A program made the position numbers and the translations under genes. A DNA stretch of 64,000 nt from Muscardinus avellanarius (Eukaryota > Chordata > Mammalia > Rodentia > Gliridae). The notes under the pieces are model-generated. The model did not search any database. It worked only from the letters and a program-made list of their open reading frames with translations, and was not told the DNA's origin. The stretch spans positions 155,410,488 through 155,474,487 of the forward strand of contig OY726560.1 of NCBI GenBank assembly GCA_963383645.1, written 5' to 3'. Below are positions 1 to 64,000 of the stretch, in pieces. Position 1 is the stretch's first letter. The number at the start of each line of letters is the position of its first letter.

Positions 1-542
1 CCACGCGGGGCGGCCGGGCACCGAGTCCTTGCCCTCAGCACACCCTCTTCCCCTCCCTCTGCCAGCATGTGCCCCGGGCATGGGAGCTGCTGCTGGTTTC
101 CTTAGCTGAACAGTCAGGTGACCCGCAGGACCCTGACAGAGGGTCCTAACCTCCCCCTGCACACAGCTGAGAGCGGCCTAAGGATACAGATGCAAAATGG
201 TTATTTCTATTTCCCAGCGTAGCCAACAGCCGCTGGCGACCCACGCGGCTAACGCAGACCTCGGGCGGACAATGCGACCATTGTGTTCTCCCGTGGGGTG
301 GGAGTGGCCACCGAGCCCCCTGTGAGAATGTCACCATCGTCTCGGGCTCCGGCGCTACAAATATGTGATGAAGGCATGTGCAGGACACGCGCTCCCCACG
401 TGCTCCCATGGCTATAAAAGCACAAGGGCCCTCGGGCTAGGGCGGCGGGGGCTGGGCACCGGGGAGGCAGAGCAGGAACAGAGAAGAGTCAGAGATCCGC
501 AGACACGCCCCTGTGGAGCTGTGACCGTGCCCATGACTCTGG

Positions 543-762
543 GTTTGTTTGGTTTGGTTTGGTGGTACTGGGGGTGGAACCCAGGGGCTTTCTACCTCCA
601 CACTATACTCCCAGACCTATTTAATACTTTATTTGGAAACCGGGTCTCACTAAGTTGCTGAGAGCCTCACTAAGTAGCTGAGGCTGGCTTCAAACCCGTG
701 CGATCCTCCTGTCTCAGCCTCCCAAGCGCGGGGATTATAGACATGCACCACCACACCCGGCT
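543..762 (-). mobile_element. MEN SINE, form B
   Basis: Full length, minus. Flanked by CATGACTCTGGGTTT on the left and CATGTCTCTGGGTTT on the right, a clear target-site duplication. Confidence 0.92.
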
Positions 763-1579
763 CATGTCTCTGGGTTTTGAGGAACAGGAATGGATGGGGG
801 GGCACTCCTTTGCAGAGCCAGGCAAAGATGGCGATCACCCATCACCTGCCGGCCAGTCCATCTTATGCCGAGGATGCAGACCAGTGACCACTTCACACTC
901 ACCCTAGACAGCCCCAAACCCAAAGTGAGATGGAAACCATCTTTGCAGGCAGGTAACCGCTGCCAGCAACAACGTATCCTACTGTACAGAGTCTGACTCT
1001 GTACAGACTCACTAGTCCCGCGCCTCAGTTTCCCCAACTGCCACAAGGTCTCTTTCACTTCCAGAAGCCTAGGCCAGCCTCGTGTGTCGCCAGATAAGGG
1101 CAGAAGCAATGAACCAGTAGATCCTGGGTATTATCGGTGTCCCAGGTCCCACCGCCGGCTTCGGGGCACCAAAGGCAAAGGGAGCCCCGCCCAGGGACTG
1201 GGGAGCCAACAGGAAGTCTTGGAGAACGCTCCAAAAAGAGGGGCCACTGGCCCAGCGCATGCCAGTCCTGGTCACTCAACCCAAACCCAGGCTTTCTTTG
1301 GTGAAAATGGGTAAAATCAACCCACCTGGGGAAGCAAAGTTCAAACTCAGCCAAGTCTGGATTTGGAAGGGGTGGGGGTGCAGGATAGCTGGTGGGTGAC
1401 TCACAGAAGAGGAAGAATTACCTAGAGACAGGGAGTGAGTGTCCCTCCAACTATTAGGAGTCTCAAGATATAACCGCTTCCGTGAAAATAGCTGGCTAGC
1501 AAATAGAACATTTGGGGCTTCTGCGACCACCTTTCCAAGAAAGTATGACGCAGAGTTTCGGGGGCTGGAAATTTCTCTT

Positions 1580-1758
1580 GTTTTTTGGTACTGGAAATTG
1601 AACCCAGAGGCATTTTACCTCCAAGCTACACCTCCAACCCTTTTGATTTGAATTTTGAGACAGTCTGGTGAAGTTGCCGAGGCTGGCCTCAAGCCTGCAA
1701 TTCTCCTGTCTCCGCCTCTTAAGCACTGGGATTCGAATCATGCACCCCACGCCCAGCT
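1580..1758 (-). mobile_element. MEN-like SINE, form O
   Basis: Diverged minus copy starting TTTTTTGGTACTGGAAATTG and ending near CCACGCCCAGCT. Confidence 0.82.
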
Positions 1759-1982
1759 CTAGCAGAGTGCTGAATACGTGTGCCACTGGGCAGCCAGACA
1801 GCCAAGGGGGACCAGTGACTAGCCAGGTGGCCAAGCCCCAGGCAGGCAAGCTGCAGCCATGCTAGGGTAAATGCTGGTACATCTGGCACTGCGTGAACCG
1901 TGGGGTTTTAGTGTCATGGTTCCCACACCATGGTCCCTGAACCAGCAGCACCAGGAAACTCAGAAATAAAAAGTTTTGGTCT

Positions 1983-2185
1983 CAGCCGGGTCTGGTGGCG
2001 CACGCTTGTAATCCCCACGCTTGGGAGGCTGAGACAGGAGGATCGCGCAGGTTCGAAGCCAGCCTCAGTTGGCTTAAGAGACCCTGTTTCCAAATAAAAT
2101 ATAAAATAGGTCTGGGAGTGTAGCCCAGAGGTAGAAGGCACCTGTGTTCCATCCCCAGTACCATAAATAAATAAATAAAATAAAA
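1983..2185 (+). mobile_element. MEN SINE, form C
   Basis: Short-middle copy with TTGGCTTAAGAGACCCTG, ending in an AAAT run. It is the first of two nested in the MER5A-like relic. Confidence 0.92.
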
Positions 2186-2233
2186 AGTTTTGGTCTCCAC
2201 CTGATACCAACTGAATCAGAAACTCTCGGGGTA

Positions 2234-2430
2234 GCCGGGTGTGGTGGCGCACGCTTGTAATCCCCGCACTTGGGAGGCTAAGACAGGAGGATCGCACAGG
2301 TTCAAAGCCAGCCTCCGCTGGCTTAAGAGACCCTGTTTCCAAATTAAAAATATAAAATAAGTCTGGGAGTGTAACCCAGAGGTAGAAGGCCCCTGGGTTC
2401 CATCCCCAGTACCACCCCCAAAAAAAGAAA
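2234..2430 (+). mobile_element. MEN SINE, form C
   Basis: Short-middle copy with CGCTGGCTTAAGAGACCC. It is the second SINE nested in the MER5A-like relic, with its own duplication. Confidence 0.92.
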
Positions 2431-2609
2431 AGAAACTCTCGGGGTATGGCCACAGTCAGCGCTCGTCGAGCCTCCAGGTAAGACTGCTGCTCCTAGTTTG
2501 CAAACCACCATTTCAGTAGATTTGGTCCAAGAACCCTGACAACAGGGAGGATATTTTGCAGATGAAAAATGCAGAAAAGCCAGAAAAGCAGGACCCATAA
2601 AGGCTGAGT

Positions 2610-2820
2610 CTTTTTCTTTCTTTTTTTTTTTTTTTTTTGGTGCTGGGGATGGAACCCAGGGGCAACCTCCCCAGCCCAATTTTTTATTCTTTATTTTGAA
2701 ACAGGGTCTCACTAAGTTGCAGAGGGTCTCACTAAGTAGCTGAGGCTGGCCGCAAACCCGGACCCTCCTGTCTTGGCCTCCCAAGTACTGGGATCTCCAG
2801 CATGCACCACCACGCCCACC
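2610..2820 (-). mobile_element. MEN SINE, form A
   Basis: Minus copy with a long T run. Duplication AGGCTGAGTCT on both sides. Confidence 0.9.
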
Positions 2821-3723
2821 TAGGCTGAGTCTCTTGCAAAAGCTACGAGGGCAGTAAGGGACGCGAAGCCTAAACTGTGCCCTGGAGCTTCTCCTGTGCC
2901 TGGCCCTGGGTGGAGTACGACGACCTCGTCCTTCGGAGTCCCCACAGTCCCTAGATGCACCCTGGAGAACACGGGCATCATCGGGGCCTTCCTCTGAGCC
3001 CTGGCCAAGGAGACACGGGTCAGAATGGACGGAGCAGGGCGGGAGGTGAAGGCAGGCGGGGTGGTGGTTTCTGCTGCAAACCAGGGCAAGCAGGAAGGGC
3101 TCTCGGGCAGTGTGGTTTACAGCCCAAACTGCAGCAAGAAATGCAGCCTGGCACCGAGAAGCCCCCAAACCGACCATGGGCTGAATATGGGTGAGAATCA
3201 CAAGGGGAGAGGTATGCATGGGTAGAGAGTATTTGCCACAGAGGAGGAAAAAGCAGGGCTCAGTGAAAGGATGAATGAAGGGGGCGATTGCTATTTGGGG
3301 CCATCTGAAGGGTAGAAAAACTCTGTTCTTGGGAAATATATATACCGGCATTTGAAAAATCTCTAATTCTACTTGCTTCATTGAGCCTCTGTGGAAAAGA
3401 ATGAAGTAGACAACTTGGAGAACTGTGTTTAATAAACCACAAGCCATCTTACTGTCTTTGCCAGCAGGCATTATCTACTTCATATGTAACAGGTGGACAC
3501 CCCCCCCCCCGCAAGAGAATTTGAAGTTAAAAATCTTTTTTTAATTCAAGTTTTATTTTTTTATAAGTGGAACATATTGAGAGTGGTGTACATTTACATT
3601 GTGCTTCGTGCCCCTCCCCCTCCCTTTCCCTCCCCCCCATGAAGTTAAAAATCTTTAACAAAAATCCCACAGCATCTGTTAAAATCATGAAGGCACATTT
3701 ACTTATGTTTTTATGGGGTTTTT

Positions 3724-3728
<5 letters not shown>

Positions 3729-3768
<40 letters not shown>
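3729..3768 (+). repeat. (GT)n microsatellite
   Basis: About 20 GT units abutting the 3' tail of the next SINE. Confidence 0.97.
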
Positions 3769-3771
<3 letters not shown>

Positions 3772-3964
3772 ACTGGGGGTGGAACTCAGGAGCCTTCTAC
3801 CTCCAGGCTATATCCCCAGCCCTATTTTATTTTTTATTTGGAAATAGGGTCTTGCTAAGTCATAGAGAACCTCACTAAGTTGCTGAGGCTGACTTAGAAC
3901 CTAAGATCCTCCTGTCACTGCCTCCCAAGTACTGGGATTACAGGTGTGCACCACCAAACCTGGC
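3768..3964 (-). mobile_element. MEN-like SINE
   Basis: Minus copy from ACTGGGGGTGGAACTCAGGA to ACCAAACCTGGC. The tail has become the GT microsatellite. Confidence 0.85.
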
Positions 3965-3984
3965 ATGGAGCTCTGTGTGTGTGT

Positions 3985-4028
3985 GTCTAGAGTTGAACCC
4001 AGGGGCGTTCTACCTCCAAGCTATACCT
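3985..4028 (-). mobile_element. SINE right-half fragment
   Basis: Only TTGAACCCAGGGGCGTTCTA and a few following bases remain of a minus copy. Confidence 0.6.
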
Positions 4029-4886
4029 GCCTTTGACTGGCCGAATGACTCTTGGACCTGGGGGATGAAACAGCCCTTTGTGGGCACATGGGCTGACCAC
4101 TGGTCCTGTCACCCAGCCCCGGTGGGTCTTGCTAACCACTGCAATGCCAAGGCCCACTGGGGCTGGTGACATCTCTGATGTCTGTGAATGAGGACCCACC
4201 TCTGCTTAAACCTCACACGTGGGGGCAGCAGGAGGTCCTGCTCCAGGACATGAGCCAGGCTATGGGATAACCGGGCACTGAAATCCCAGCATTTAAGGCG
4301 GCTTTAAGCTATGCCTAGGACCCCAAAATACCCAAGAGAAGCCTCCCAGAAAAAAAAAAAAAGGCCCTAGTCACCACAGGACTCCTGAGTAACTGCCAAA
4401 GCACTTCAGACCTCACTAGGGAGGGTGGGCCCCGGCCGCAGGCATCAGGTGCACGTCAGGGTGGGTGCTTGGTCCCACCCCAAGCACCCTACATCAGAGG
4501 TCTTTGACAAGATTTCCAGGTGCCTCCTGTGTATACACAAGTCCTCAAAGCCTCTGGATGTACTGACGGCTGCCCAGACAACACGAGATGACAAGGCCCC
4601 CGCCACGGACACCTCCTACTTTGCAGGCCAGGGCTTGTTCTCAGCAGACAGCACGGAGCCAGGAGAGACGATTCCAGGTCTGCTGGGGATGAGCCCCCAG
4701 GGCAAAGAAGTGGACAGAGGTTGTCCAGTCACTTTCTCCTTTTCTACTTTATTAGTTCAAATTAACAACCACAAAAAAGCTCAAAAAAGTACAATATTTA
4801 CACAAGGCAAAAGTACAAAATTCCTCCCCCAAAGTTCTCCCCTTGGCTTTTGAAATTACAAAGTAATAAAAAAGCTTTGCTCTTAA

Positions 4887-5190
4887 GCCGGCTTTGGTGG
4901 CGCACACTTGTAATCCCAGCATCCAGGAGGCTCACACAGAAGGATCAGAGTTCGCGGCCAGCCTCCGCTACTTAGTGAGGTTCTTTGCAACTCAGGGAGA
5001 GCCTGTTTCAAAATAGAGCTAAATAATAGGGCTGAGGGTATTACTCAGAGGTAGAATGCTTCTGGGTTCCATCCCCAGTACCACCAAAATATAAGGAAAT
5101 AGAGAAAGAATAAAAAATATGGCTGGGGGTGTAGGTTGGAGGTAGAGTGCCCCTGGGTTCAAGTTCCAGTACCATCAAAAAAAAAAAGAA
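4887..5190 (+). mobile_element. Trimeric SINE (B1-dID-dID)
   Basis: One B1-like half, a linker and ID-like half (to about 5085), then a second linker and second ID-like half (5121-5176). The whole is bounded by AAAAAGCTTTGCTCTTA (about 4870) and AAAAAGCTTTGCTCTTT (about 5206), so all three parts arrived together. Confidence 0.88.
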
Positions 5191-6127
5191 AGAAAGAAAA
5201 AAGAAAAAAAGCTTTGCTCTTTAATTAAAATTTAAAAAAGGAAAATTGGGAAAAGAAGGTAAACAAGTTAGGTAAAACAAAAAATAGAGTAAGAAACAAA
5301 AAGAGGTGTTAACTAGAAAGGGCTAAGCCCCGACTCCAGCTCCACCTCAGAGAGGCAGGACCCAGGGAGAGGGGGACGCCGTGACGGGCAGGAAGGACCA
5401 AGGAAGTACCTGACAACCCAGCGCCAGATGCTACTGGACGCATCTCCTGGGGGCCCTAGGGCTGGGTAGGAAGGGAGGATGGGACTGCCACAGGCTGACA
5501 TCTGGGGCCATGGTGGTGGCAAGGGCCCTCTGTGCCCCGAGGGACGTACAGGTCACTGTCCACCCCATAACCTTTCTATGGGGATGAGAACAGAAACTCG
5601 GCCTGCCAGGCGGAGCTAGGGTCCTGCTCTGGGGATACAGTTCAATACACCACACACGGGGGCACAAAGGCCCACGCCTCCCCACCCATATGAATCTCCG
5701 TGGAGACGTGCCAAACGCTTAGAAAAAGTGCGGGTAAACTCCGCAGATAGAACAGACAGTTCTCAGGCACCTCCAGGCCGCCGGCTTTGGTCGGGTCGTC
5801 CTGAACAGAACAGCTGCTTCCACACTTGACCACGGAACAGAGGATTCTGTTTTGATGACTTCTATGCAAGATATAGAAACAAGAGGGGAGTTTCCTGCCT
5901 TTCCATTCAAAACAGCCCAGGACAAATGAAGGCTTCTTGTGCCATAACAACAATTGAAATGGGAAACTCGATGGAGTTGGCTTTCTTAAATGTCAACCCA
6001 CAGAGAGCACCCTACTTCTCCGCCCACGGGCCACAATAAAAATCCGATGGGAGAATATCTAGAGGACTGAGAGATTTTTTTTTTCCTTCCAAAAAGCAGC
6101 TTGGTATATGATTGGTGTGTGTGTGGC

Positions 6128-6141
6128 GGGGGGGGGGGGGG
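6128..6141 (+). repeat. G14 homopolymer
   Basis: Uninterrupted run of 14 G after a GTGTGTGTGTGGC stretch. Confidence 0.9.
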
Positions 6142-6179
6142 TCCAGGTAGGAGAGATGGGCTTGGAGCAGAAGAACCAG

Positions 6180-6345
6180 GGTTCCAAGCCAGGCCCCGGC
6201 CCACAGGGCCCAAGCTCTCAGCTGCAAGGCCCCAGTGCAGGTCCTTCCCTGCAAAGCGGGGCTACTTCCTAAGGATAAGACGGGTGATAAGAGCGTGGAC
6301 ACAGAGCCTGGCACAAAGGAGCTCCTCGGTGCACGTCTGAGTGAA
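6180..6345 (+). mobile_element. MIR relic
   Basis: The 3' part ACACAGAGCCTGGCACAAAG resembles the MIR end that normally reads GTGCCTGGCACATAGTA. The left boundary is uncertain. Confidence 0.4.
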
Positions 6346-6767
6346 GTTCATCCCCACTGTGCACGTGCTCGTGCCGGGGCACACACAACGAGCCCCCTTT
6401 CCGAGGCCTAGGACGGCAGTGGACAAATCCTGGCAGGTACAGCCTGATCTGCCATGATCTCGCCCTCCAAAACCAGCTAAAGAAGGCAGGCGCACGGAGG
6501 CCATTCTGGGAGTGGCCAGCTGGGAGGGGCCAAAGGCACAGTGGGACGGGAGGGAACAGCAGTCGTGTGTGGCCTTCCCAGGCCAGTCCCTCTTTGTACA
6601 GCATGAAGAAAAGCATTTTCCGTGTCCACCCTCCTAACCCCAACTTCCTCCTCACTAGGCAATCCTTTCACAACTAATCTAGGTGTAGATTCGCTGGGCT
6701 TATCTTTCTCCTTTTCTACTCTGACCCAGCCCTGAAAAATCCTCCTGGCACTTTACTCTTGCCTTTG

Positions 6768-7187
6768 TTTGTTTGGTACTGGGGACTGATGCCAGGGGCA
6801 TTTTACTTCTGAGCCATACACCCAGCACCCCCTTTTTTCTTTTCTTTTTCTGTTTTGTTTTGTTTGGGGGGGGTGTGGTGCTGGGGAATTCTACCTCCGA
6901 GCTACACCCCCAGCCCGATTTTTTATTCTTTATTTTGAAACAGGGTCTCACAAGGTTGCAGGGGCCTCATTAAGTTGCTTTGGCTGGCCGTGAAACTGTG
7001 ATCCTCCTGTCTCAGCCTCCCAAGTACTGGGATTACAAATGTGTGCCACCACGCCCAGCTGTTTTGTTTTTTTATTTTGAAACAGGGTCTTGCTGAGTTG
7101 CTAAGGCTGTCCTGGAACCTGTGATCCTCCTGTCTTAGCCTCCCAGGAGGAGTGCTGGGATTACTGGCGCAGGCCTCCACGCCTGGC
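6768..7187 (-). mobile_element. Cluster of three minus SINE pieces
   Basis: A right-half fragment (about 6768-6832), a complete form A-like copy (about 6836-7061) and a left-half-heavy piece (about 7073-7187). The complete copy sits between parts that could be one older SINE. Confidence 0.8.
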
Positions 7188-8287
7188 TTATTCTTGCATT
7201 TCATAAATGTCTTCATCTAGATGTAAAGGGAGTGGGCACTGAGGAGAGGAGATCCATGCAAACTGGATTCCTGACAACACAGCCCACCGGCACAGCTAGC
7301 CTGGGCCACACCCGCCCTGCACAGGCGACCACCAAGCTGTCTGTGCCCCCAGTCCACCAGCATGCATGAGCGTGGGGGAGAAGGTTCTAGCACAAATGCT
7401 CTGACGGCTGACTCCACTGGAAACCCAGGCTCCACCTCTGCCTCGACACCTCTGAACGACTGTGCCCTGACCAGCTTCCCAAGAGCCCCATTCCGAGCAC
7501 ACTTGGGCCAAGCGAGACAAGAGCTACATGTAGCCCAGCTCCAGGTGACCCACCATTTTAAGGAAAGCCACGTGACATCGGCTGGCTGAGGGACCCAGAG
7601 AGCAGCTCCCTACCTCGCACCATACATTCTTGGGTGAACAGTCGTTCCCGGTCTGCTGCCCGTGGAAAACACGGCCAGGGCATCAGATCCCAAATCCCCC
7701 CACCTCCCAACACCCGGCATTGCAGGAAGAGTGGTATAACCTGTCAGGTCCAGATGAGAGCAGGACCTCTTACAGGAAAGTAGATTTCTACAGATTTCCA
7801 TAGGGCCCAGCACGCGAACACACACATGGGAACAGAACACACAGAGCTGGAGGCCACGGGCCCAGGGGGCTCAGCGGCAGGACATAGGGGCGGGGGTCAC
7901 AGGCTCCACAGCGGGGTCACACACGAGAGGTCTGGGGGCAGCTCCGCACATCGGCTTAGGTTCCCTCTACCACAGGAGACATATCTCGGGCACCTTGGAG
8001 TTGGAGAATTAGTTCCCAATTCTATTTTAGGCCGGGAAGCTCCTGTGTCCCTTCTTTTCAGCAGAACGCCTCCTGTGCACTTTTGGGTCTCTCAAACGTG
8101 GATTTCCCCACACAACAGGAGACAGCCGGAGCCCTCCTGCCCGACAAAGCTCTGTGTCTGTGCTACCCAAAACATACCCATGTGGCAGGGCTTGCACGCC
8201 CGACAAGTCGCTAGTGCAACTGAAGAACTGAGTTTCCAGTTTCATTTAGTTCTTATTAGTTGAAACTTATTTGTTCATTTATTTACT

Positions 8288-8476
8288 TATTTTTCTTGTA
8301 GAACTAAGGATTGAACCCAGTGGAGTTCTACCACTGAGCTACATCCCCAGCCCTCTTGATATTTTATTTTTAAAAAAGGACTGGCTAAATTTCCACACTC
8401 TGGCCTTGAATCCGCAATCCTCTCATCTCAGCCTCTCAAGCAGTGGGATTATAGGCAGGCACCACTATGCCAGTTT
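8288..8476 (-). mobile_element. MEN-like SINE, form O
   Basis: Diverged minus copy with TGAGCTACATCCCCAGCCCT and AGCCTCTCAAGCAGTGGGAT. Confidence 0.82.
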
Positions 8477-8571
8477 ATTGGTTTAAGTTTACACAGCTAC
8501 ATGCGTCTAGTGTCTGCCATACTAAACAGCCTCTGTCTCTGTCTGGAGTACAGAGGGTTCATATAAAGGGG

Positions 8572-8790
8572 CCAATGATTTCTTTTTTTTTCTGCAAAGG
8601 GTCAGGTAATAAATACCTTAGGCTTTGTAGACCATTTACTCTATGAACTCTGCTGTTGTAGCATGAAGGCAGCCATACATACTAGATACACACGTGGGTG
8701 TGGCTGTGTTCCAACATAACCTTATTTATAAAAGCAAGCAATAGGCTGGGTTTGGTCACCAAGCTACGGTTTGCCAACTCCTGAGAGAGT
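8572..8790 (+). mobile_element. MER20 DNA transposon relic
   Basis: Recognisable MER20 (hAT-Charlie) landmarks: CTGCAAAGGGTCAGGTAATA, TGCTGTTGTAGCATGAAGGC, GTGGCTGTGTTCCAACATAA and the end CGGTTTGCCAACTCCTG. Near full length (about 219 bases) and strongly diverged. Confidence 0.82.
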
Positions 8791-8794
8791 ACAA

Positions 8795-9088
8795 CGTTGG
8801 CAGCTGAGATCCCAGAACGACTTTCTGCCCATCAGTTGGATGACCTTGAGAATCTTACCTTAAATTCCTCACCTTTTAAAGAGGGAACCAGAGGCCCATA
8901 GATGTGGCTCAGTGGCAGGCTACATGCTTAGCACAACTGATGCTCTAGGTTTGATCCCTAGCGCCAAAAAAATAGTCTTCACTTCTTTGGGTGATTATAA
9001 GAACTCACTGAGTAGCCTTCAACATACTTAGCACAGTGCCAGCACCAGTGGGCATCCAAAAAGTGCTTGCAAAGTAAATAAAAACAAG
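8795..9088 (+). mobile_element. MIR relic split by an ID element
   Basis: 8812-8890 (TGGATGACCTTGAGAATCTT, then TTCCTCACC) and 8975-9088 (CTTAGCACAGTGCCAGCACC) fit successive parts of one MIR, with an ID SINE between. Confidence 0.5.
8893..8973 (+). mobile_element. ID-type SINE monomer
   Basis: Reads GATGTGGCTCAGTGGCAGGC, TTAGCACAACTGATGCTCTA and GGTTTGATCCCTAGCGCC, followed by an A run. It keeps the middle of the tRNA-derived unit, which the MEN right half has lost. Confidence 0.7.
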
Positions 9089-9095
9089 AGGTCCT

Positions 9096-9306
9096 GGCCG
9101 GGCGTGGTGGGCACGCTTGTAATCCCAGCATTTGGGAGGCTGAGACAAGAAGATCATGGTTTGCGGACAGCCTCTGCTACTTAGTGAGGATGCCCTTTGC
9201 AACTCAGTGAGACCTTGTTTCAAAATAAAATACAGCGGGGGGGGGGGGGGGGGTGTGGCTTGTAGATAGAATGCCCCTGGGTTCAATCCCCAGTACTGGG
9301 GGGTAA
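9096..9306 (+). mobile_element. MEN SINE, form A, with G17 expansion
   Basis: Complete plus copy. The short G run at the start of the ID-like half has grown to 17 G (9237-9253). Approximate duplication ACAAGAGGTC / ACAACAGGTC. Confidence 0.9.
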
Positions 9307-9317
9307 AAAAAAACACA

Positions 9318-9482
9318 ACAGGTCATGGAGGCGCCAACTCGCACCACGCCACGTACCCTCTGCACTGAGAAATAGGCACTTTATCCCCAGACTCCAGACA
9401 AGAAAACCGCAGCTCCAAGAAGGGAAGCAACTGGTTCAAAGTCAAATGCCATGGAGGAGCAGCCTGGGAACGCGGGCTGGGG
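9318..9482 (+). mobile_element. MIR relic
   Basis: Has the MIR core in sense: TAGGCACTTTATCCCCAGAC, AAGGGAAGCAACTGGTTCAA and AGCCTGGGAACGCGGGC. Confidence 0.65.
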
Positions 9483-9489
9483 CTCTACT

Positions 9490-11680
9490 CCCGCTTCACA
9501 CCCTGCCTCGTCCTCTCAGCCTTTGCCAACTGACCTGGCCCGACCAAGAGCCTGCCTGGCTGCCTGGACCCACCGTACCAGCGCGGACCGTGGGAGGAGT
9601 CGCTGAGAAACACAAAGTCTGCAACCCCTTCTGGGTGTAAGATGTGAGCACACCCAGGGCCTGAATGGGGCCCGTCTCACACCAGCGGCCATGGGCCACC
9701 CTCACAAGGCCTCCCTCCACCCTGCAGGGTGATAGGAGGCCCGCCATGTGGGAGAACCACGAGAGCTCCAGCCATCTGTCATGGCACTGCCTTCAACGAG
9801 GCCTCCAAAACTGAAGGCACCCCACTTTGGCTATGGGGGCCCAAAAGAGACTCTCCACAGTCCCTTCCAGGGCTACACAGGAGCAGGTCCAGCTAAGCTG
9901 AAGGGAACGAAGACTTCTTTCCTACTCCACCTGGCGTCGACTCCTGGCCCAGCTCCCTTCTCCCCTCTCCTCATCCAAGCCACCGGGACCACCCCCAAGC
10001 AGAGACGAGGGCGCTCATCAGGAAAGCCATCTTGCCCTCCGGGGCTGAGGCACCGCTGCCGTGACCCCCATGCTGCCACAGCAGCAACCAGGCGCAGGCG
10101 CTGGGCTGAAATGGAGCTAAGGCCAACTGGGGAATGGGCCGCCGGCCTCACAGGAGCAAGGCTGAGCTCTGCTTCCACACCGCTGTGGAACTGGGCAGGA
10201 AGCTAAAGGCCTGGACGCCCTGCTGGCCACGCACTTCCAAGGTTCAGGGCTGCAATGGTATGTCACGTGGCAGCGGCTTCCTGGAGTCTTCTGCAATACA
10301 TAAGGTCACACCTAACAAGCCAAAAAAAAAAAAACTTTTTTTTCCTAAAGTAAAACCCCATTCATCTGCAGACATGCACACTGAGCGGCCGCGTCTGAAC
10401 CACGCGGGATCGCGGCTCCTATTTCTGGCTGTGTGGCTCTTCCACTCCAGCCTACAGCTCACCTTCTGGCCTATTTAGATTCTGCCAGGCCCAATCTCCC
10501 TTTCACTTTTCCTTCTAATAAGGGAAAGCATTTGCTAACCTCCCTGGGAAGGAGATGAACAAGGGGGTGCACTGTGGAAACGAAGCCCGTATGCAGCTAA
10601 CCTACCTACTTCCTCCTCGGGAGTAACCACTGCTGAGCACAGCCCTGCAGGCTTGGAACAGGCTGGGCTCCCAGCCCCGCTCCATCCCCGGCCTGAGTCA
10701 CATGTCAACCGGGCTGGAATCAGGCTGGCATCTGAGGGCAGGAGGCTCCAGAGCCAGCAGTCAGACGCCCCAGGGAAGGCCACTCTCCAGGGTCTGTGTC
10801 GGCAACTTCCCCTACCCTGCGAGGACACACCAGGACGGAACCCAAGGGGCGTCCAAGCTCCTCCAATCATACCAGCATGGTTAGATGGGTTTTCCCCTAT
10901 AAGGGGAAAAATGAAGGGGTAGTTTTGCAATGACTCTGATTTCCTCAACTCACGCCATGCCAGTGTCCTGTTGGCTTTGACTTCTCTGGTCCCAGGGCAG
11001 CAGGCATGGGGATGTGCAGAGCTCTCGGGAATCCCAGGTGCTCCTGCTGAAGGCCAGCTGCGGCCCCAAATACACTAAGGTCACAGCGCTCTGGCCACGC
11101 AGGCAGCGCTTGGTGAAAATCCCACCAGCTGGGACTGGTCTCCTGCCCTACCAGAAGGTCACTCCAAGGTCACAAGGGCTGGGCCCCTGGCCGGCGTCTC
11201 CTAGAACGGAATGTGGCCCACTGTTAAAGGCTGACCCACTGCCTTCCGCTTTCTCCCAGCATCCAGCAGGTGGCTGGCCAGCTGCTGCAAGTCCCGGCCT
11301 CCACCCTCCCCCTGGCTCCCCCTTCAGCCAGCCCGGGTGAGCCTCCCAGGGCTGCCACAGCACTCGGAGGCCCATCAGCGCTGGTGCGCACAGCCCTTCG
11401 CTACGTCTGCCACGCCGCAGCTGGCACACAGTAGGAACCCAATCAACAACTGATTCTCCAGGACTCGGCCTATGAGCCCTTAAGAGTGGAATTCGGTTTA
11501 CTCCTTCTGGGTTCTTTGGGGTCTGATGAGTGTCTGACACACACAGTAGGCGTTTACTGGGCACTGGCGGGTTGAGCATGGGGACACCATGGCAGAGGTG
11601 TGCGTATCACACAGTGACAAAAAAGGACTCCAAGAGGGTCACACCCGCTGGGACCCTAGGCAGTCCCAGTGTCTCAATTA
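9490..11680. other. GC-rich unique intronic sequence
   Basis: No SINE over about 2.2 kb apart from weak MIR ends at 11.4-11.6 kb. ORFs of 60-152 codons on both strands reflect high GC and show nothing I recognise. No splice-flanked exon could be defended. Confidence 0.5.
11395..11580 (+). mobile_element. Two MIR 3'-end fragments
   Basis: GCTGGCACACAGTAGGAACC (about 11419) and CTGACACACACAGTAGGCGT (about 11533) each resemble the MIR 3' end. They may be two elements or one duplicated end. Confidence 0.4.
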
Positions 11681-11683
11681 CTC

Positions 11684-11906
11684 TTTTTTTTTTTTTTTTT
11701 TTTTTTTGCACCAAGGATTAAACCCAGGGATGTTCTACCTCTGAGCTATATATCCCTTGCCCTATTTAATTTTTTATTTTGAGACAGGATCTTGCTAAGT
11801 TGCTGACAGTTTCACTAAGTTGCTGAAGCTGGCCTTGAACCCGCAATCGTCTTGTCTCAGCCTCCTGAGTCCGGGGATTACAGGCATGTGCCATTCGGTC
11901 CCCTCT
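11684..11906 (-). mobile_element. MEN-like SINE, form O
   Basis: Minus copy with a long T run, AGGATTAAACCCAGGGATGT and TTGCTGAAGCTGGCCTTGAA. Confidence 0.87.
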
Positions 11907-11909
11907 TCC

Positions 11910-14370
11910 ACAGTCCATTGCAAAGCATCACGATTAGATTATCCAACAAGACGAGTGTGTCCAGGCTGGCCAGGTCCAGCCACCTTGGTGGCCCTCTGGA
12001 GAGGCCTAAGGCCAACCCCTAGGGCAAGGAGCCCCCAGCCTGAAACCAAAGCCTCCTTCCAGAACCCCGTGAGCACTGAGTCTTGCCATACCAGGTCTTT
12101 CCCAAAGCCACCCAGAGTTCGGGACAACATCTTGTGTGTCGAGACTATTCATCCTGTCCACCCCCAGGATGCAGGGCTGACAAGAGGGATGGACAAGGTG
12201 TGCCGCTCACGAGAGAGAGAGAGGACAGAGGTGTCGGGAATCGGCAGCCTGCACCAGGGGAAGCCTGGACGCCACTGGGAGGACACAGGCCCTTCCCTCT
12301 GTCGTCTGGTCAAAGGCTCACTTCAACAGCTCTGACGAGCCTGGACGAGCTATTGCTCCTTGGAGAGGCTGCCGGCACACTCAGGTGGTGGGGGGTCTGG
12401 AAGCAGCCGGAATCACACACCCCAGACAGCACTGGGGCAACTGCGACCACGTAACCTGAGTCGGGAGGACGCTGACTAGGGCCGTGAAAGGCAACTCCCC
12501 ACCCAGGAAGAAGAGGAAAGACATTAGCTTCAAAGGAACTACAGAAAATCTGTGGGGCGCCGACAGACCTGCGCCCCGGGCCTCGACAGCAGCGCGGCCA
12601 TGAGGGCTGCCGAGGACTCGTTCACAGGTGTCAGCAAAGCGCAGCCCAGGACTCTGAGGCCACATCCTGACCCACAGACACTGTGAACTTCCTATGGGCC
12701 CAACTAAATCACATTTTGTAAACAGAGATTATGTTTCCTAAAGAGAAAGCTTAAGAGATTTCACCAGTCTTAACTCCCATCCAAAGATACACTAAATTAT
12801 AACACACACTTTCAACCCTTCCTCCCCCCTCCAAAATCACAAGCCATCTGAGAGCAAGTCTGTAAGCAAAGGCTGTCCCTCCCATCACACCCGTCCAGTC
12901 CAGCGCTGCCCTGCGCCCTTCACCTCAGAGCCAGGAGCCCTCTGTCTGTTCTCCCACAGCACATGCCTGCCACTAATGGCCACCGGGCTCCTCAGTGCCA
13001 AGCCCGCAGGTGAGCGCCACCAGCAGCGCACATTCCAGATGAGGGGGCCTGAGCCAGCAGAGACGGCCGCGTGCTCCAGGGCACACCGTCAGCCCAGGAC
13101 AGACCTGGGACTCGAACCCAGGCACTCTGACTCCAGAGCTAGATGCCACCTCTCCCCTAAACGATGCCAAGTGGGATTTCCGCCCCCAAGCTCCGGGGGT
13201 CCCTGAACAGTCCCTGTTCTTCCTGCACTGCAAGACGGTCCTTGTTGGCACAAAGCCTGCTCTGTGCCTCATGGCGGCGCCTCTGCCTGCCAGTCAGCCT
13301 GGGCTCCTCCTTCACTTCTCCTTTGGCCAAGGGCCTCCCAAACACTCGCACCAGATCCTCCTGAGAACCAGCAGGAAGGCTGGCGAGGTGAGGAACCCAG
13401 GGCCCAGAGTCAACCAGGGCAGAGCAACCCAGCCCCAGCAAGCAGCAGCACCGAACCCACCAGCTTCCACCAGGAAATTCAATCATTTGACTGCCAGGAG
13501 GATTTGACAGGAGGTTGTTCCCAGGGCCCACCCCAGGCCCATGCGCTCTAACCCCCTTTTGGAGACTCGAAGGCCAACCCCCCGCCCTGTCCCTCTCCTC
13601 ACCCAGAGCATGGAGGCTGCCGGCTCTAGACAACATAGCCCTCCCACCTCTGAACACGCAGAGGCTGCGCCCAGCCAGCAGACAGAACCTCCCCACACTC
13701 CCAGGCCTCTGGCCAACAGGGATGCCAGAGGTAGGGGAATTCCAGGCGCCAAGAGGCCTCTCCCAGCTGCGCCGCGCGGCAGGGTGCTGCACACTTCAGC
13801 CAGGGGCAGCCTGGGAGGCAGGGTGACCTCCACGGGGTGAAGTGGACAGGAAAGACCATGCAACTATAACCTGCTCACGCTGCCTCCTCCACGCCAGCCC
13901 ACCACCCTGCCCAGCCACTGGGAGGCCCAGCTCTCCAAAAACTCAAAGGCCCACCCAGCAGCCAGGGCCCCGCCCTCCCCCCCAGCCCCTTCTGGAGGCA
14001 GCAACATGGCCACCAAGTCAGCGGTCACCAGTCAGCGTCCACGGGACGACGACTCAGGAAGTCCATCGCCTCTGGCAGGCTCTGGGAGAAGAGGAAGTGG
14101 GGCGTGGTGTGAAGAACACAGGACTGAGCTCAAGTCCCAAGTGCCGGCCGGGTCCTGACAGCGGCATCTTCAGACTTACAGCAGTTTGGTCCCTTGGGCG
14201 GACTGAGATGAGAAGCAAGTGCCTTGGTGAAGCCTGGTCTGCTGGGTAATGTGGGACTAGCAGGCCTGGGAAAAACAGCAATTTTCCTCCTATACCACCA
14301 GGCCCAACCCCACCTCCTGGGGAGGGGAAGAACCCTTATGTAGGCACCACCACCAGGCCCCAGAAGAGGG
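11910..14370. other. GC-rich unique intronic sequence
   Basis: Contains one MIR (13.03 kb). Overlapping ORFs of up to 211 codons at 13.16-13.86 kb lie in several frames at once, as expected from stop-poor GC-rich DNA. No protein family is recognisable. Confidence 0.5.
13030..13145 (+). mobile_element. MIR relic
   Basis: Sense MIR core ending GGACTCGAACCCAGGCACTC then TGACTCCAGAGC, preceded by a degenerate TCACACAG-like segment. Confidence 0.65.
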
Positions 14371-14377
14371 AAGGACA

Positions 14378-14486
14378 GCCGGGCACAGTGGCACACACCT
14401 GTAATCCCAGTCCTTGGGAGGCTGAGGCAGGAGGATTGCAAGTTTGAGGCCGGTCTAAACAACTTAGACTCAGTTTCAATTTTTTT
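14378..14486 (+). mobile_element. B1-like half only
   Basis: Starts AGCCGGGCACAGTGGCACAC and stops after GACTCAGTTTCAA; no ID-like half follows. Confidence 0.72.
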
Positions 14487-14507
14487 TTTTTTAATAAAAA
14501 AAAAACG

Positions 14508-14796
14508 CCGGACATGGCGGCACACATTTGTAATCCCAGCATTTGGGAGGCTGAGACAGGAGGATTGCGGTTTGCGGACAGCCTCAGCTACGTTGTGAGG
14601 CCCTTTGCAATTCAGTGAGACTCTGCTTCAAAATAAGGAATAAAAAATAGGGCTGGGGGTGTAGCTTGGAGGTAGAATGCCCCTGGGTTTCATCCCCTGT
14701 ACCACACACACACACAAGATAATAATAAAATGGATGGGGGTGTCGCTCAGAGACAGAATACCCCTGGGCTCAACACTCAGTATCACAAAAAAAAAA
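14508..14796 (+). mobile_element. SINE with second ID-like half, form A
   Basis: Complete B1-dID copy to about 14715, then ATGGATGGGGGTGTCGCTCA and a second ID-like half ending in an A run. No clear duplication was found around it. Confidence 0.75.
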
Positions 14797-15727
14797 GGCA
14801 AGACTTTTGCTAGAGAAGCCAGGACCCTTCACTGAGCTAAAGCCCTTCCCATCAGGACTGCCTTACAGTGGGGGAAACAGAGTCCCAGCCTTGCAACATA
14901 AGCTGTCCACTGTCAGAAGCCTACAGAAACCATACTGAGTATACAGCCCTGGACACATCCTCGCTGGCTAGAGAATTCCGACGCACGAGTCCGCTCGCCA
15001 GCTGATCTGTGCAAAAGGCCACGGTCCCACAAGCAGGTCCCACGCTGAGAGAATGCAGCAGCAGGTCCGGGACACCGGGACGCAGTCTGCCCCTCTGAGC
15101 ACCGGCGCCTGACCTCGAGAGAGGGAGCACACCTCGTGGGTGTCGGACCGCCCATCCTCCGAGGCCCTCGCCATTCTAAACACAATTCTATGAAATGGAA
15201 AGCCAGGTATGTCTGTAGGACAGTTCCAAGCTGTCGCACAAGCTGGTGGCTGACACTATGAGCATGACAAACCTGGGTGACAAAGGACCATCCACTCTCT
15301 GAGCGTCACCAAGAGGCTCCCTGGACCCAAGCAGCATCTCCCCTCCCCTGGCCCCGCGGTACACCATGTGCCATGCCTCAGGGGACCGGACCCCCAGAGC
15401 TGTCCTGAGGGCTATAAAAGAGGCTGGGGGGGATGCCCACATGCTGGCCCAGGAGAAATAGGAACCACCTGGAGACACCACAGCAGGCACTCCCCAGGGC
15501 CGGGGACCCAGCAGTGAGAAATTCCAAAAGGTTCGCTCCACTTCTGTGCCTGAAGGTCGAGTCCCGGGTTAAGAAAAACAAGGCGAGGAGGTCTACCCAG
15601 CCCTCCTTCCTCAGTGTGGATGCACAACGCAATCAATCAACTCAGGAGCATTGCAGACACCAGCATGGGCCACCCTCTCTCCTGGAGACTGTGTGTGGTG
15701 GCGTTCATTGGTGCTGGATGGAGCCTG

Positions 15728-16021
<294 letters not shown>

Positions 16022-16837
16022 ATTTTTAAACAGCCTCAGCTGACTAATATTACTGAAGGTTGAGAACCACTGCTCTAGCTTCTAGAAACCCAGAGCACAG
16101 GCCTCCCCCATAAACTCTGCAGGAACAGAAAGGGCAGCAGAGGAGGCAGGCAGCGCTCGCGCCACACGGAGTCTCTCTCCCCTACAAGGCGCACACTCAC
16201 CACGACCAACCTGTAAAGAGCCATCTGGCTGAGACAGAATGCAGGGCCCCCGCCCAGCCCGGCGGGTGCACCAAGACCCAAGCTGGAGGACGCACAACTG
16301 TGTTTAGTTATTTGACGACTGTAGGCATGTAAACAAAATGTGATATTGTACAAACTTGGGGTGGCAAGCACCACAGTATAATTTACTTTGAGACATCTGA
16401 ATTATGAATAAAAAAAATGTTGGAAACTCTTTTAACAATCTCTTTGGATGGAAAATGGAGTCTGAATACACGGTGATGTTCGTAGCGAGCTGCCAGATTT
16501 ATTTCCTGTTTCCCCCAGAAGGTCACTGGGAATAATTATATATATATATATATTTTGTGTGTGCGAATCTGTCTTTTGTAAGGATGAAGAAAAACATTTC
16601 AGTCTCCCCGGTTGAGGCACTGCCTCTGGTCCTGCAGAAGATAAAGAATCCTATCACTCAAGAAAGAGAAGGGAGGGAAAAAAGCCATAGGAAAGGGAGA
16701 AGCAGAGAGAAAAGGCAGAATTTCTGAGTTTCTCCACGGTGTTAACAAGGCTAAACAGACTATATGCTCGAAGATAAAACAGAAACTCACGCCTCTATTT
16801 TGTGAACAACCCACCCGATCGCATGGTTGTGTGCAAA

Positions 16838-16982
16838 ACAGGCAGGCTCTAAAACCAGACAGACCCCAATGGGGGACTGGCTTCCCCGGCCTTTCAGCTG
16901 TGTGGCCTTGGGTCACTTGATTGGCCTCTCTGAGCCTTGGGATTCTTCAGCTCTAACCACAGGCTGGCTTTGAGAATTAGAA
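16838..16982 (+). mobile_element. MIR relic
   Basis: CAGCTGTGTGGCCTTGGGTC, then ACTTGATTGGCCTCTCTGAG and the run into CTTTGAGAATTAG, are in MIR order. Confidence 0.72.
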
Positions 16983-17789
16983 TCCATTCAAAGCCCCGGG
17001 CCTGGGGGGCACTTTTAACAACCAGTGGGTGTTGCGATGAGTCTTTGAGCAGCCTGGACCCATCTGGACTAAATCCTGGGGAACCACAATATACCAGGGC
17101 AGGGGGAGAATGAGATCCTTTGTGTGATGGGAGAATAAAGAGAGGACCGACAGAGTCAGGCGGTGACCTGCCACGCATTCTGGGGTCAACCGGGCTGTTT
17201 ACCAACATCATCTGCTTTCGCCCTCGGGAGAGGAGCACTGTAGAAAAAGTCCTTCCAGAGCCTGGCAGATGCCTGAGTGCTGTTTCCAAGGCTCCCCGCA
17301 TGGCCGGCCATGTTGACCCCATCCCCCAGGCCCGAGGCAGCTCCACAGCAGGAACCAGGGAGCGCGGTTAAAGAGGCAGAGGTGCCTGTCACAGCTCTCC
17401 GCACAGACGTGATGTGAAAGTCTACAAGGTAGACTCTTTGAAATGCAAAAGCTCCCAGAGTCCTTCAAATGTGTTTTTATTTTCTCAGGTTCCGAAGGCT
17501 GCTTTCAGAGCCACCCATTGGCATCCCCCCCCCCAATCAGCCCATATATAACAGCAGCAAAAAAAAAAAAAAAAAGGCCATCTCTATTTTTTAGAAAAGC
17601 TCAAACATCTAAGAATCTCCAAGTCCCTTCAAGGAAAAAAAATCTCGTTCTCAGCTCCAGCCTCCCAGCATTCCCTCGAAGAGGCCCTGAAGCCAAGTTT
17701 CCTCTGGTTATCTCCTACCATCCTGAAGGCAAGGCACAGACTGCTGCTCAGCATCTCAGAGACTTTCTTAGAACAGAACCCAGGCAGCC

Positions 17790-18010
17790 TGCATGGCTGC
17801 ACGTGCCTGTAATCCCAGTACTTGGGAGGCAGAGACAGGAGGGGGAGGACTGCGGGTTTGAGACCAGGCTTGGCGACTTGGCGAGGCTCTTGGGAACTTA
17901 GCAAGACTTTCAGAATTTCAAAATCTAAAAAGCTGGGGAGAGAGCTCAGAGGTAGACTACCCCTGGGTTCAATCCCGAACAACAACAACAACAACAACAA
18001 CAATAATAAA
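17790..18010 (+). mobile_element. MEN-like SINE, form O
   Basis: Starts near GCATGGCTGCACGTGCCTGT; the ID-like half is AGCTGGGGAGAGAGCTCAGA. The tail is an (ACA)n(ATA)n run at about 17978-18008. Confidence 0.82.
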
Positions 18011-18014
18011 AGCA

Positions 18015-19665
18015 ATCCAGGTTCTCTTTGACCATGTTCGTTTAGGTTAGGACAGGGACCACCAAAACTACAACTGGGAACTTCCAAAGCCCAAACCTTG
18101 AGCCCAAACCATGTGCACAGGAGGTTCAGATTAAGTATCAAAGAAGCTACCTTAAAACAGTGTTGTTTGGCAAAGAAAATTACTTTGCCGTCAGAACCCT
18201 AGGGAACGGTAAATTGCTTCTGAATATAGACTTTTCGTTGGCGTGGTCATTAATCATATGAACGTAAACTGCACTAGAACACAAATGTTCTAAGCAAGTC
18301 TTGGGCACGTCAGCGTCTCTCCGCCCGCCCGCGGGTTGGTTCCCAAAGTTCACCTCCCAGCACGAATTGAATCTATGTTAATGAGGTCAGTGCAGCCCCC
18401 ACCCCTGCGCTGCGCTGCAGGACGAATCAGGCAGGAAACAAACCGAAAAACTAATGAGAAGAGGGGCAGAAGATCTTTGGAAGAGTGTATTCACTGAGCA
18501 AGTTTAAAAAGAAACTCTCCCTGGATGAGCAGGTATTTCAGAAAGGAGTCAAGGGAGACGAGTCAACATTCCGCAGGGTACCCAGACCCTCGGCCAGGCC
18601 CTGTGTGGGGTGGAGGACAGGGCAGCAGCTGGTCGAGGAGGAGAGAGGAGCCCGGGGAGCTAAGCTGCAGGGAGCCGGGCCAGCCCCAGCCATGTGCTTC
18701 AAGTTGGCAACAAACCGGTTCTTTCTAGAGAGGAGGAGTCTGACAGAAAGGACAGCTGCAGCTAAAGCTTCAAGAGGCAGGGAGACGGAGATTCCCCTGG
18801 TAAAACCCCAAACCAACCACCTCTGGGGTTCACACGGACAAATCTATTAACGTCTCCCTCCCCCCTTTCTGGATCAATTAAAGAGAGTCCCTCCACATCT
18901 GGTATCCATCTAAAACCGAAACTTGTATTATCAGCATATTACATAACAAATCATGCCTGCAGGTTCCCTTTATTACACATCAGAGAGGTAGGTGCACATG
19001 GTGGTGGTAATGACGGGTTTGTGCTGATCTAAGTATCTGCTTATTTCAGTCTTTTTTTTTTTAAGGGCAAGAACAAGTTTTCCATACAGTGTGCAATTTC
19101 ACTCCAGAAAGCTACACTGCCTGGATAAAACATCAAGCGGCCTCAAGGTGGGCCGGGCCCTGGCATTCAGTTTTCAGTGCCGGAGGATGGAGCCCTGCGG
19201 TGGGAAGCTTGTGCTTTTTTGAGAGCTCTGCAGACTCCACGTTGCTCCACGGCGTCCCCTGCGGCCAGCTCCCGGTATTTCAGGAAGGGCCCCTCTCCAG
19301 CCTCCAGAAGGGAAGCAGAGCTGGCTGGCCTGAGAGTTTCCATGTGGATCAGGCCCTGCACAGTGGTCCCACTTAAAGGACACCCAGCCCACCAAAGGCG
19401 TCTGCAGAACTGGGGGAATGGGGAGCCAGGGCGATAGCGAAGGAATCATGAGGGGCCAAGAGAAGGACTAAAAGCTGGGGAGAGAAAGAGCCCAGGAAAT
19501 AGCACCTGGGCTTTCTGCAAAATGTCAATTATGTGTAGCGGCCATGAAAACAATAAGGTATCTTAAGGCTCTCTCCAAAAGAACCTTATGAACTTCTTTA
19601 AAATGTTATTATGAAAACATACCCTAAGTTGAAAACAGAAGGGAGAAACTGGTTTAAAACATTAC
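18015..19665. other. Unique intronic sequence, possible conserved noncoding block
   Basis: SINE-free. 18300-18460 is moderately CpG-rich and holds a nuclear-receptor-like CAAAGTTCA (about 18344). No gene seen. Confidence 0.4.
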
Positions 19666-19670
19666 CAATT

Positions 19671-19878
19671 AAGCGGGGTATGGTGGTCCGTGCCGGTATC
19701 CAGTACTTGAGAGGCTGAGACGGAGGATCCCAGGTTCTAGACCAGACTCGGGAATTTAGCAAGAATCTCTGCAACTTTGTGAGACCTTGTTTCAAAATAA
19801 AATTTTAAAAAAGGGCTGAGGATGTAGCTCAAAGGTAAAATGCCCTGAGTTCAATCCCCAGTTTAAAAAAAAAAAAAA
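19671..19878 (+). mobile_element. MEN-like SINE, form O
   Basis: Starts AGCGGGGTATGGTGGTCCGT and ends in an A run. Approximate duplication ATTACCAATTAA / ATTACCCATCAA. Confidence 0.85.
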
Positions 19879-20171
19879 TTACCCATCAAAACAAAACACT
19901 GAAATGCTGGGCTTTGCCCTCACAGAACTGGGACGACCTTCTTCTCCCTTTAAGTCCACTTCTGCAGCGATGGCTCTGTTAGCTTCTATTTAAAAACTTG
20001 TCTTTGATGTTAAAATGTTTGCAATCAATCTCACCTTCTCAGGGGAGAATAAGAAGTCCTTGGGCAAAGCTATTTGAACTGGTCTTAATATCACCCTGTT
20101 CTCTGAATGAACACTGGGAAGAAAAACCACAACCCCCCTCCCCAGCCTCTCCCTAGATTTCCTGCCTGAAA

Positions 20172-20182
20172 GGGGGGGGGGG
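20172..20182 (+). repeat. G11 homopolymer
   Basis: Run of 11 G in unique sequence about 600 bases inside the predicted intron 1. Confidence 0.85.
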
Positions 20183-20819
20183 CGGTCGGCACATGCCTAG
20201 ACTCACAGGGTGGCTGACAGCCTCTGGAAGTAGCAAGTGAAGACAGTCGTGGCTCCCAGGCCTGAACTTGAGACCTGCACCGAGAGACCTAGCAACTGGA
20301 ACACGCAGCTGTTTTCTGTTTATCTAGTCCCCGGCTGGGGGGAGGGGGCCGGGATCTCCCGACCTGCAACTCAGTATCAAAACCGTAACTGACATAAGTT
20401 ACTGTTAAGTGGATAAATTAAAATGAAACCGAAACCTGTGCCCAGTCAGGACAGTTTCCCTGGTGGGCTGACTGCATTCCTTCCCGAGTCTGCTTGCGGA
20501 CCAGAGGACTGACTTTTCACCTGAAGGCCAGGATCTGGAGCCAGAAGGCAGACCCACCGTGGGGGCTGCTGGGAAGCATGCTGGCATGTCACTTGGAAGC
20601 GGGCTAATATGTTGGAGCAGCACAAATGCTTTGCCTGGCTCCCCGGGCTCGTAATCAATGCCATTCCGACTCCTGCAGCAGTCAACAGAGCGCAGTGCCC
20701 TCTCCCCACCATCCAACAGTTCAACAAACATTAGTTCCCGTTCAACACCAGCCGCGCGGCTCCCTCTGCACCAGCTCCGGCGAGGCGAGCGCATCCGCGG
20801 GACCCGGCGCAAACCCCGC

Positions 20820-21148
20820 CGGAGCCCGGAGCGCGGAGCCCGGAGCGCGGAGCCCGGAGCGCGGGGCGCGGAGCCCGGAGCCTGGAGCCCGGAGCCCGGA
20901 GCGCGGAGCCCGGGACGCGGAGCGCGGGGCGCGGAGCCCGGAGCCTGGAGCCCGGAGCCCGGGGCGCGGAGCCCGGGACGCGGAGCGCGGGGCGCGGAGC
21001 CCGGAGCCTGGAGCCCGGAGCCCGGGGCGCGGAGCCCGGAGCGCGGAGCCCAGAGCCCAGAACCCGGGGCGCGGAGCCCGGAGCGCGGAGCCCAGAGCCC
21101 AGAACCCGGGGCGCGGAGCCCGGGGCGCGGGGCGCGGAGCCCGGGGCG
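20820..21148 (+). repeat. Heptamer tandem array, 47 copies in phase
   Basis: The whole block parses without gaps into 7-base units, mostly GAGCCCG, GAGCGCG, GGGCGCG, GAGCCTG, GAGCCCA, GAACCCG and GGACGCG. Units are grouped into higher-order blocks: a nine-unit (63 bp) block seen about three times, then a six-unit (42 bp) block seen twice. It lies roughly 300 bases inside the predicted FAM53B intron 1, within the CpG island. Seven bases is not a multiple of three and no unit creates a stop, so all frames stay open and yield a 7-residue period. Confidence 0.95.
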
Positions 21149-21451
21149 GGCCGGGGGCGAGCCCACGCGGGCCTCCCCGACACCGCCGAGTGGCCTGGCG
21201 GGGGGCTCGGAGCGTGGCCCGCAGGAGGCACCCTCCCATTCATCGCGCTGCAGACCGCCTTTGTTCCGCACCGAGTCCGAGCGCGGTCCGCCCCGCGCGC
21301 GGTCCCCGGGCTCCGTCCCCCCGGGGCGGGCTGGCGCGAACACGAGCGCCGCGGGGCGCGGACCCCGGGCCGGCCTGGCCCCCGTCCCGCCGCGATGGCC
21401 GGCGTCGCGGCGCCGCCCCACGCCCGCGGCCAGCCCGCCCGCCCCGCTCAC

Positions 21452-21600
21452 CGTGCGGCCGCGCTGGGGGACAAAGCGCCGGCGCACCGGCCGCGGAGGA
21501 AGCCGCCGAGTCACTTCCTGAGCGGCGGCGGCTGCGCTCGGCGGGCGGCGGGCGGGGCGCCGCGGGGGCGGGGAGGGGCGGCGGCCGGGGTCCGCGGGGG
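21452..21600 (-). other. FAM53B: Predicted noncoding first exon of FAM53B
   Basis: Ends at a strong donor, GCGGCCGCACG|GTGAGC, with the intron beginning at 21451. The right edge is a guess set by the GC boxes; the real start site could lie anywhere in about 21.53-21.64 kb. No ATG-led conserved protein is visible, consistent with a 5' UTR exon. Confidence 0.45.
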
Positions 21601-21649
21601 CGGGGAGGGCCGGCCCGGGAGGGGCCGCGAAGCCCTATGTCTCCTCCGC

Positions 21650-24600
21650 TCCTCCATCCCACCGGGCTACCGACGGACGCTACTTCATTGACCTTGCATG
21701 CGAGAGAGTTTGAAAGAGGTTTTAAGAAAGAACTCCCTATGCCTGTTTTGTGTTCTGCTTTGCCAAAAAAACAAAACACCTCATGACTTTACATGGATCG
21801 TGTCTGCGCCGTTTGAATGGTCCTATTCATAAAGCAGGAAACTTTTTCTGTTGCTTCTAGGAACATTTAATTGGTTTTAATCCAATGTTTCAATCCCAGT
21901 ATCAAACAGAAATGAACAATTAACTTCTTGAGCTTGTGTGCACGTGGGAAACGATTATATTTCATGGCTCTTGCTGAAACATTTGAGTGTGTCATCACAC
22001 TGGAGCCATTCTTTTCAGAAAAGCACGAGCGAAGACCTCCTTTCACACTAAGGGCAGCTCACCCCGGTGACTGGCGCACGAGCAGGACGGCCAGCCACGG
22101 GAGGATGTGAGCGAGCGATGTGCTTCCAGCGCACGAGGTGGGAAGGGCCCGTGCATGCCAAGGACACCAGAGTGAGCCAACAGCCAGGACACTAAAGTGC
22201 CCCTCTCCCGAGCCACGCACGCTGCTTTTCAAAAGATGAAGCCTGAGGGCAATTTTGAAAGAAAAGAACCAAGAATGGACAAAGGAGGCACAAGGCTGAA
22301 GGGCCTCCGCGGAAGGCACCCGCATTTCCCTGAGGCCCTCTCCAGTATCTACCAACTCAGGCTTTGAGCGCTCTAGGATATAGTTTAATTTACTAACTTT
22401 TTATTAGGAGGCCTAGAGTGACTCCTGCTGGCAAACATTCAGTTTATTCTTGCAATTACTAGTTCATCAGGTCAACTTAAAAAACAAGATGCAGGGGTCC
22501 TGGGCCTGGAAACAATTATTGCAACCATTATTCTTGCTGCTTTCAGGACCTTCGCCTCACAAAATGCCAAGGATGGTGGTTGCAGGCAGCTCCTCTGCTC
22601 TCCTTTCCAGCCCAAAGCAGACTGGTATTTTCTGGTTCTGAAGCTTTTGTCTAGAACTAAAACTGCTTAAGGAGCTGGACTACTTACCTATAATAGCTAT
22701 TTCTAAATTTGAGTTTTCAAAGGCAAAAACCTATACATTAATGCCATGTCACTTAGTTTTCCGTACGATAGTCTCTTCCCACCTGATGTAATAAATCTTA
22801 CACTCTCACTTCTTAGTAAGAAACCTCATAGTTCTGTATCATAAAAAAAAATCCTACCCAAAAGGTGGTTGTACTAGTTTTGCTCAACTCAGACTAGCTG
22901 ACATAACCTAAACTCTGAATTTCAAGCAATGGAACTGCGGCTGCGGGGGAGGGAGCTACCCGGGCTACCTTTGTTCAACCCTACATGGCCAACAAATCAG
23001 AGCCAGACACCTAAACAGTCATGCTCCAACCGGAGAATAAACCCATAAATAACCCAGAAACGATCACTGGTGACTTCCTTTATCTTCAACCAACACTAAC
23101 CTGCTTAGGCCGTAGGACACCCAGCATGCATGCAATGCAGGGACTGCGTAGTCTCCTGTGCCATGCCCAGTGTGTGAGGTCCAGGGATGGAGCACAGAAA
23201 TATCGGCTCTCCGGGCTCCCCCTCCACTGCAATACCAAGGAGAGGAAAGCCCATGTGTGGTGTGCACCCTACATCCACCCAAAACTGCCTGGGAGGTTTA
23301 AACCCATATCATGCTGCAGGAGAGAGCTCCTCCACTCCAAGTGTAAAGCGCATAAGCAACAGAAGACTAAGGGTATATTTTATTAAGAAAGGGTGTAGCC
23401 CACTATAACTTGTATCGACAAGCTAATAAAAGTCTTCACCTCTGCACAATGTGCAGAGGAGGGTACAGGTTGGGTTTGGATGCGCACCATGGCGTGTCCG
23501 AGGCGGTGAGTGGGTGTTTTATTTTTGTGCCTTTAGAACCAGATAAGTGTGATGTTTAAACAACAAAGAGCTGGCCAAAGCTCTGAAGCTGCTACTCGTG
23601 CCGGTAAACGCTGTGTCCCTCTCAAATTTATCGGTTACCTGTGGTTGCTACAGCTCACCACCAGAAAATTATAAACTGGTGTGAGAGAGCAGAGCAACAA
23701 AGTAACCTACCCGAGTGCCAGGCGTGTCACACACTGGGCCAGCAGCAGCGTGCAGATGCGTGTGTAGTAACCCTTATGCTTCTCAGAGGCACTGCCTTTG
23801 TCACACCGTTGTATTAAAGGCAGTCATTCACATCTCACACTGTTCTCTCTACATCTGAAAAGATCTTTTTTTCAAGCAAAACCTTTTAAAATTGCTTATA
23901 ATAGATTCTGAGAAGCCAGACATCACTAAATCCACCTGAAGTGTTTTCAGAGAGACTAGTTACTGAAAACAAGATACCGAATATACTTCTTCGGAAACAT
24001 GGAAAGTTTCTGGTTATAGCTAAAAGCCAAAAATAAAACTAACACAGGAGCAAGTTTTCTATGTGGATCTTTTTTATAAAAACACGTTCTGTAATTTCCA
24101 CCCCCCATCTACGTTCAGGGCGAACCACAGCCCCACCTACTAAGCACGCTGTGACACTGTGAGCCTTCTGTTTCTGCCTGCCTGTTCTTTTAATCCACTG
24201 ATGGAAATGTGCTCTGGAGTGACCATATCTATCTATGTGACTGTACATGCGCTATTCATATGATCATGTGTCATCATATGTATGTATATGCTATTTTAAC
24301 CTTTTTAAAGAGACACTTTGGTTCTTGAAGACAAACTTACTTTCTGACCCAAGAACTAAAGAAAACAAATTTATTTTCATTGAAAAATAACCACAGCCGT
24401 GAATTTAACGACACCAATCCCACTCCTTTGACACAAAATAAGAGTTGAAAGCAGAACACGTGAAGCGGCTCAGCTCTGTGACTGAATGTCTAGCACCACT
24501 GAGGGGGAAAGCAGCCAGCTGGGGCAGCACTGTGCGCCACCGTGTGGGCTGTAGGCCTCCGTCCTGAGCACACACCCGGCTTCCAAGTTGGCAGGTGCTG

Positions 24601-25060
24601 AAAACACAGCAAATGTCACGCTTGCAACTCACTGGATGGAAGATCAGGGTAAAGTAAGCTAAAAAGAACCGGCAACAGTTAAAACTTAGGTCAATTTTCT
24701 GTTACCTTTTTGTTTGCAGTTAATAGTACCTATTGGTGTTACATGCCATAGAAAACACGGGCGTGCAAAGCAGACATTGAAAAATGTAAGCCTGGTAAAT
24801 CAAAAGGAGAAAAGTTAATAAAGGCTTTGTACTACTTACATGCAGGTACCAGCATAGGAAAACTTACCAAACCAATTTTACTCTTCTAATACTAACTCAG
24901 ATTCAGAAGCATAAGCCCTTATGGACTTTTGATCATCAGAACATTAGATTGTACTAGCAAAGTAGATTTAATATCACTATAATATGGCTAGTCAGCTACA
25001 ACCTAGCCTGCCTCAGTAACTTCATCAAAAAAATAGCTTTAAAATTTATATTATTTTCTA
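21650..25060. other. Repeat-poor block upstream of the 21-kb CpG island
   Basis: About 3.4 kb without a recognisable SINE, in a window averaging more than one per kilobase. Sequence is unique and AT-moderate; only short ORFs. Consistent with upstream regulatory DNA that tolerates few insertions, but no specific element is proven. Confidence 0.5.
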
Positions 25061-25391
25061 GCCAGGCGGTGGTGGCGCACGCTTGCAATCCCAGCATTTG
25101 GGAGGCTGAGACGGGAGGATCACAGTTCACAGACAGCCTCAGCTACTTAGTGAGGCCCTCTGCAACTCAGTGGGACCCTGTTTCAAATCAAAGAATAAAA
25201 AATAGGGCTGGAGATGTAGCTTGAAGGTAGAATCCCCTGGGTTCCATCCCCAGTACCTCAAAAAATATATATAATAATAATAATGATGATGATAAAATAA
25301 AAAAATAAAAAATAAAGAATAAAAATAGGGCTGGGGGTGTAACTCGGAGGTGGAATGCCCCTAGGTTCCATTCCCAGATCTACAAAAAAAT
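25061..25391 (+). mobile_element. Trimeric SINE (B1-dID-dID), form A
   Basis: B1-dID to about 25262, an AT-rich linker with ATAATAATAATGATGATGAT, then a second ID-like half (25327-25380). Approximate duplication ATATTATTTTCTA / ATACTATTTTCAT around the whole. Confidence 0.85.
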
Positions 25392-26059
25392 ACTATTTTC
25401 ATATTACTATATATATTTAATTTAATCGAGAAATATTTCAACTGTACACCCAAGCTACACATTTATGTTATCATATAATCTTTAACTTTTCTTCTTAATA
25501 CTCTTTAGAGGAATTCACATTTAATATTTGAGATATAAGCCCAAACTTTAAATTTTCTGTCAGCTACCTGCCATAAAAAAATCACGGCTTCCAGAAAGAT
25601 CTATTTTTAATTCAGCCTTAGTGATATGCTCAAAATGACTGCTAGCCTACCTATTCCCCTAAAAATGAAAATTTCACTTCCATTAGGAAGAAAAGAAGCT
25701 GTGAAAGTAGGTACAGCTCCTGATTTCACAGAGCTTAAATGCTCATACTAAAGAATGAATCCTTTGGATTTAAAACATCAGAGGAGAAAAACACGAGTCT
25801 CCGATTCCAATGGGTAGGACATCCTGGGAGCGAGATGTAAAGAACGTTTGCCCGACACAGTAGCACAAGAAGTTCCCACCTTCCCTCCGCAGCGCGTCGG
25901 GCTGTGACATTAACCAAGACAAAGACCTTGTGAGCTCCCGCCACCGCGAGAAGCTGGCCCTGCTTACTTTGGAGGTGCACATCCTGCAACTGTAGTGTAA
26001 CTATATGTCAAATATAAAAGAATTTATACGAGTGAGAAGTTATCTTGCTATTTAAAGTA

Positions 26060-26262
26060 CTGGGGCACGGTGACACGTGCTTAGAATCCCAATACTCAGG
26101 AGGCTGAGGCAGGAGGATCGCAGGTTCAAGGACAGCCTCAGTAAGTACTGAGACTCTCATCAACCTAGCGAGACGCTGTTTCAAAATAAAAATAATATAG
26201 GGCTGGGGTTATATCTTGAAGGTAGAATGCCCCTGGGTTTAATTCCCAGTACCATAAAAATG
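26060..26262 (+). mobile_element. MEN-like SINE, form O
   Basis: Plus copy with GAATCCCAATACTCAGGAGG and an ATAAA-rich tail. Confidence 0.87.
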
Positions 26263-26347
26263 TTTTAAATTAAATAAATAAATAAGAACCCCTAATATAA
26301 AGAAATAAAACTCTGATTATATATTCTCTTCTAAAGAGGTACATTAT

Positions 26348-26510
26348 CTTTTTTTGTGGTTCTGGGATTAAACCCAGGGTCATTCTACCTCCAAGCTATA
26401 CCTCCAATACTTTTTATTTAGAAACTAAATTGCTGAAGCCTCATTACACTGGTGAGGCTGGCCTCAACCAAGTACTAGGATTGCAGGCGTGCACCACCAC
26501 ACCCAGCTGA
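26348..26510 (-). mobile_element. MEN-like SINE, form O, internal deletion
   Basis: Minus copy, GATTAAACCCAGGGTCATTC to CACCACACCCAGCTG. Part of the B1-like half is missing. Confidence 0.8.
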
Positions 26511-26621
26511 GATACATACAATATCTTACTGACCTCATCTCTGTAGGACTTTCTTAAAATGATTCAAAGACAAAGGCTCTTTGGGATTACTAGAGAAAGC
26601 AACATTTCTCTGGCCAACATT

Positions 26622-26896
26622 TCTTTTTTGTGTGTATGGTAATGGGGACTGAACCCAAGGGCATTCTACCTCTAAGTTACATCCCAGTCCTATTCTATTT
26701 TCTATTTCAAAACAAGGTGTTGCAGGCTGGCCTTCCGCAATTCAGTGAGACCCTGTTTCAAAATAAAGAATAAAAAATAGGGCTGGGGGTGTAGCTCAGA
26801 GGTAGAGTGCCCCTGGGCTCCAAAAAAAAAAAAAAAAAAAAAGACTAAGAAGGGCTCGGGATGTAGGTGTAGAATGCCCCTCAGTACAATTCCCAG

Positions 26897-26942
<46 letters not shown>
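26622..26942. mobile_element. Fused opposite-strand SINE halves plus (CA)n
   Basis: A minus piece (26622-26727) runs at about GGCTGGCC into a plus right half (26731-26842), then another ID-like fragment (26851-26896) and a (CA)n run (26897-26942). The join reads as an inversion or foldback recombinant. Confidence 0.75.
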
Positions 26943-26945
<3 letters not shown>

Positions 26946-27192
26946 AAATGAAGTATTTAATGTCCCCAGGTATACTAGAGATTTATTTTATAGGCCATTC
27001 TCTAAACCTCAAATCAACTACAGGAATTATGGACCAAATGTTGGTTTACCCCCCAAATCTGTATGTTGAGCAATACATCCCAGGGTGACAATATTTGGAG
27101 GTGGAGCCTTTGCTAAGTAATTAGAATTAGATGAGGTCAGTAGAGAGAGGCCCTCAGAATACAGCTTAGTGCCCTTATATAAAAAGAGACAC

Positions 27193-27392
27193 CAGCCGGG
27201 CGTGGTGGGCACGCTTCTAATCCCCACACTTGGGAGGTGGAGACAGGAGGATCACGCAGGTTCGAAGCCAGCCTCGCTGGCTTAAGAGACCCTGTTTCCA
27301 AATAAAATATATATTTAAAAAAATAGGACTGGTAGTGTAGCCTGGAGGTAGAAGGGTTTCCAGGAAACCCAGTATCACCAAAAAAAAAAAAA

Positions 27393-27400
<8 letters not shown>
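27193..27400 (+). mobile_element. MEN SINE, form D
   Basis: Short middle, and a right half ending GAAGGGTTTCCAGGAAACCC. Inserted in the MaLR-type LTR directly after AAAGAGACACC. Confidence 0.9.

Positions 27401-27434
<34 letters not shown>
27400..27434 (+). repeat. (AG)n microsatellite
   Basis: A-run tail of the preceding SINE followed by about 17 AG units. Confidence 0.95.
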
Positions 27435-27437
<3 letters not shown>

Positions 27438-27626
27438 AAACCCCAGCACTCGGGAGGCTGAGACCAGAGGATCGCGGTTCACAGACGGCCTCAGCTACTT
27501 AGTGAGGCCCTCCACAACTTACTGAGACCCTGTTTCAAAATAAAGAATAAAAAGTAGGGCAGGGGGTGTAGCTTGGAAGTCAAATGCCCCTGGGTTTCAT
27601 CCCCAGACTCACCAAAAAAAAAAAAG
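27438..27626 (+). mobile_element. MEN SINE, form A, 5' truncated
   Basis: Begins at AACCCCAGCACTCGGGAGG without the GCCGGGC head and ends in an A run plus a short AG run. Confidence 0.85.
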
Positions 27627-27643
27627 AGAGAGAGAGAGAGAGA

Positions 27644-28072
27644 CACCAGCTGGGCATGGTGGGACGCCAGCTGGGCACGGTGGGACGCCAGCTGGGCACG
27701 GTGGCACATACCTGTGATCCCAGCACGTGGAAGGCTGAGACAGGACTGACTGCAGATTAGAAACCAGCCTCAGCAACTCAGTGAGGCACGATTTCAAAAT
27801 CAAAGAACAAACTGGGCATGGTGGCTGAGACGGGAGGCTCACAGGTTCAAAGCCAGTCCTGGCAATTTCACTAGGCTCTCAGCTATCTAGTGAAGACACT
27901 GTTTCCAAAAAAGAAATAAAAAACCAGGCTGGGCTGTAGGTTGGAAGTAGAATGCCTCTGGGTTCAATCCCCAATGTCAAAAAATGAATAAAAATAAAGG
28001 AACAAAATCGGACTGGAGGTGTAGCTGGAGGTAGGACGCCTCTGGGTTCCATCCCCAACGCCACAAGAAAAT
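27644..28072 (+). mobile_element. Composite SINEs with a triplicated head
   Basis: The 21-base head CGCCAGCTGGGCACGGTGGG+A occurs three times in tandem (27644-27706) before the body continues. A second truncated B1 half starts near 27812 and two ID-like halves follow (about 27930 and 28010). Confidence 0.82.
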
Positions 28073-28686
28073 CAATGAATGAATGAGTGAAACAAAAGGA
28101 ACCAGCAGAGCTTGGCGGGCCTGTGCACTCGCTTGTTCACTCATAGTCTCCCTCCCCCTCTCTCCTAGCACACGCAGAGAGGGCACATGAACACACGGGG
28201 AGATGGTGGACACCTGAACTCCACGGCGGAGGTTCAGAATGGGGCACACCTTGCCAGCACCTTGGCCTTGGAATTCCGGCCTCCAAAGGTGTGAGGAACG
28301 AGTCTCTGTTGTTTAGGGTCCCAGAGCTAGTGTATTATGACAACTTGAGTGGGGTAAAGAAGAACCTAAATATGACCAACTGAGGCCCTTGAATTACAGA
28401 AAGAAAAACTGAAGCTAGGAAAGGAAGAGATTTAATAGGGCCAAGCGCTTTCTCAAAAACAACCAAAAAAGCCACGTGTGTTTGTTTTGGGGAGAGTGAT
28501 GTTTTTGAGAGGAGGGCCTCTGGGCCTCCCGGCCTCCCTCTGTCGCCCACGCTGACCTCCTCCGACCTGAGCCTCCCCACTCCTAGGATTACAGGCACAG
28601 CAGCCCCAATCAGCTAGTATTCTTTAAGTCATAATTCTTTGATAATTATTATATTACTTAATATTACTTAATATATTTCAGTTATA

Positions 28687-28902
28687 AGCCGGGCGTGGTG
28701 GCACATGCTTATAATCCACGCGCTTGGGAGGCTGAGACAGGAGGATCGCACAGGTTCAAAGCCAGCCTCAGCTACTTAGTGAGGCTTTCAGCAACTTAGT
28801 GAGACCTTGTCTCCAAATTTTAAAAAATTAAAAAAAAAAAAAGGTCTGGTAGTATAGCCCAGAGGTAGAAAGCCTCTGGGTTCCACCCCCAGGACCACCA
28901 AA
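28687..28902 (+). mobile_element. MEN SINE, form B
   Basis: Complete plus copy. Duplication ATTTCAGTTATA / ATTTAGTTATA. Confidence 0.92.
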
Positions 28903-28929
28903 AGATTTAGTTATAAAATGGAGTCCGAT

Positions 28930-29104
28930 GAGCTGGGTGTGGTGGTGTGCGTTTGTAATCCCCGTGCTTGGGAGGCTGAGACAGGAGGATCACGCAGGTT
29001 CAAAGCCAGCCTCCACTGGCTTAAGAGACCCTGTTTCCAAATAAAAAATATAAAATAGGTCTGGGAGTGTGGCCTGGAGGTAGAAGGCCCCTGTGTTCCA
29101 TCCC
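28930..29104 (+). mobile_element. MEN SINE, form C
   Basis: Short middle (CCACTGGCTTAAGAGACC). Fused directly at its right end to the next copy. Confidence 0.88.
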
Positions 29105-29282
29105 AGGGGCACGCCTGTAAATCCCCGTACATGGAAGGCTAAAACAGAAGAATTGCAGGTTCGAGGCCAATCTCAGCAATTTAGTAAGACCATGTTTCAA
29201 AATGAAACATAAAAATAAAGTGCTGGCGCCGTAGCTCAGAGGTAGAATGCTCTTAGGTTCTATCCGTAGAACACTCTTAGGT
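29105..29282 (+). mobile_element. SINE, form O, head missing
   Basis: Begins GGGGCACGCCTGTAAATCCC; the ID-like half is GTGCTGGCGCCGTAGCTCAG. Confidence 0.8.
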
Positions 29283-29486
29283 AGCCGGGCGTGGCGGCAC
29301 ATGCCTGAAATCCCAGCATTCGGGAGGCTGAGACTGGAGGATCGTGGTTTGCAGACAGCCTCAGGTACTTAGTGAGACCCTGTTTCAAAATAAAGAATAA
29401 AAAATAGAACAGGGGGTATAGCTCAGAGGTCGAGTGTCCCTGGGTTCCATCTCAGACCCGCAAAAAAAAAAAAAAAAAAAAAAAAT
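29283..29486 (+). mobile_element. MEN SINE, form A
   Basis: Complete plus copy with a 25-A tail. Confidence 0.9.
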
Positions 29487-29671
29487 GCTCTTAAGTTCTA
29501 GCCACAGAATAACAACAATATCAATAAATATTACTTATTCAAAACAACAGTATAAAAGCAGTTTTGGTAAAAATACAAATGGATCTCCAAAATTCAATTT
29601 AGAAATGACACAACATGTAGTTTTTGCTCACAGTTTCAGGCCTTCCTTCCAGAGTGCACATCAGCCCAGTA

Positions 29672-29905
29672 CAGCCGGGCGTGGTGGCGCACGCTTGTCA
29701 TCCCAGCATTCGGGAGGCTGAGACCGGAGGATGGCGGTTCGCAGACAGCCTCAGCTACTTAGTGAGGCCCTCTGCAACTCAGTGAGACCCTGTTTCAAAA
29801 TAAAGAATAAAAAATAGGGCAGGAGGTGTAGCTCGGAGGTCGAATGCCCCTGGGTTCCATCCCCACACCCGCAAAAATAAAAAATAATAAAAAGTAAAAA
29901 ATAAT
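29672..29905 (+). mobile_element. MEN SINE, form A
   Basis: Complete plus copy. Duplication TCAGCCCAGT on both sides. Confidence 0.93.
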
Positions 29906-31035
29906 TCAGCCCAGTTTTATTAAATATGATTTTCCCTTTTCAGAATCCCACTCGGCTTCTTACTGAAGACATGGAACCTAATTATCACTGCTTCAGTGCA
30001 TCTAAATTTATTTCATTACCCAAATCAACAGAGTAGGAGCTAGCAGACGCTGTCAGGAAGGGCCTGGCGTGGAGTGCAGGCTGCTCTTTCCCCATTCTTC
30101 TCCTCTCCACGTCCCGCCCCGCAAACTTCCACGGCTGGAAATCATCCTAACATTCTTTTAGCCAGGATGTACTAAAATTAGATGGGAACAAAGGCCTGAC
30201 ATTTTCATATTAGCAGCGGCGTTACGAGGCAAATGTGATCTGGCAGCGCCGCCCCGTCTGGGGTGCGCCTGCCCGGCCAGTTGCTCTGAGCAGGAAGGCA
30301 GGCGGGCGGGAGACCAGCACCCGGCCTCGGCTCCTCGTGCTTTCCATCTCACGCCTGACAATGAACTGCCCTAGCCCTACGAATGGAAACAGCGACACAG
30401 TTCACAGGCCTTAGTCAACCAGAGTATTTTCATATTTCTTTTTAAGCTACTCTGATATTATCCAAGATATGCTGATTGCTGGATCCTGTGTAATCGTTTA
30501 TATGTATTTGAGAAAACAGACGGATTAGACTCTCTTAAGCTGCTGGATAGCAAGCCCAGTAAGGATCACTCCAAAAAAGACTTAGCATTTGCTGACGCAG
30601 TAACAACACGTATGAGAAACGGAAGGGGCGAGAACTGTCATTTCTTCCAAAAAAGAAAATCATTTTTTCTGAAAAGTAAAAAATATAGACTTGGAGGTTT
30701 TATACGTTCTCTTAATAAGCTGGGCAAGTGATCTGCAAATACCTTAAGGCACAATGATTGCTTGGTTGTGAGTCTTCTTACAATAGTCTCAGCATGACAA
30801 AAGCACATTCTGCCAGCCTATGCAGCCCAGGTTTTGAAGGTCCGCTTCATAAAGACAGGATACTGATACACGCATGTCTTGGGAATTACTCCTCTTTATT
30901 TGGGTTTCCCTGGGCCTAAACTTTGGGTCCACACAGTGACAGCCCAAAATTCAGCTAAAGAAACCTTTTTAATGATTAATCTAATGCACCGTGTTATAAA
31001 GGTTTTCAAAACTCAGTAAGCATTGATTCAAGCGC

Positions 31036-31084
31036 TCTCTCTTTTTTTCTTTTTTTCTCTTTTTCTCTTTTTTTTTTTTTTTCC
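31036..31084 (+). repeat. Polypyrimidine tract
   Basis: About 48 bases of only C and T with mirror-like CTTTTTTTC blocks, in otherwise repeat-poor sequence. Confidence 0.9.
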
Positions 31085-31833
31085 TGGTTACTGGAGCCAT
31101 CTTGACATCTAAGCTGGAAATGAATGATCTTTCAACAACACTCCAGGGATTTTGCTAAGGTCATATTCAATCATTCATTAGGCTTCTTACCCGCCGCTTT
31201 TCAGAGTTCCATTGTAGAGCTGGTTTTATTCAGCATTTATGTAGCCTGTGGGCCTGGGTATTTGTCTGCTTAATGTTGAGTTTCATTTCTATGCCCCTAA
31301 CATAGGAATCCATCAATTGACCAAAGAATCTCAAACTATTCTTTCACTTTTCTAACAAATTGCATGGTGTGTATGAAGAATAAATTAGCATTAATTTTCT
31401 TCCATTAACTGTTAATAAAACATGCTTATGTGGTCCGCCTTCTTCTAAGGACACCTCTGTTTCCTGCCTACCTAAAAGAAATGATAATGATTTCCTAATT
31501 TTTTCCCACTATGCTATTGTCTTTTAACCTAATAATGGTCCTCGCCTCCCACAATCAAGCGCTAGATCGTGGCAGCCTTTTTCCAGTAAAATATACGGGA
31601 CAAGACTCCTTTCAGAGCCCCCACCCCCACAATTAGCTGAAGAGGTCACCACTGCGGAACACCAGACACTCGGTCTGCAGCTCTCAGAGCAGAAGGCTGT
31701 CTCTGGCACACCCAGCCTCTAATAGCTCACAGAGCCAAAAACACGAAATCAAGACCCAGGTTCCTCCCCTGAAGACGAAATGATTGTTCACATTTGTACA
31801 TATTTTCATTGTAGGCTGCCAGACAGAGAAAAA

Positions 31834-31834
<1 letters not shown>

Positions 31835-31877
<43 letters not shown>
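31835..31877 (+). repeat. (CA)n microsatellite
   Basis: About 21 CA units in unique sequence, not attached to a SINE tail. Confidence 0.97.
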
Positions 31878-31879
<2 letters not shown>

Positions 31880-32006
31880 TATAAACACAAGTCTAAAAAA
31901 TAAAATTATTTAAGAAAGCATAAATTAAAGTCTGTTAACATAGCCAGGGGTACTCTTATTTCTCTGCATACCAATTTAAGAAAAATTACTTCAAAGCTAT
32001 ACAGAT

Positions 32007-32222
32007 GAGCTGGGTGTGGTGGCATATTCCTGTAATCCCAGTACTTGGGAGGCTGAGACAGGAGGATCAAAGGTTCAAAACTTGTCTCAGCAACTTAGAA
32101 AGTCTCTCAGCAATTTGGAGAGATCCTATTTCCAAATAAAAAAAGAAATACAGGGTGTAGCTCAGAGGCAGAATGCTCCTGGGTTCATCCCCAGCACCAC
32201 CACCCCCCACACATACACACAG
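32007..32222 (+). mobile_element. MEN-like SINE, form O
   Basis: Starts GAGCTGGGTGTGGTGGCATA and ends in a CA-rich tail. Confidence 0.88.
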
Positions 32223-32273
32223 AGTTACACAGAACATAATAACTAATTTAGGTTCCTTAAAATTTAAAGTTTC

Positions 32274-32478
32274 TAGCAGGACTTGGTAGCACATGCCAAT
32301 AATACTAGCAACTTGGGAAGCTGGGCAAGAAGATCACAAGTTCAAGGCCTGCCTGTTAATTTAGCAAGACCCTGCCTAAAATTAAATTAAAATAAAGGGC
32401 TATGATGTAGCTTGTGGTAAAGTGCTTGCCTAGCATGCATGAGACCCTGGGTTCCAATACTCGGTACTAAAAAATATA
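32274..32478 (+). mobile_element. B1-ID SINE with intact ID middle
   Basis: The right half keeps AGTGCTTGCCTAGCATGCAT then GAGACCCTGGGTTCC, the ID segment deleted from the other dimers here. It looks like the ancestral arrangement. Confidence 0.85.
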
Positions 32479-32709
32479 ACAGTAATAAAGTTTTTATTAT
32501 ATCCGGGATGGCTATGAATTGAAGCCAACATGCAGAACTGCATAATAGTATTACAGAAATTCAAAAATAAATAATAACTGGAGCACATTATTCATAAAAA
32601 GACAAAAAGCCTTTTGTATATGCTTAGCTCCTTTCTTTCCTAAAAATAAACAGAAGATTTCACGCATATCACAGAGGAAGAAGAAAGACAAGCTCGCTGC
32701 TCCTACCAC

Positions 32710-32732
32710 GGGGAGGGAGGGAGGGAGGGAGA
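32710..32732 (+). repeat. (GGGA)n repeat
   Basis: Five GGGA units in unique sequence. Confidence 0.85.
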
Positions 32733-33572
32733 TCAGGACAGGTTGCACTTAGAAAATGGCGTTAGTCACACTGCCAAGAACAGTGTCAGGTTGATTCTCA
32801 CATACATAAATGTCCATCCCAAAAAGCACTCCAATTTGTGCACCTGGCTTACAACAACACATTCTGAAGGCTTTCTTGGCTAATTGGTAGCGCAGCCCTT
32901 TCGGGCCTCCAGGAGCCCTTTGGACTTGCACACCCACTTCCTCCACAGAGAGGCCTGCCCTGCCGCACCAACCTCCCCATGAAAAGCAACAGCTCCGTGC
33001 AGGCTCCACAGAGAAAGCTCGTTTGCATTTCAAACAGGTTTCCTCAAAATAAGTGTCTTTGATGAAGTACAATCCAATTCCAACTTCTTAGCCACTGCAA
33101 ACAGCATTCAGTAATAGAACTTACAGTTCCTTTCTGTGACTGAGTCATTTCACTCAGCTACCGTACAGTCATAAGATTTAACAATATTGTTTACTAGTAA
33201 TGTGTATATATTGGATATATTCACTGGCCTGATTTTTAACAGCTTGGTAGCATTTGAAAATATTAATTTCTTGTTGGCACTTCTGCACCCTCCATTTGTT
33301 CTGATTTCAATCCTTAAGAGGGCGCATACTAGCAGGAATTAAAGTGATAAGCAATTACTTTAAAGTGAATAGCAACTACTTTTTCCTAAGCTTATCAACT
33401 GCTCCTTGATTCAAGGGAAAAACCACAACTCTCACCTTCACCTTCACAAATGGAAGAACCACCCCCCATAGCACTGAGGGGCTTCTGAAACAAAGACACA
33501 TCCCAGCTTTCTGTGAGCCTACAGTCACAGAAAGCCCACGTGCTTGGATTGGTGCTGTAAAATAGCACATAT

Positions 33573-33979
33573 TTAGCCAGGCGTGGTGTGGCATGCTTGT
33601 AATCCCAGCATTTGGGCCGCTGAGACAGGAGGATCATGGTTCATGGACAGCCTCAGCTACTACTTAGACCATTTGCAACTCAGTTGAGACCCTGTTTAAA
33701 AATAAAGAATAAAAAATAGGGCGGGGGCCAGGTGGCACATGCTTGCAATCCCAGTACTTGAGAGGCTGAGAAAGGAGGATCCAGGTTCGCGTAGTGAGGC
33801 CTTTTGCAACTCAGTGAGACCCTGTTTCAAAATAAAGAATAAAAAATAGGGCTGGGAGTGTAGCTCAGAGGAAGAATGCTTCTGGGTTCCATACCCAGTA
33901 CCAAAAAAAAAAAAAAAAAAGGGCTGAGGTACACGTGTAGCTCAGAGGTAGAAGGTCCCTGAGTTCAATCCCCAGTATT
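33573..33979 (+). mobile_element. Composite SINE array, form A
   Basis: A B1 half with linker (33573-33722), a nearly complete B1-dID (33726-33917) and a further ID-like half (33921-33978). Approximate duplication AATAGCACATATT / AATAGCCCATACT encloses it. Confidence 0.82.
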
Positions 33980-34018
33980 ACATACATGCATACATACATA
34001 CATACATACATACATACA
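33980..34018 (+). repeat. (CATA)n microsatellite
   Basis: About nine CATA units at the tail of the composite SINE. Confidence 0.95.
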
Positions 34019-34030
34019 ATAGCCCATACT

Positions 34031-34250
34031 TGGCCAGGCATGGGGGTGGACACATATAATTGCAATGCTTAGAGGCTGAGACAGGAGTATCACAGGTTCG
34101 TGGCCAGAACCAACTATTTAACAGGGCCTTCACAATTTAGTGAGACCCTGTTTCAAAATAAAGAATAAAATTATAGCTGGGGATGTAGCCAGGGGTAAAA
34201 CTTCCCTGAGTTCAATCCCCAGTATTGTAATCAGTCAATCAATCAATAAC
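34031..34250 (+). mobile_element. MEN-like SINE, form O
   Basis: Starts TGGCCAGGCATGGGGGTGGA and ends with an (ATCA)n tail. Confidence 0.85.
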
Positions 34251-34299
34251 AAATAAATTAGTACATACTTAACCACTCAAAATTCTAAACTAAGTACTT

Positions 34300-34508
34300 T
34301 TTTTTTTTTTTTTGCAGGTTTGGGGATGGAACTCAGAAGCATATGATCTCCGAGCTACACCTCCTGCCCTATTTTTTATTCTTTATTTTGAAACCGGGTC
34401 TCAGTGAGTTGCAGAGAGCCTAAGTAGCTGAGGCTGTCCGGGAACCGCGATCCTCCGTCTCAGCCTCCCGAATGCTGGGATTACAAGCGTGTGCCACCAC
34501 ACCCGGCT
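34300..34508 (-). mobile_element. MEN SINE, form A
   Basis: Complete minus copy ending CACCACACCCGGCT. Confidence 0.9.
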
Positions 34509-34927
34509 CTTATTTATTATCATTATATTTTAAATTAGATTATTAGTGGGAAAAAGAATGGATCTCAATACATTGTAAAACTGTAAGTTTCTACAATTTA
34601 AGATCCCATACCTCATAAAACCAACACAATATAAAAAATTTTAAATGCATATACTGTGAGTTTTTTATTTTACATATTAGGTAAAAGCTTTTCAGAAACT
34701 TATTTTTGTTCAAAATCCATATAAATTATTTTAGCTATCTGTGCAAGGCAAGTACTAACCTTAATGTACTGATGGTCTAAATCAAAGACTCATCCAACTC
34801 CCGTCCCTCAGAAGAGAGACTGTTAGACTCACTCAATACTGAAGAACACTTATCAAATAAGCAAATATCCTGTTAGTTTTCTAACCCAATAGGCCTAAAA
34901 AGCTGAAAATGGTCAAAAAATATAACT

Positions 34928-35114
34928 TTTTTTTTTTTTTTTGGTGGTACTGGGGTTCCTGGACGCTCTTCTACCTCCGGGCTACACTCCCAGACCTATT
35001 TTATTTTTGGAAACAGGGTCTCTTAAGCCAGCACAGCTGGCTTCGAACCTGCGCGATCCTCCTGTCTCCGCCTCCCAAGCGCGGGAATTACAAGCTGAGC
35101 CACCGTGCCCGGCA
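34928..35114 (-). mobile_element. MEN SINE, form D
   Basis: Begins with a T run then GGTACTGGGGTTCCTGGACG. Duplication AATATAACTTTT / AGTTATAACTTTT. Confidence 0.92.
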
Positions 35115-35599
35115 CAAAAGTTATAACTTTTTAAAGGCTTGTATACACTAAGCAGTTATTAACTGATAACCACTGTTTCACAGAAGAATGACAAAACCCA
35201 GCTCTTGATAGAGGCAGGACATTCAAGACAAGCAGGGAAGGGGGAAGAGTAGGAAGGGCGATCGATGTAAGCCCTGGCCGGCCGGCCCCGCGGAGGCCAC
35301 AGTCGGCACCAGCAAGCTGTCTGTGATCAACACTGGCGGGGAGCTACCGAGCCCTGAAAAACAGCTACCCGACATCTCTACCCACATGTGGTAGGTAGCA
35401 ATTCCAGGCCGCACCGGCCTGGCCGTGCCACACAGGCAGAGCCTCGGTCGGCATCTCAGAGGCAGACTGTGCAGGGAGAGAAGGTTAGAGTCAGGCAGAC
35501 CAGGTGTGAGTCTGGCCTGGCTTCGCTCGGCGCTGTCTGACCTCGCAGAAGCGGCCCCGCTGCTCGCATCTTCAGTGGTCTCCTGCGTGGCTCAACAAG

Positions 35600-35717
35600 G
35601 CACCGGGAGGACTCGGCGGTGCGACAGTGTAACTCGGCACCGGGAGGACTCGGCGGTGCGACAGTATAACTGAGCACTGGGAGGACTCGGCGGTGTGACT
35701 GTATAACTGAGCACCAG
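35600..35717 (+). repeat. 37-bp minisatellite, three units plus a partial
   Basis: Units begin at 35600, 35637 and 35674, with a fourth starting at 35711. Consensus begins GCACCGGGAGGACTCGGCGG. Units differ by only a few bases, so the expansion is recent. It lies between the putative FAM53B promoter and the EEF1AKMT2 3' end. Confidence 0.93.
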
Positions 35718-35935
35718 GCCAGCATGCAACAGTACCCATAGTTCTCCTATTTCCTACTACTTGTTCATGCTTTATGTGTGTCCAACACCTTCCGCAACAA
35801 AATACACGCTCAATAAACACTTATCAGCTGATACATTTCTCTGGTTTTTATTTAATTGTAGATATGATAGGCAGGGAATTTCCCCAGGTATTAATTTTGA
35901 AATTAACCACCATTCAAGCTAAAAACAGTATTTTA

Positions 35936-36124
35936 TGTGGGGGGCAGGGTACTGGGGATTGAACCTAGGAGCATTCTACCTCTAAGCTATACCCCCCAGA
36001 CCTTTTTTATTCTTTATTTTGAAACAGGGCCTCACAAGTTGCTTAGGCTGGCCACGAACCTGCCATCTTCCTGTCTTAGTCTCCCAAGCACTAGGATTAC
36101 AGACCTGTGCCACCACACCCAGCT
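35936..36124 (-). mobile_element. MEN-like SINE
   Basis: Minus copy, ACTGGGGATTGAACCTAGGA to CCACCACACCCAGCT. Confidence 0.88.
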
Positions 36125-36465
36125 CCAAAACAGAATTTCATACTACATTCATGGTGTGAACACACTAAGCAAGTTTTGTTTTTTTCTTCTGGTCGAATAT
36201 TCATAAAGAGCTACATTCAATTCAACTTTACCAAGGCACAAACATCAAGAATACATGTGTTTTGTAAATTCATTTACTGCTTTAAAGTTTGTATAATTTT
36301 TTAGTTACAGAAACTTGTTTTAAGTGAAAAAGAAAAACATTTCATTCAAAGACAAAATAAATTTTTAAATTGTTGGTCAATATCTAAAGACCAGCCACTT
36401 ACATGCTGGCCACCTTCCCACTGCCCCCTCCTCTCCACTACGCGCCTCCAGTGTACTTACAAACA

Positions 36466-36471
36466 TTTATT
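36466..36471 (-). terminator. EEF1AKMT2: Candidate EEF1AKMT2 polyadenylation signal
   Basis: An AATAAA hexamer on the minus strand lies about 80 nt past the stop codon in non-SINE sequence. It would give a very short 3' UTR. Another AATAAA lies near 35.85 kb, so a longer UTR through the 35.9-36.1 kb SINE is equally possible. No transcript evidence is available. Confidence 0.35.
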
Positions 36472-36550
36472 CACACTGGCACTTTCCACGTCAGGCCTGC
36501 GCTTCTGTGTAGCTTCTTTTAAAAAGCTACCTGAATTTGTCCAAAGAGTC

Positions 36551-36645
36551 TCACGTTTTTTGGAAAACCAGCGCTGCTACACTATTACCAGACCTGCCTC
36601 CAAAACTGAATTTGGGTGTTGGAAGCTCTTCAAAGAGTTCAAAGC
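36551..36645 (-). CDS. EEF1AKMT2: EEF1AKMT2 coding exon 6 (C-terminus and stop)
   Basis: 95 nt encoding residues 203-233 and TGA at 36553-36551. The translation FELFEELPTPKFSFGGRSGN then SVAALVFQKT is the family C-terminus. The acceptor reads TTTTGTCTGACAG. It is too short for a simple ORF scan and was found by searching for the expected conserved tail. Confidence 0.94.
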
Positions 36646-38090
36646 CTGTCAGACAAAATTAAAATACTTTTATTAGGGACTAGATCTTTTTTCTAGTTAA
36701 GGGAAACAGATATTAACACTGTACTTTTAAATTATTTATAAAATGGTGGGACTTCAAACTGTAAATGGTGACAACTTCACTTTGTGATTTTCCAGCTTTA
36801 CTGTGTGTATGGCATGTGTGTACACACCCAAAACACTCTGAAATGAATAAGAAACAGATGAGACCAGAAACAAACTGCAGAAAAGAGGCCTTTGCGCCAT
36901 CCCACATTTCTTTTTCCTTCCTTTCTCTTTCTTTTTTCCCTTCTTTCTTTCTTTTGTGGTATTGGGCATTGAACCCAGAGGCATTCTACCTCTGAGCTAA
37001 ACCCACAGACTTATTTTATTTTTTATGTTGAAAAAGGGTTTCACCAGGATGCCGAGAGTCTCACTACTTGCTGAGGCTGTCCTTGAAGCTGAGATCCTCC
37101 TGTCTGTCTCCCAAGTACAGGAATCCCGGGCGTGCGCCCCCCGGCTCCGCCCCATCTCCCCACTTCCTGTCCCCATCCCTCCACCCACGGCTCCCCTCAC
37201 GTCTCTTGTATGAAGTAGCAGCACTGTGGAATCCTTACCCTATACCAGGCACTGTTTTTCACATGGCTTTCTACGTAGAAACTCAGTTAATCCACATCAC
37301 ACATATAAAAGCTCTTAATACAGAAAGGATGAGAAATTTGGAAGTAAAACTAATTTGCAGAGGGAAGGCGCTGCAGATGGCGGTGGTGGTGAGCGCCCCA
37401 CGGTGTGAAAGAGCTTACTGCCCTTAAGGGCGCAGCTCAGCTGAGAGGTAGAATGCCCTGGATTCAACCCCCAGTACAACACACACACACACACACACAA
37501 TTTATTACAGCATCAACTGAACTTTTATACTCAATTCAAATTTTATACACATTCAAATTCATATTCTTTACCAAACTCCAAAAACTCTTACCAGCCAAAT
37601 ATTAAAAAGGTCATTAAAGCTGGTAGTAAACTGCATGCGCTGCACACACCTATAATCCCAGTACTTGGAGGATCACAAGTTAGAGGTGAGTCCAGCAACT
37701 AAGCAACACCCGATCTCAAAATGAGAACTAAAGAGGCAGAGGAAAGCTGGACATGGTGGCACATGCCTATAATCCCAGTAGTTGGGAGGCTGAGACAGGA
37801 GGCTGGCAGGGTCAAAACCAGCCTCAGCAACTCAGGAAAGCATACATCAACTTAGTGAGACCCTGTTTCCAAATAAAAATTTAAAAATAAGAGTAGGGGG
37901 AACCGGGTGTGGTAGCACACACTTGTAATCCCAGCCCTTGGGAGGCTGAGACAGGAGGATTGCACAGGTTCGAAGCCAGCCTCAGCTACTTAGTGAGGCT
38001 CTCGGCAACTCAGGCCCTGTTTCCAAATAAAGTATAAAATAGGTCTGGGAGTGAGTAAAGCCTGGAGGTAGAGAAGCCCCTGGGTTCCAA

Positions 38091-38129
<39 letters not shown>

Positions 38130-41100
38130 AGGATAGGGGGGCGTCACTCAGAAGTAGAATGCCCCTGGGTTGGATTCCCAGCATAACAAAAATAAAATAC
38201 CATACTCAAATGCTGGAAGATGGAGCCGGTGTGTTGGGCACCCACGTGTATGGCCATACTTGTCTTCAGAAGATTCACATGTGCTTAAAATACAAAATTT
38301 CAACAGAAAATAAACCTGTGTCAATTTTCCAGGATTAACATTTTTTGGGGTGCAGGTGAACTACGGATTAAACCCAGCAACATTCTACCTCCAAGCTACG
38401 CCTCCTCCAATCCTTTTTATTTTTTATTTTGAAACAGAAGCTTGCTAAATTGTTGAGGCTAGCCTCAAACTTAGGACCTCCTGTCTCAGCCTCCCAAATA
38501 CTCGGGTTACAGCTGTGCACCACCATACCTGGCTGAGGATCAACTTTTTAATTCATTGAACCTAACCCTACAAAATTTAAGTTTCAGTATGTAACAGACA
38601 AAACTTTTAACTCGTCATTGTACTCCACTGATAGCTAAAAAATTATTTAAATTATTTTAATCTAGAGCCGGGCGTGGTGGCGCACGCTTGTAATCCCAGC
38701 ACCAGGGAGGTGAGACCGGAGGCTCATGGTTCGCGGACAGCCTCAGCTAGTGAGCCTGTCTGCAACCTAGCGAGACCCTGTTTCAAAATAAAGAATAAAA
38801 AATAGAGCAGGGGGTGTAGCTCGGAGGCAGAATGCCCCTGGGTTCCATTCCTAGACCCGCAAAAAAAATAAAATAAAATAAATTATTTTAATCTATATGC
38901 TTATATATTGAGGTTATTAACATTTTAAATTATATTCATATTACATCAGGATTACTTTTTTATTTTTGCGGGTCTGGGGATGGAACCCAGGGGCATTCAA
39001 CCTCTGAGCTACACCCCCTACCCTAATTTTTAATCTTTATTTTGAAACAGGGTCTCAGTGAGTTGCAAAGGGCCTCACTAAGTAGCTAAGGCTGCCCTTG
39101 AACCGCGATCCTCCGGTCTCAGCCTCCCATCCTCGGTCTCAGCCTCCCGAATGCTGGGATTACAAGCGTGCGCCACCACGCCCGGCTCAGGATTACTTTT
39201 ATAGTAAAACGGGTTGTCATAAATTAAAACACTCTAAACTGGCTGTGGCGGCGCTGTAATCCCAGTACTTGGAGGCTGAGTTAGGATTTTCAAGGCCAGT
39301 CTCAGCCACTTAGCAAGACCCTACTTGAAAATAAAAATAGAACCAGGCGTGGTGGTATATGCCCACTATTTGGGAAGCTGAGACAGGAGGACCACAGGTT
39401 CCATGACAGCCTCAGCAACTTAAGACTCTCAGCAACCTAGTGAGACCCTATTTCAAAATAAAAAATAAACTAAGCCTGTGGGTGTGGCTCAGAGGTAGAA
39501 TGCCCCTCGGGTCAATACCCAGTACCAAAAAAGAAAGAAAAACACCCTACCATCTGGCAACTGCTTCAAACTGTCCCTCACTAAAATAAATGGCAACACA
39601 GTGTGGGTGTTACAAAGCGCCGTCAAGGGAAGAGCGCATCGCTGCCAAGGCGCGACGGAGGAGCCGCGGGCGCTCGGCACCGCACCTACTCCAGCGGCGC
39701 CTCCCGGGAGACTCGGGCCTCAGGCGCGTCCTCGATGCGCTCTGGCTCCTCTGACACTTCCTGTCAGAACACTGTGCTTATTTAATTCCGTTTAGCTCTA
39801 AAACTGAACATAAAGAGTTTACTCACCAGTTCTCAGACCCAGACACACTTAAGTACTCTCTACCCGGCTAAAGTCTGTTCCTCATTATCAAGGACAGACA
39901 AGTATGTTTTTGTCTGCTGATTCCAGGGGTAAAAGAGAACACCTGTACTTAAACACCAAGTAAGGGACTTGCCGTATGCAGCGTAACTCAGTGTTTATTA
40001 AAACTGTCAAGCTTCAGGAAGAGGGAAAGGCTAAGGGGACGGGGCCTCAAGAGCACTAAAGGAAACAACTTTAATGTGGAAGATAATAAAGTTAATGGCA
40101 GAAAATAAAAGACAATAAATCACATGCAATTCTTGGTTTCCAGAGGCCATGGTAATGAAGCCACATGCCCACACGTCCAGCCTCAGACACTTGGGGTTTT
40201 GCATTAAATAATCCATCAAAGCCACTGTGTGTGCACAAAAGGACACGTGTTAAGTGTTCTCCCTGCCTAGTCCCTTAATGCCAATAAGAAAACGAAATCT
40301 AGGATAGGGTGTGTGCAGTGTGGCCATAAATAACAGTACGCAGCGAACTGCTCCCTGGAGGTGACCGATTTCTTACTAGCTTGTGACAGCTGAGGTTCAG
40401 AAATCTAACCCAATATGGAGTTCCGTAGCGTTCTTTGAAGACTTCCTCCTGAAAATTCCTTCCATCCCTCCCTAGGAAAAAATTAGTATTGAACTGAAAA
40501 GGATTCTAAGGAAAAAGTACACACATACCTAAAGATTCTCAAAATACTTTCCCAGAAATTCCTGTGCCCTGCCTAAACAAACGGCAGATAAAATATTCCA
40601 TAAAAGATTCAAGGAACAGTCTGCCAGGGAATGCAACATGTTCTGGGTATAGATTATAGACCCATTTCTCACCAGGCCCTGATTAGGAGACACAGAACTA
40701 GTCACACTTGGCAAACGGGAAAATAAGGATCCTGCCTCGCAACTTGTGAAAAAAGGCAGACTTCCTCAAGAATTAGGAAGTAAGACGGGCGTGGTGGTGC
40801 ACGCTTGTAATCCCTGCACTTGGGAGGCTGAGACAGGAGGATCGCACAGGTTCGAAGCCAGCCTCAGCTACTTAGTGAGGCGCTCAGCAACTTAGTGAGA
40901 CCCTGTTTCCAAATAAATTATAAAATAGGTCTGGGAGTGTAGCCCAGAGGTAGAAAGCCCCTGGGTTCCACCCCCAGTACCACAAAAAAAAAAAAAAAAA
41001 AAAAGAATTAGGAAGTAAACCAGGCACAGTGCTGCACGCCTGTGATCCCAGCACTTGGGAGGCTGAGACAGGAGGATCGCAGGACTGAGGCCAGCTTCAG

Positions 41101-44100
41101 CAACTTAGCAAGAGTCTCAGCAGCTCTCAAATCCTCAGAGAGATTCTTATTTCGAAATAAAAAATGGGTAAGGGTGTAGCTCAAGATGGGGGTGGAGGAT
41201 GGGGAGCAGAGATGGAAGCATAGAATTCCCTGGGGTCAATCCTCAATACAGAGAGGGAAAAAATTAGTAGGCAGGACCTGTATCAATTCTCCATATTTTG
41301 TTTCTGTGCAATGTTAAAACAATCTCTTTTGGTGTGTGTGGTACTAGGGAGTGAGCGCAGGATTCGGAGCTAAACGCCTAACTCTATTTTCATTTTCTTA
41401 TTTATTTACTTTTGTTGTACTGGGCACTGAACACAGGGGCACTCTACCTCTGAGCTGTACCCTCACCCCTGTTTTTTATTCTTTATTCTGAAACTGGGTC
41501 TCACTAAGTTGTGGAAAGCCTAAGTAGCTGAGACTGGCCGCGCACCTACGCTCCTCCTGCCTCAGTGTCCCAAGTGTTGAGATTATAAAGCGTGCACCAC
41601 CGCACACAGCTTTATTTGATAACGGTCTGGGCCGGGCGTGGCGGGCACGCTTGTAATCCTAGGGCTTGGGAGGCTGAGACTGGAGGATCGCACGGGTTCG
41701 AAGCCAGCCTCAGCTACTCAGTGAGGCTTCAGCAACTTAGTGAGACCCTGTTTCCAAATAAAGTATAGAATAGGTCTGGGAGTACCTGGGTTCCACCCCC
41801 AGTACCACAAAAAATAAATAAATAAATAAATAAATACATAAAGCAGGGTCTTGTTAAATTGATGAGTCTCACTACTTGTTGAAACTGTCCTCGAACCTGC
41901 AATCCTCATGTCTCAGCCTCCCAAGTACTGGGATTACAAGCAAGTGCCACCACACCCATCCTAAAAATAATTATTCTACATACACTGAGGACAAATCCTA
42001 AATACCTACAAGACTTATAGAGCATGATATATAAAGTATCTATAAAATTAAAACTCTTGCCGGGCATGGTGGCACACGCTTGCAATCCCCACACTTGGGA
42101 GGCTGAGACAAGAGGATTGCACAGGTTCAAAGCCAGCCTCCGCTGGCTTAAGAGACCCTATTTCCAAATAAAAAATATAAAATAGGTCTGGGAGTGTAGC
42201 CCAAAGGTAGAAGGCCCCTGGATTCCATCCCCAGTACCACCAAGAAAAAAAAAAATTTAAAATTCTCATTCAGCATGAGGCCAAGCGTGGTGGCGCACAC
42301 TTGTAATTCCTGCGCTTGGGAGGCTGAGACAGGAGGATCACACGGGTTCGAAGCCAGCCTCAGCTATTTAGTGAGGCTCTCAGCAACTTAGTGAGACCCT
42401 GTTTCCAAATAAAATATATTAAAAAAAAAAAAGGTCTGGGAGTATAGCCCGGAAGTAGAAAGCCTCTGGGTTCCACCCCCAGTACCACCCAAGACAGGAG
42501 GATAGCAGGTTTGAAACCCCTCGCTGGCTTAAGAGACCCTGTTTCCAAATAAAAATATAACATAGGTCTGGGAGTGTAGCCCAGAGGTAGAAGGGTTCCA
42601 TCCCTATTACAATAAATAAATAAATAAATAAATAAATAAAATGGGGTTGAATATAATATACCTCAGAGGTAGAATGCCCCTGGGCTCAATCCCCAGTACC
42701 ACCAAAAAAAAAAAAAAAAAATTAAACTTTCATGACTGAAGTAAAATATTACTTTCACTTGCATTATTATAAATTTGATAGTGGATCAGTATACTTAAGT
42801 CAAAAGCACAATCTATTTGCTTTTTTTTTTTCTTCTAAATAATAGATTGTGTCGCTTAACTAAAAGATTGCATTGCTTAAATAAAGAACTTGATTTTTAC
42901 AGGCTCATAAATTTAGTACTTAACTGCCAGGATTTCTGGGAAATTTTTTACAAAGGCCTCTGGATCTCAACCAATGTTATTTCTCTCTGCTTTGTATGTA
43001 CAGTTAAAAGTTATTACTGAGGTCATTAAACAGAGAAGAAAAACAGGCAATTCCCACAAACAGAGAAGTAAAGCACAACACACAGGGCGAGCCTGCGTAA
43101 GGAGAGAGACCGAAGCCGCACATCTGAACACCACCGCCACTCACCGTCACGGAACTCGTTTAGCAATTCTTCCTTGGTCCAGTTACATGAGGTTATCAGA
43201 AAAAAGCCTCCTTCCTTCAACACCCCGGACAGAGATTTCACGTACTGCTTCCTCTTCTCAACCGCACCATCAGGGCTGAGGCTGATGGCGTCAAAAGTTC
43301 CTTTGTCAATACAAAGATGAAATCCAGAAAGTTTTGTGGAAAGATTCAAAAAGTCTTCTACCTGTATTAAAACGCAATGCCTATATGAGAACAATTAACA
43401 CACAACCTTTGCGGAATGTAAGTGGCAACCTGTAAAAGCTTAGGGGTAAAAGGGCCCTTAACTGTGATGCCATTTTATGTATAATAAACATATTTTCAAT
43501 TTTATAGCTAACATTTACGAGCTCCATTCCAAGATCATTAAAGCCAAGATTAGTCAGAAAGGCTGACAGTGTTTCCTGGACATTCCAAATGTCTACAAAT
43601 TCAGAAACAAATCAAAGCCAGGTGGAGTGCTACCACTAGCAGACCAGCACATTCTGGGGCCCACAAGCCCGACGGGTGAAAGAGCTGTTTCTATGTAAAA
43701 GTAAAATAGCTGACATATTTATCAAACTGACAACATTTATTTGGGCCTCAGGTCACTGGGGAAAAGGTTTTAAGTTACACTCCTAGTTGTGTGACCTAAT
43801 GCAAACTTGGCAAGTCAAAAGTTCTGCACTGACTCAGCAGCCTGAAAAGATACAACAGGGTACAATAAATGGCACAAAGCGTAAGAAACTAAATGACTGC
43901 TTAAACTGTAATTACACTACTGGGGAAATACGTGCACTTTAGATTCTTAGAGTCATACAATAGCATCTCATTTTCAATCACCTGATACAATTTAAATAGT
44001 TGAAATAATGATCTCCCTCAATTCTATGAAATATTTATAAAAATTTACCAATGAACTTAATTCAGAAAAGGTATTTAAAAAATAATTAAGAGTCGGGCGT

Positions 44101-45674
44101 GGTGACACACGCTTGTAATCCCAGCATTTGGGAGGCTGAAACCAGAGGATCGCAGTTTGCGAATAGCCTCAGCTACTTAGTGAGGCCCTCCATAACTTAG
44201 TGAGACCCTGTTTCAAAATAAAGAATAAAAATAGGACAGGGGGTGTGGCTCGGAGGTCAAATGCCCCTGAGTTCCATCCCCAGACCCACCAAAAAAAAAA
44301 AAAAAAAAAAAAAAAAATCAAGCAATTTAAGGTTTAAAAAGAATTTTCTCTAAAATTCCTATCAACTTAAAATTGTATTTTGAGCCTGGAATAATTACAA
44401 GTGTGGTGGTGCACGCTTGCAATCCCAGCAATTTTTTTTTTTTTTTTTTTTTTGGCGGTTCTGGGGATAAGAACCCAGGGGCATTCTCCCTCTGAGAATT
44501 CTCCAGTAATACATACATGCACGTGTGCGTGCGCCCCCACAGTCCGTTCATGTTACCTTCAGAATCCGTCCTGTGTCTAAGCATGCAGAGTGGAGTGTGG
44601 ACCCCCGCCCGCCTCCACGGAGTCCTTCCTTGCTTACTTCAGCGCCTCGTCTCTTCCTCCGCAGCCACACTTGAAACACTCAGGCTAATTTTTTATTCTT
44701 AATTAATTTTATTAATTTTATTCAGCCCTATTTTTTATTCTTTATTTCGAAACAGGGTCTCACTAAGTTGCAGAGGGCCTCACTAAGTAAGTAGCTGGGG
44801 CTGGCCACGAACCTGGATCCTCCTGTCTCAGCCTCCCGAATGCTGGGATTATTAGTGTGCACCACCACGCCTGGCTGTAATCCCAGCATTTGGGAGGCTG
44901 AGGCAGGAAAATCTGGGCCGCAGCCAGCCTCAACCACTTAGTGAGGCCCTTTGCATTCAGCGAAACCCTGTTTCAAAATAAAGAATGAAAAATAGGGCTG
45001 GGGGTGTAGCTCAGAGGTAGAATGCCGCTAAGCTCCATTCCCAGTACCACAAAAAAATAAAAATAAAAAATAATACCCAGTCTGCAATACAGAGTTATCG
45101 CAAGAGAAAACAGACTAAGACACAGGCTAAACAAATAACTTTAGATAAAGTGCTAATAAGAAAATAAAAAGAGCAATAAGACAGTAGGTGGCGAGGAGGA
45201 GAAAGACTTCGGAGCAAGTGGTCTGGGAGGCGCTCTAAGGAGGTCTCTGAGCAGAGACCAAATACTGAGAAGAGGGCAAAGTGCTAAGGTCGGGCAGAAC
45301 AGCGCAGCAGAGGAAAGCAGACTAACACTTGAAAATTAGCCTGAGTGTTTCAAGTGTGGCTGCGGAGGAAGAGACGAGGCGCTGAAGTAAGCAAGGAAGG
45401 ACTCCGTGGAGGCGGGCGGGGGTCCGCACTCCACTCTGAAGGTAACATGAACGGACCGTGGGGGCGCACGCACACGTGCATGTATGTATTACTGGAGACT
45501 GAACCCAGAAGCAGAAGCACAGATACCTCTGAGCTATCTCTCTCTCTCTTTTATTTATCTATTTTTTTTGCAGTCTGGGGATGGAACCCAGGGGCATTTG
45601 ACCTCTGACCTACAGCCCCTGCCCTATTTTTTATTCTTTATTTTGCTTTTTATTTATTTATTTATTTATATTTA

Positions 45675-45709
<35 letters not shown>

Positions 45710-48257
45710 TACCGGGGTTCCTGGCAGCCCTTCTACCTCTGGGCTACACTCCCAGACCCATTTTTACAGTTTTATTTGGAAACAGGGTCTCCTGAGCCAG
45801 CGCGCGCGGCTGGCTTCGAACCTGCGCGATCCTCCTGTCTCCGCCTCCCCAGCGCGGGGATGACAAGCGTGCGCCACCACGCCCGGCTTTATTCTTTATT
45901 TTGAAACAGGGTCTCACTGAGTTGCGGGCGGCCTCCCTAAGTGGCTGAGGCTGTCTGAGAACCGCGATCCTCCGGTCCCAGCCCCCCGAATGCTGGGGTG
46001 ACAGCGTGCCCACCGCGCCCGGCTTCTAAATCTATCTTAATTTTTATTCTGAAACAGATCTCACTAAGTTGCTGAGAATCTTGCTAAGTTGCAGAGGCTG
46101 ACCTCCAACCTGCAATCCTCCTGTCTCAGCCTCGCAAGTGTGGGCATTGCAGGTGTGCGCCACCACGCCGGATGGCGGGACGGGTTTTGCAGGAGGCAGT
46201 TCAAGTACAAAGGGATGCTCACGCTCCTGACAGACTGAAAGCAAAACCAACAGACGTGGACATTAGGCCCGAAGGCACGAGCAGCATCAAGGACGCCTCC
46301 CTGGGTGGGGGTTAGCTTAGCAGGTGAAAGGCGCCATCATGGACAGAAATGGAAAAGACTAGAAAAAACAGGTTTTAGGAGGAAATTAAGAATTTCATTC
46401 TGAGATAATCAAGTTTACAGTTAGCTGTCCAAGTGGACTTTTAGGATAAGCAGCTTTTACATAATTCTAGAGCTCAGACAAAAGTCCTGGGCAAGAAATA
46501 CAAATTTAAGAACCATCATCTCACTGATCTTAGGACAGAAAAATAAACTAAATGAGCCAAGTGTTGTGGCGCACGCTTGCAATCCCAGTACCTGGGAGGC
46601 TGAGAAGGGAGGACCGCAGGTTCCCAGCCAGCCTCCGCTAGTGAGGCCCTCCCCAACTTAGTGAGACACTGTTTCAAAATGAAGAATAAAAACTAGGGCT
46701 AGGAGTGTAGCTTGGAGGTAGCATGCACCTGGGTTCCATCCCCAGTACCAAACAAAGAAGTAACCTAAGTGACCTTGGGTGACGTATACCATTCTATGCA
46801 TCTGCAGTTTTAATCTGGTCAACCGTGGGTAGGTATGAATTGCACTTTTGCAAACACGGAGGGTCAGTAGATGACAAGACAGGAGCACAAAGAGGAAGCG
46901 CCCTGAACTGACGCGAAATCCTCAGAAGCGATGTGCAGACGCTTCGATTGTACTATTTATGGTTAATCTTCAATTAAGTTCCAAAGATGTCAGGTTAATG
47001 GACTTTAGAAACATTTAAACTTTATAACTTTCATTATGAATAAAAGTACAATAATATAAATAATAGTTACCTTCAATGTAATGTTCGATAACCCTTCTTT
47101 CTCTATAATACTTCTAGAAAGCTGAATTGCAGAAGGAGAGTAATCAATTCCAGTAATATTAGAGAAACCGAATTTTGCCTAGAGACAGAAAAATAATTTT
47201 ACACCTCAGTTTAAGTTTTAATATGATTTTTGGCTTATGAATTACAACATTCCCTTAGTACTAGGGTTGTTTTAAATTTGTTTTAGATCAAATGACATGT
47301 AATATCCAATAATATACAATGTTTACATTTTGTTCTAAAGTCTAAATAGAAACCAAGTTTAAAGTTATATGACAATTCGTTGCTCTTGTAATACTTGATT
47401 TCTTTTTCAGAAAGAAATTTACTCAAAGATAATGAAAGTGTATGTATAAGCCCTCAAGCAGAAAAATGTTGTATTCACTTCTGTTACTAAAATGCTCCAA
47501 TTCACATCTAAATGTCATAAATGTTACTTAACCCAATTAAGTTATACTAGTAAATTAAATGCATATGTAGCAAGTTACTGATTTTTCATTTTTGCTTCAG
47601 TGTAATTATAAATTATCCAATTCTCCCCAGCCATGTGATTAGCCACCTGTACTCATACAGTACTTTTTTGTTTTTCAAATATTCCATTAATTCCATCTTT
47701 ACAAAAAGCCCGTGAGTCAGGCTGGGCAGGCATTACTGTCCTCGAGCTGCGTATTAGCCATAAACCCTTCTAGGGCCTGCGGGGCCTGTGGCAAGAACTT
47801 GGTGGCTTCTACTCTTCATCCCACCATTAATTACAAGAAACATTTTTAGACCAATGAGGCTAAAAACAATTTCAAAGGAAATACAGAAAACAAAAAAGTT
47901 CCCAGCCAGGCGTGGTGGCGCACGCTTGTAATCCCAGCACTTGGGAAGCTGAGACAGGAGGATCAAGGTTCATGGCCAGCTTCAGCTACTTAGAGAGGCC
48001 TTTTGCAACTCAGTGAGACCCTATTTAGAAATAAAGAATAGCCGGGCGTGGCGCACGCTTGTAATCCCCGCGCTTGGGAGGCAGAGACAGGAGGATCACG
48101 CAGGTTCGCAGCCAGCCACGTGTGCTGGCTTAGGAGACCATGTTTCCAAATAAAAATGTAAAAATAGGTCTGGGAGTGTAGCCCGGAGGTAGAAGGGCTT
48201 CCAGGAACCCCAGTACCACCAAAAAATAAAGAAAGAAAGAAAGAAAGAGAGAAAGAG

Positions 48258-48300
<43 letters not shown>

Positions 48301-51300
48301 ATAAAAAATAGGTCTGGGGGCGTAGCTTGGAGGCAGAATGCCCTGAAAGCACAACCTGCAGCTAGCATGGTGGCACACGGCTGTAATCCCGGTAGCTGGG
48401 ATTAGAGGCTGAGACAGGATGATGGCAGGACATAGCTCAGAGGTAGAATATCCCTGGGTTCAACCCGGTTTCCAAATAAAAATGTAAAAGTAGGTCTGGG
48501 AGTGTAGCCCAGAGGTAGAAGAACTTCTAGGAACCCCAGTACCACCAAAAAAAAAAAAAAAAAAAGAATATCCCTGGGTTCAAACCCCAGCACCAAAAAA
48601 AAAAACAAAAAACCCACAACCTACAACCAGGCACGGTGGTTCAGGTCTGTAATCCCAGTACATGGAAGGCTGAGACAGAGGATCACAGGGCTGAAATCAG
48701 CCTCAGCCTCAGCACTTTAGTGAGGCCCTCACCAACTTAATGAGACTTTGCTTCCAAGTAAAAAATAAAATAGGGCTGGGGGTACAGACCAGAGGTAGAA
48801 GGCTCCTGGGTTCTAGCCCTAGAACCACAAAAAACAAAACCCCAAAAAAACTCACAACCTACTCCCACCACACCAGCCATTCAGACTCACTCTTCAACCC
48901 CAAGCCACTGATACCTAATCTAAATTCAAGGAGCCAGCCGTGGTGGCGCACACTTGTAATCCCCACACTTGGGAGGCGGAGACAGGAGGATCACGGAGGC
49001 TCAAAGCCAGCCTCAGCTACTTAGTGAGGCTCTCAGCAACTTAGCGAGACCCTGTTTCCAAATAAAATTTAAAATAGGTCTGGGAGTGTAGCCCAGAGGT
49101 AGAAAGCCCTGGGTTTCATGCCCAGTACCACCAAAGAAAAAAAAAATAAATAAATAAATTCAAGGAACACACGTACCAAATATTTTCCCCAGAGCATTTG
49201 TTCCCTGATTTTTTTTTTTTTTTTTAATTGGTGGTACTGGGATTCCTGGAAACCCGTCTACCTCTGAGCTACACTCCCAGACCTATTTTTTTTTTTTTTT
49301 TGGAAACAGGGTCTCTTAAGCCAGTGCGGCTAGCTTCGAACCTGAATGATCCTCCTGTCTCCGCCTCCCAAGCTTGGGGATTACAAGCGGGCGCCACCAC
49401 GTCCGGGTCCCTAATTATTTTTATTTGTAACCTCAAGGACTAACATCCCTCCCCCCTTTTGTGTGTGTGTGGTACCGTAGATTGAGCATGGAGTCATTCT
49501 ACCTCTGAGCTGCACCCCCAGCCCTTTTTTATTGTGAAACAGGGACTCGTTAGGTTGCTGAGAGTCATCTTATGTTGTTGAGGCTGGCCTCAAACCTGTG
49601 ATCCTCTTGTCTCAGACTCGCTAGTACAGGGATTACAGACATGCACCTCAGCACCTGGCACGTACCTTTTTTTTTTTGGTACTGGGATAGAACCCTGGGG
49701 CACTGTACCTCCAACCTACATGCCCAGCCCTATTTCTTTTTTTTTTTTAAGGCATTTTATTTTATTTATTTTTTTTTTAATTTTTATTTTTTTGGTGGTA
49801 CTGGGGGTGGAACCCAGAGGCTTTCTACCTCCGGGACTCCCAGACCTATTTTTTACTTTATTTGTAAACAGGGTCTCACTAAGCTGCTGAGCGCCTCACT
49901 AAGTAGCTGAGGCTGGCTTCAAACCCGTGCGATCCTCCTGTCTCAGCCTCCCAAGCGCGGGGATTACACGCCCGGCTCCAGCCCTATTTCTTAGTCTTAT
50001 TTCTGAAACAGGGTCTCACTGAGTTGCAAAGGGCCTCACCACATAGCTGAGGCTGTCGGCGAACCGTGATCCTCCAGTCTCAGCCTCCCGAATGCTGGGG
50101 TTACAAGCGTGCGCCCACGCCCGGCACATCCCAGTTTTTGATGCCCACCTCCCAACCTTTAAGCTGCTTCGCTCTCTACTCTTCAGGTTTCTTTCCTTCT
50201 CTTTTCCTCAATTATTTCTCTATGAGACAGAGAACCCAGGATGACTCTAGTAACGAATTCTTACAAGTTCTTCCTTCCGTGCCTGTTTATTCTTATAGTG
50301 CAACTTATAAGAGTTATATATACATGTTTTACATTTCTAGGACAATCAGCTGGAGCCTCAAACTATACTCAACGTTTTTCACATTCAATTTCTGGCACCA
50401 ATGAAAATTAAGCAGACATTCCAAGAAAACAATAATGACCAAAAACCAGGGAGAAACTGACAAAGGAGACCCAAATAGAAGAATTACCAGACACTGAATT
50501 TAAAACAAATGAAATAAACAACAATGGCTAGATGGAGAACTGTGGAAAAGAACTAAAAACCTTAACAATGAACCAGACCAACAGAACTGAAACACAGTAA
50601 TTACGTTAAGAAACTCAAGGGTGGGCTCGATAGCAGATTAGACACTGCAAAATCATTTAAAAATATGAATTAAAGAAGAAAATATCCCTCCTAAACACAG
50701 AATGACAAAAGAGTGAAAAACTAAACCCAGAAAGAACCTAAAAGATCTAAAAGGGGGCAGAATACAACTTCTAACATAAGAACATATGTAATCTGAAAAA
50801 AAAGAAGAAACTTGAAAGAGACAGGAGAAAATGGCATATGGCTGGAAACTTCCAATCCTGACAAAGAGTCTCAAGCCAAGATTCAAGGAGCTCCATGGCC
50901 GGGCGTGGTGGCGCACGCTTGTAATCCGAGCATTCGGGAGGCTGAGGCCAGAACATCGCGGTTCGCGGACGGCCTCAGCTACTTAGTGAGGCCTCGTAAC
51001 TTTGTGTGACCCTGTTTCAATATAATAAAAATAGGGCAGGGGTGTAGCTTGAAGGTTGAATGCCCCTGGATTCCATCCCCAGACCCACAAAAAAAAAAAA
51101 AAAAAAGCACCATAAACTCAAAACAGAAAAGAAAAAAAAAAAAAAGAAAAGCATACACAGGTACGTCATACTAATTTTGATAAAAATAAAAAATAGAAAA
51201 ATCTTGCTGGGTGTGGTGGTGCACGCTTGTAATCCCAGCATTTGGGAGGCTGAGACCGGAGGATCACCGTTCGCAGACAGCCTCAGATACTTAGGCCCTC

Positions 51301-54300
51301 TGCAACTCAGTGAGACCTGGTTTCAAAATAAAGAATAAAAAATAGGGCAGGGGCTGTATCTCAGAGGTCAAATGTCCCTGGGTTCCATCCCCAGACCCAC
51401 ACACACACAAAAAAAAAATCTTAAAAGCAACCATAGCGTGGAGATGAGGAACCCAGGAGACAGTCACCTACAAAAAGACATCAGGAAGCCCAGCACAGTG
51501 GCACACTCCCAATAATTGGGAGGCTGAGACGCCAGGATCCTAGGTTTGAGGATAGCCTCAGAACTTAGTGAGACCCTGAGCAACTGAATAAAACTCTGTT
51601 TCCAAATAAAAAATAAAACAGGGCTGGGGGTGTAGCTTAGAGGTAGGATGTCCCCAGTTCAATCCCCAGCACCACAGAAAGAAAGGCATCAGGAGCCAAG
51701 GGTGTTGGCTCAGGCCTGTAATCCCAGTACTTGGGAGGCTAAGACAGGACTGCAGGTGCAAGCCTCAGAAAGTAGCAAAAAGCTGGGCCTGGTGGCGCAC
51801 ACTTGTAATCCCAGCATTCGGGAGGCTGAGACTGGAGGTTCGTGGTGTGCGGACAGCCTCAGCTACTTAGTGAGGCCCTTTGCAATTCAGTGAGACCCAG
51901 TTTTCAAAATAAAGAATAAAAAATCAGGTTGCGAGTATAGTTCAAAGGTAGAATGTCCCTGGGTTCCATCCACAGTAGCGCAAAAAATAAAATAAAAATT
52001 AAAAATGTAGGTAATCAATGAAAAGGTACTAAAAATAAGCCATGATCATGGGTGGATATTAACATAGCGAAAAAAGACAACCAAACTTACATGCCACACA
52101 ATGTAAATACACTACACGACCTACAAAGCCTACTCGCCCCCCATAAATTTTTTTTTTTTGGTGATACTGGGGATGGAACCCAGGGGCCTTCTACCTCTAG
52201 GCTATACTCCCAAACTTATTTTATATTTTATTTAGAAACAGGGTCTCACTAAGCTGCTGAGAGCCTCACTAAGTAGCTGAGGCTGGCTTCGAACCTGCGC
52301 GATCCTGTCTCAGCCTCCCAAGCACGGGGATTATAGGTGTGCGCCATCACGCCCGGCTCCCAAAAACAAATTGAATTGGTGGTCAGCAAACTTTTTCTAT
52401 AAACAAAGAACAAACATCTAAAGCTTCGCAGCCATACAGTCTGTTACACCTACTCAGTTCTGCGGTTGCAGCCGTACACTGATGTACGTGAACAGATGTG
52501 GCAGCATCCCAACAGATGTTTATGAAACAAGGCAAGGTTTGACACACATCCTGCAGTGTGCTGAGCCTTCTTTACATCTAACTTCCAGCACAGAGAATAC
52601 ATGTTAATGATCCAACGAAGACGCAATTAACATCCCCAGGACGGCGCGGCGCACGCCTGTGATCCCAGCACTCGGAGGCTGAGACCGGAGGATCGCGGTT
52701 CGCGGACAGCCTCAGCTACTCGGCGAGGCCCTCGGCCACTCAGTGAGACCCTGTTTCAAAATAAAGAATAAAAAATAGGGCTGGGGGTGTAGCTCAGGGG
52801 TAGAATGCCCTGGGTTTAATCCCCAGTATCGCAAAAAAAAAAAAAATTAAATAGCTGATTGAATATAATTACATATTTTCCCCACTGAGTTCTTTATAAT
52901 ATGTTCCATGTTTGAGAGGAAAAGCTGTAACATCCGATGGGTTCAATCCAGTACCACACACACAAAATAAACTATTTTAAGATACTTATTGACATATTTA
53001 AAAGGCTGAGACACTACCAACATGACTAAAGGCTTCATAGGCCACTCTACACTATATAATAACAGCTATGTTGTGCAAGCATATGACCTGAGGTACATTA
53101 AGGATCCATGCACAAGTAGTACGGTCTTGAGCACACAAACTGGATTCTTTTGGTGGTACTGGGGATGGAACCCTTCTACCTCCGGGCTACACTCCCAGAC
53201 CTATTTTATATTTTTATTTGGAAACAGGGTCTCTTAAGCCAGCAAGGCTGACTTCCAACCAGCACAATCTTCCAGTCTCTGCCTCCCAAGCGTGGGATTA
53301 CAAACTAGCACCACCACGCCCAGTGAAACTAGATTTTTTTTTTTTTTTTGGTGGTACTGGGGGTGGAACCCAGAGGCTTTCTACCTCCGGGCTATACTCC
53401 CAGACCTTTTTTATATTTTATTTGGAAACAGGGTCTCACTAGGTTGCTGAGAGCCTCACTAAGTAGCTGAGGCTGGCTTCGAACCCATGTGATCCTCCTG
53501 TCTCAGCCTCCCAAGCGCGGGGATTACAAGCGTGCGCCACCACACCTGGCTTGGATTCTTAAAATTAGATCAGAGCCAGGCGTGGTGGCGCACGCTTGTA
53601 ATCCCAGCATTTGGGAGGCTGAGACAGGAGGATCCCGGTTCATAGACAGTCTCAGCTACTTACTTAGGCCCTTTGCAACTCAGTGAGACCCTGTTTCAAA
53701 ATAAAGAATAAAAATAATAGGGCAAGGGTGTGGTTCAGAGATAGAATGCCCCTGGGTTCCATCCCCAGTACCTCAAAAAAAAAAAAAAGAAAAGAAAAGA
53801 AATACATCAGGAGTGAAATGTATGAACATAAATCACTATGGCTGATGAGGTATACACCCAGCTTTATGAGGTCATCCAAAGTACTGTGAAAACAACCTAA
53901 GTCTTTTTAGGAGACAGGTCAAAACCCACGATGGATCAGCTGTGTGCTCAAAAAGCAAGAGATCAGGAAATGTTATCTTTCACAAAAGTAAATGCACAAA
54001 AGGACATTTCTTAATTTATTGAGGAAGTTTTTTTATTATTTTTTGTTTGTTTTTAGTACTGGAGATTGAACCCAGGGGTACTCTACCTGCAAGCTAAAGC
54101 CCCAGCCCTATTTTTTTATTCTTTATTTTGAAACAGGGTCTCAGTGAGTTGCAAAGGGCCTAGCTAGCTGAGGCTGGCCATAAACCTGCCATCTTCCGTC
54201 TCAGCCTCCCAAGTACTGGGATTACAAGCATGCATCACTATGCCTGGCTTTTTCTGCTTCGTTGTGAAACGGTCTCACTAAATTGCAGAGGGCCTTACAA

Positions 54301-57300
54301 AGTACCTGGGGCTGGCCACTAACCACCAAGCCCAACTTTCCCTGTACCTTTATCTGGAGAGTGGTTTTGGTCTACCAACTTTGTGAGTAGACATTGTCCA
54401 TTTGAAAGTCTAGTTACTGTGTGGTTATTGCAATTACGCAATTTTGTTCTCATCACACCAATAATAATTACTTTCAAACTTCTATCATTTACCATTAAGT
54501 AAGCTGGCATACTTTAGTTATCACAGCTTTTTGCAATGGAACAATTTCACAGATTTCTTTCACTGTGTTGTAAAGAATACGATACAGAGAAGTGACATTC
54601 CCCTAACACCAAATCTCTGCAAGCCAGGGTTCTCCAAAGAAATCAGTATGCTGCGTATCTAGACATACGAGGGCATTCACTGAAGAAATGGCTCATACCA
54701 TCATGATGGCTGAGAAGTCTCGTGACAGGCTGTCTGCAAGTAGGGGGGTCGTCTGGGATGCCAGCAGTGTGGCTTACTACCTGGCTACAGGCCTCAGAAG
54801 TAGGAGTGTCAATAGGGTTAACTCTCAGACCAAGGCCAAAAAACTCCAGGGGCCAATGAGATATGTCCCGGAGTCCAAAGGCCAGGAGTTCTGATGTTCA
54901 AAACAACAGAAGAAAACTGTCCTACCTTTCAGAGAAAGACCAGTTCACCATTTTTTATTTATTTATTATTATTTGTGTGTGTGGTGCTGGGGTGGAACCC
55001 AGGGGCTTTCTACCCCGGAGCTACACTCCCAGACCTATTTTTCTACATTTTATTTGGAAACAGGGTCTCACTAAGTTGCTGACAACCTCACTAAGTAGCT
55101 GAGACTGGCTTCGAACCTGTGCGATCCTCCTGTCTCTGCCTCCCAAGCGTTGGGATTACAAGCGTGCGCCACCACGCCCGGCTCCAGTTCATCTTCTGTT
55201 TAGTTCTCTCGAGGCCCCCAGCCCACTGGACAGTGCCCACCCATACTGAGGAGGATCTTCCCTTTCTACTCAGACTCAGACATTAATCTCCTCTGAAAAC
55301 ATCCTCACAGACACATCCCCAAAATAACGCCTGAGTTTCTCAGTATTCATTCCAGCTAACAGAATGCAAGGGGCCACGCATACAACTAAAAATATACTAA
55401 CCTCTGTCTCAGAATTTGGCTTTTTTTTTTTCTTTTTTTCAGTTTTCAGGATTTGGGCTCCTATGATTTCAACATTCGATTGTGATTTGGGGAAACTTAG
55501 ACTTCAAGACTTGGGTCTTTGGGATTTCAACATTGCAGATTATGGCATGTAGGACTGTCTTTCAGGATCACCACAGGCATTATTCATTTAGTGCTGTCTC
55601 AAACTCCACGCAGCTTCCCTCTGTATCCTCTGACTTCTTAAGGTAGTGATATGACTCCTCTACTACTTTATATGTACGTATACATACATTTAGACAGTTG
55701 AAATCCCCAATTGAAAGACTTTTTTAAAATTTCATTTCCAACTTGGCTAAAACACATAAATACTAAAAGTACCAACAAGTTCAACCAGGAAAACACCATT
55801 TCCGGTTCCAATATCGAGCACTGCCGAGTCCAGTGGGATGTGGCATCTCTGCATCCACCTTATAAGTCTATTCATACTCTCTTCTCCAAACCTGTTAGAA
55901 ACAGACACAGTTACAAATAACAGATACAGAGCAAGAGTTACAATTAAAGTTCATTACAGTTGTTTACACTATGTGCTCAAGTCTTCTTTTGACAGTGAGG
56001 AGTAACATTGGACTAATTCAACTTTTTCTCAATTGTTATTTAGGAGAAAACACCTCCAAAAATAGAACAAAATAGGATGTTCAGTGTATTATTTTTAGTA
56101 TTTCTCTACATCAGCATTAACACTTGAAAATATCCAACTACTACTGTCTTGGACATGTAGATAGCTCAAAACTGTACTGCTTACTGAAAAATGACAACTA
56201 TAGAATGAAAGTAATTTCCTAATATTCTGATCAATCTAAAACTGGGTTATTATAAGAAAAGAAAAAGCCGGGCGTGGTGGCACATGCTTGTAATCCCCAC
56301 GCTTGGGAAGCTGAGACAGGAGGATGGCACAGGTTCAAAGCCAGCCTCAGCTACTTGAGGCTCTCAGCAACTTAGTGAGACCCTGTTTCCAAATAAAGTA
56401 TAAAATAGGGCTGGGAATATAGCCTGGAGGTAGAAAAGCCCCTGGCTTCTACCCTCAGTACCACCCAATAAAAAAGAAGAAGAAGAAATAGCCAGGCATG
56501 GTGGTGCCCGCCTATAATCCCAGTACTTGGGAGGCTGAGACAAGAGGAGCACAGTTTGCAGCAGCCTCAGAAACTTCGTGAAGCCCTCAGCAGTTTAGTG
56601 AGAGCCTGCCTCAAAATAAAAAGTAAGAGCCGGGCGTGGTGGCGCACACTTGTAAGCCCTGCGCTTGGGAGGCAGAGACAGGAGGATCGCGCAGGTTCGA
56701 AGCCAGCCACACGCGCTGGCTTAGGAGACCCTGTTTCCAAATTAAAAAAAAAAAAAAAAAGTAAAAAATAGGTCTGTGAGTGTAGCCCAGAAGTAGAAGG
56801 GTTTCCAGGAACCCCAGTACCACCAAAATAAATAAATAAATAAATAAATAATAAAATAGAGCTGGGGAGTTTATCTCAGAGATGGAATCACACACACACA
56901 GACACCTACACACACGTTTTAAATCTACCCACTTAAGCCAGACTCAACCCAAGATCCCAAGAGTGTTTCTTCAGTATAAAGACACACATATATACGCATA
57001 CAATTTCCGAATCCTAGCTAATTTTTTTATAACTCACCAGACTTCTCCTGTATCTCCATATTCTTGGAAAGCCTGCAGTTCCCGCTCATAGACAGCATCC
57101 CAACTACATAAACAACAAAACGCAAAGCAAAATTCTAGCATTAAACTGTGCTGTGCATTAAATGTAGGTCTCCAAAACATTACAGAGCTACTACGACAAG
57201 TTTAAAACATTATTAGTGAGCCAGGCATCATGGTGCACACTTATAGTCCCAGGATTTGGGAGGCTGAGACAGGAGGATCGCAGTTCACAGACAGCCTCAG

Positions 57301-59125
57301 CTATTTAGTGAGGCCCTCTGCAACTCAGTGAGACCCTGTTTCAGAAAAAAGAATAAAAAATAGGGCTGGGGTATAGCTTGGAGGTAGAATGCCCTTGGGT
57401 TCCATTCCTGGTACCACACACACAAAAATAAATATTAATGTTATCTCTGTAAGTGCACATAGTTTAAAATGCAAAAGACAACTGTCCAAGGATCTCAAAG
57501 TCCCAGACCCATATCCAGGATGTGACTGTATAAGATACACTGCACCATTACCACAGACTGGTCTTCAATGTGGAGATATGGAATTTTGTACCAGTACAGC
57601 AACTGCTTACAATGATATCCATCAAAAATAAAATCTGCTTAAAGGCTAATATTAAGATCTAAGTCCTAGCCAGGTGTGGTGCCGCAAGGCCTGTAATCCT
57701 GGGTGGCTGAGACAAGAAGATCACAGGCTCAAGGACAGTCTCAGCAATGCAGCAACCTAGGGAGACCCTGTTTCAAAATAATAGGCCAGGGGTGGTGGCG
57801 CATGCTTGCAATCCCAGCATTTGGGAGGCTGAGACAGGAGGATCAGTTACTTAGTGAGGCCCTTTGCAACTCAGTGAAACCCTGTTTCAAAATAAAGAAT
57901 AAAAAATGAGCTGGGAAGCTGAGCGTGGTGGTGCACACTTGTAATCCCAGCCCTTCGGAAGCTGAGACAGGAGGATCGCACAGGTTCAAAACCAGCCTCG
58001 GCTACTTAGTGAGGCTCTCAGCAACTTAGTGAGACCCTGTTTCCAAATAAAATATAAAATGGGTATGGGAGTATAGCCCAGAGGCAGAAAGCCTCCAGTA
58101 CCACCAAAAAGAAAAAAAAAAGGGGGGGCTGGGAAGCCAGGTTTGGTGGGCCCCGCTTGTAATCCCAGCATTGGGGAGACTGAGACCAGTGGATCGCTGT
58201 TCTTGGATAGCCTCAACTACTTAGTGAGGCCCTCCACAACTTAGTGAGACCTTGTTTCAAAATAAAGAATAAAAAACAAGGCAGGGGGTGTAGCTCAGAG
58301 GTAGAATGCCCCTGGGTTCAATCCCCAGTAATGATGATGATGATGATAAAAAAAAAAAAATAGGGCTAGGAATGTAGCTCAATCTCCAACACCAACCACA
58401 CACACGTACACACACATTCCTAAACCAGTAGCTTTCCTATGTGGACCTCTCCCTGTAGTCTAAACCTCTTCTTAAATTTTCTCTTAATCATTTTAAGTAC
58501 AGTCACGCCTCTCATCTGCCTGGCTTTACTACTCCACTCTCCAGAATCCCTGCTCACTCTTACCCCTCCAAGTTCCCTCTCATCCTAACTTTCCCCCACA
58601 TTCATGCATCCATCTGTCAATTCATTACATAATTACTGAACATCAGCTTTAGGTCTGATCACTTCCTCACCCGAGATGCCCACCGTCTCCACCGCCCTCC
58701 CGGCTCCCACATCAGCTCGCGGGCCCCTGGACTTTCTGGCCCCGGCCCACCAACTCTATCCGCCAATCCGGCCTCTCTCCTAGTCCCCAACCTCACCCGG
58801 GTTCTAGACCCTAAACAGCCTCCCCAAAAGCTTCGGGACGGAGATGCACCCCACCAGCCTCGAGGCGGACCGGCGAGTGCTCCTCTTCAGACCCCCTACA
58901 GCCCCCAAGGACCCCTCGGGTCACGCCCCCAAGGCCGTCCCGAGCCCCGGAGCCCCAGCCTGCGACCCTCTGCAGGCCCAGGCCCCGCGGCGCCGCCACC
59001 TCCCCTGCTCCGCGCCACACTCACTGCTCTCGGGTCCCCAGAGCCGACGGGACGAAGCCAACCTCCGCGGGGCTGCCCCCCACGGACCGTGCGGCCGCAG
59101 TGGCAGCAGCGCCGCCTGCGCTCAT
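36551..59125 (-). CDS. EEF1AKMT2: EEF1A lysine methyltransferase 2 (six coding exons, joined)
   Basis: Spliced coding sequence on the minus strand: 59125-59025, 57103-57038, 55891-55777, 47178-47071, 43361-43145 and 36645-36551. The pieces total 702 nt, or 233 codons plus TGA, with every junction in frame. The family (METTL10/Efm4) is a cytosolic seven-beta-strand, SAM-dependent methyltransferase that methylates eEF1A at Lys-318. Motif I, VLDIGTGNG, is at residues 80-88. The acidic ribose-binding position of motif II is D106 in GIDYSPSAI. DKGTFDAI is at residues 149-156, CNWTKEEL at 189-196, and the conserved tail LPTPKFSFGGRSGNSVAALV at about 210-229. The Ala/Gly-rich N-terminus (residues 2-20) is low complexity, as I recall for orthologues. 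Introns are about 1.9, 1.1, 8.6, 3.7 and 6.5 kb and filled with SINEs, but no SINE touches a coding exon. The 3' ends of exons 1 and 2 have strong GTGAGT donors; exon 3 has a weak one. Identification is from recalled orthologue sequence and is very secure. Confidence 0.95.
36907..37144 (-). mobile_element. MEN-like SINE, form O, CT-rich tail
   Basis: A pyrimidine-rich tail (36907-36955), then TTGGGCATTGAACCCAGAGG and a diverged left half ending GCGTGCGCCCCCCGGC. Confidence 0.82.
37235..37405 (+). mobile_element. MIR relic (5' part)
   Basis: ACCAGGCACTGTTTTTCACA, then AACTCAGTTAATCCACATCA, then a diverged GGATGAGAAATTTGG segment, match the MIR 5' half. Confidence 0.6.
37428..37499 (+). mobile_element. 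ID-like half with (CA)n tail
   Basis: GCAGCTCAGCTGAGAGGTAG then GGATTCAACCCCCAGTAC, followed by a CA run; no B1 half. Confidence 0.72.
37625..38200 (+). mobile_element. Cluster of plus SINE pieces
   Basis: A degenerate B1 half (37625-37740), a second B1 half with linker (37746-37900), a nearly complete form B copy (37902-38092) with a CA tail (38093-38127), and an isolated ID-like half (38138-38195). Confidence 0.8.
38340..38534 (-). mobile_element. MEN-like SINE, form O
   Basis: Minus copy, CTACGGATTAAACCCAGCAA to CACCACCATACCTGGCTG. Confidence 0.86.
38666..38880 (+). mobile_element. MEN SINE, form A
   Basis: Complete plus copy with an 18-base duplication, AAATTATTTTAATCTAGA / AAATTATTTTAATCTATA. 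Confidence 0.94.
38958..39187 (-). mobile_element. MEN SINE, form A, internal duplication
   Basis: Minus copy flanked by TCAGGATTACTTTT on both sides. CGGTCTCAGCCTCCC is repeated in tandem at about 39113-39147. It lies about 80 bases from the plus copy at 38666-38880. Confidence 0.93.
39239..39540 (+). mobile_element. Two adjacent plus SINEs, form O
   Basis: A truncated B1 half with linker (39239-39342), then a fuller B1-dID copy (39343-39530) beginning CCAGGCGTGGTGGTATATGC. Confidence 0.82.
39605..39755. other. CpG-dense patch in EEF1AKMT2 intron 5
   Basis: About 19 CpGs in about 140 bases, in AT-rich intronic surroundings. It is not a SINE of the forms seen here and I recognise no gene. 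It may be an orphan CpG island or an insertion; function is unknown. Confidence 0.6.
39760..40780. other. Unique sequence in EEF1AKMT2 intron 5
   Basis: About 1 kb free of SINEs. No exon recognised; the intron's other unique pieces are shorter. Confidence 0.4.
40786..41004 (+). mobile_element. MEN SINE, form B
   Basis: Complete plus copy with an exact duplication AAGAATTAGGAAGTAA on both sides, so recent. Confidence 0.95.
41019..41262 (+). mobile_element. MEN-like SINE, form O
   Basis: Starts ACCAGGCACAGTGCTGCACG. The ID-like half is interrupted by GGGGGTGGAGGATGGGGAGC. Confidence 0.82.
41331..41612 (-). mobile_element. SINE right-half fragment plus full minus copy
   Basis: The fragment 41331-41384 is followed by a complete but diverged minus SINE (41408-41611). 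Confidence 0.8.
41630..41838 (+). mobile_element. MEN SINE, form B, short ID half
   Basis: GGCCGGGCGTGGCGGGCACG head. The ID-like half lacks the AGCCCAGAGGTAGAAAGCCC portion. (AAAT)n tail. Confidence 0.88.
41840..41959 (-). mobile_element. B1-like half, minus
   Basis: AGCAGGGTCTTGTTAAATTG to GTGCCACCACACCCATCC. It shares the AAAT tail of the preceding plus copy, forming an inverted pair. Confidence 0.78.
42058..42258 (+). mobile_element. MEN SINE, form C
   Basis: Short middle (CCGCTGGCTTAAGAGACC). Complete plus copy. Confidence 0.92.
42277..42722 (+). mobile_element. Form B copy, form C fragment and ID-like half in series
   Basis: Form B at 42277-42490. A headless form C piece at 42491-42650 ends in an (AAAT)n run. 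An ID-like half follows at 42645-42722. Confidence 0.82.
43145..43361 (-). CDS. EEF1AKMT2: EEF1AKMT2 coding exon 5
   Basis: 217 nt encoding residues 131-202 plus one base of Gly203: VEDFLNLSTKLSGFHLCIDK, GTFDAISLSPDGAVEKRKQY, then the GGFFLITSCNWTKEELLNEF strand-helix. Acceptor AATACAG, donor GACG|GTGAGT. Read-through past the donor would add a short unrelated tail (GEWRWCSDV...), a possible intron-retention end. Confidence 0.96.
43362..44085. other. Unique sequence in EEF1AKMT2 intron 4
   Basis: Lies directly upstream of exon 5 in transcript order and contains its acceptor region. I see no repeat or exon. Confidence 0.4.
44090..44317 (+). mobile_element. MEN SINE, form A, long A tail
   Basis: Complete plus copy ending in about 28 A, suggesting recent insertion. 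Confidence 0.92.
44402..44499. mobile_element. SINE head joined to an inverted SINE tail
   Basis: GTGGTGGTGCACGCTTGCAA head in plus (44402-44430), then a 24-T run and a minus right half (44431-44499), directly abutting the left arm of the inverted duplication. Confidence 0.78.
44500..44692 (+). repeat. Left arm of an inverted duplication
   Basis: This 193-base segment is nearly the reverse complement of 45332-45497. The main difference is a 26-base block (about 44558-44583) present here and absent from the right arm, bounded by short CAG repeats. Base substitutions are few. It lies in EEF1AKMT2 intron 4. Confidence 0.92.
44718..45062. repeat. Head-to-head SINE pair with no spacer
   Basis: A minus-oriented SINE (44718-44876) ends at its 5' head and the next base begins a plus-oriented SINE (44877-45062). 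The junction reads ...CACGCCTGGC|TGTAATCCCAGC. The two form an inner hairpin inside the inverted duplication arms. Confidence 0.85.
45332..45497 (-). repeat. Right arm of an inverted duplication
   Basis: Reverse-complement partner of 44500-44692. Upstream sequence (45160-45331) reads continuously into this arm and resembles an ancient interspersed repeat, so the right arm is more likely the original and the left arm the copy. Confidence 0.92.
45498..46174 (-). mobile_element. Nested minus SINEs with a form D inside an older copy
   Basis: An older form A copy is split: right half 45562-45645 and left half 45891-46022. Between them sits a form D copy (45709-45889) with a (TG)n tail (45678-45708). 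TTTATTCTTTATTTTG occurs at both edges as the duplication. A further old piece lies at 46035-46174, and a right-half fragment at 45498-45540. Confidence 0.86.
46556..46757 (+). mobile_element. MEN SINE, form A
   Basis: Complete plus copy from GAGCCAAGTGTTGTGGCGCA to CCCCAGTACCAAACAAAG. Confidence 0.9.
47071..47178 (-). CDS. EEF1AKMT2: EEF1AKMT2 coding exon 4
   Basis: 108 nt, exactly 36 codons, encoding residues 95-130 (AKFGFSNITGIDYSPSAIQL and onward). It contains the motif II acidic residue D106. The acceptor has a pyrimidine-rich tract ending TCTGTCTCTAG; the donor is AAG|GTAACT. The phase-0 boundaries make this exon skippable without a frameshift, though skipping would remove part of the SAM-binding fold. 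Confidence 0.95.
47180..47650. other. AT-rich unique sequence upstream of exon 4
   Basis: SINE-free AT-rich intron 3 sequence containing the exon 4 acceptor and presumably its branch point. Nothing else recognised. Confidence 0.4.
47655..47762 (+). mobile_element. Possible MIR fragment
   Basis: AAGCCCGTGAGTCAGGCTGG followed by CAGGCATTACTGTCC resembles the MIR centre; strongly diverged. Confidence 0.35.
47905..48350 (+). mobile_element. Form D inside an older SINE, plus (GAAA)n
   Basis: The older form A copy (47905-48041) stops in its A-rich linker at AAAGAATA. Form D (48042-48222) follows with a (GAAA)n tail (48226-48301). The older copy resumes AATAAAAAATAGGTCTGGGG at about 48300. Confidence 0.87.
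48357..48612 (+). mobile_element. Old SINE with a truncated form D insertion
   Basis: A 5'-truncated form D (48466-48565, ending AACTTCTAGGAACCCC) is inserted into a diverged SINE. AATATCCCTGGGTTCAA occurs on both sides as the duplication. Confidence 0.88.
48626..48840 (+). mobile_element. MEN-like SINE, form O
   Basis: Starts AACCAGGCACGGTGGTTCAG and ends CCCTAGAACCACAAAAAAC. Confidence 0.86.
48932..49152 (+). mobile_element. MEN SINE, form B
   Basis: Complete plus copy. Duplication TAAATTCAAGGA on both sides. Confidence 0.92.
49210..49408 (-). mobile_element. MEN SINE, form D
   Basis: Minus copy with ACTGGGATTCCTGGAAACCC. Duplication TCCCTGATT / TCCCTAATT. Confidence 0.9.
49458..49662 (-). 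mobile_element. MEN-like SINE, form O
   Basis: Minus copy, GGTACCGTAGATTGAGCATG to CACCTCAGCACCTGGCA. Confidence 0.85.
49666..50127 (-). mobile_element. Form B inserted in a form A SINE
   Basis: The outer minus copy has its right half at 49666-49741 and the rest at 49978-50127. The inner minus form B copy occupies about 49755-49976. CCAGCCCTATTTCTT at 49726 and 49978 is the duplication. Confidence 0.88.
50897..51114 (+). mobile_element. MEN SINE, form A, in L1
   Basis: Complete plus copy inserted in the L1 fragment between GGAGCTCCAT and AGCACCATAA. Confidence 0.9.
51206..51419 (+). mobile_element. MEN SINE, form A, in L1
   Basis: Complete plus copy with AAAAATCTT on both sides. L1 sequence resumes directly. 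Confidence 0.92.
51485..51695 (+). mobile_element. MEN-like SINE, form O
   Basis: Starts AAGCCCAGCACAGTGGCACA. Approximate duplication CATCAGGAAGCC / CATCAGGAGCC. Confidence 0.86.
51696..52003 (+). mobile_element. B1 head fragment followed by a form A SINE
   Basis: Truncated head 51696-51777, then a complete form A copy (51782-51990) starting GCTGGGCCTGGTGGCGCACA. Confidence 0.85.
52149..52360 (-). mobile_element. MEN SINE, form B
   Basis: Complete minus copy ending CGCCATCACGCCCGGCT. Confidence 0.92.
52378..52565 (+). mobile_element. MER20 DNA transposon relic, diverged
   Basis: Starts GGTCAGCAAACTTTTTCTAT and has GCAGCCATACAGTCTGTTAC and TGCGGTTGCAGCCGTACACT in MER20 order. The right terminal repeat is not clear. 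Confidence 0.7.
52634..52850 (+). mobile_element. MEN SINE, form A
   Basis: Complete plus copy, CpG-rich head (GGACGGCGCGGCGCACGCCT). The CpG content suggests a fairly young insertion. Confidence 0.9.
53143..53325 (-). mobile_element. MEN SINE, form C
   Basis: Minus copy with GGGTCTCTTAAGCCAGCAAG. A few bases of the right half (after GGAACCC) are deleted. Confidence 0.88.
53333..53551 (-). mobile_element. MEN SINE, form B
   Basis: Complete minus copy with a T run, CTCACTAGGTTGCTGAGAGC and CCACCACACCTGGCT. Confidence 0.92.
53575..53795 (+). mobile_element. MEN SINE, form A
   Basis: Complete plus copy about 25 bases from the preceding minus copy, forming a close inverted pair. Confidence 0.92.
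54035..54330 (-). mobile_element. MEN SINE, form A, plus a left-half fragment
   Basis: Full minus copy (54035-54247), followed by TGAAACGGTCTCACTAAATT and part of another minus left half (54262-54325). Confidence 0.84.
54630..55365 (+). mobile_element. Old LTR-like repeat split by a SINE
   Basis: 54630-54950 begins GGTTCTCCAAAGAAATCAG and continues GAAATGGCTCATACCATCAT. 55190-55365 resumes with a region resembling CCCACTGGACAGTGCCCACC. This resembles ERVL-type LTRs (MLT2-like) as I remember them. The SINE between is flanked by CCAGTTCA on both sides. Confidence 0.45.
54952..55187 (-). mobile_element. MEN SINE, form B
   Basis: Complete minus copy splitting the LTR-like repeat, with CCAGTTCA on both sides. 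Confidence 0.92.
55777..55891 (-). CDS. EEF1AKMT2: EEF1AKMT2 coding exon 3 (SAM motif I)
   Basis: 115 nt encoding residues 56-94, including FGEESMNRLIRWMQ and the glycine-rich SAM-binding loop VLDIGTGNGVF. The acceptor TTTCTAACAG is good. The donor reads CTT|GTTGGT, which is weak: no G at -1, and T rather than A/G at +3. It is nevertheless the only nearby GT that keeps frame with exon 4. Confidence 0.93.
56265..56485 (+). mobile_element. MEN SINE, form B
   Basis: Complete plus copy, AGCCGGGCGTGGTGGCACAT to CTCAGTACCACCCAATAAAA. Confidence 0.92.
56488..56893 (+). mobile_element. Form D inside an older SINE
   Basis: The older copy (56488-56628) stops in its A-rich linker and resumes at about 56850 (AATAGAGCTGGGGAGTTTAT). 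Form D occupies 56629-56825, with an (AAAT)n tail. Confidence 0.87.
57038..57103 (-). CDS. EEF1AKMT2: EEF1AKMT2 coding exon 2
   Basis: 66 nt encoding the WDAVYERELQAFQEYGDTGE segment (residues 34-56). The acceptor reads ...TATGTAG and the donor is GTGAGT. It completes His34 from exon 1 and gives TG for Trp56, finished in exon 3. Confidence 0.95.
57217..57432 (+). mobile_element. MEN SINE, form A
   Basis: Complete plus copy, GAGCCAGGCATCATGGTGCA to TGGTACCACACACAC. Confidence 0.9.
57666..58420 (+). mobile_element. Tandem run of plus SINEs
   Basis: In order: B1 half with linker (57666-57783); form A lacking the ID half (57784-57910); form B (57912-58105); form A (58134-58330) with an (ATG)n tail; a degenerate ID-like half (58362-58400). 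All have the same orientation. Confidence 0.82.
59025..59125 (-). CDS. EEF1AKMT2: EEF1AKMT2 coding exon 1
   Basis: Begins at ATG (59125-59123) with G at -3 and encodes residues 1-33 plus two bases of His34 (MSAGGAAATAAARSVGGSPA onward, ending ...VPSALGTREH). The ATG was chosen because it opens the SAGG... N-terminus I recall for orthologues and the frame continues into exon 2. Donor GTGAGT lies at 59024-59019. The exon sits inside a CpG island. Confidence 0.93.
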
Positions 59126-59160
59126 CCCGCTCCGCGCCAGGTCGCCGTGTGGGCCGCCAT
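59122..59160 (-). promoter_or_regulatory. EEF1AKMT2: Upstream ORF overlapping the EEF1AKMT2 start
   Basis: An upstream ATG at 59160 opens a 12-codon ORF whose TGA overlaps the main start as ATGA (59125-59122). The upstream ATG has a poor -3 base (T) but G at +4; the main ATG has G at -3. If transcription starts upstream of 59160, the layout would favour leaky scanning or termination-reinitiation. Confidence 0.5.
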
Positions 59161-59349
59161 AGAGACGCGGCGGGGCAGAGTGGACGCGCGGGCCTGGCGC
59201 CTCTAGGCGGCGGGAGGACCTCCTCTCTACTGCTCCGGGCGGCTCGCGGAAGGGCTGGTGGGCGCGGCGGGAGCCAGGCTCCTGGACTGTCCGGGTTCCC
59301 AGCCCTGGCGTGGGCGGCAGAGCCTCCTCCCACCCCGCGCTCTCCAGCC

Positions 59350-61055
59350 AGCGTCCGAAGCATCCGCTTGGTCAACTTTATTTGGGAACTGCTGTTTGTA
59401 AAGGAGCTCTCAGAGTATTGTACTTTTGCATTATTTTGCAGTATTGCATTTGCATTTTGGAAAATGCGATACTTTGGATAAGAAAGCCACTGACTTACCT
59501 AAAGCCGGCACCTCTCAACCCAGATGCACAAGTCACCTCTTGGCTCCACATCGTGGACACACCTGGGAAGTGCAGTCCATCACGTTATTGGCTCCCCGGA
59601 AGGCTAATTTCATTTGTGACTGGGATTCTGGCTTGGAAAAACATTCTGGCCTCTTCTGGCCCGAGTCACCCGTGGAAGTTAATGCCCAGGGAAGCAACCC
59701 AACGCCCTACGACTCCCGCAAGTGCCCCAGCCTCAGGGGCTCGGTGTGCCGTGGTAGGAAAAGCCCCACAGCGGGAGTCCCGCCTGCTAGGTCTCAGCTC
59801 CGCCCTGAGCCAGGCACCTGGCCTTGTCCAAATCTCAGGCCTGCTTCAGTGGGCGAGCTGCACCACTCTCCAGATACGGCGACTTGTTCTACGGACTCGC
59901 TGGACCCGGGAACCTGAGGTTAAGTCGGCCTCTTGGTCTGGCATAGCTGTGCAGTAGAAGGCAAGAAAAAGCGTCTAGAGTACTTTCTGTAGTAGGAAAG
60001 AAATTCTTGTGGTCCAGTAGCCTAAACGAGGATCTCAGAGGGCCCTGGCAAGGCTGCCTACCAACCAAAGCGGATTATTTCCAAGGCCACATTTTTGTTA
60101 CCTGGGCAGGCAGACAGACTGAGGACAATTACAAGTCCCTTGTGGGAAACAGCACCAACAGGTGCCCTTCTAGCACACAGAGACCCTGACCGATTTGGAC
60201 CTTTACGGGTGCTGTTCCAAGGACTCCAAACAAGCAGTGGTGATAGAATAAAAAGGCAGATGAGAATCCATGTCTGTAGTGATTAAAGAACTCAAGAACG
60301 AGCGTAAGTAACCTTATTACAGAGCAATAAAACCACCGAATACCACAGCCAATTAGTGCTGCCCTGGGCAAAAGCTTGGTTTTGATCTTTCCTCCACTCT
60401 AGACGCTAGAGAAAGCAAGCTTGAGTGTGCTGAGTGGGTCTTGAGAAGTCTTAGGTTCTAATTAAGAAGTGCCCGTGAAAGATAAGTCCATCTTCAACCT
60501 GGCGTCTCGCCAATACTTCAGATGTTTTTGCTGTGTGAAAGCTGTAAACAGTGTTGGTATGGAGCTCTGGAAAAACCCACGGTTTATACAGAGTTCCTTC
60601 CCTGGCTCCAGGCAGGATTACTCTGGCTGTTTAGTCCTGAATGCTGTGTGAGGCACCACCTCTGATCACCCAGGGCAACAGGATTCTCGGTAGGGGGAGG
60701 AGAGGCTCAGTACAAACTGCCCATCACCAGGGAGAAGCAGGAGTGTGCCTGGAGGAAGCAGTCCTGCCGCCTGGATCCGGTACCCAGGAGGAGACTCAGC
60801 ACTCAGGATTGCCCATTTGTTTCTCTGTTTACTGGTCCCGGCAGAATGGCACCGCTCGCACCCACGCCTCCTCTGAAGCTGCCCTTCAGGAGTTGCGGGA
60901 CACATCCCAGTTGACAGACTCCCAGTCCAGGCGGGCTTGCCCTCCCTCAGCTGTGCACTTCCTGTCTTCCTACCGCCTCCTGCCCTGAAGTGAGCTGAAC
61001 AGGGCGCTGGGCGCAGGCTCTGGAGCTGCACGCCCAGGCTTTTGGAGTTTGTTTT
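59350..61055. other. Upstream flank of EEF1AKMT2, unique sequence
   Basis: No SINE for 1.7 kb. ORFs of up to 215 codons at 59.1-59.96 kb begin in the CpG island and match nothing I know. The next gene to the right is not reached. Confidence 0.45.
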
Positions 61056-61061
61056 GTTTTG

Positions 61062-61264
61062 TTTTCAGGTACTGATAATTGAACCTAGGAACTGAACCTC
61101 TGAGCTACCTCCCCAGCCTTTACTATTTATTTATTTACTTACTTATTGGTACTGGGAATTAAACCCAGGGGCATTCTACCTCTAAGCTATACCCCCAGCC
61201 CTTTCTACTTTTTATTTTGGCTTTGATTTTGGTTTGGGTGTGTGTGTGCGCGCACGTGTGTGTC

Positions 61265-61301
<37 letters not shown>

Positions 61302-61508
61302 TGAACCCAGGAGAATTCTACCTCCAAGCTACACCCCCAGCCCTATTTTATTTTTATTTTGCAACAGAAAATTAATTAAAGACTATTTGCTGAAGCTGTC
61401 CTCGAACCTGCAATTCTCATGTCTTAACCTCCCAAGTACTAGGATTATAGGCTTGGGCCATCATGCCTGGCAATTTAGTGAGACCCTGTTTCAAAATAAA
61501 GAATAAAA
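61062..61508 (-). mobile_element. Cluster of minus SINE pieces with (GA)n
   Basis: Right-half fragments at 61062-61110 and 61143-61225, a TG/GA microsatellite (about 61238-61299), then a fuller minus copy (61300-61476). A short plus fragment, GTGAGACCCTGTTTCAAAAT, follows at about 61487. Confidence 0.8.
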
Positions 61509-61717
61509 AGCCGGGTGTGGTGGCGCATGCTTGTAATCCCGGCGCTGGGAAGGCTGAGACAGGGGGATCACACAGGTTCGAAACCAGCCTCAACTACTTA
61601 GTGAGGCTCTCAGCAACTTAGTGAGACCCTGTTTCCAAATAAAAAATTAAAAAAAAATAGGTCTGGGAGCATAGCCCAGAGGTAGAAAGCCTCTGGGTTC
61701 CACCCCCAGTGCCACAA

Positions 61718-61760
<43 letters not shown>

Positions 61761-62095
61761 TAAAGAATAAAAAATAGGGCTGGGGTATAGCTCAGAGGTA
61801 GAATGCCCCTGGGTTCCATCCCCAATACTGCAAAAATAAATAAATAATAATAATAATAATAATAAAGTAAAATAAAAAATAAAAATTAGGCTAAGGGTGT
61901 AGCTCAGAGGTACAATGTCCCTAGGTAAAAAGGACCTTAGTGAGGTCCTTTGCAATTCAGTGAGACCCTGTTTCAAAATATAGAATTAAAAAAACTAGGG
62001 CTGGGAGTGTAGCTCAGAGGTAAATGCCCCCGGGTTCCATCCCCAGTACCGTAAATAATAATAATAGTTATAATAATAATAATTATTATTATTAT
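61509..62095 (+). mobile_element. SINE cluster with repeated ID-like halves and (AAT)n
   Basis: A form B copy (61509-61720) is followed by (AAT)n (about 61719-61758) and three ID-like halves (about 61770-61830, 61887-61925 and 61995-62050), separated by AT-rich linkers and ending in an ATAATAATA run. Confidence 0.82.
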
Positions 62096-62102
62096 CACCA
62101 TA

Positions 62103-62212
62103 CTCAAAAGCCAGGCCACAGAGAAGTTGCCCTGGGCCACGCGGTGAGTGCAGGAGCTGAGGCTGGACCCAGCAATCCTCTCTAAAGCCTTAAGCGTAGC
62201 CACTATGTACAC
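62103..62212 (+). mobile_element. MIR relic
   Basis: ACAGAGAAGTTGCCCTGGGC, then AGGAGCTGAGGCTGGACCCA and CTCTAAAGCC, are in MIR order. Confidence 0.55.
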
Positions 62213-62394
62213 GGGTGTCCCGGCCAATTGATACTGATGTTGAAGGTTTTCATGAGGAAGGCAGCTAAGAGACAATACTAGGAGACAATACTAGGTCTTA
62301 AAAATTCTTCGTCTCTCCCTCTCCAAAGCCCAGAATCTCACTGTCTCACTGTGGCTACTCATCTCCTCTTCTAATTTATTCTTCTATTCTCATA

Positions 62395-62398
<4 letters not shown>

Positions 62399-62443
<45 letters not shown>
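62399..62443 (+). repeat. (CT)n microsatellite
   Basis: About 22 CT units just 5' of a minus right-half fragment (62444-62515). Confidence 0.96.
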
Positions 62444-62446
<3 letters not shown>

Positions 62447-62518
62447 GGTGTGATGGTAGTAAGGATTGAACACCCGAGGGCATTTTACCTCTGAGCTACA
62501 CCCAGCCCTATTTTGTTT
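62444..62518 (-). mobile_element. SINE right-half fragment
   Basis: AAGGATTGAACACCCGAGGG, then GAGCTACACCCAGCCCTATT; truncated beyond. Confidence 0.72.
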
Positions 62519-62726
62519 TATTTTTATTATGTCACCAGCAGATCACACAGAAGAGGAATTTACTCGGGCCCAAATGAGCGCCGGTTGTCTTTGGAGAGTC
62601 TAGAAGGACACCTGATGATAGAGAGCAGGCGAGGACCAGGGACACCGTCACCCAGCGCACCCGCTCACTCCTCCTGCCCACCCTCACAAGAGTGCCCTGT
62701 GAAGGGAAAGCCCTGCGCTCCCAACC

Positions 62727-62770
62727 CGTCTCTGTCTGTCTGTCTGTCTGTCTCTCCCTCCCTCCCTCTT
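62727..62770 (+). repeat. (CTGT)n/(CCCT)n repeat
   Basis: About five CTGT units followed by CCCT units. Confidence 0.85.
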
Positions 62771-62807
62771 CAAGTGGCCCACATTCTTCTTTGAATGTGT
62801 CTTTCTT

Positions 62808-63043
62808 TGTTGTTGTTGTTGTTGTTGTTGTTTTTGTTTTTTGTTTTTTGCGGGTCTGGGGGTGGAACCCAGGGGCATTCGACCTCCGAGCTATAGCCCC
62901 TGCCCTATTTTTTTATTCTTTATTTTGAAACAGGGTCTCACTAAGTTACAGAGGGCCTCACTAAATAGCTGAGGCTGACCGCAATCCTCTGGTCTCAGCC
63001 TCCCGAATGCTGGGATTACAAGCGTGCGCCACCACACCCGACT
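62808..63043 (-). mobile_element. MEN SINE, form A, (GTT)n tail
   Basis: The (GTT)n tail (62808-62832) precedes a complete minus copy ending CCACCACACCCGACT. Duplication TTGAATGTGTCTTT on both sides. Confidence 0.93.
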
Positions 63044-63142
63044 TGAATGTGTCTTTTCTACTTTCCTAAATAAACTTCTGTCCATGTCTCTGGAAAAAAA
63101 AAAAAAAAAAGCGAGAGAGAGAAAGAAAGTAAGTAAGTCTTG

Positions 63143-63200
63143 GGCTGGGTGTGTTGGCGCGTGCCTGTATTCCTGGTACATGGGAGGCTGAGACAGGCCC
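63143..63200 (+). mobile_element. B1 head fragment
   Basis: GGGCTGGGTGTGTTGGCGCG to GGGAGGCTGAGACAGG only. Confidence 0.7.
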
Positions 63201-63405
63201 TTCATTTATCTCCTTTGGCCTGGCCCTGGATACTGGTGGCCCAGGAGAGGAGTGACACTGGGAGATGCGCACTCTTCCCCTGAAGACAACTCAGGAGAGG
63301 GCTAAGGACGGAGAGTGGGTGGATCGCCCACCTCCCCAGCTGCCATGCCCATAAATCCTTCAGTCCTGCAGGAGTGAGCCGGGCTGTCCCATCAAAGCAG
63401 TTATA

Positions 63406-63622
63406 AGCCGGGCATGCTGGCACATGCCTGGAATCCCAGTACTTGGGAGGCCGAGACAGGAGGATCACAGGTTTGCTGCTAGCCTCAGCTACCTAGTGAG
63501 GCCCTTGTAATTCAGTGAGACCCTGTTTCAAAATAAAAAATTAAAAATAGGGCTGGGGTGTAGCTCGGAGGTGGAATGCACCTGGATTCCATCTCTGGTA
63601 CTGCAAAAAAAAAAAAAAAAAG
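63406..63622 (+). mobile_element. MEN SINE, form A
   Basis: Complete plus copy from AGCCGGGCATGCTGGCACAT to an A run. Confidence 0.9.
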
Positions 63623-63705
63623 GGTGGGGGCTCTAACTCAGTGGGAGAGTCTTTGCCTCACCTGTGGAAGGCCCTGGGCTCAATCACAGGTACAGCAGGA
63701 AAAAC
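63623..63705 (+). mobile_element. ID-type SINE monomer with intact middle
   Basis: GGGCTCTAACTCAGTGGGAG, CTTTGCCTCACCTGTGGAAG and GCCCTGGGCTCAATCACAGG, attached to the A tail of the preceding MEN copy. It retains the middle segment. Confidence 0.72.
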
Positions 63706-63967
63706 AACAACAACAAAAAAGTGAGTCTTGCAGACACTCTTATACTGTACTATTGTACTATGCAGAAAGGGCTTTCAGGCAAAGAAAAGAGCAAGTACGA
63801 GGCTGAGTACAGGATGAGTCAGGGAGGCCCAGAACGCAGAGCTGGGGTCCCTGAAGCTGAGGCAATGAAGGGGCAGTGGCAGAAAGGGAAGTCAGAGGAG
63901 GCACGGGGCATCGGAAGGTTTGGCCAACAAGCAACACGATTGTAATCTTCCTTTTAAATGTTGACAT

Positions 63968-64000
63968 AGCAGGTGGTGGTGACACAGGCCTGTAATCCCA
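63968..64000 (+). mobile_element. SINE head cut by the window end
   Basis: AGCAGGTGGTGGTGACACAG, then GGCCTGTAATCCCA, the start of a plus B1-like half. Confidence 0.7.

Follow-up and report, generated by a model that had tools for sequence, protein, structure and literature searches.

In the gold-standard set of template-switch mutations from great apes, the copied tracts have a median length of 12 nt and a maximum of 128 nt, and short-range denotes a distance within ~100 nt of each cluster (PMC7954356). The locus analysed here, located in intron 4 of EEF1AKMT2, resembles the four-point template-switch model of that report in that a nearby sequence appears to have been copied as its reverse complement between two close switch points, which are separated here by nine consensus bases of a SINE. 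It differs from the great-ape set, however, in its 193-nt tract, a donor ~0.6 kb away and an additional A/T-rich filler, and lies outside the range catalogued there. The tract exceeds any in this one great-ape catalogue, whose search range was short.

Templated insertions attributed to MMBIR and fold-back, as described in PMC11724301 and PMC8421209, share with our locus an inverted templated insert, a filler and some short shared words. In the literature search on such insertions, none of the papers listed used the phrase templated sequence insertion. Unlike the yeast fold-back insertions, which are mostly 5-34 bp (PMC11724301), the insert described here is in the germline, is longer and is separated from its counterpart by a 639-nt spacer. 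Inverted Alu pairs are similar in that close opposed SINEs constitute a potential RNA hairpin, an editing target and unstable DNA (PMC3215922 and PMC526178). The template-switch RNA hairpins described in PMC8794818 also resemble the present case, since the two strands of a near-perfect stem are supplied by a single mutation; those hairpins, however, belong to RNA genes and have helices of 2 to 10 bases, whereas the stem predicted here is intronic, measures 166 bp and shows no sign of function.

We consider it very probable that the layout of the locus is best explained by a nested SINE followed by a replicative template-switch inverted insertion, which makes the locus an instructive example of known mutation processes. 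It provides a directional record of an apparent single template-switch event, in which the known identity of the recipient element allows the bases lost and gained to be counted. The locus also shows the origin of a spacerless head-to-head SINE pair, namely one SINE landing inside another, and suggests that template-switch insertions of this kind can create a long RNA hairpin in a single mutation.

A minus SINE nested in a plus SINE

SINEs were annotated with a profile built from copies in this genome. Its second round gave 278 matches, of which 108 lie in the window, i.e. the whole 64-kb stretch of DNA that was analysed (C4:155410488-155474487). The consensus is 203 nt long, its first half resembling B1 and its second half ID; we take the family to be B1-dID, a squirrel SINE of the B1/ID type, and it is from this SINE type that the putative sciurid origin of the genome is drawn. 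This name is absent from the available part of PMC5335264, and literature searches on the family name gave nothing usable. SINEs of this type cover ~28% of the window, compared with 16% on average across 18 stretches of 10 kb sampled from the genome.

The minus SINE and the plus SINE abut at 44875/44876 with zero spacer (Table 1). The anatomy shows how this head-to-head pair arose: a minus B1/ID-type SINE retrotransposed into an older plus SINE. The host plus SINE is continuous across the insertion, with consensus 5-37 on one side and 17-202 on the other; the two copies of the putative target-site duplication, TGCAATCCCAGCA and TGTAATCCCAGCA, are identical at 12 of 13 positions, and the A-tail of the minus SINE reads as 22 T on the plus strand (44432-44453), next to the first copy. 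Hence a target-site duplication, an A-tail and a continuous host element are all recognisable, as expected from target-primed reverse transcription. The spacer is zero because the junction is the insertion point of the minus SINE in the plus SINE. The first 6 bases of the plus SINE match at 44870-45052 were assigned to the end of the minus SINE. Unlike the inverted Alu pairs mentioned above, the present pair arose by nesting, has no spacer and is composed of elements that presumably belong to the B1/ID type.

Table 1. Positions of the features in the window, together with the inverted pairs found in the SINE-masked control stretches
Feature	Position	Strand	Description
EEF1AKMT2 intron 4	43374-47067	−	tblastn exon matches; 3694 nt, ends approximate to about a dozen bases
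Plus SINE (older), 5' piece	44399-44430	+	profile match 44400-44432 = consensus 5-37
Target-site duplication, copy 1	44418-44430		TGCAATCCCAGCA
Minus SINE (nested), 3' part	44431-44496	−	profile match 44453-44496 = consensus 202-160
Insert	44497-44722	none	226 nt in place of consensus 151-159 of the minus SINE; 3 nt (44497-44499), left arm (44500-44692), 30 nt of A/T-rich filler (44693-44722)
Left arm	44500-44692	−	inverted relative to 45332-45498 and taken to be the copy
26 nt exclusive to the left arm	44560-44585	none	starts with CAGA, CAGA directly after
Minus SINE (nested), 5' part	44723-44875	−	profile match = consensus 150-1
Target-site duplication, copy 2	44876-44888		TGTAATCCCAGCA
Plus SINE (older), remainder	44876-45052	+	profile match 44870-45052 = consensus 17-202
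Right arm	45332-45498	+	read as the donor; outer end touches the weak SINE remnant
Weak SINE remnant	45486-45563		profile match, 18.1 bits
SINE-masked inverted pair	L026 (sampled stretch)		63/63 identical, spacer 223
SINE-masked inverted pair	L028 (sampled stretch)		28 nt, 27/28, spacer 843
SINE-masked palindrome	L021 (sampled stretch)		40 nt

The same arrangement is found elsewhere in the genome. At L003, L004 and L005 (mirrored), a SINE lies in a SINE at the same internal site, with the same spacerless junction and the second copy of the target beyond it; the junctions are near 1642-1701, and the insertions, which have target-site duplications, fall at about consensus 23-37. Seven loci were inspected in all, L002-L008, which correspond to six places (L002 and L006 are the same place on both strands), and the remaining loci join at other positions. 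The inspected loci came from a search biased to the junction (40 of 8860 candidates scored) and demonstrate recurrence, not frequency. It is possible that the internal site around consensus 23-37 is a preferred insertion site. In the window and the sample together, 9 neighbouring minus-then-plus pairs within 30 nt occur among 299 SINE annotations, many of which are fragments.

The inverted arms and the direction of copying

The left arm (193 nt) and the right arm (167 nt) are reverse complements, identical at 165 of 167 aligned bases (98.8%), and their alignment holds a single 26-nt gap at 44560-44585. The spacer between the arms is 639 nt and their starts are 832 nt apart. Their inverted match is more than chance. 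We scanned for inverted pairs within 2 kb by minus-strand blastn; the control was 180 kb of this genome (1330 N), taken as 10-kb stretches from 18 places. No pair in the control reached both 100 nt and 90% identity, while the window gave two, the target (98.8%) and one at 90.0%. Weaker pairs of at least 100 nt and at least 75% identity are frequent (106 in the 180-kb sample, 85 in the window). With SINEs masked, the window and sample (194,402 bases) yielded four inverted pairs that had 26 or more matched bases, an identity of at least 90% and sequence that is not simple. The target is the largest of the four, but as the window was picked because of it, no rate of inverted pairs is derivable from this. 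One of the others, at L026:7100-7162 / 7386-7448, is a perfect 63-bp inverted duplication outside SINEs, and its right copy ends near the 3' end of a minus SINE.

The genome (2.5 Gb in 104 contigs) was searched with 45080-45545 as the query. All three candidates were scored: the query itself, the left arm in inverted orientation, and a 75% match to query bases 387-463 on another contig. Within the limits of this search, the arms do not appear to be a dispersed repeat. We had suspected that 45080-45331 is related to an old interspersed repeat, an assignment that was dropped upon finding the arms and one weak match only. The 26 nt exclusive to the left arm have no second copy within the 64-kb window, where the best other match is 17/26.

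The surroundings of the two arms differ in a way that suggests the direction of copying. Apart from the insert that contains the left arm, the minus SINE is recognisable and continuous, with consensus 202-160 and 150-1 on either side, and only the 9 consensus bases 151-159 are missing between its two matched parts. The inner flank of the right arm, on the other hand, is intron sequence of which the genome search found no other copy. The left arm interrupts a SINE and the right arm lies in intron DNA without another copy; the right arm would therefore be the donor. Most likely, then, the left arm was inserted in inverted orientation with the right arm as its local template, at a time when both SINEs were already present.

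These results bear on an earlier sequence-only reading of this DNA. Its description of the arms as near-perfect reverse complements but for one 26-base indel is borne out, as is that of a spacerless head-to-head junction between a minus SINE and a plus SINE. Its limits hold for the left arm; the right end, put at 45497, is one base short. The two-tier layout it proposed stands, but not as a single structure of one origin, since the anatomy shows nested SINE and inverted insertion to be two events, and it overlooked the interruption of a SINE by the left arm, which gives the direction of copying.

The order of events, i.e. plus SINE, minus SINE and inverted copy, is taken from the nesting alone. 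The plus SINE diverges from the consensus by 15.3% (30/196) and the minus SINE by 9.8% (19/193), values from which SINE age may be overstated because the consensus blends subfamilies. At both mismatches between the arms, a CpG of the right arm stands opposite CpA or TpG in the left, as would be expected from deamination in the left copy. None of the 143 non-CpG sites differs between the arms (rule-of-three upper bound 2.1%), and gene conversion between the arms could be the cause of this young look. The CAGA/CAGA context suggests that the 26-nt difference probably reflects sequence deleted later from the right arm; the alternative is an insertion into the left arm.

Intron setting and predicted RNA fold

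With the human EEF1AKMT2 protein as the query, tblastn placed two exons on the minus strand, exon 4 at 47205-47068 and exon 5 at 43373-43143; the first residues of the exon 4 match extend into the intron. These matches uphold the earlier placement of the structure within intron 4. A literature search on EEF1AKMT2 introns in squirrel gave no paper naming EEF1AKMT2 among the matches listed. The hairpin stem is entirely inside the intron, so that it flanks no exon and loops out none, and there is no sign so far of a consequence for EEF1AKMT2 itself.

Folding was computed on the minus strand, which is the sense strand of EEF1AKMT2. The predicted energy of the 1139-nt region is -669.8 kcal/mol, compared with a mean of -400.0 (SD 77.5) for 109 windows of the same size and strand with no overlap with the region, and -340 (SD 10) kcal/mol for 20 mononucleotide shuffles. 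The outer stem is predicted to have 166 bp in helices of 94, 64 and 8 bp, close to the ~165 bp anticipated from the sequence-only reading. When the whole intron (3694 nt) was folded, 166 of the 193 left-arm bases paired with the right arm, and 115 of the 153 bases of 44723-44875 paired with the adjoining plus SINE. Both tiers that had been proposed for the minus-strand transcript are thus predicted, although the inner stem, put at ~150 bp, is present in imperfect form. The fold energy of the intron is -1604.0 intact and -1312.7 without 225 bases of the insert.

It is plausible that the intronic duplex, as modelled, would serve as an ADAR substrate and be edited where the gene is transcribed, because of published work on inverted Alus, in which editing correlates with distance and homology and peaks for pairs whose starts are separated by 300-400 nt (PMC526178); between the present arms this separation is 832 nt. 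We see no sign so far of a function for the hairpin.

Elsewhere in the window, a G+C-rich tandem array occupies 20820-21148, with a 14-nt unit inside a 63-nt unit; the overlapping fold window, 20721, has a predicted energy of -666.8.

Proposed template switching, alternatives and stability

The nested SINE and template-switch scheme would proceed as follows. A minus B1/ID-type SINE lands in an older plus SINE, and the target-site duplication sets the two heads together. DNA synthesis in the nested SINE would then switch template, copy ~193 nt of the opposite strand ~0.6 kb away and resume nine SINE bases further on, leaving the inverted copy and the A/T-rich filler. Subsequently, the 26 nt flanked by CAGA repeats were probably deleted from the right arm, and two CpGs were probably lost from the left. 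The hairpin RNA would be a by-product. While the insertion and its direction are read from the anatomy, we infer that the switch was of the replicative MMBIR/FoSTeS type.

The joins are compatible with microhomology-guided switching, though they are no proof of it. At the inner join, the donor ends in ATTTT, which overlaps with the beginning of ATTTTTTATTCTT. This 13-nt word belongs to the SINE linker and has further copies at 44730 and 45626, an arrangement that would fit a hop back to the SINE linker before the filler. The A/T-rich filler is accounted for only in part. The break at the outer join is itself devoid of microhomology; the copy begins with TCTCC, a word also present in the SINE at 44485-44489, seven bases ahead of the break. 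That the SINE palindrome caused a stall or break is our guess. In a broader and improbable form of this idea, recurrent nesting at a preferred SINE site would produce palindromes that seed fork stalling or breakage, giving rise to templated inverted insertions of 50-300 nt at a range of no more than ~1 kb. If this were true, short-range scans like that of PMC7954356 would overlook the 50-300 nt class, and palindrome-seeded insertions would go on adding long intronic hairpins in this lineage.

The same layout could result from fold-back repair of a double-strand break, in which a 3' end in the SINE palindrome snaps back, copies the right arm and is joined without involvement of a fork. Templated inverted duplications do arise by fold-back at breaks in yeast, and the SINE pair here could serve as the fold-back primer; the yeast products, however, are mostly about 5-34 bp long (PMC11724301). 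Moreover, a fold-back primed by the SINEs would be expected to copy the 3' part of the plus SINE and 45053-45331 as well, and the insert contains neither. We regard fold-back repair as unlikely on these grounds, with the reservation that it cannot be told apart from a template switch by sequence alone. Since fold-back chimeras are a known sequencing artefact, one arm could in principle have come from a chimeric read during assembly or library preparation. Such a chimera would be expected to yield identical arms, yet these are distinguished by two CpG transitions and by 26 nt; they are also 639 nt apart in different flanks, with the left arm placed inside a SINE that lacks nine consensus bases. 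An artefact, and hence an assembly error, is thus very unlikely as the source of the arms.

The exceptional stability of the predicted fold (-669.8 against a mean of -400.0 kcal/mol) might be taken to indicate a selected RNA hairpin or regulatory element. Any recent inverted copy would give such stability, however, and G+C-rich tandem sequence gives window 20721 an energy of -666.8; in addition, the stem flanks no exon and Rfam has no match at gathering score in 44000-46000, which makes selection highly improbable as well. The near-perfect inverted ends are also reminiscent of a DNA transposon or MITE, an explanation to which we give almost no credence and which was rejected: a mobile element would be present in many copies, but the search with the right arm found no further ones, giving only the two arms and one weak match, and the stretch between the arms is made up of SINE pieces and 45053-45331.

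Inverted SINEs are associated with instability in other systems. In long single-stranded DNA of yeast, the instability of inverted Alus is similar whether they are separated by 12 bp or by 30 kb, and it is suppressed only by heterology above 25% (PMC10164571); in human, inverted Alu pairs are under-represented (PMC3215922). The present structure had likewise been put forward as a deletion hotspot, a claim that finds no backing at the locus, where nothing shows deletion beyond the 26-nt difference. The inner SINE pair has persisted, given that its two elements diverge from the consensus by 9.8% and 15.3%.
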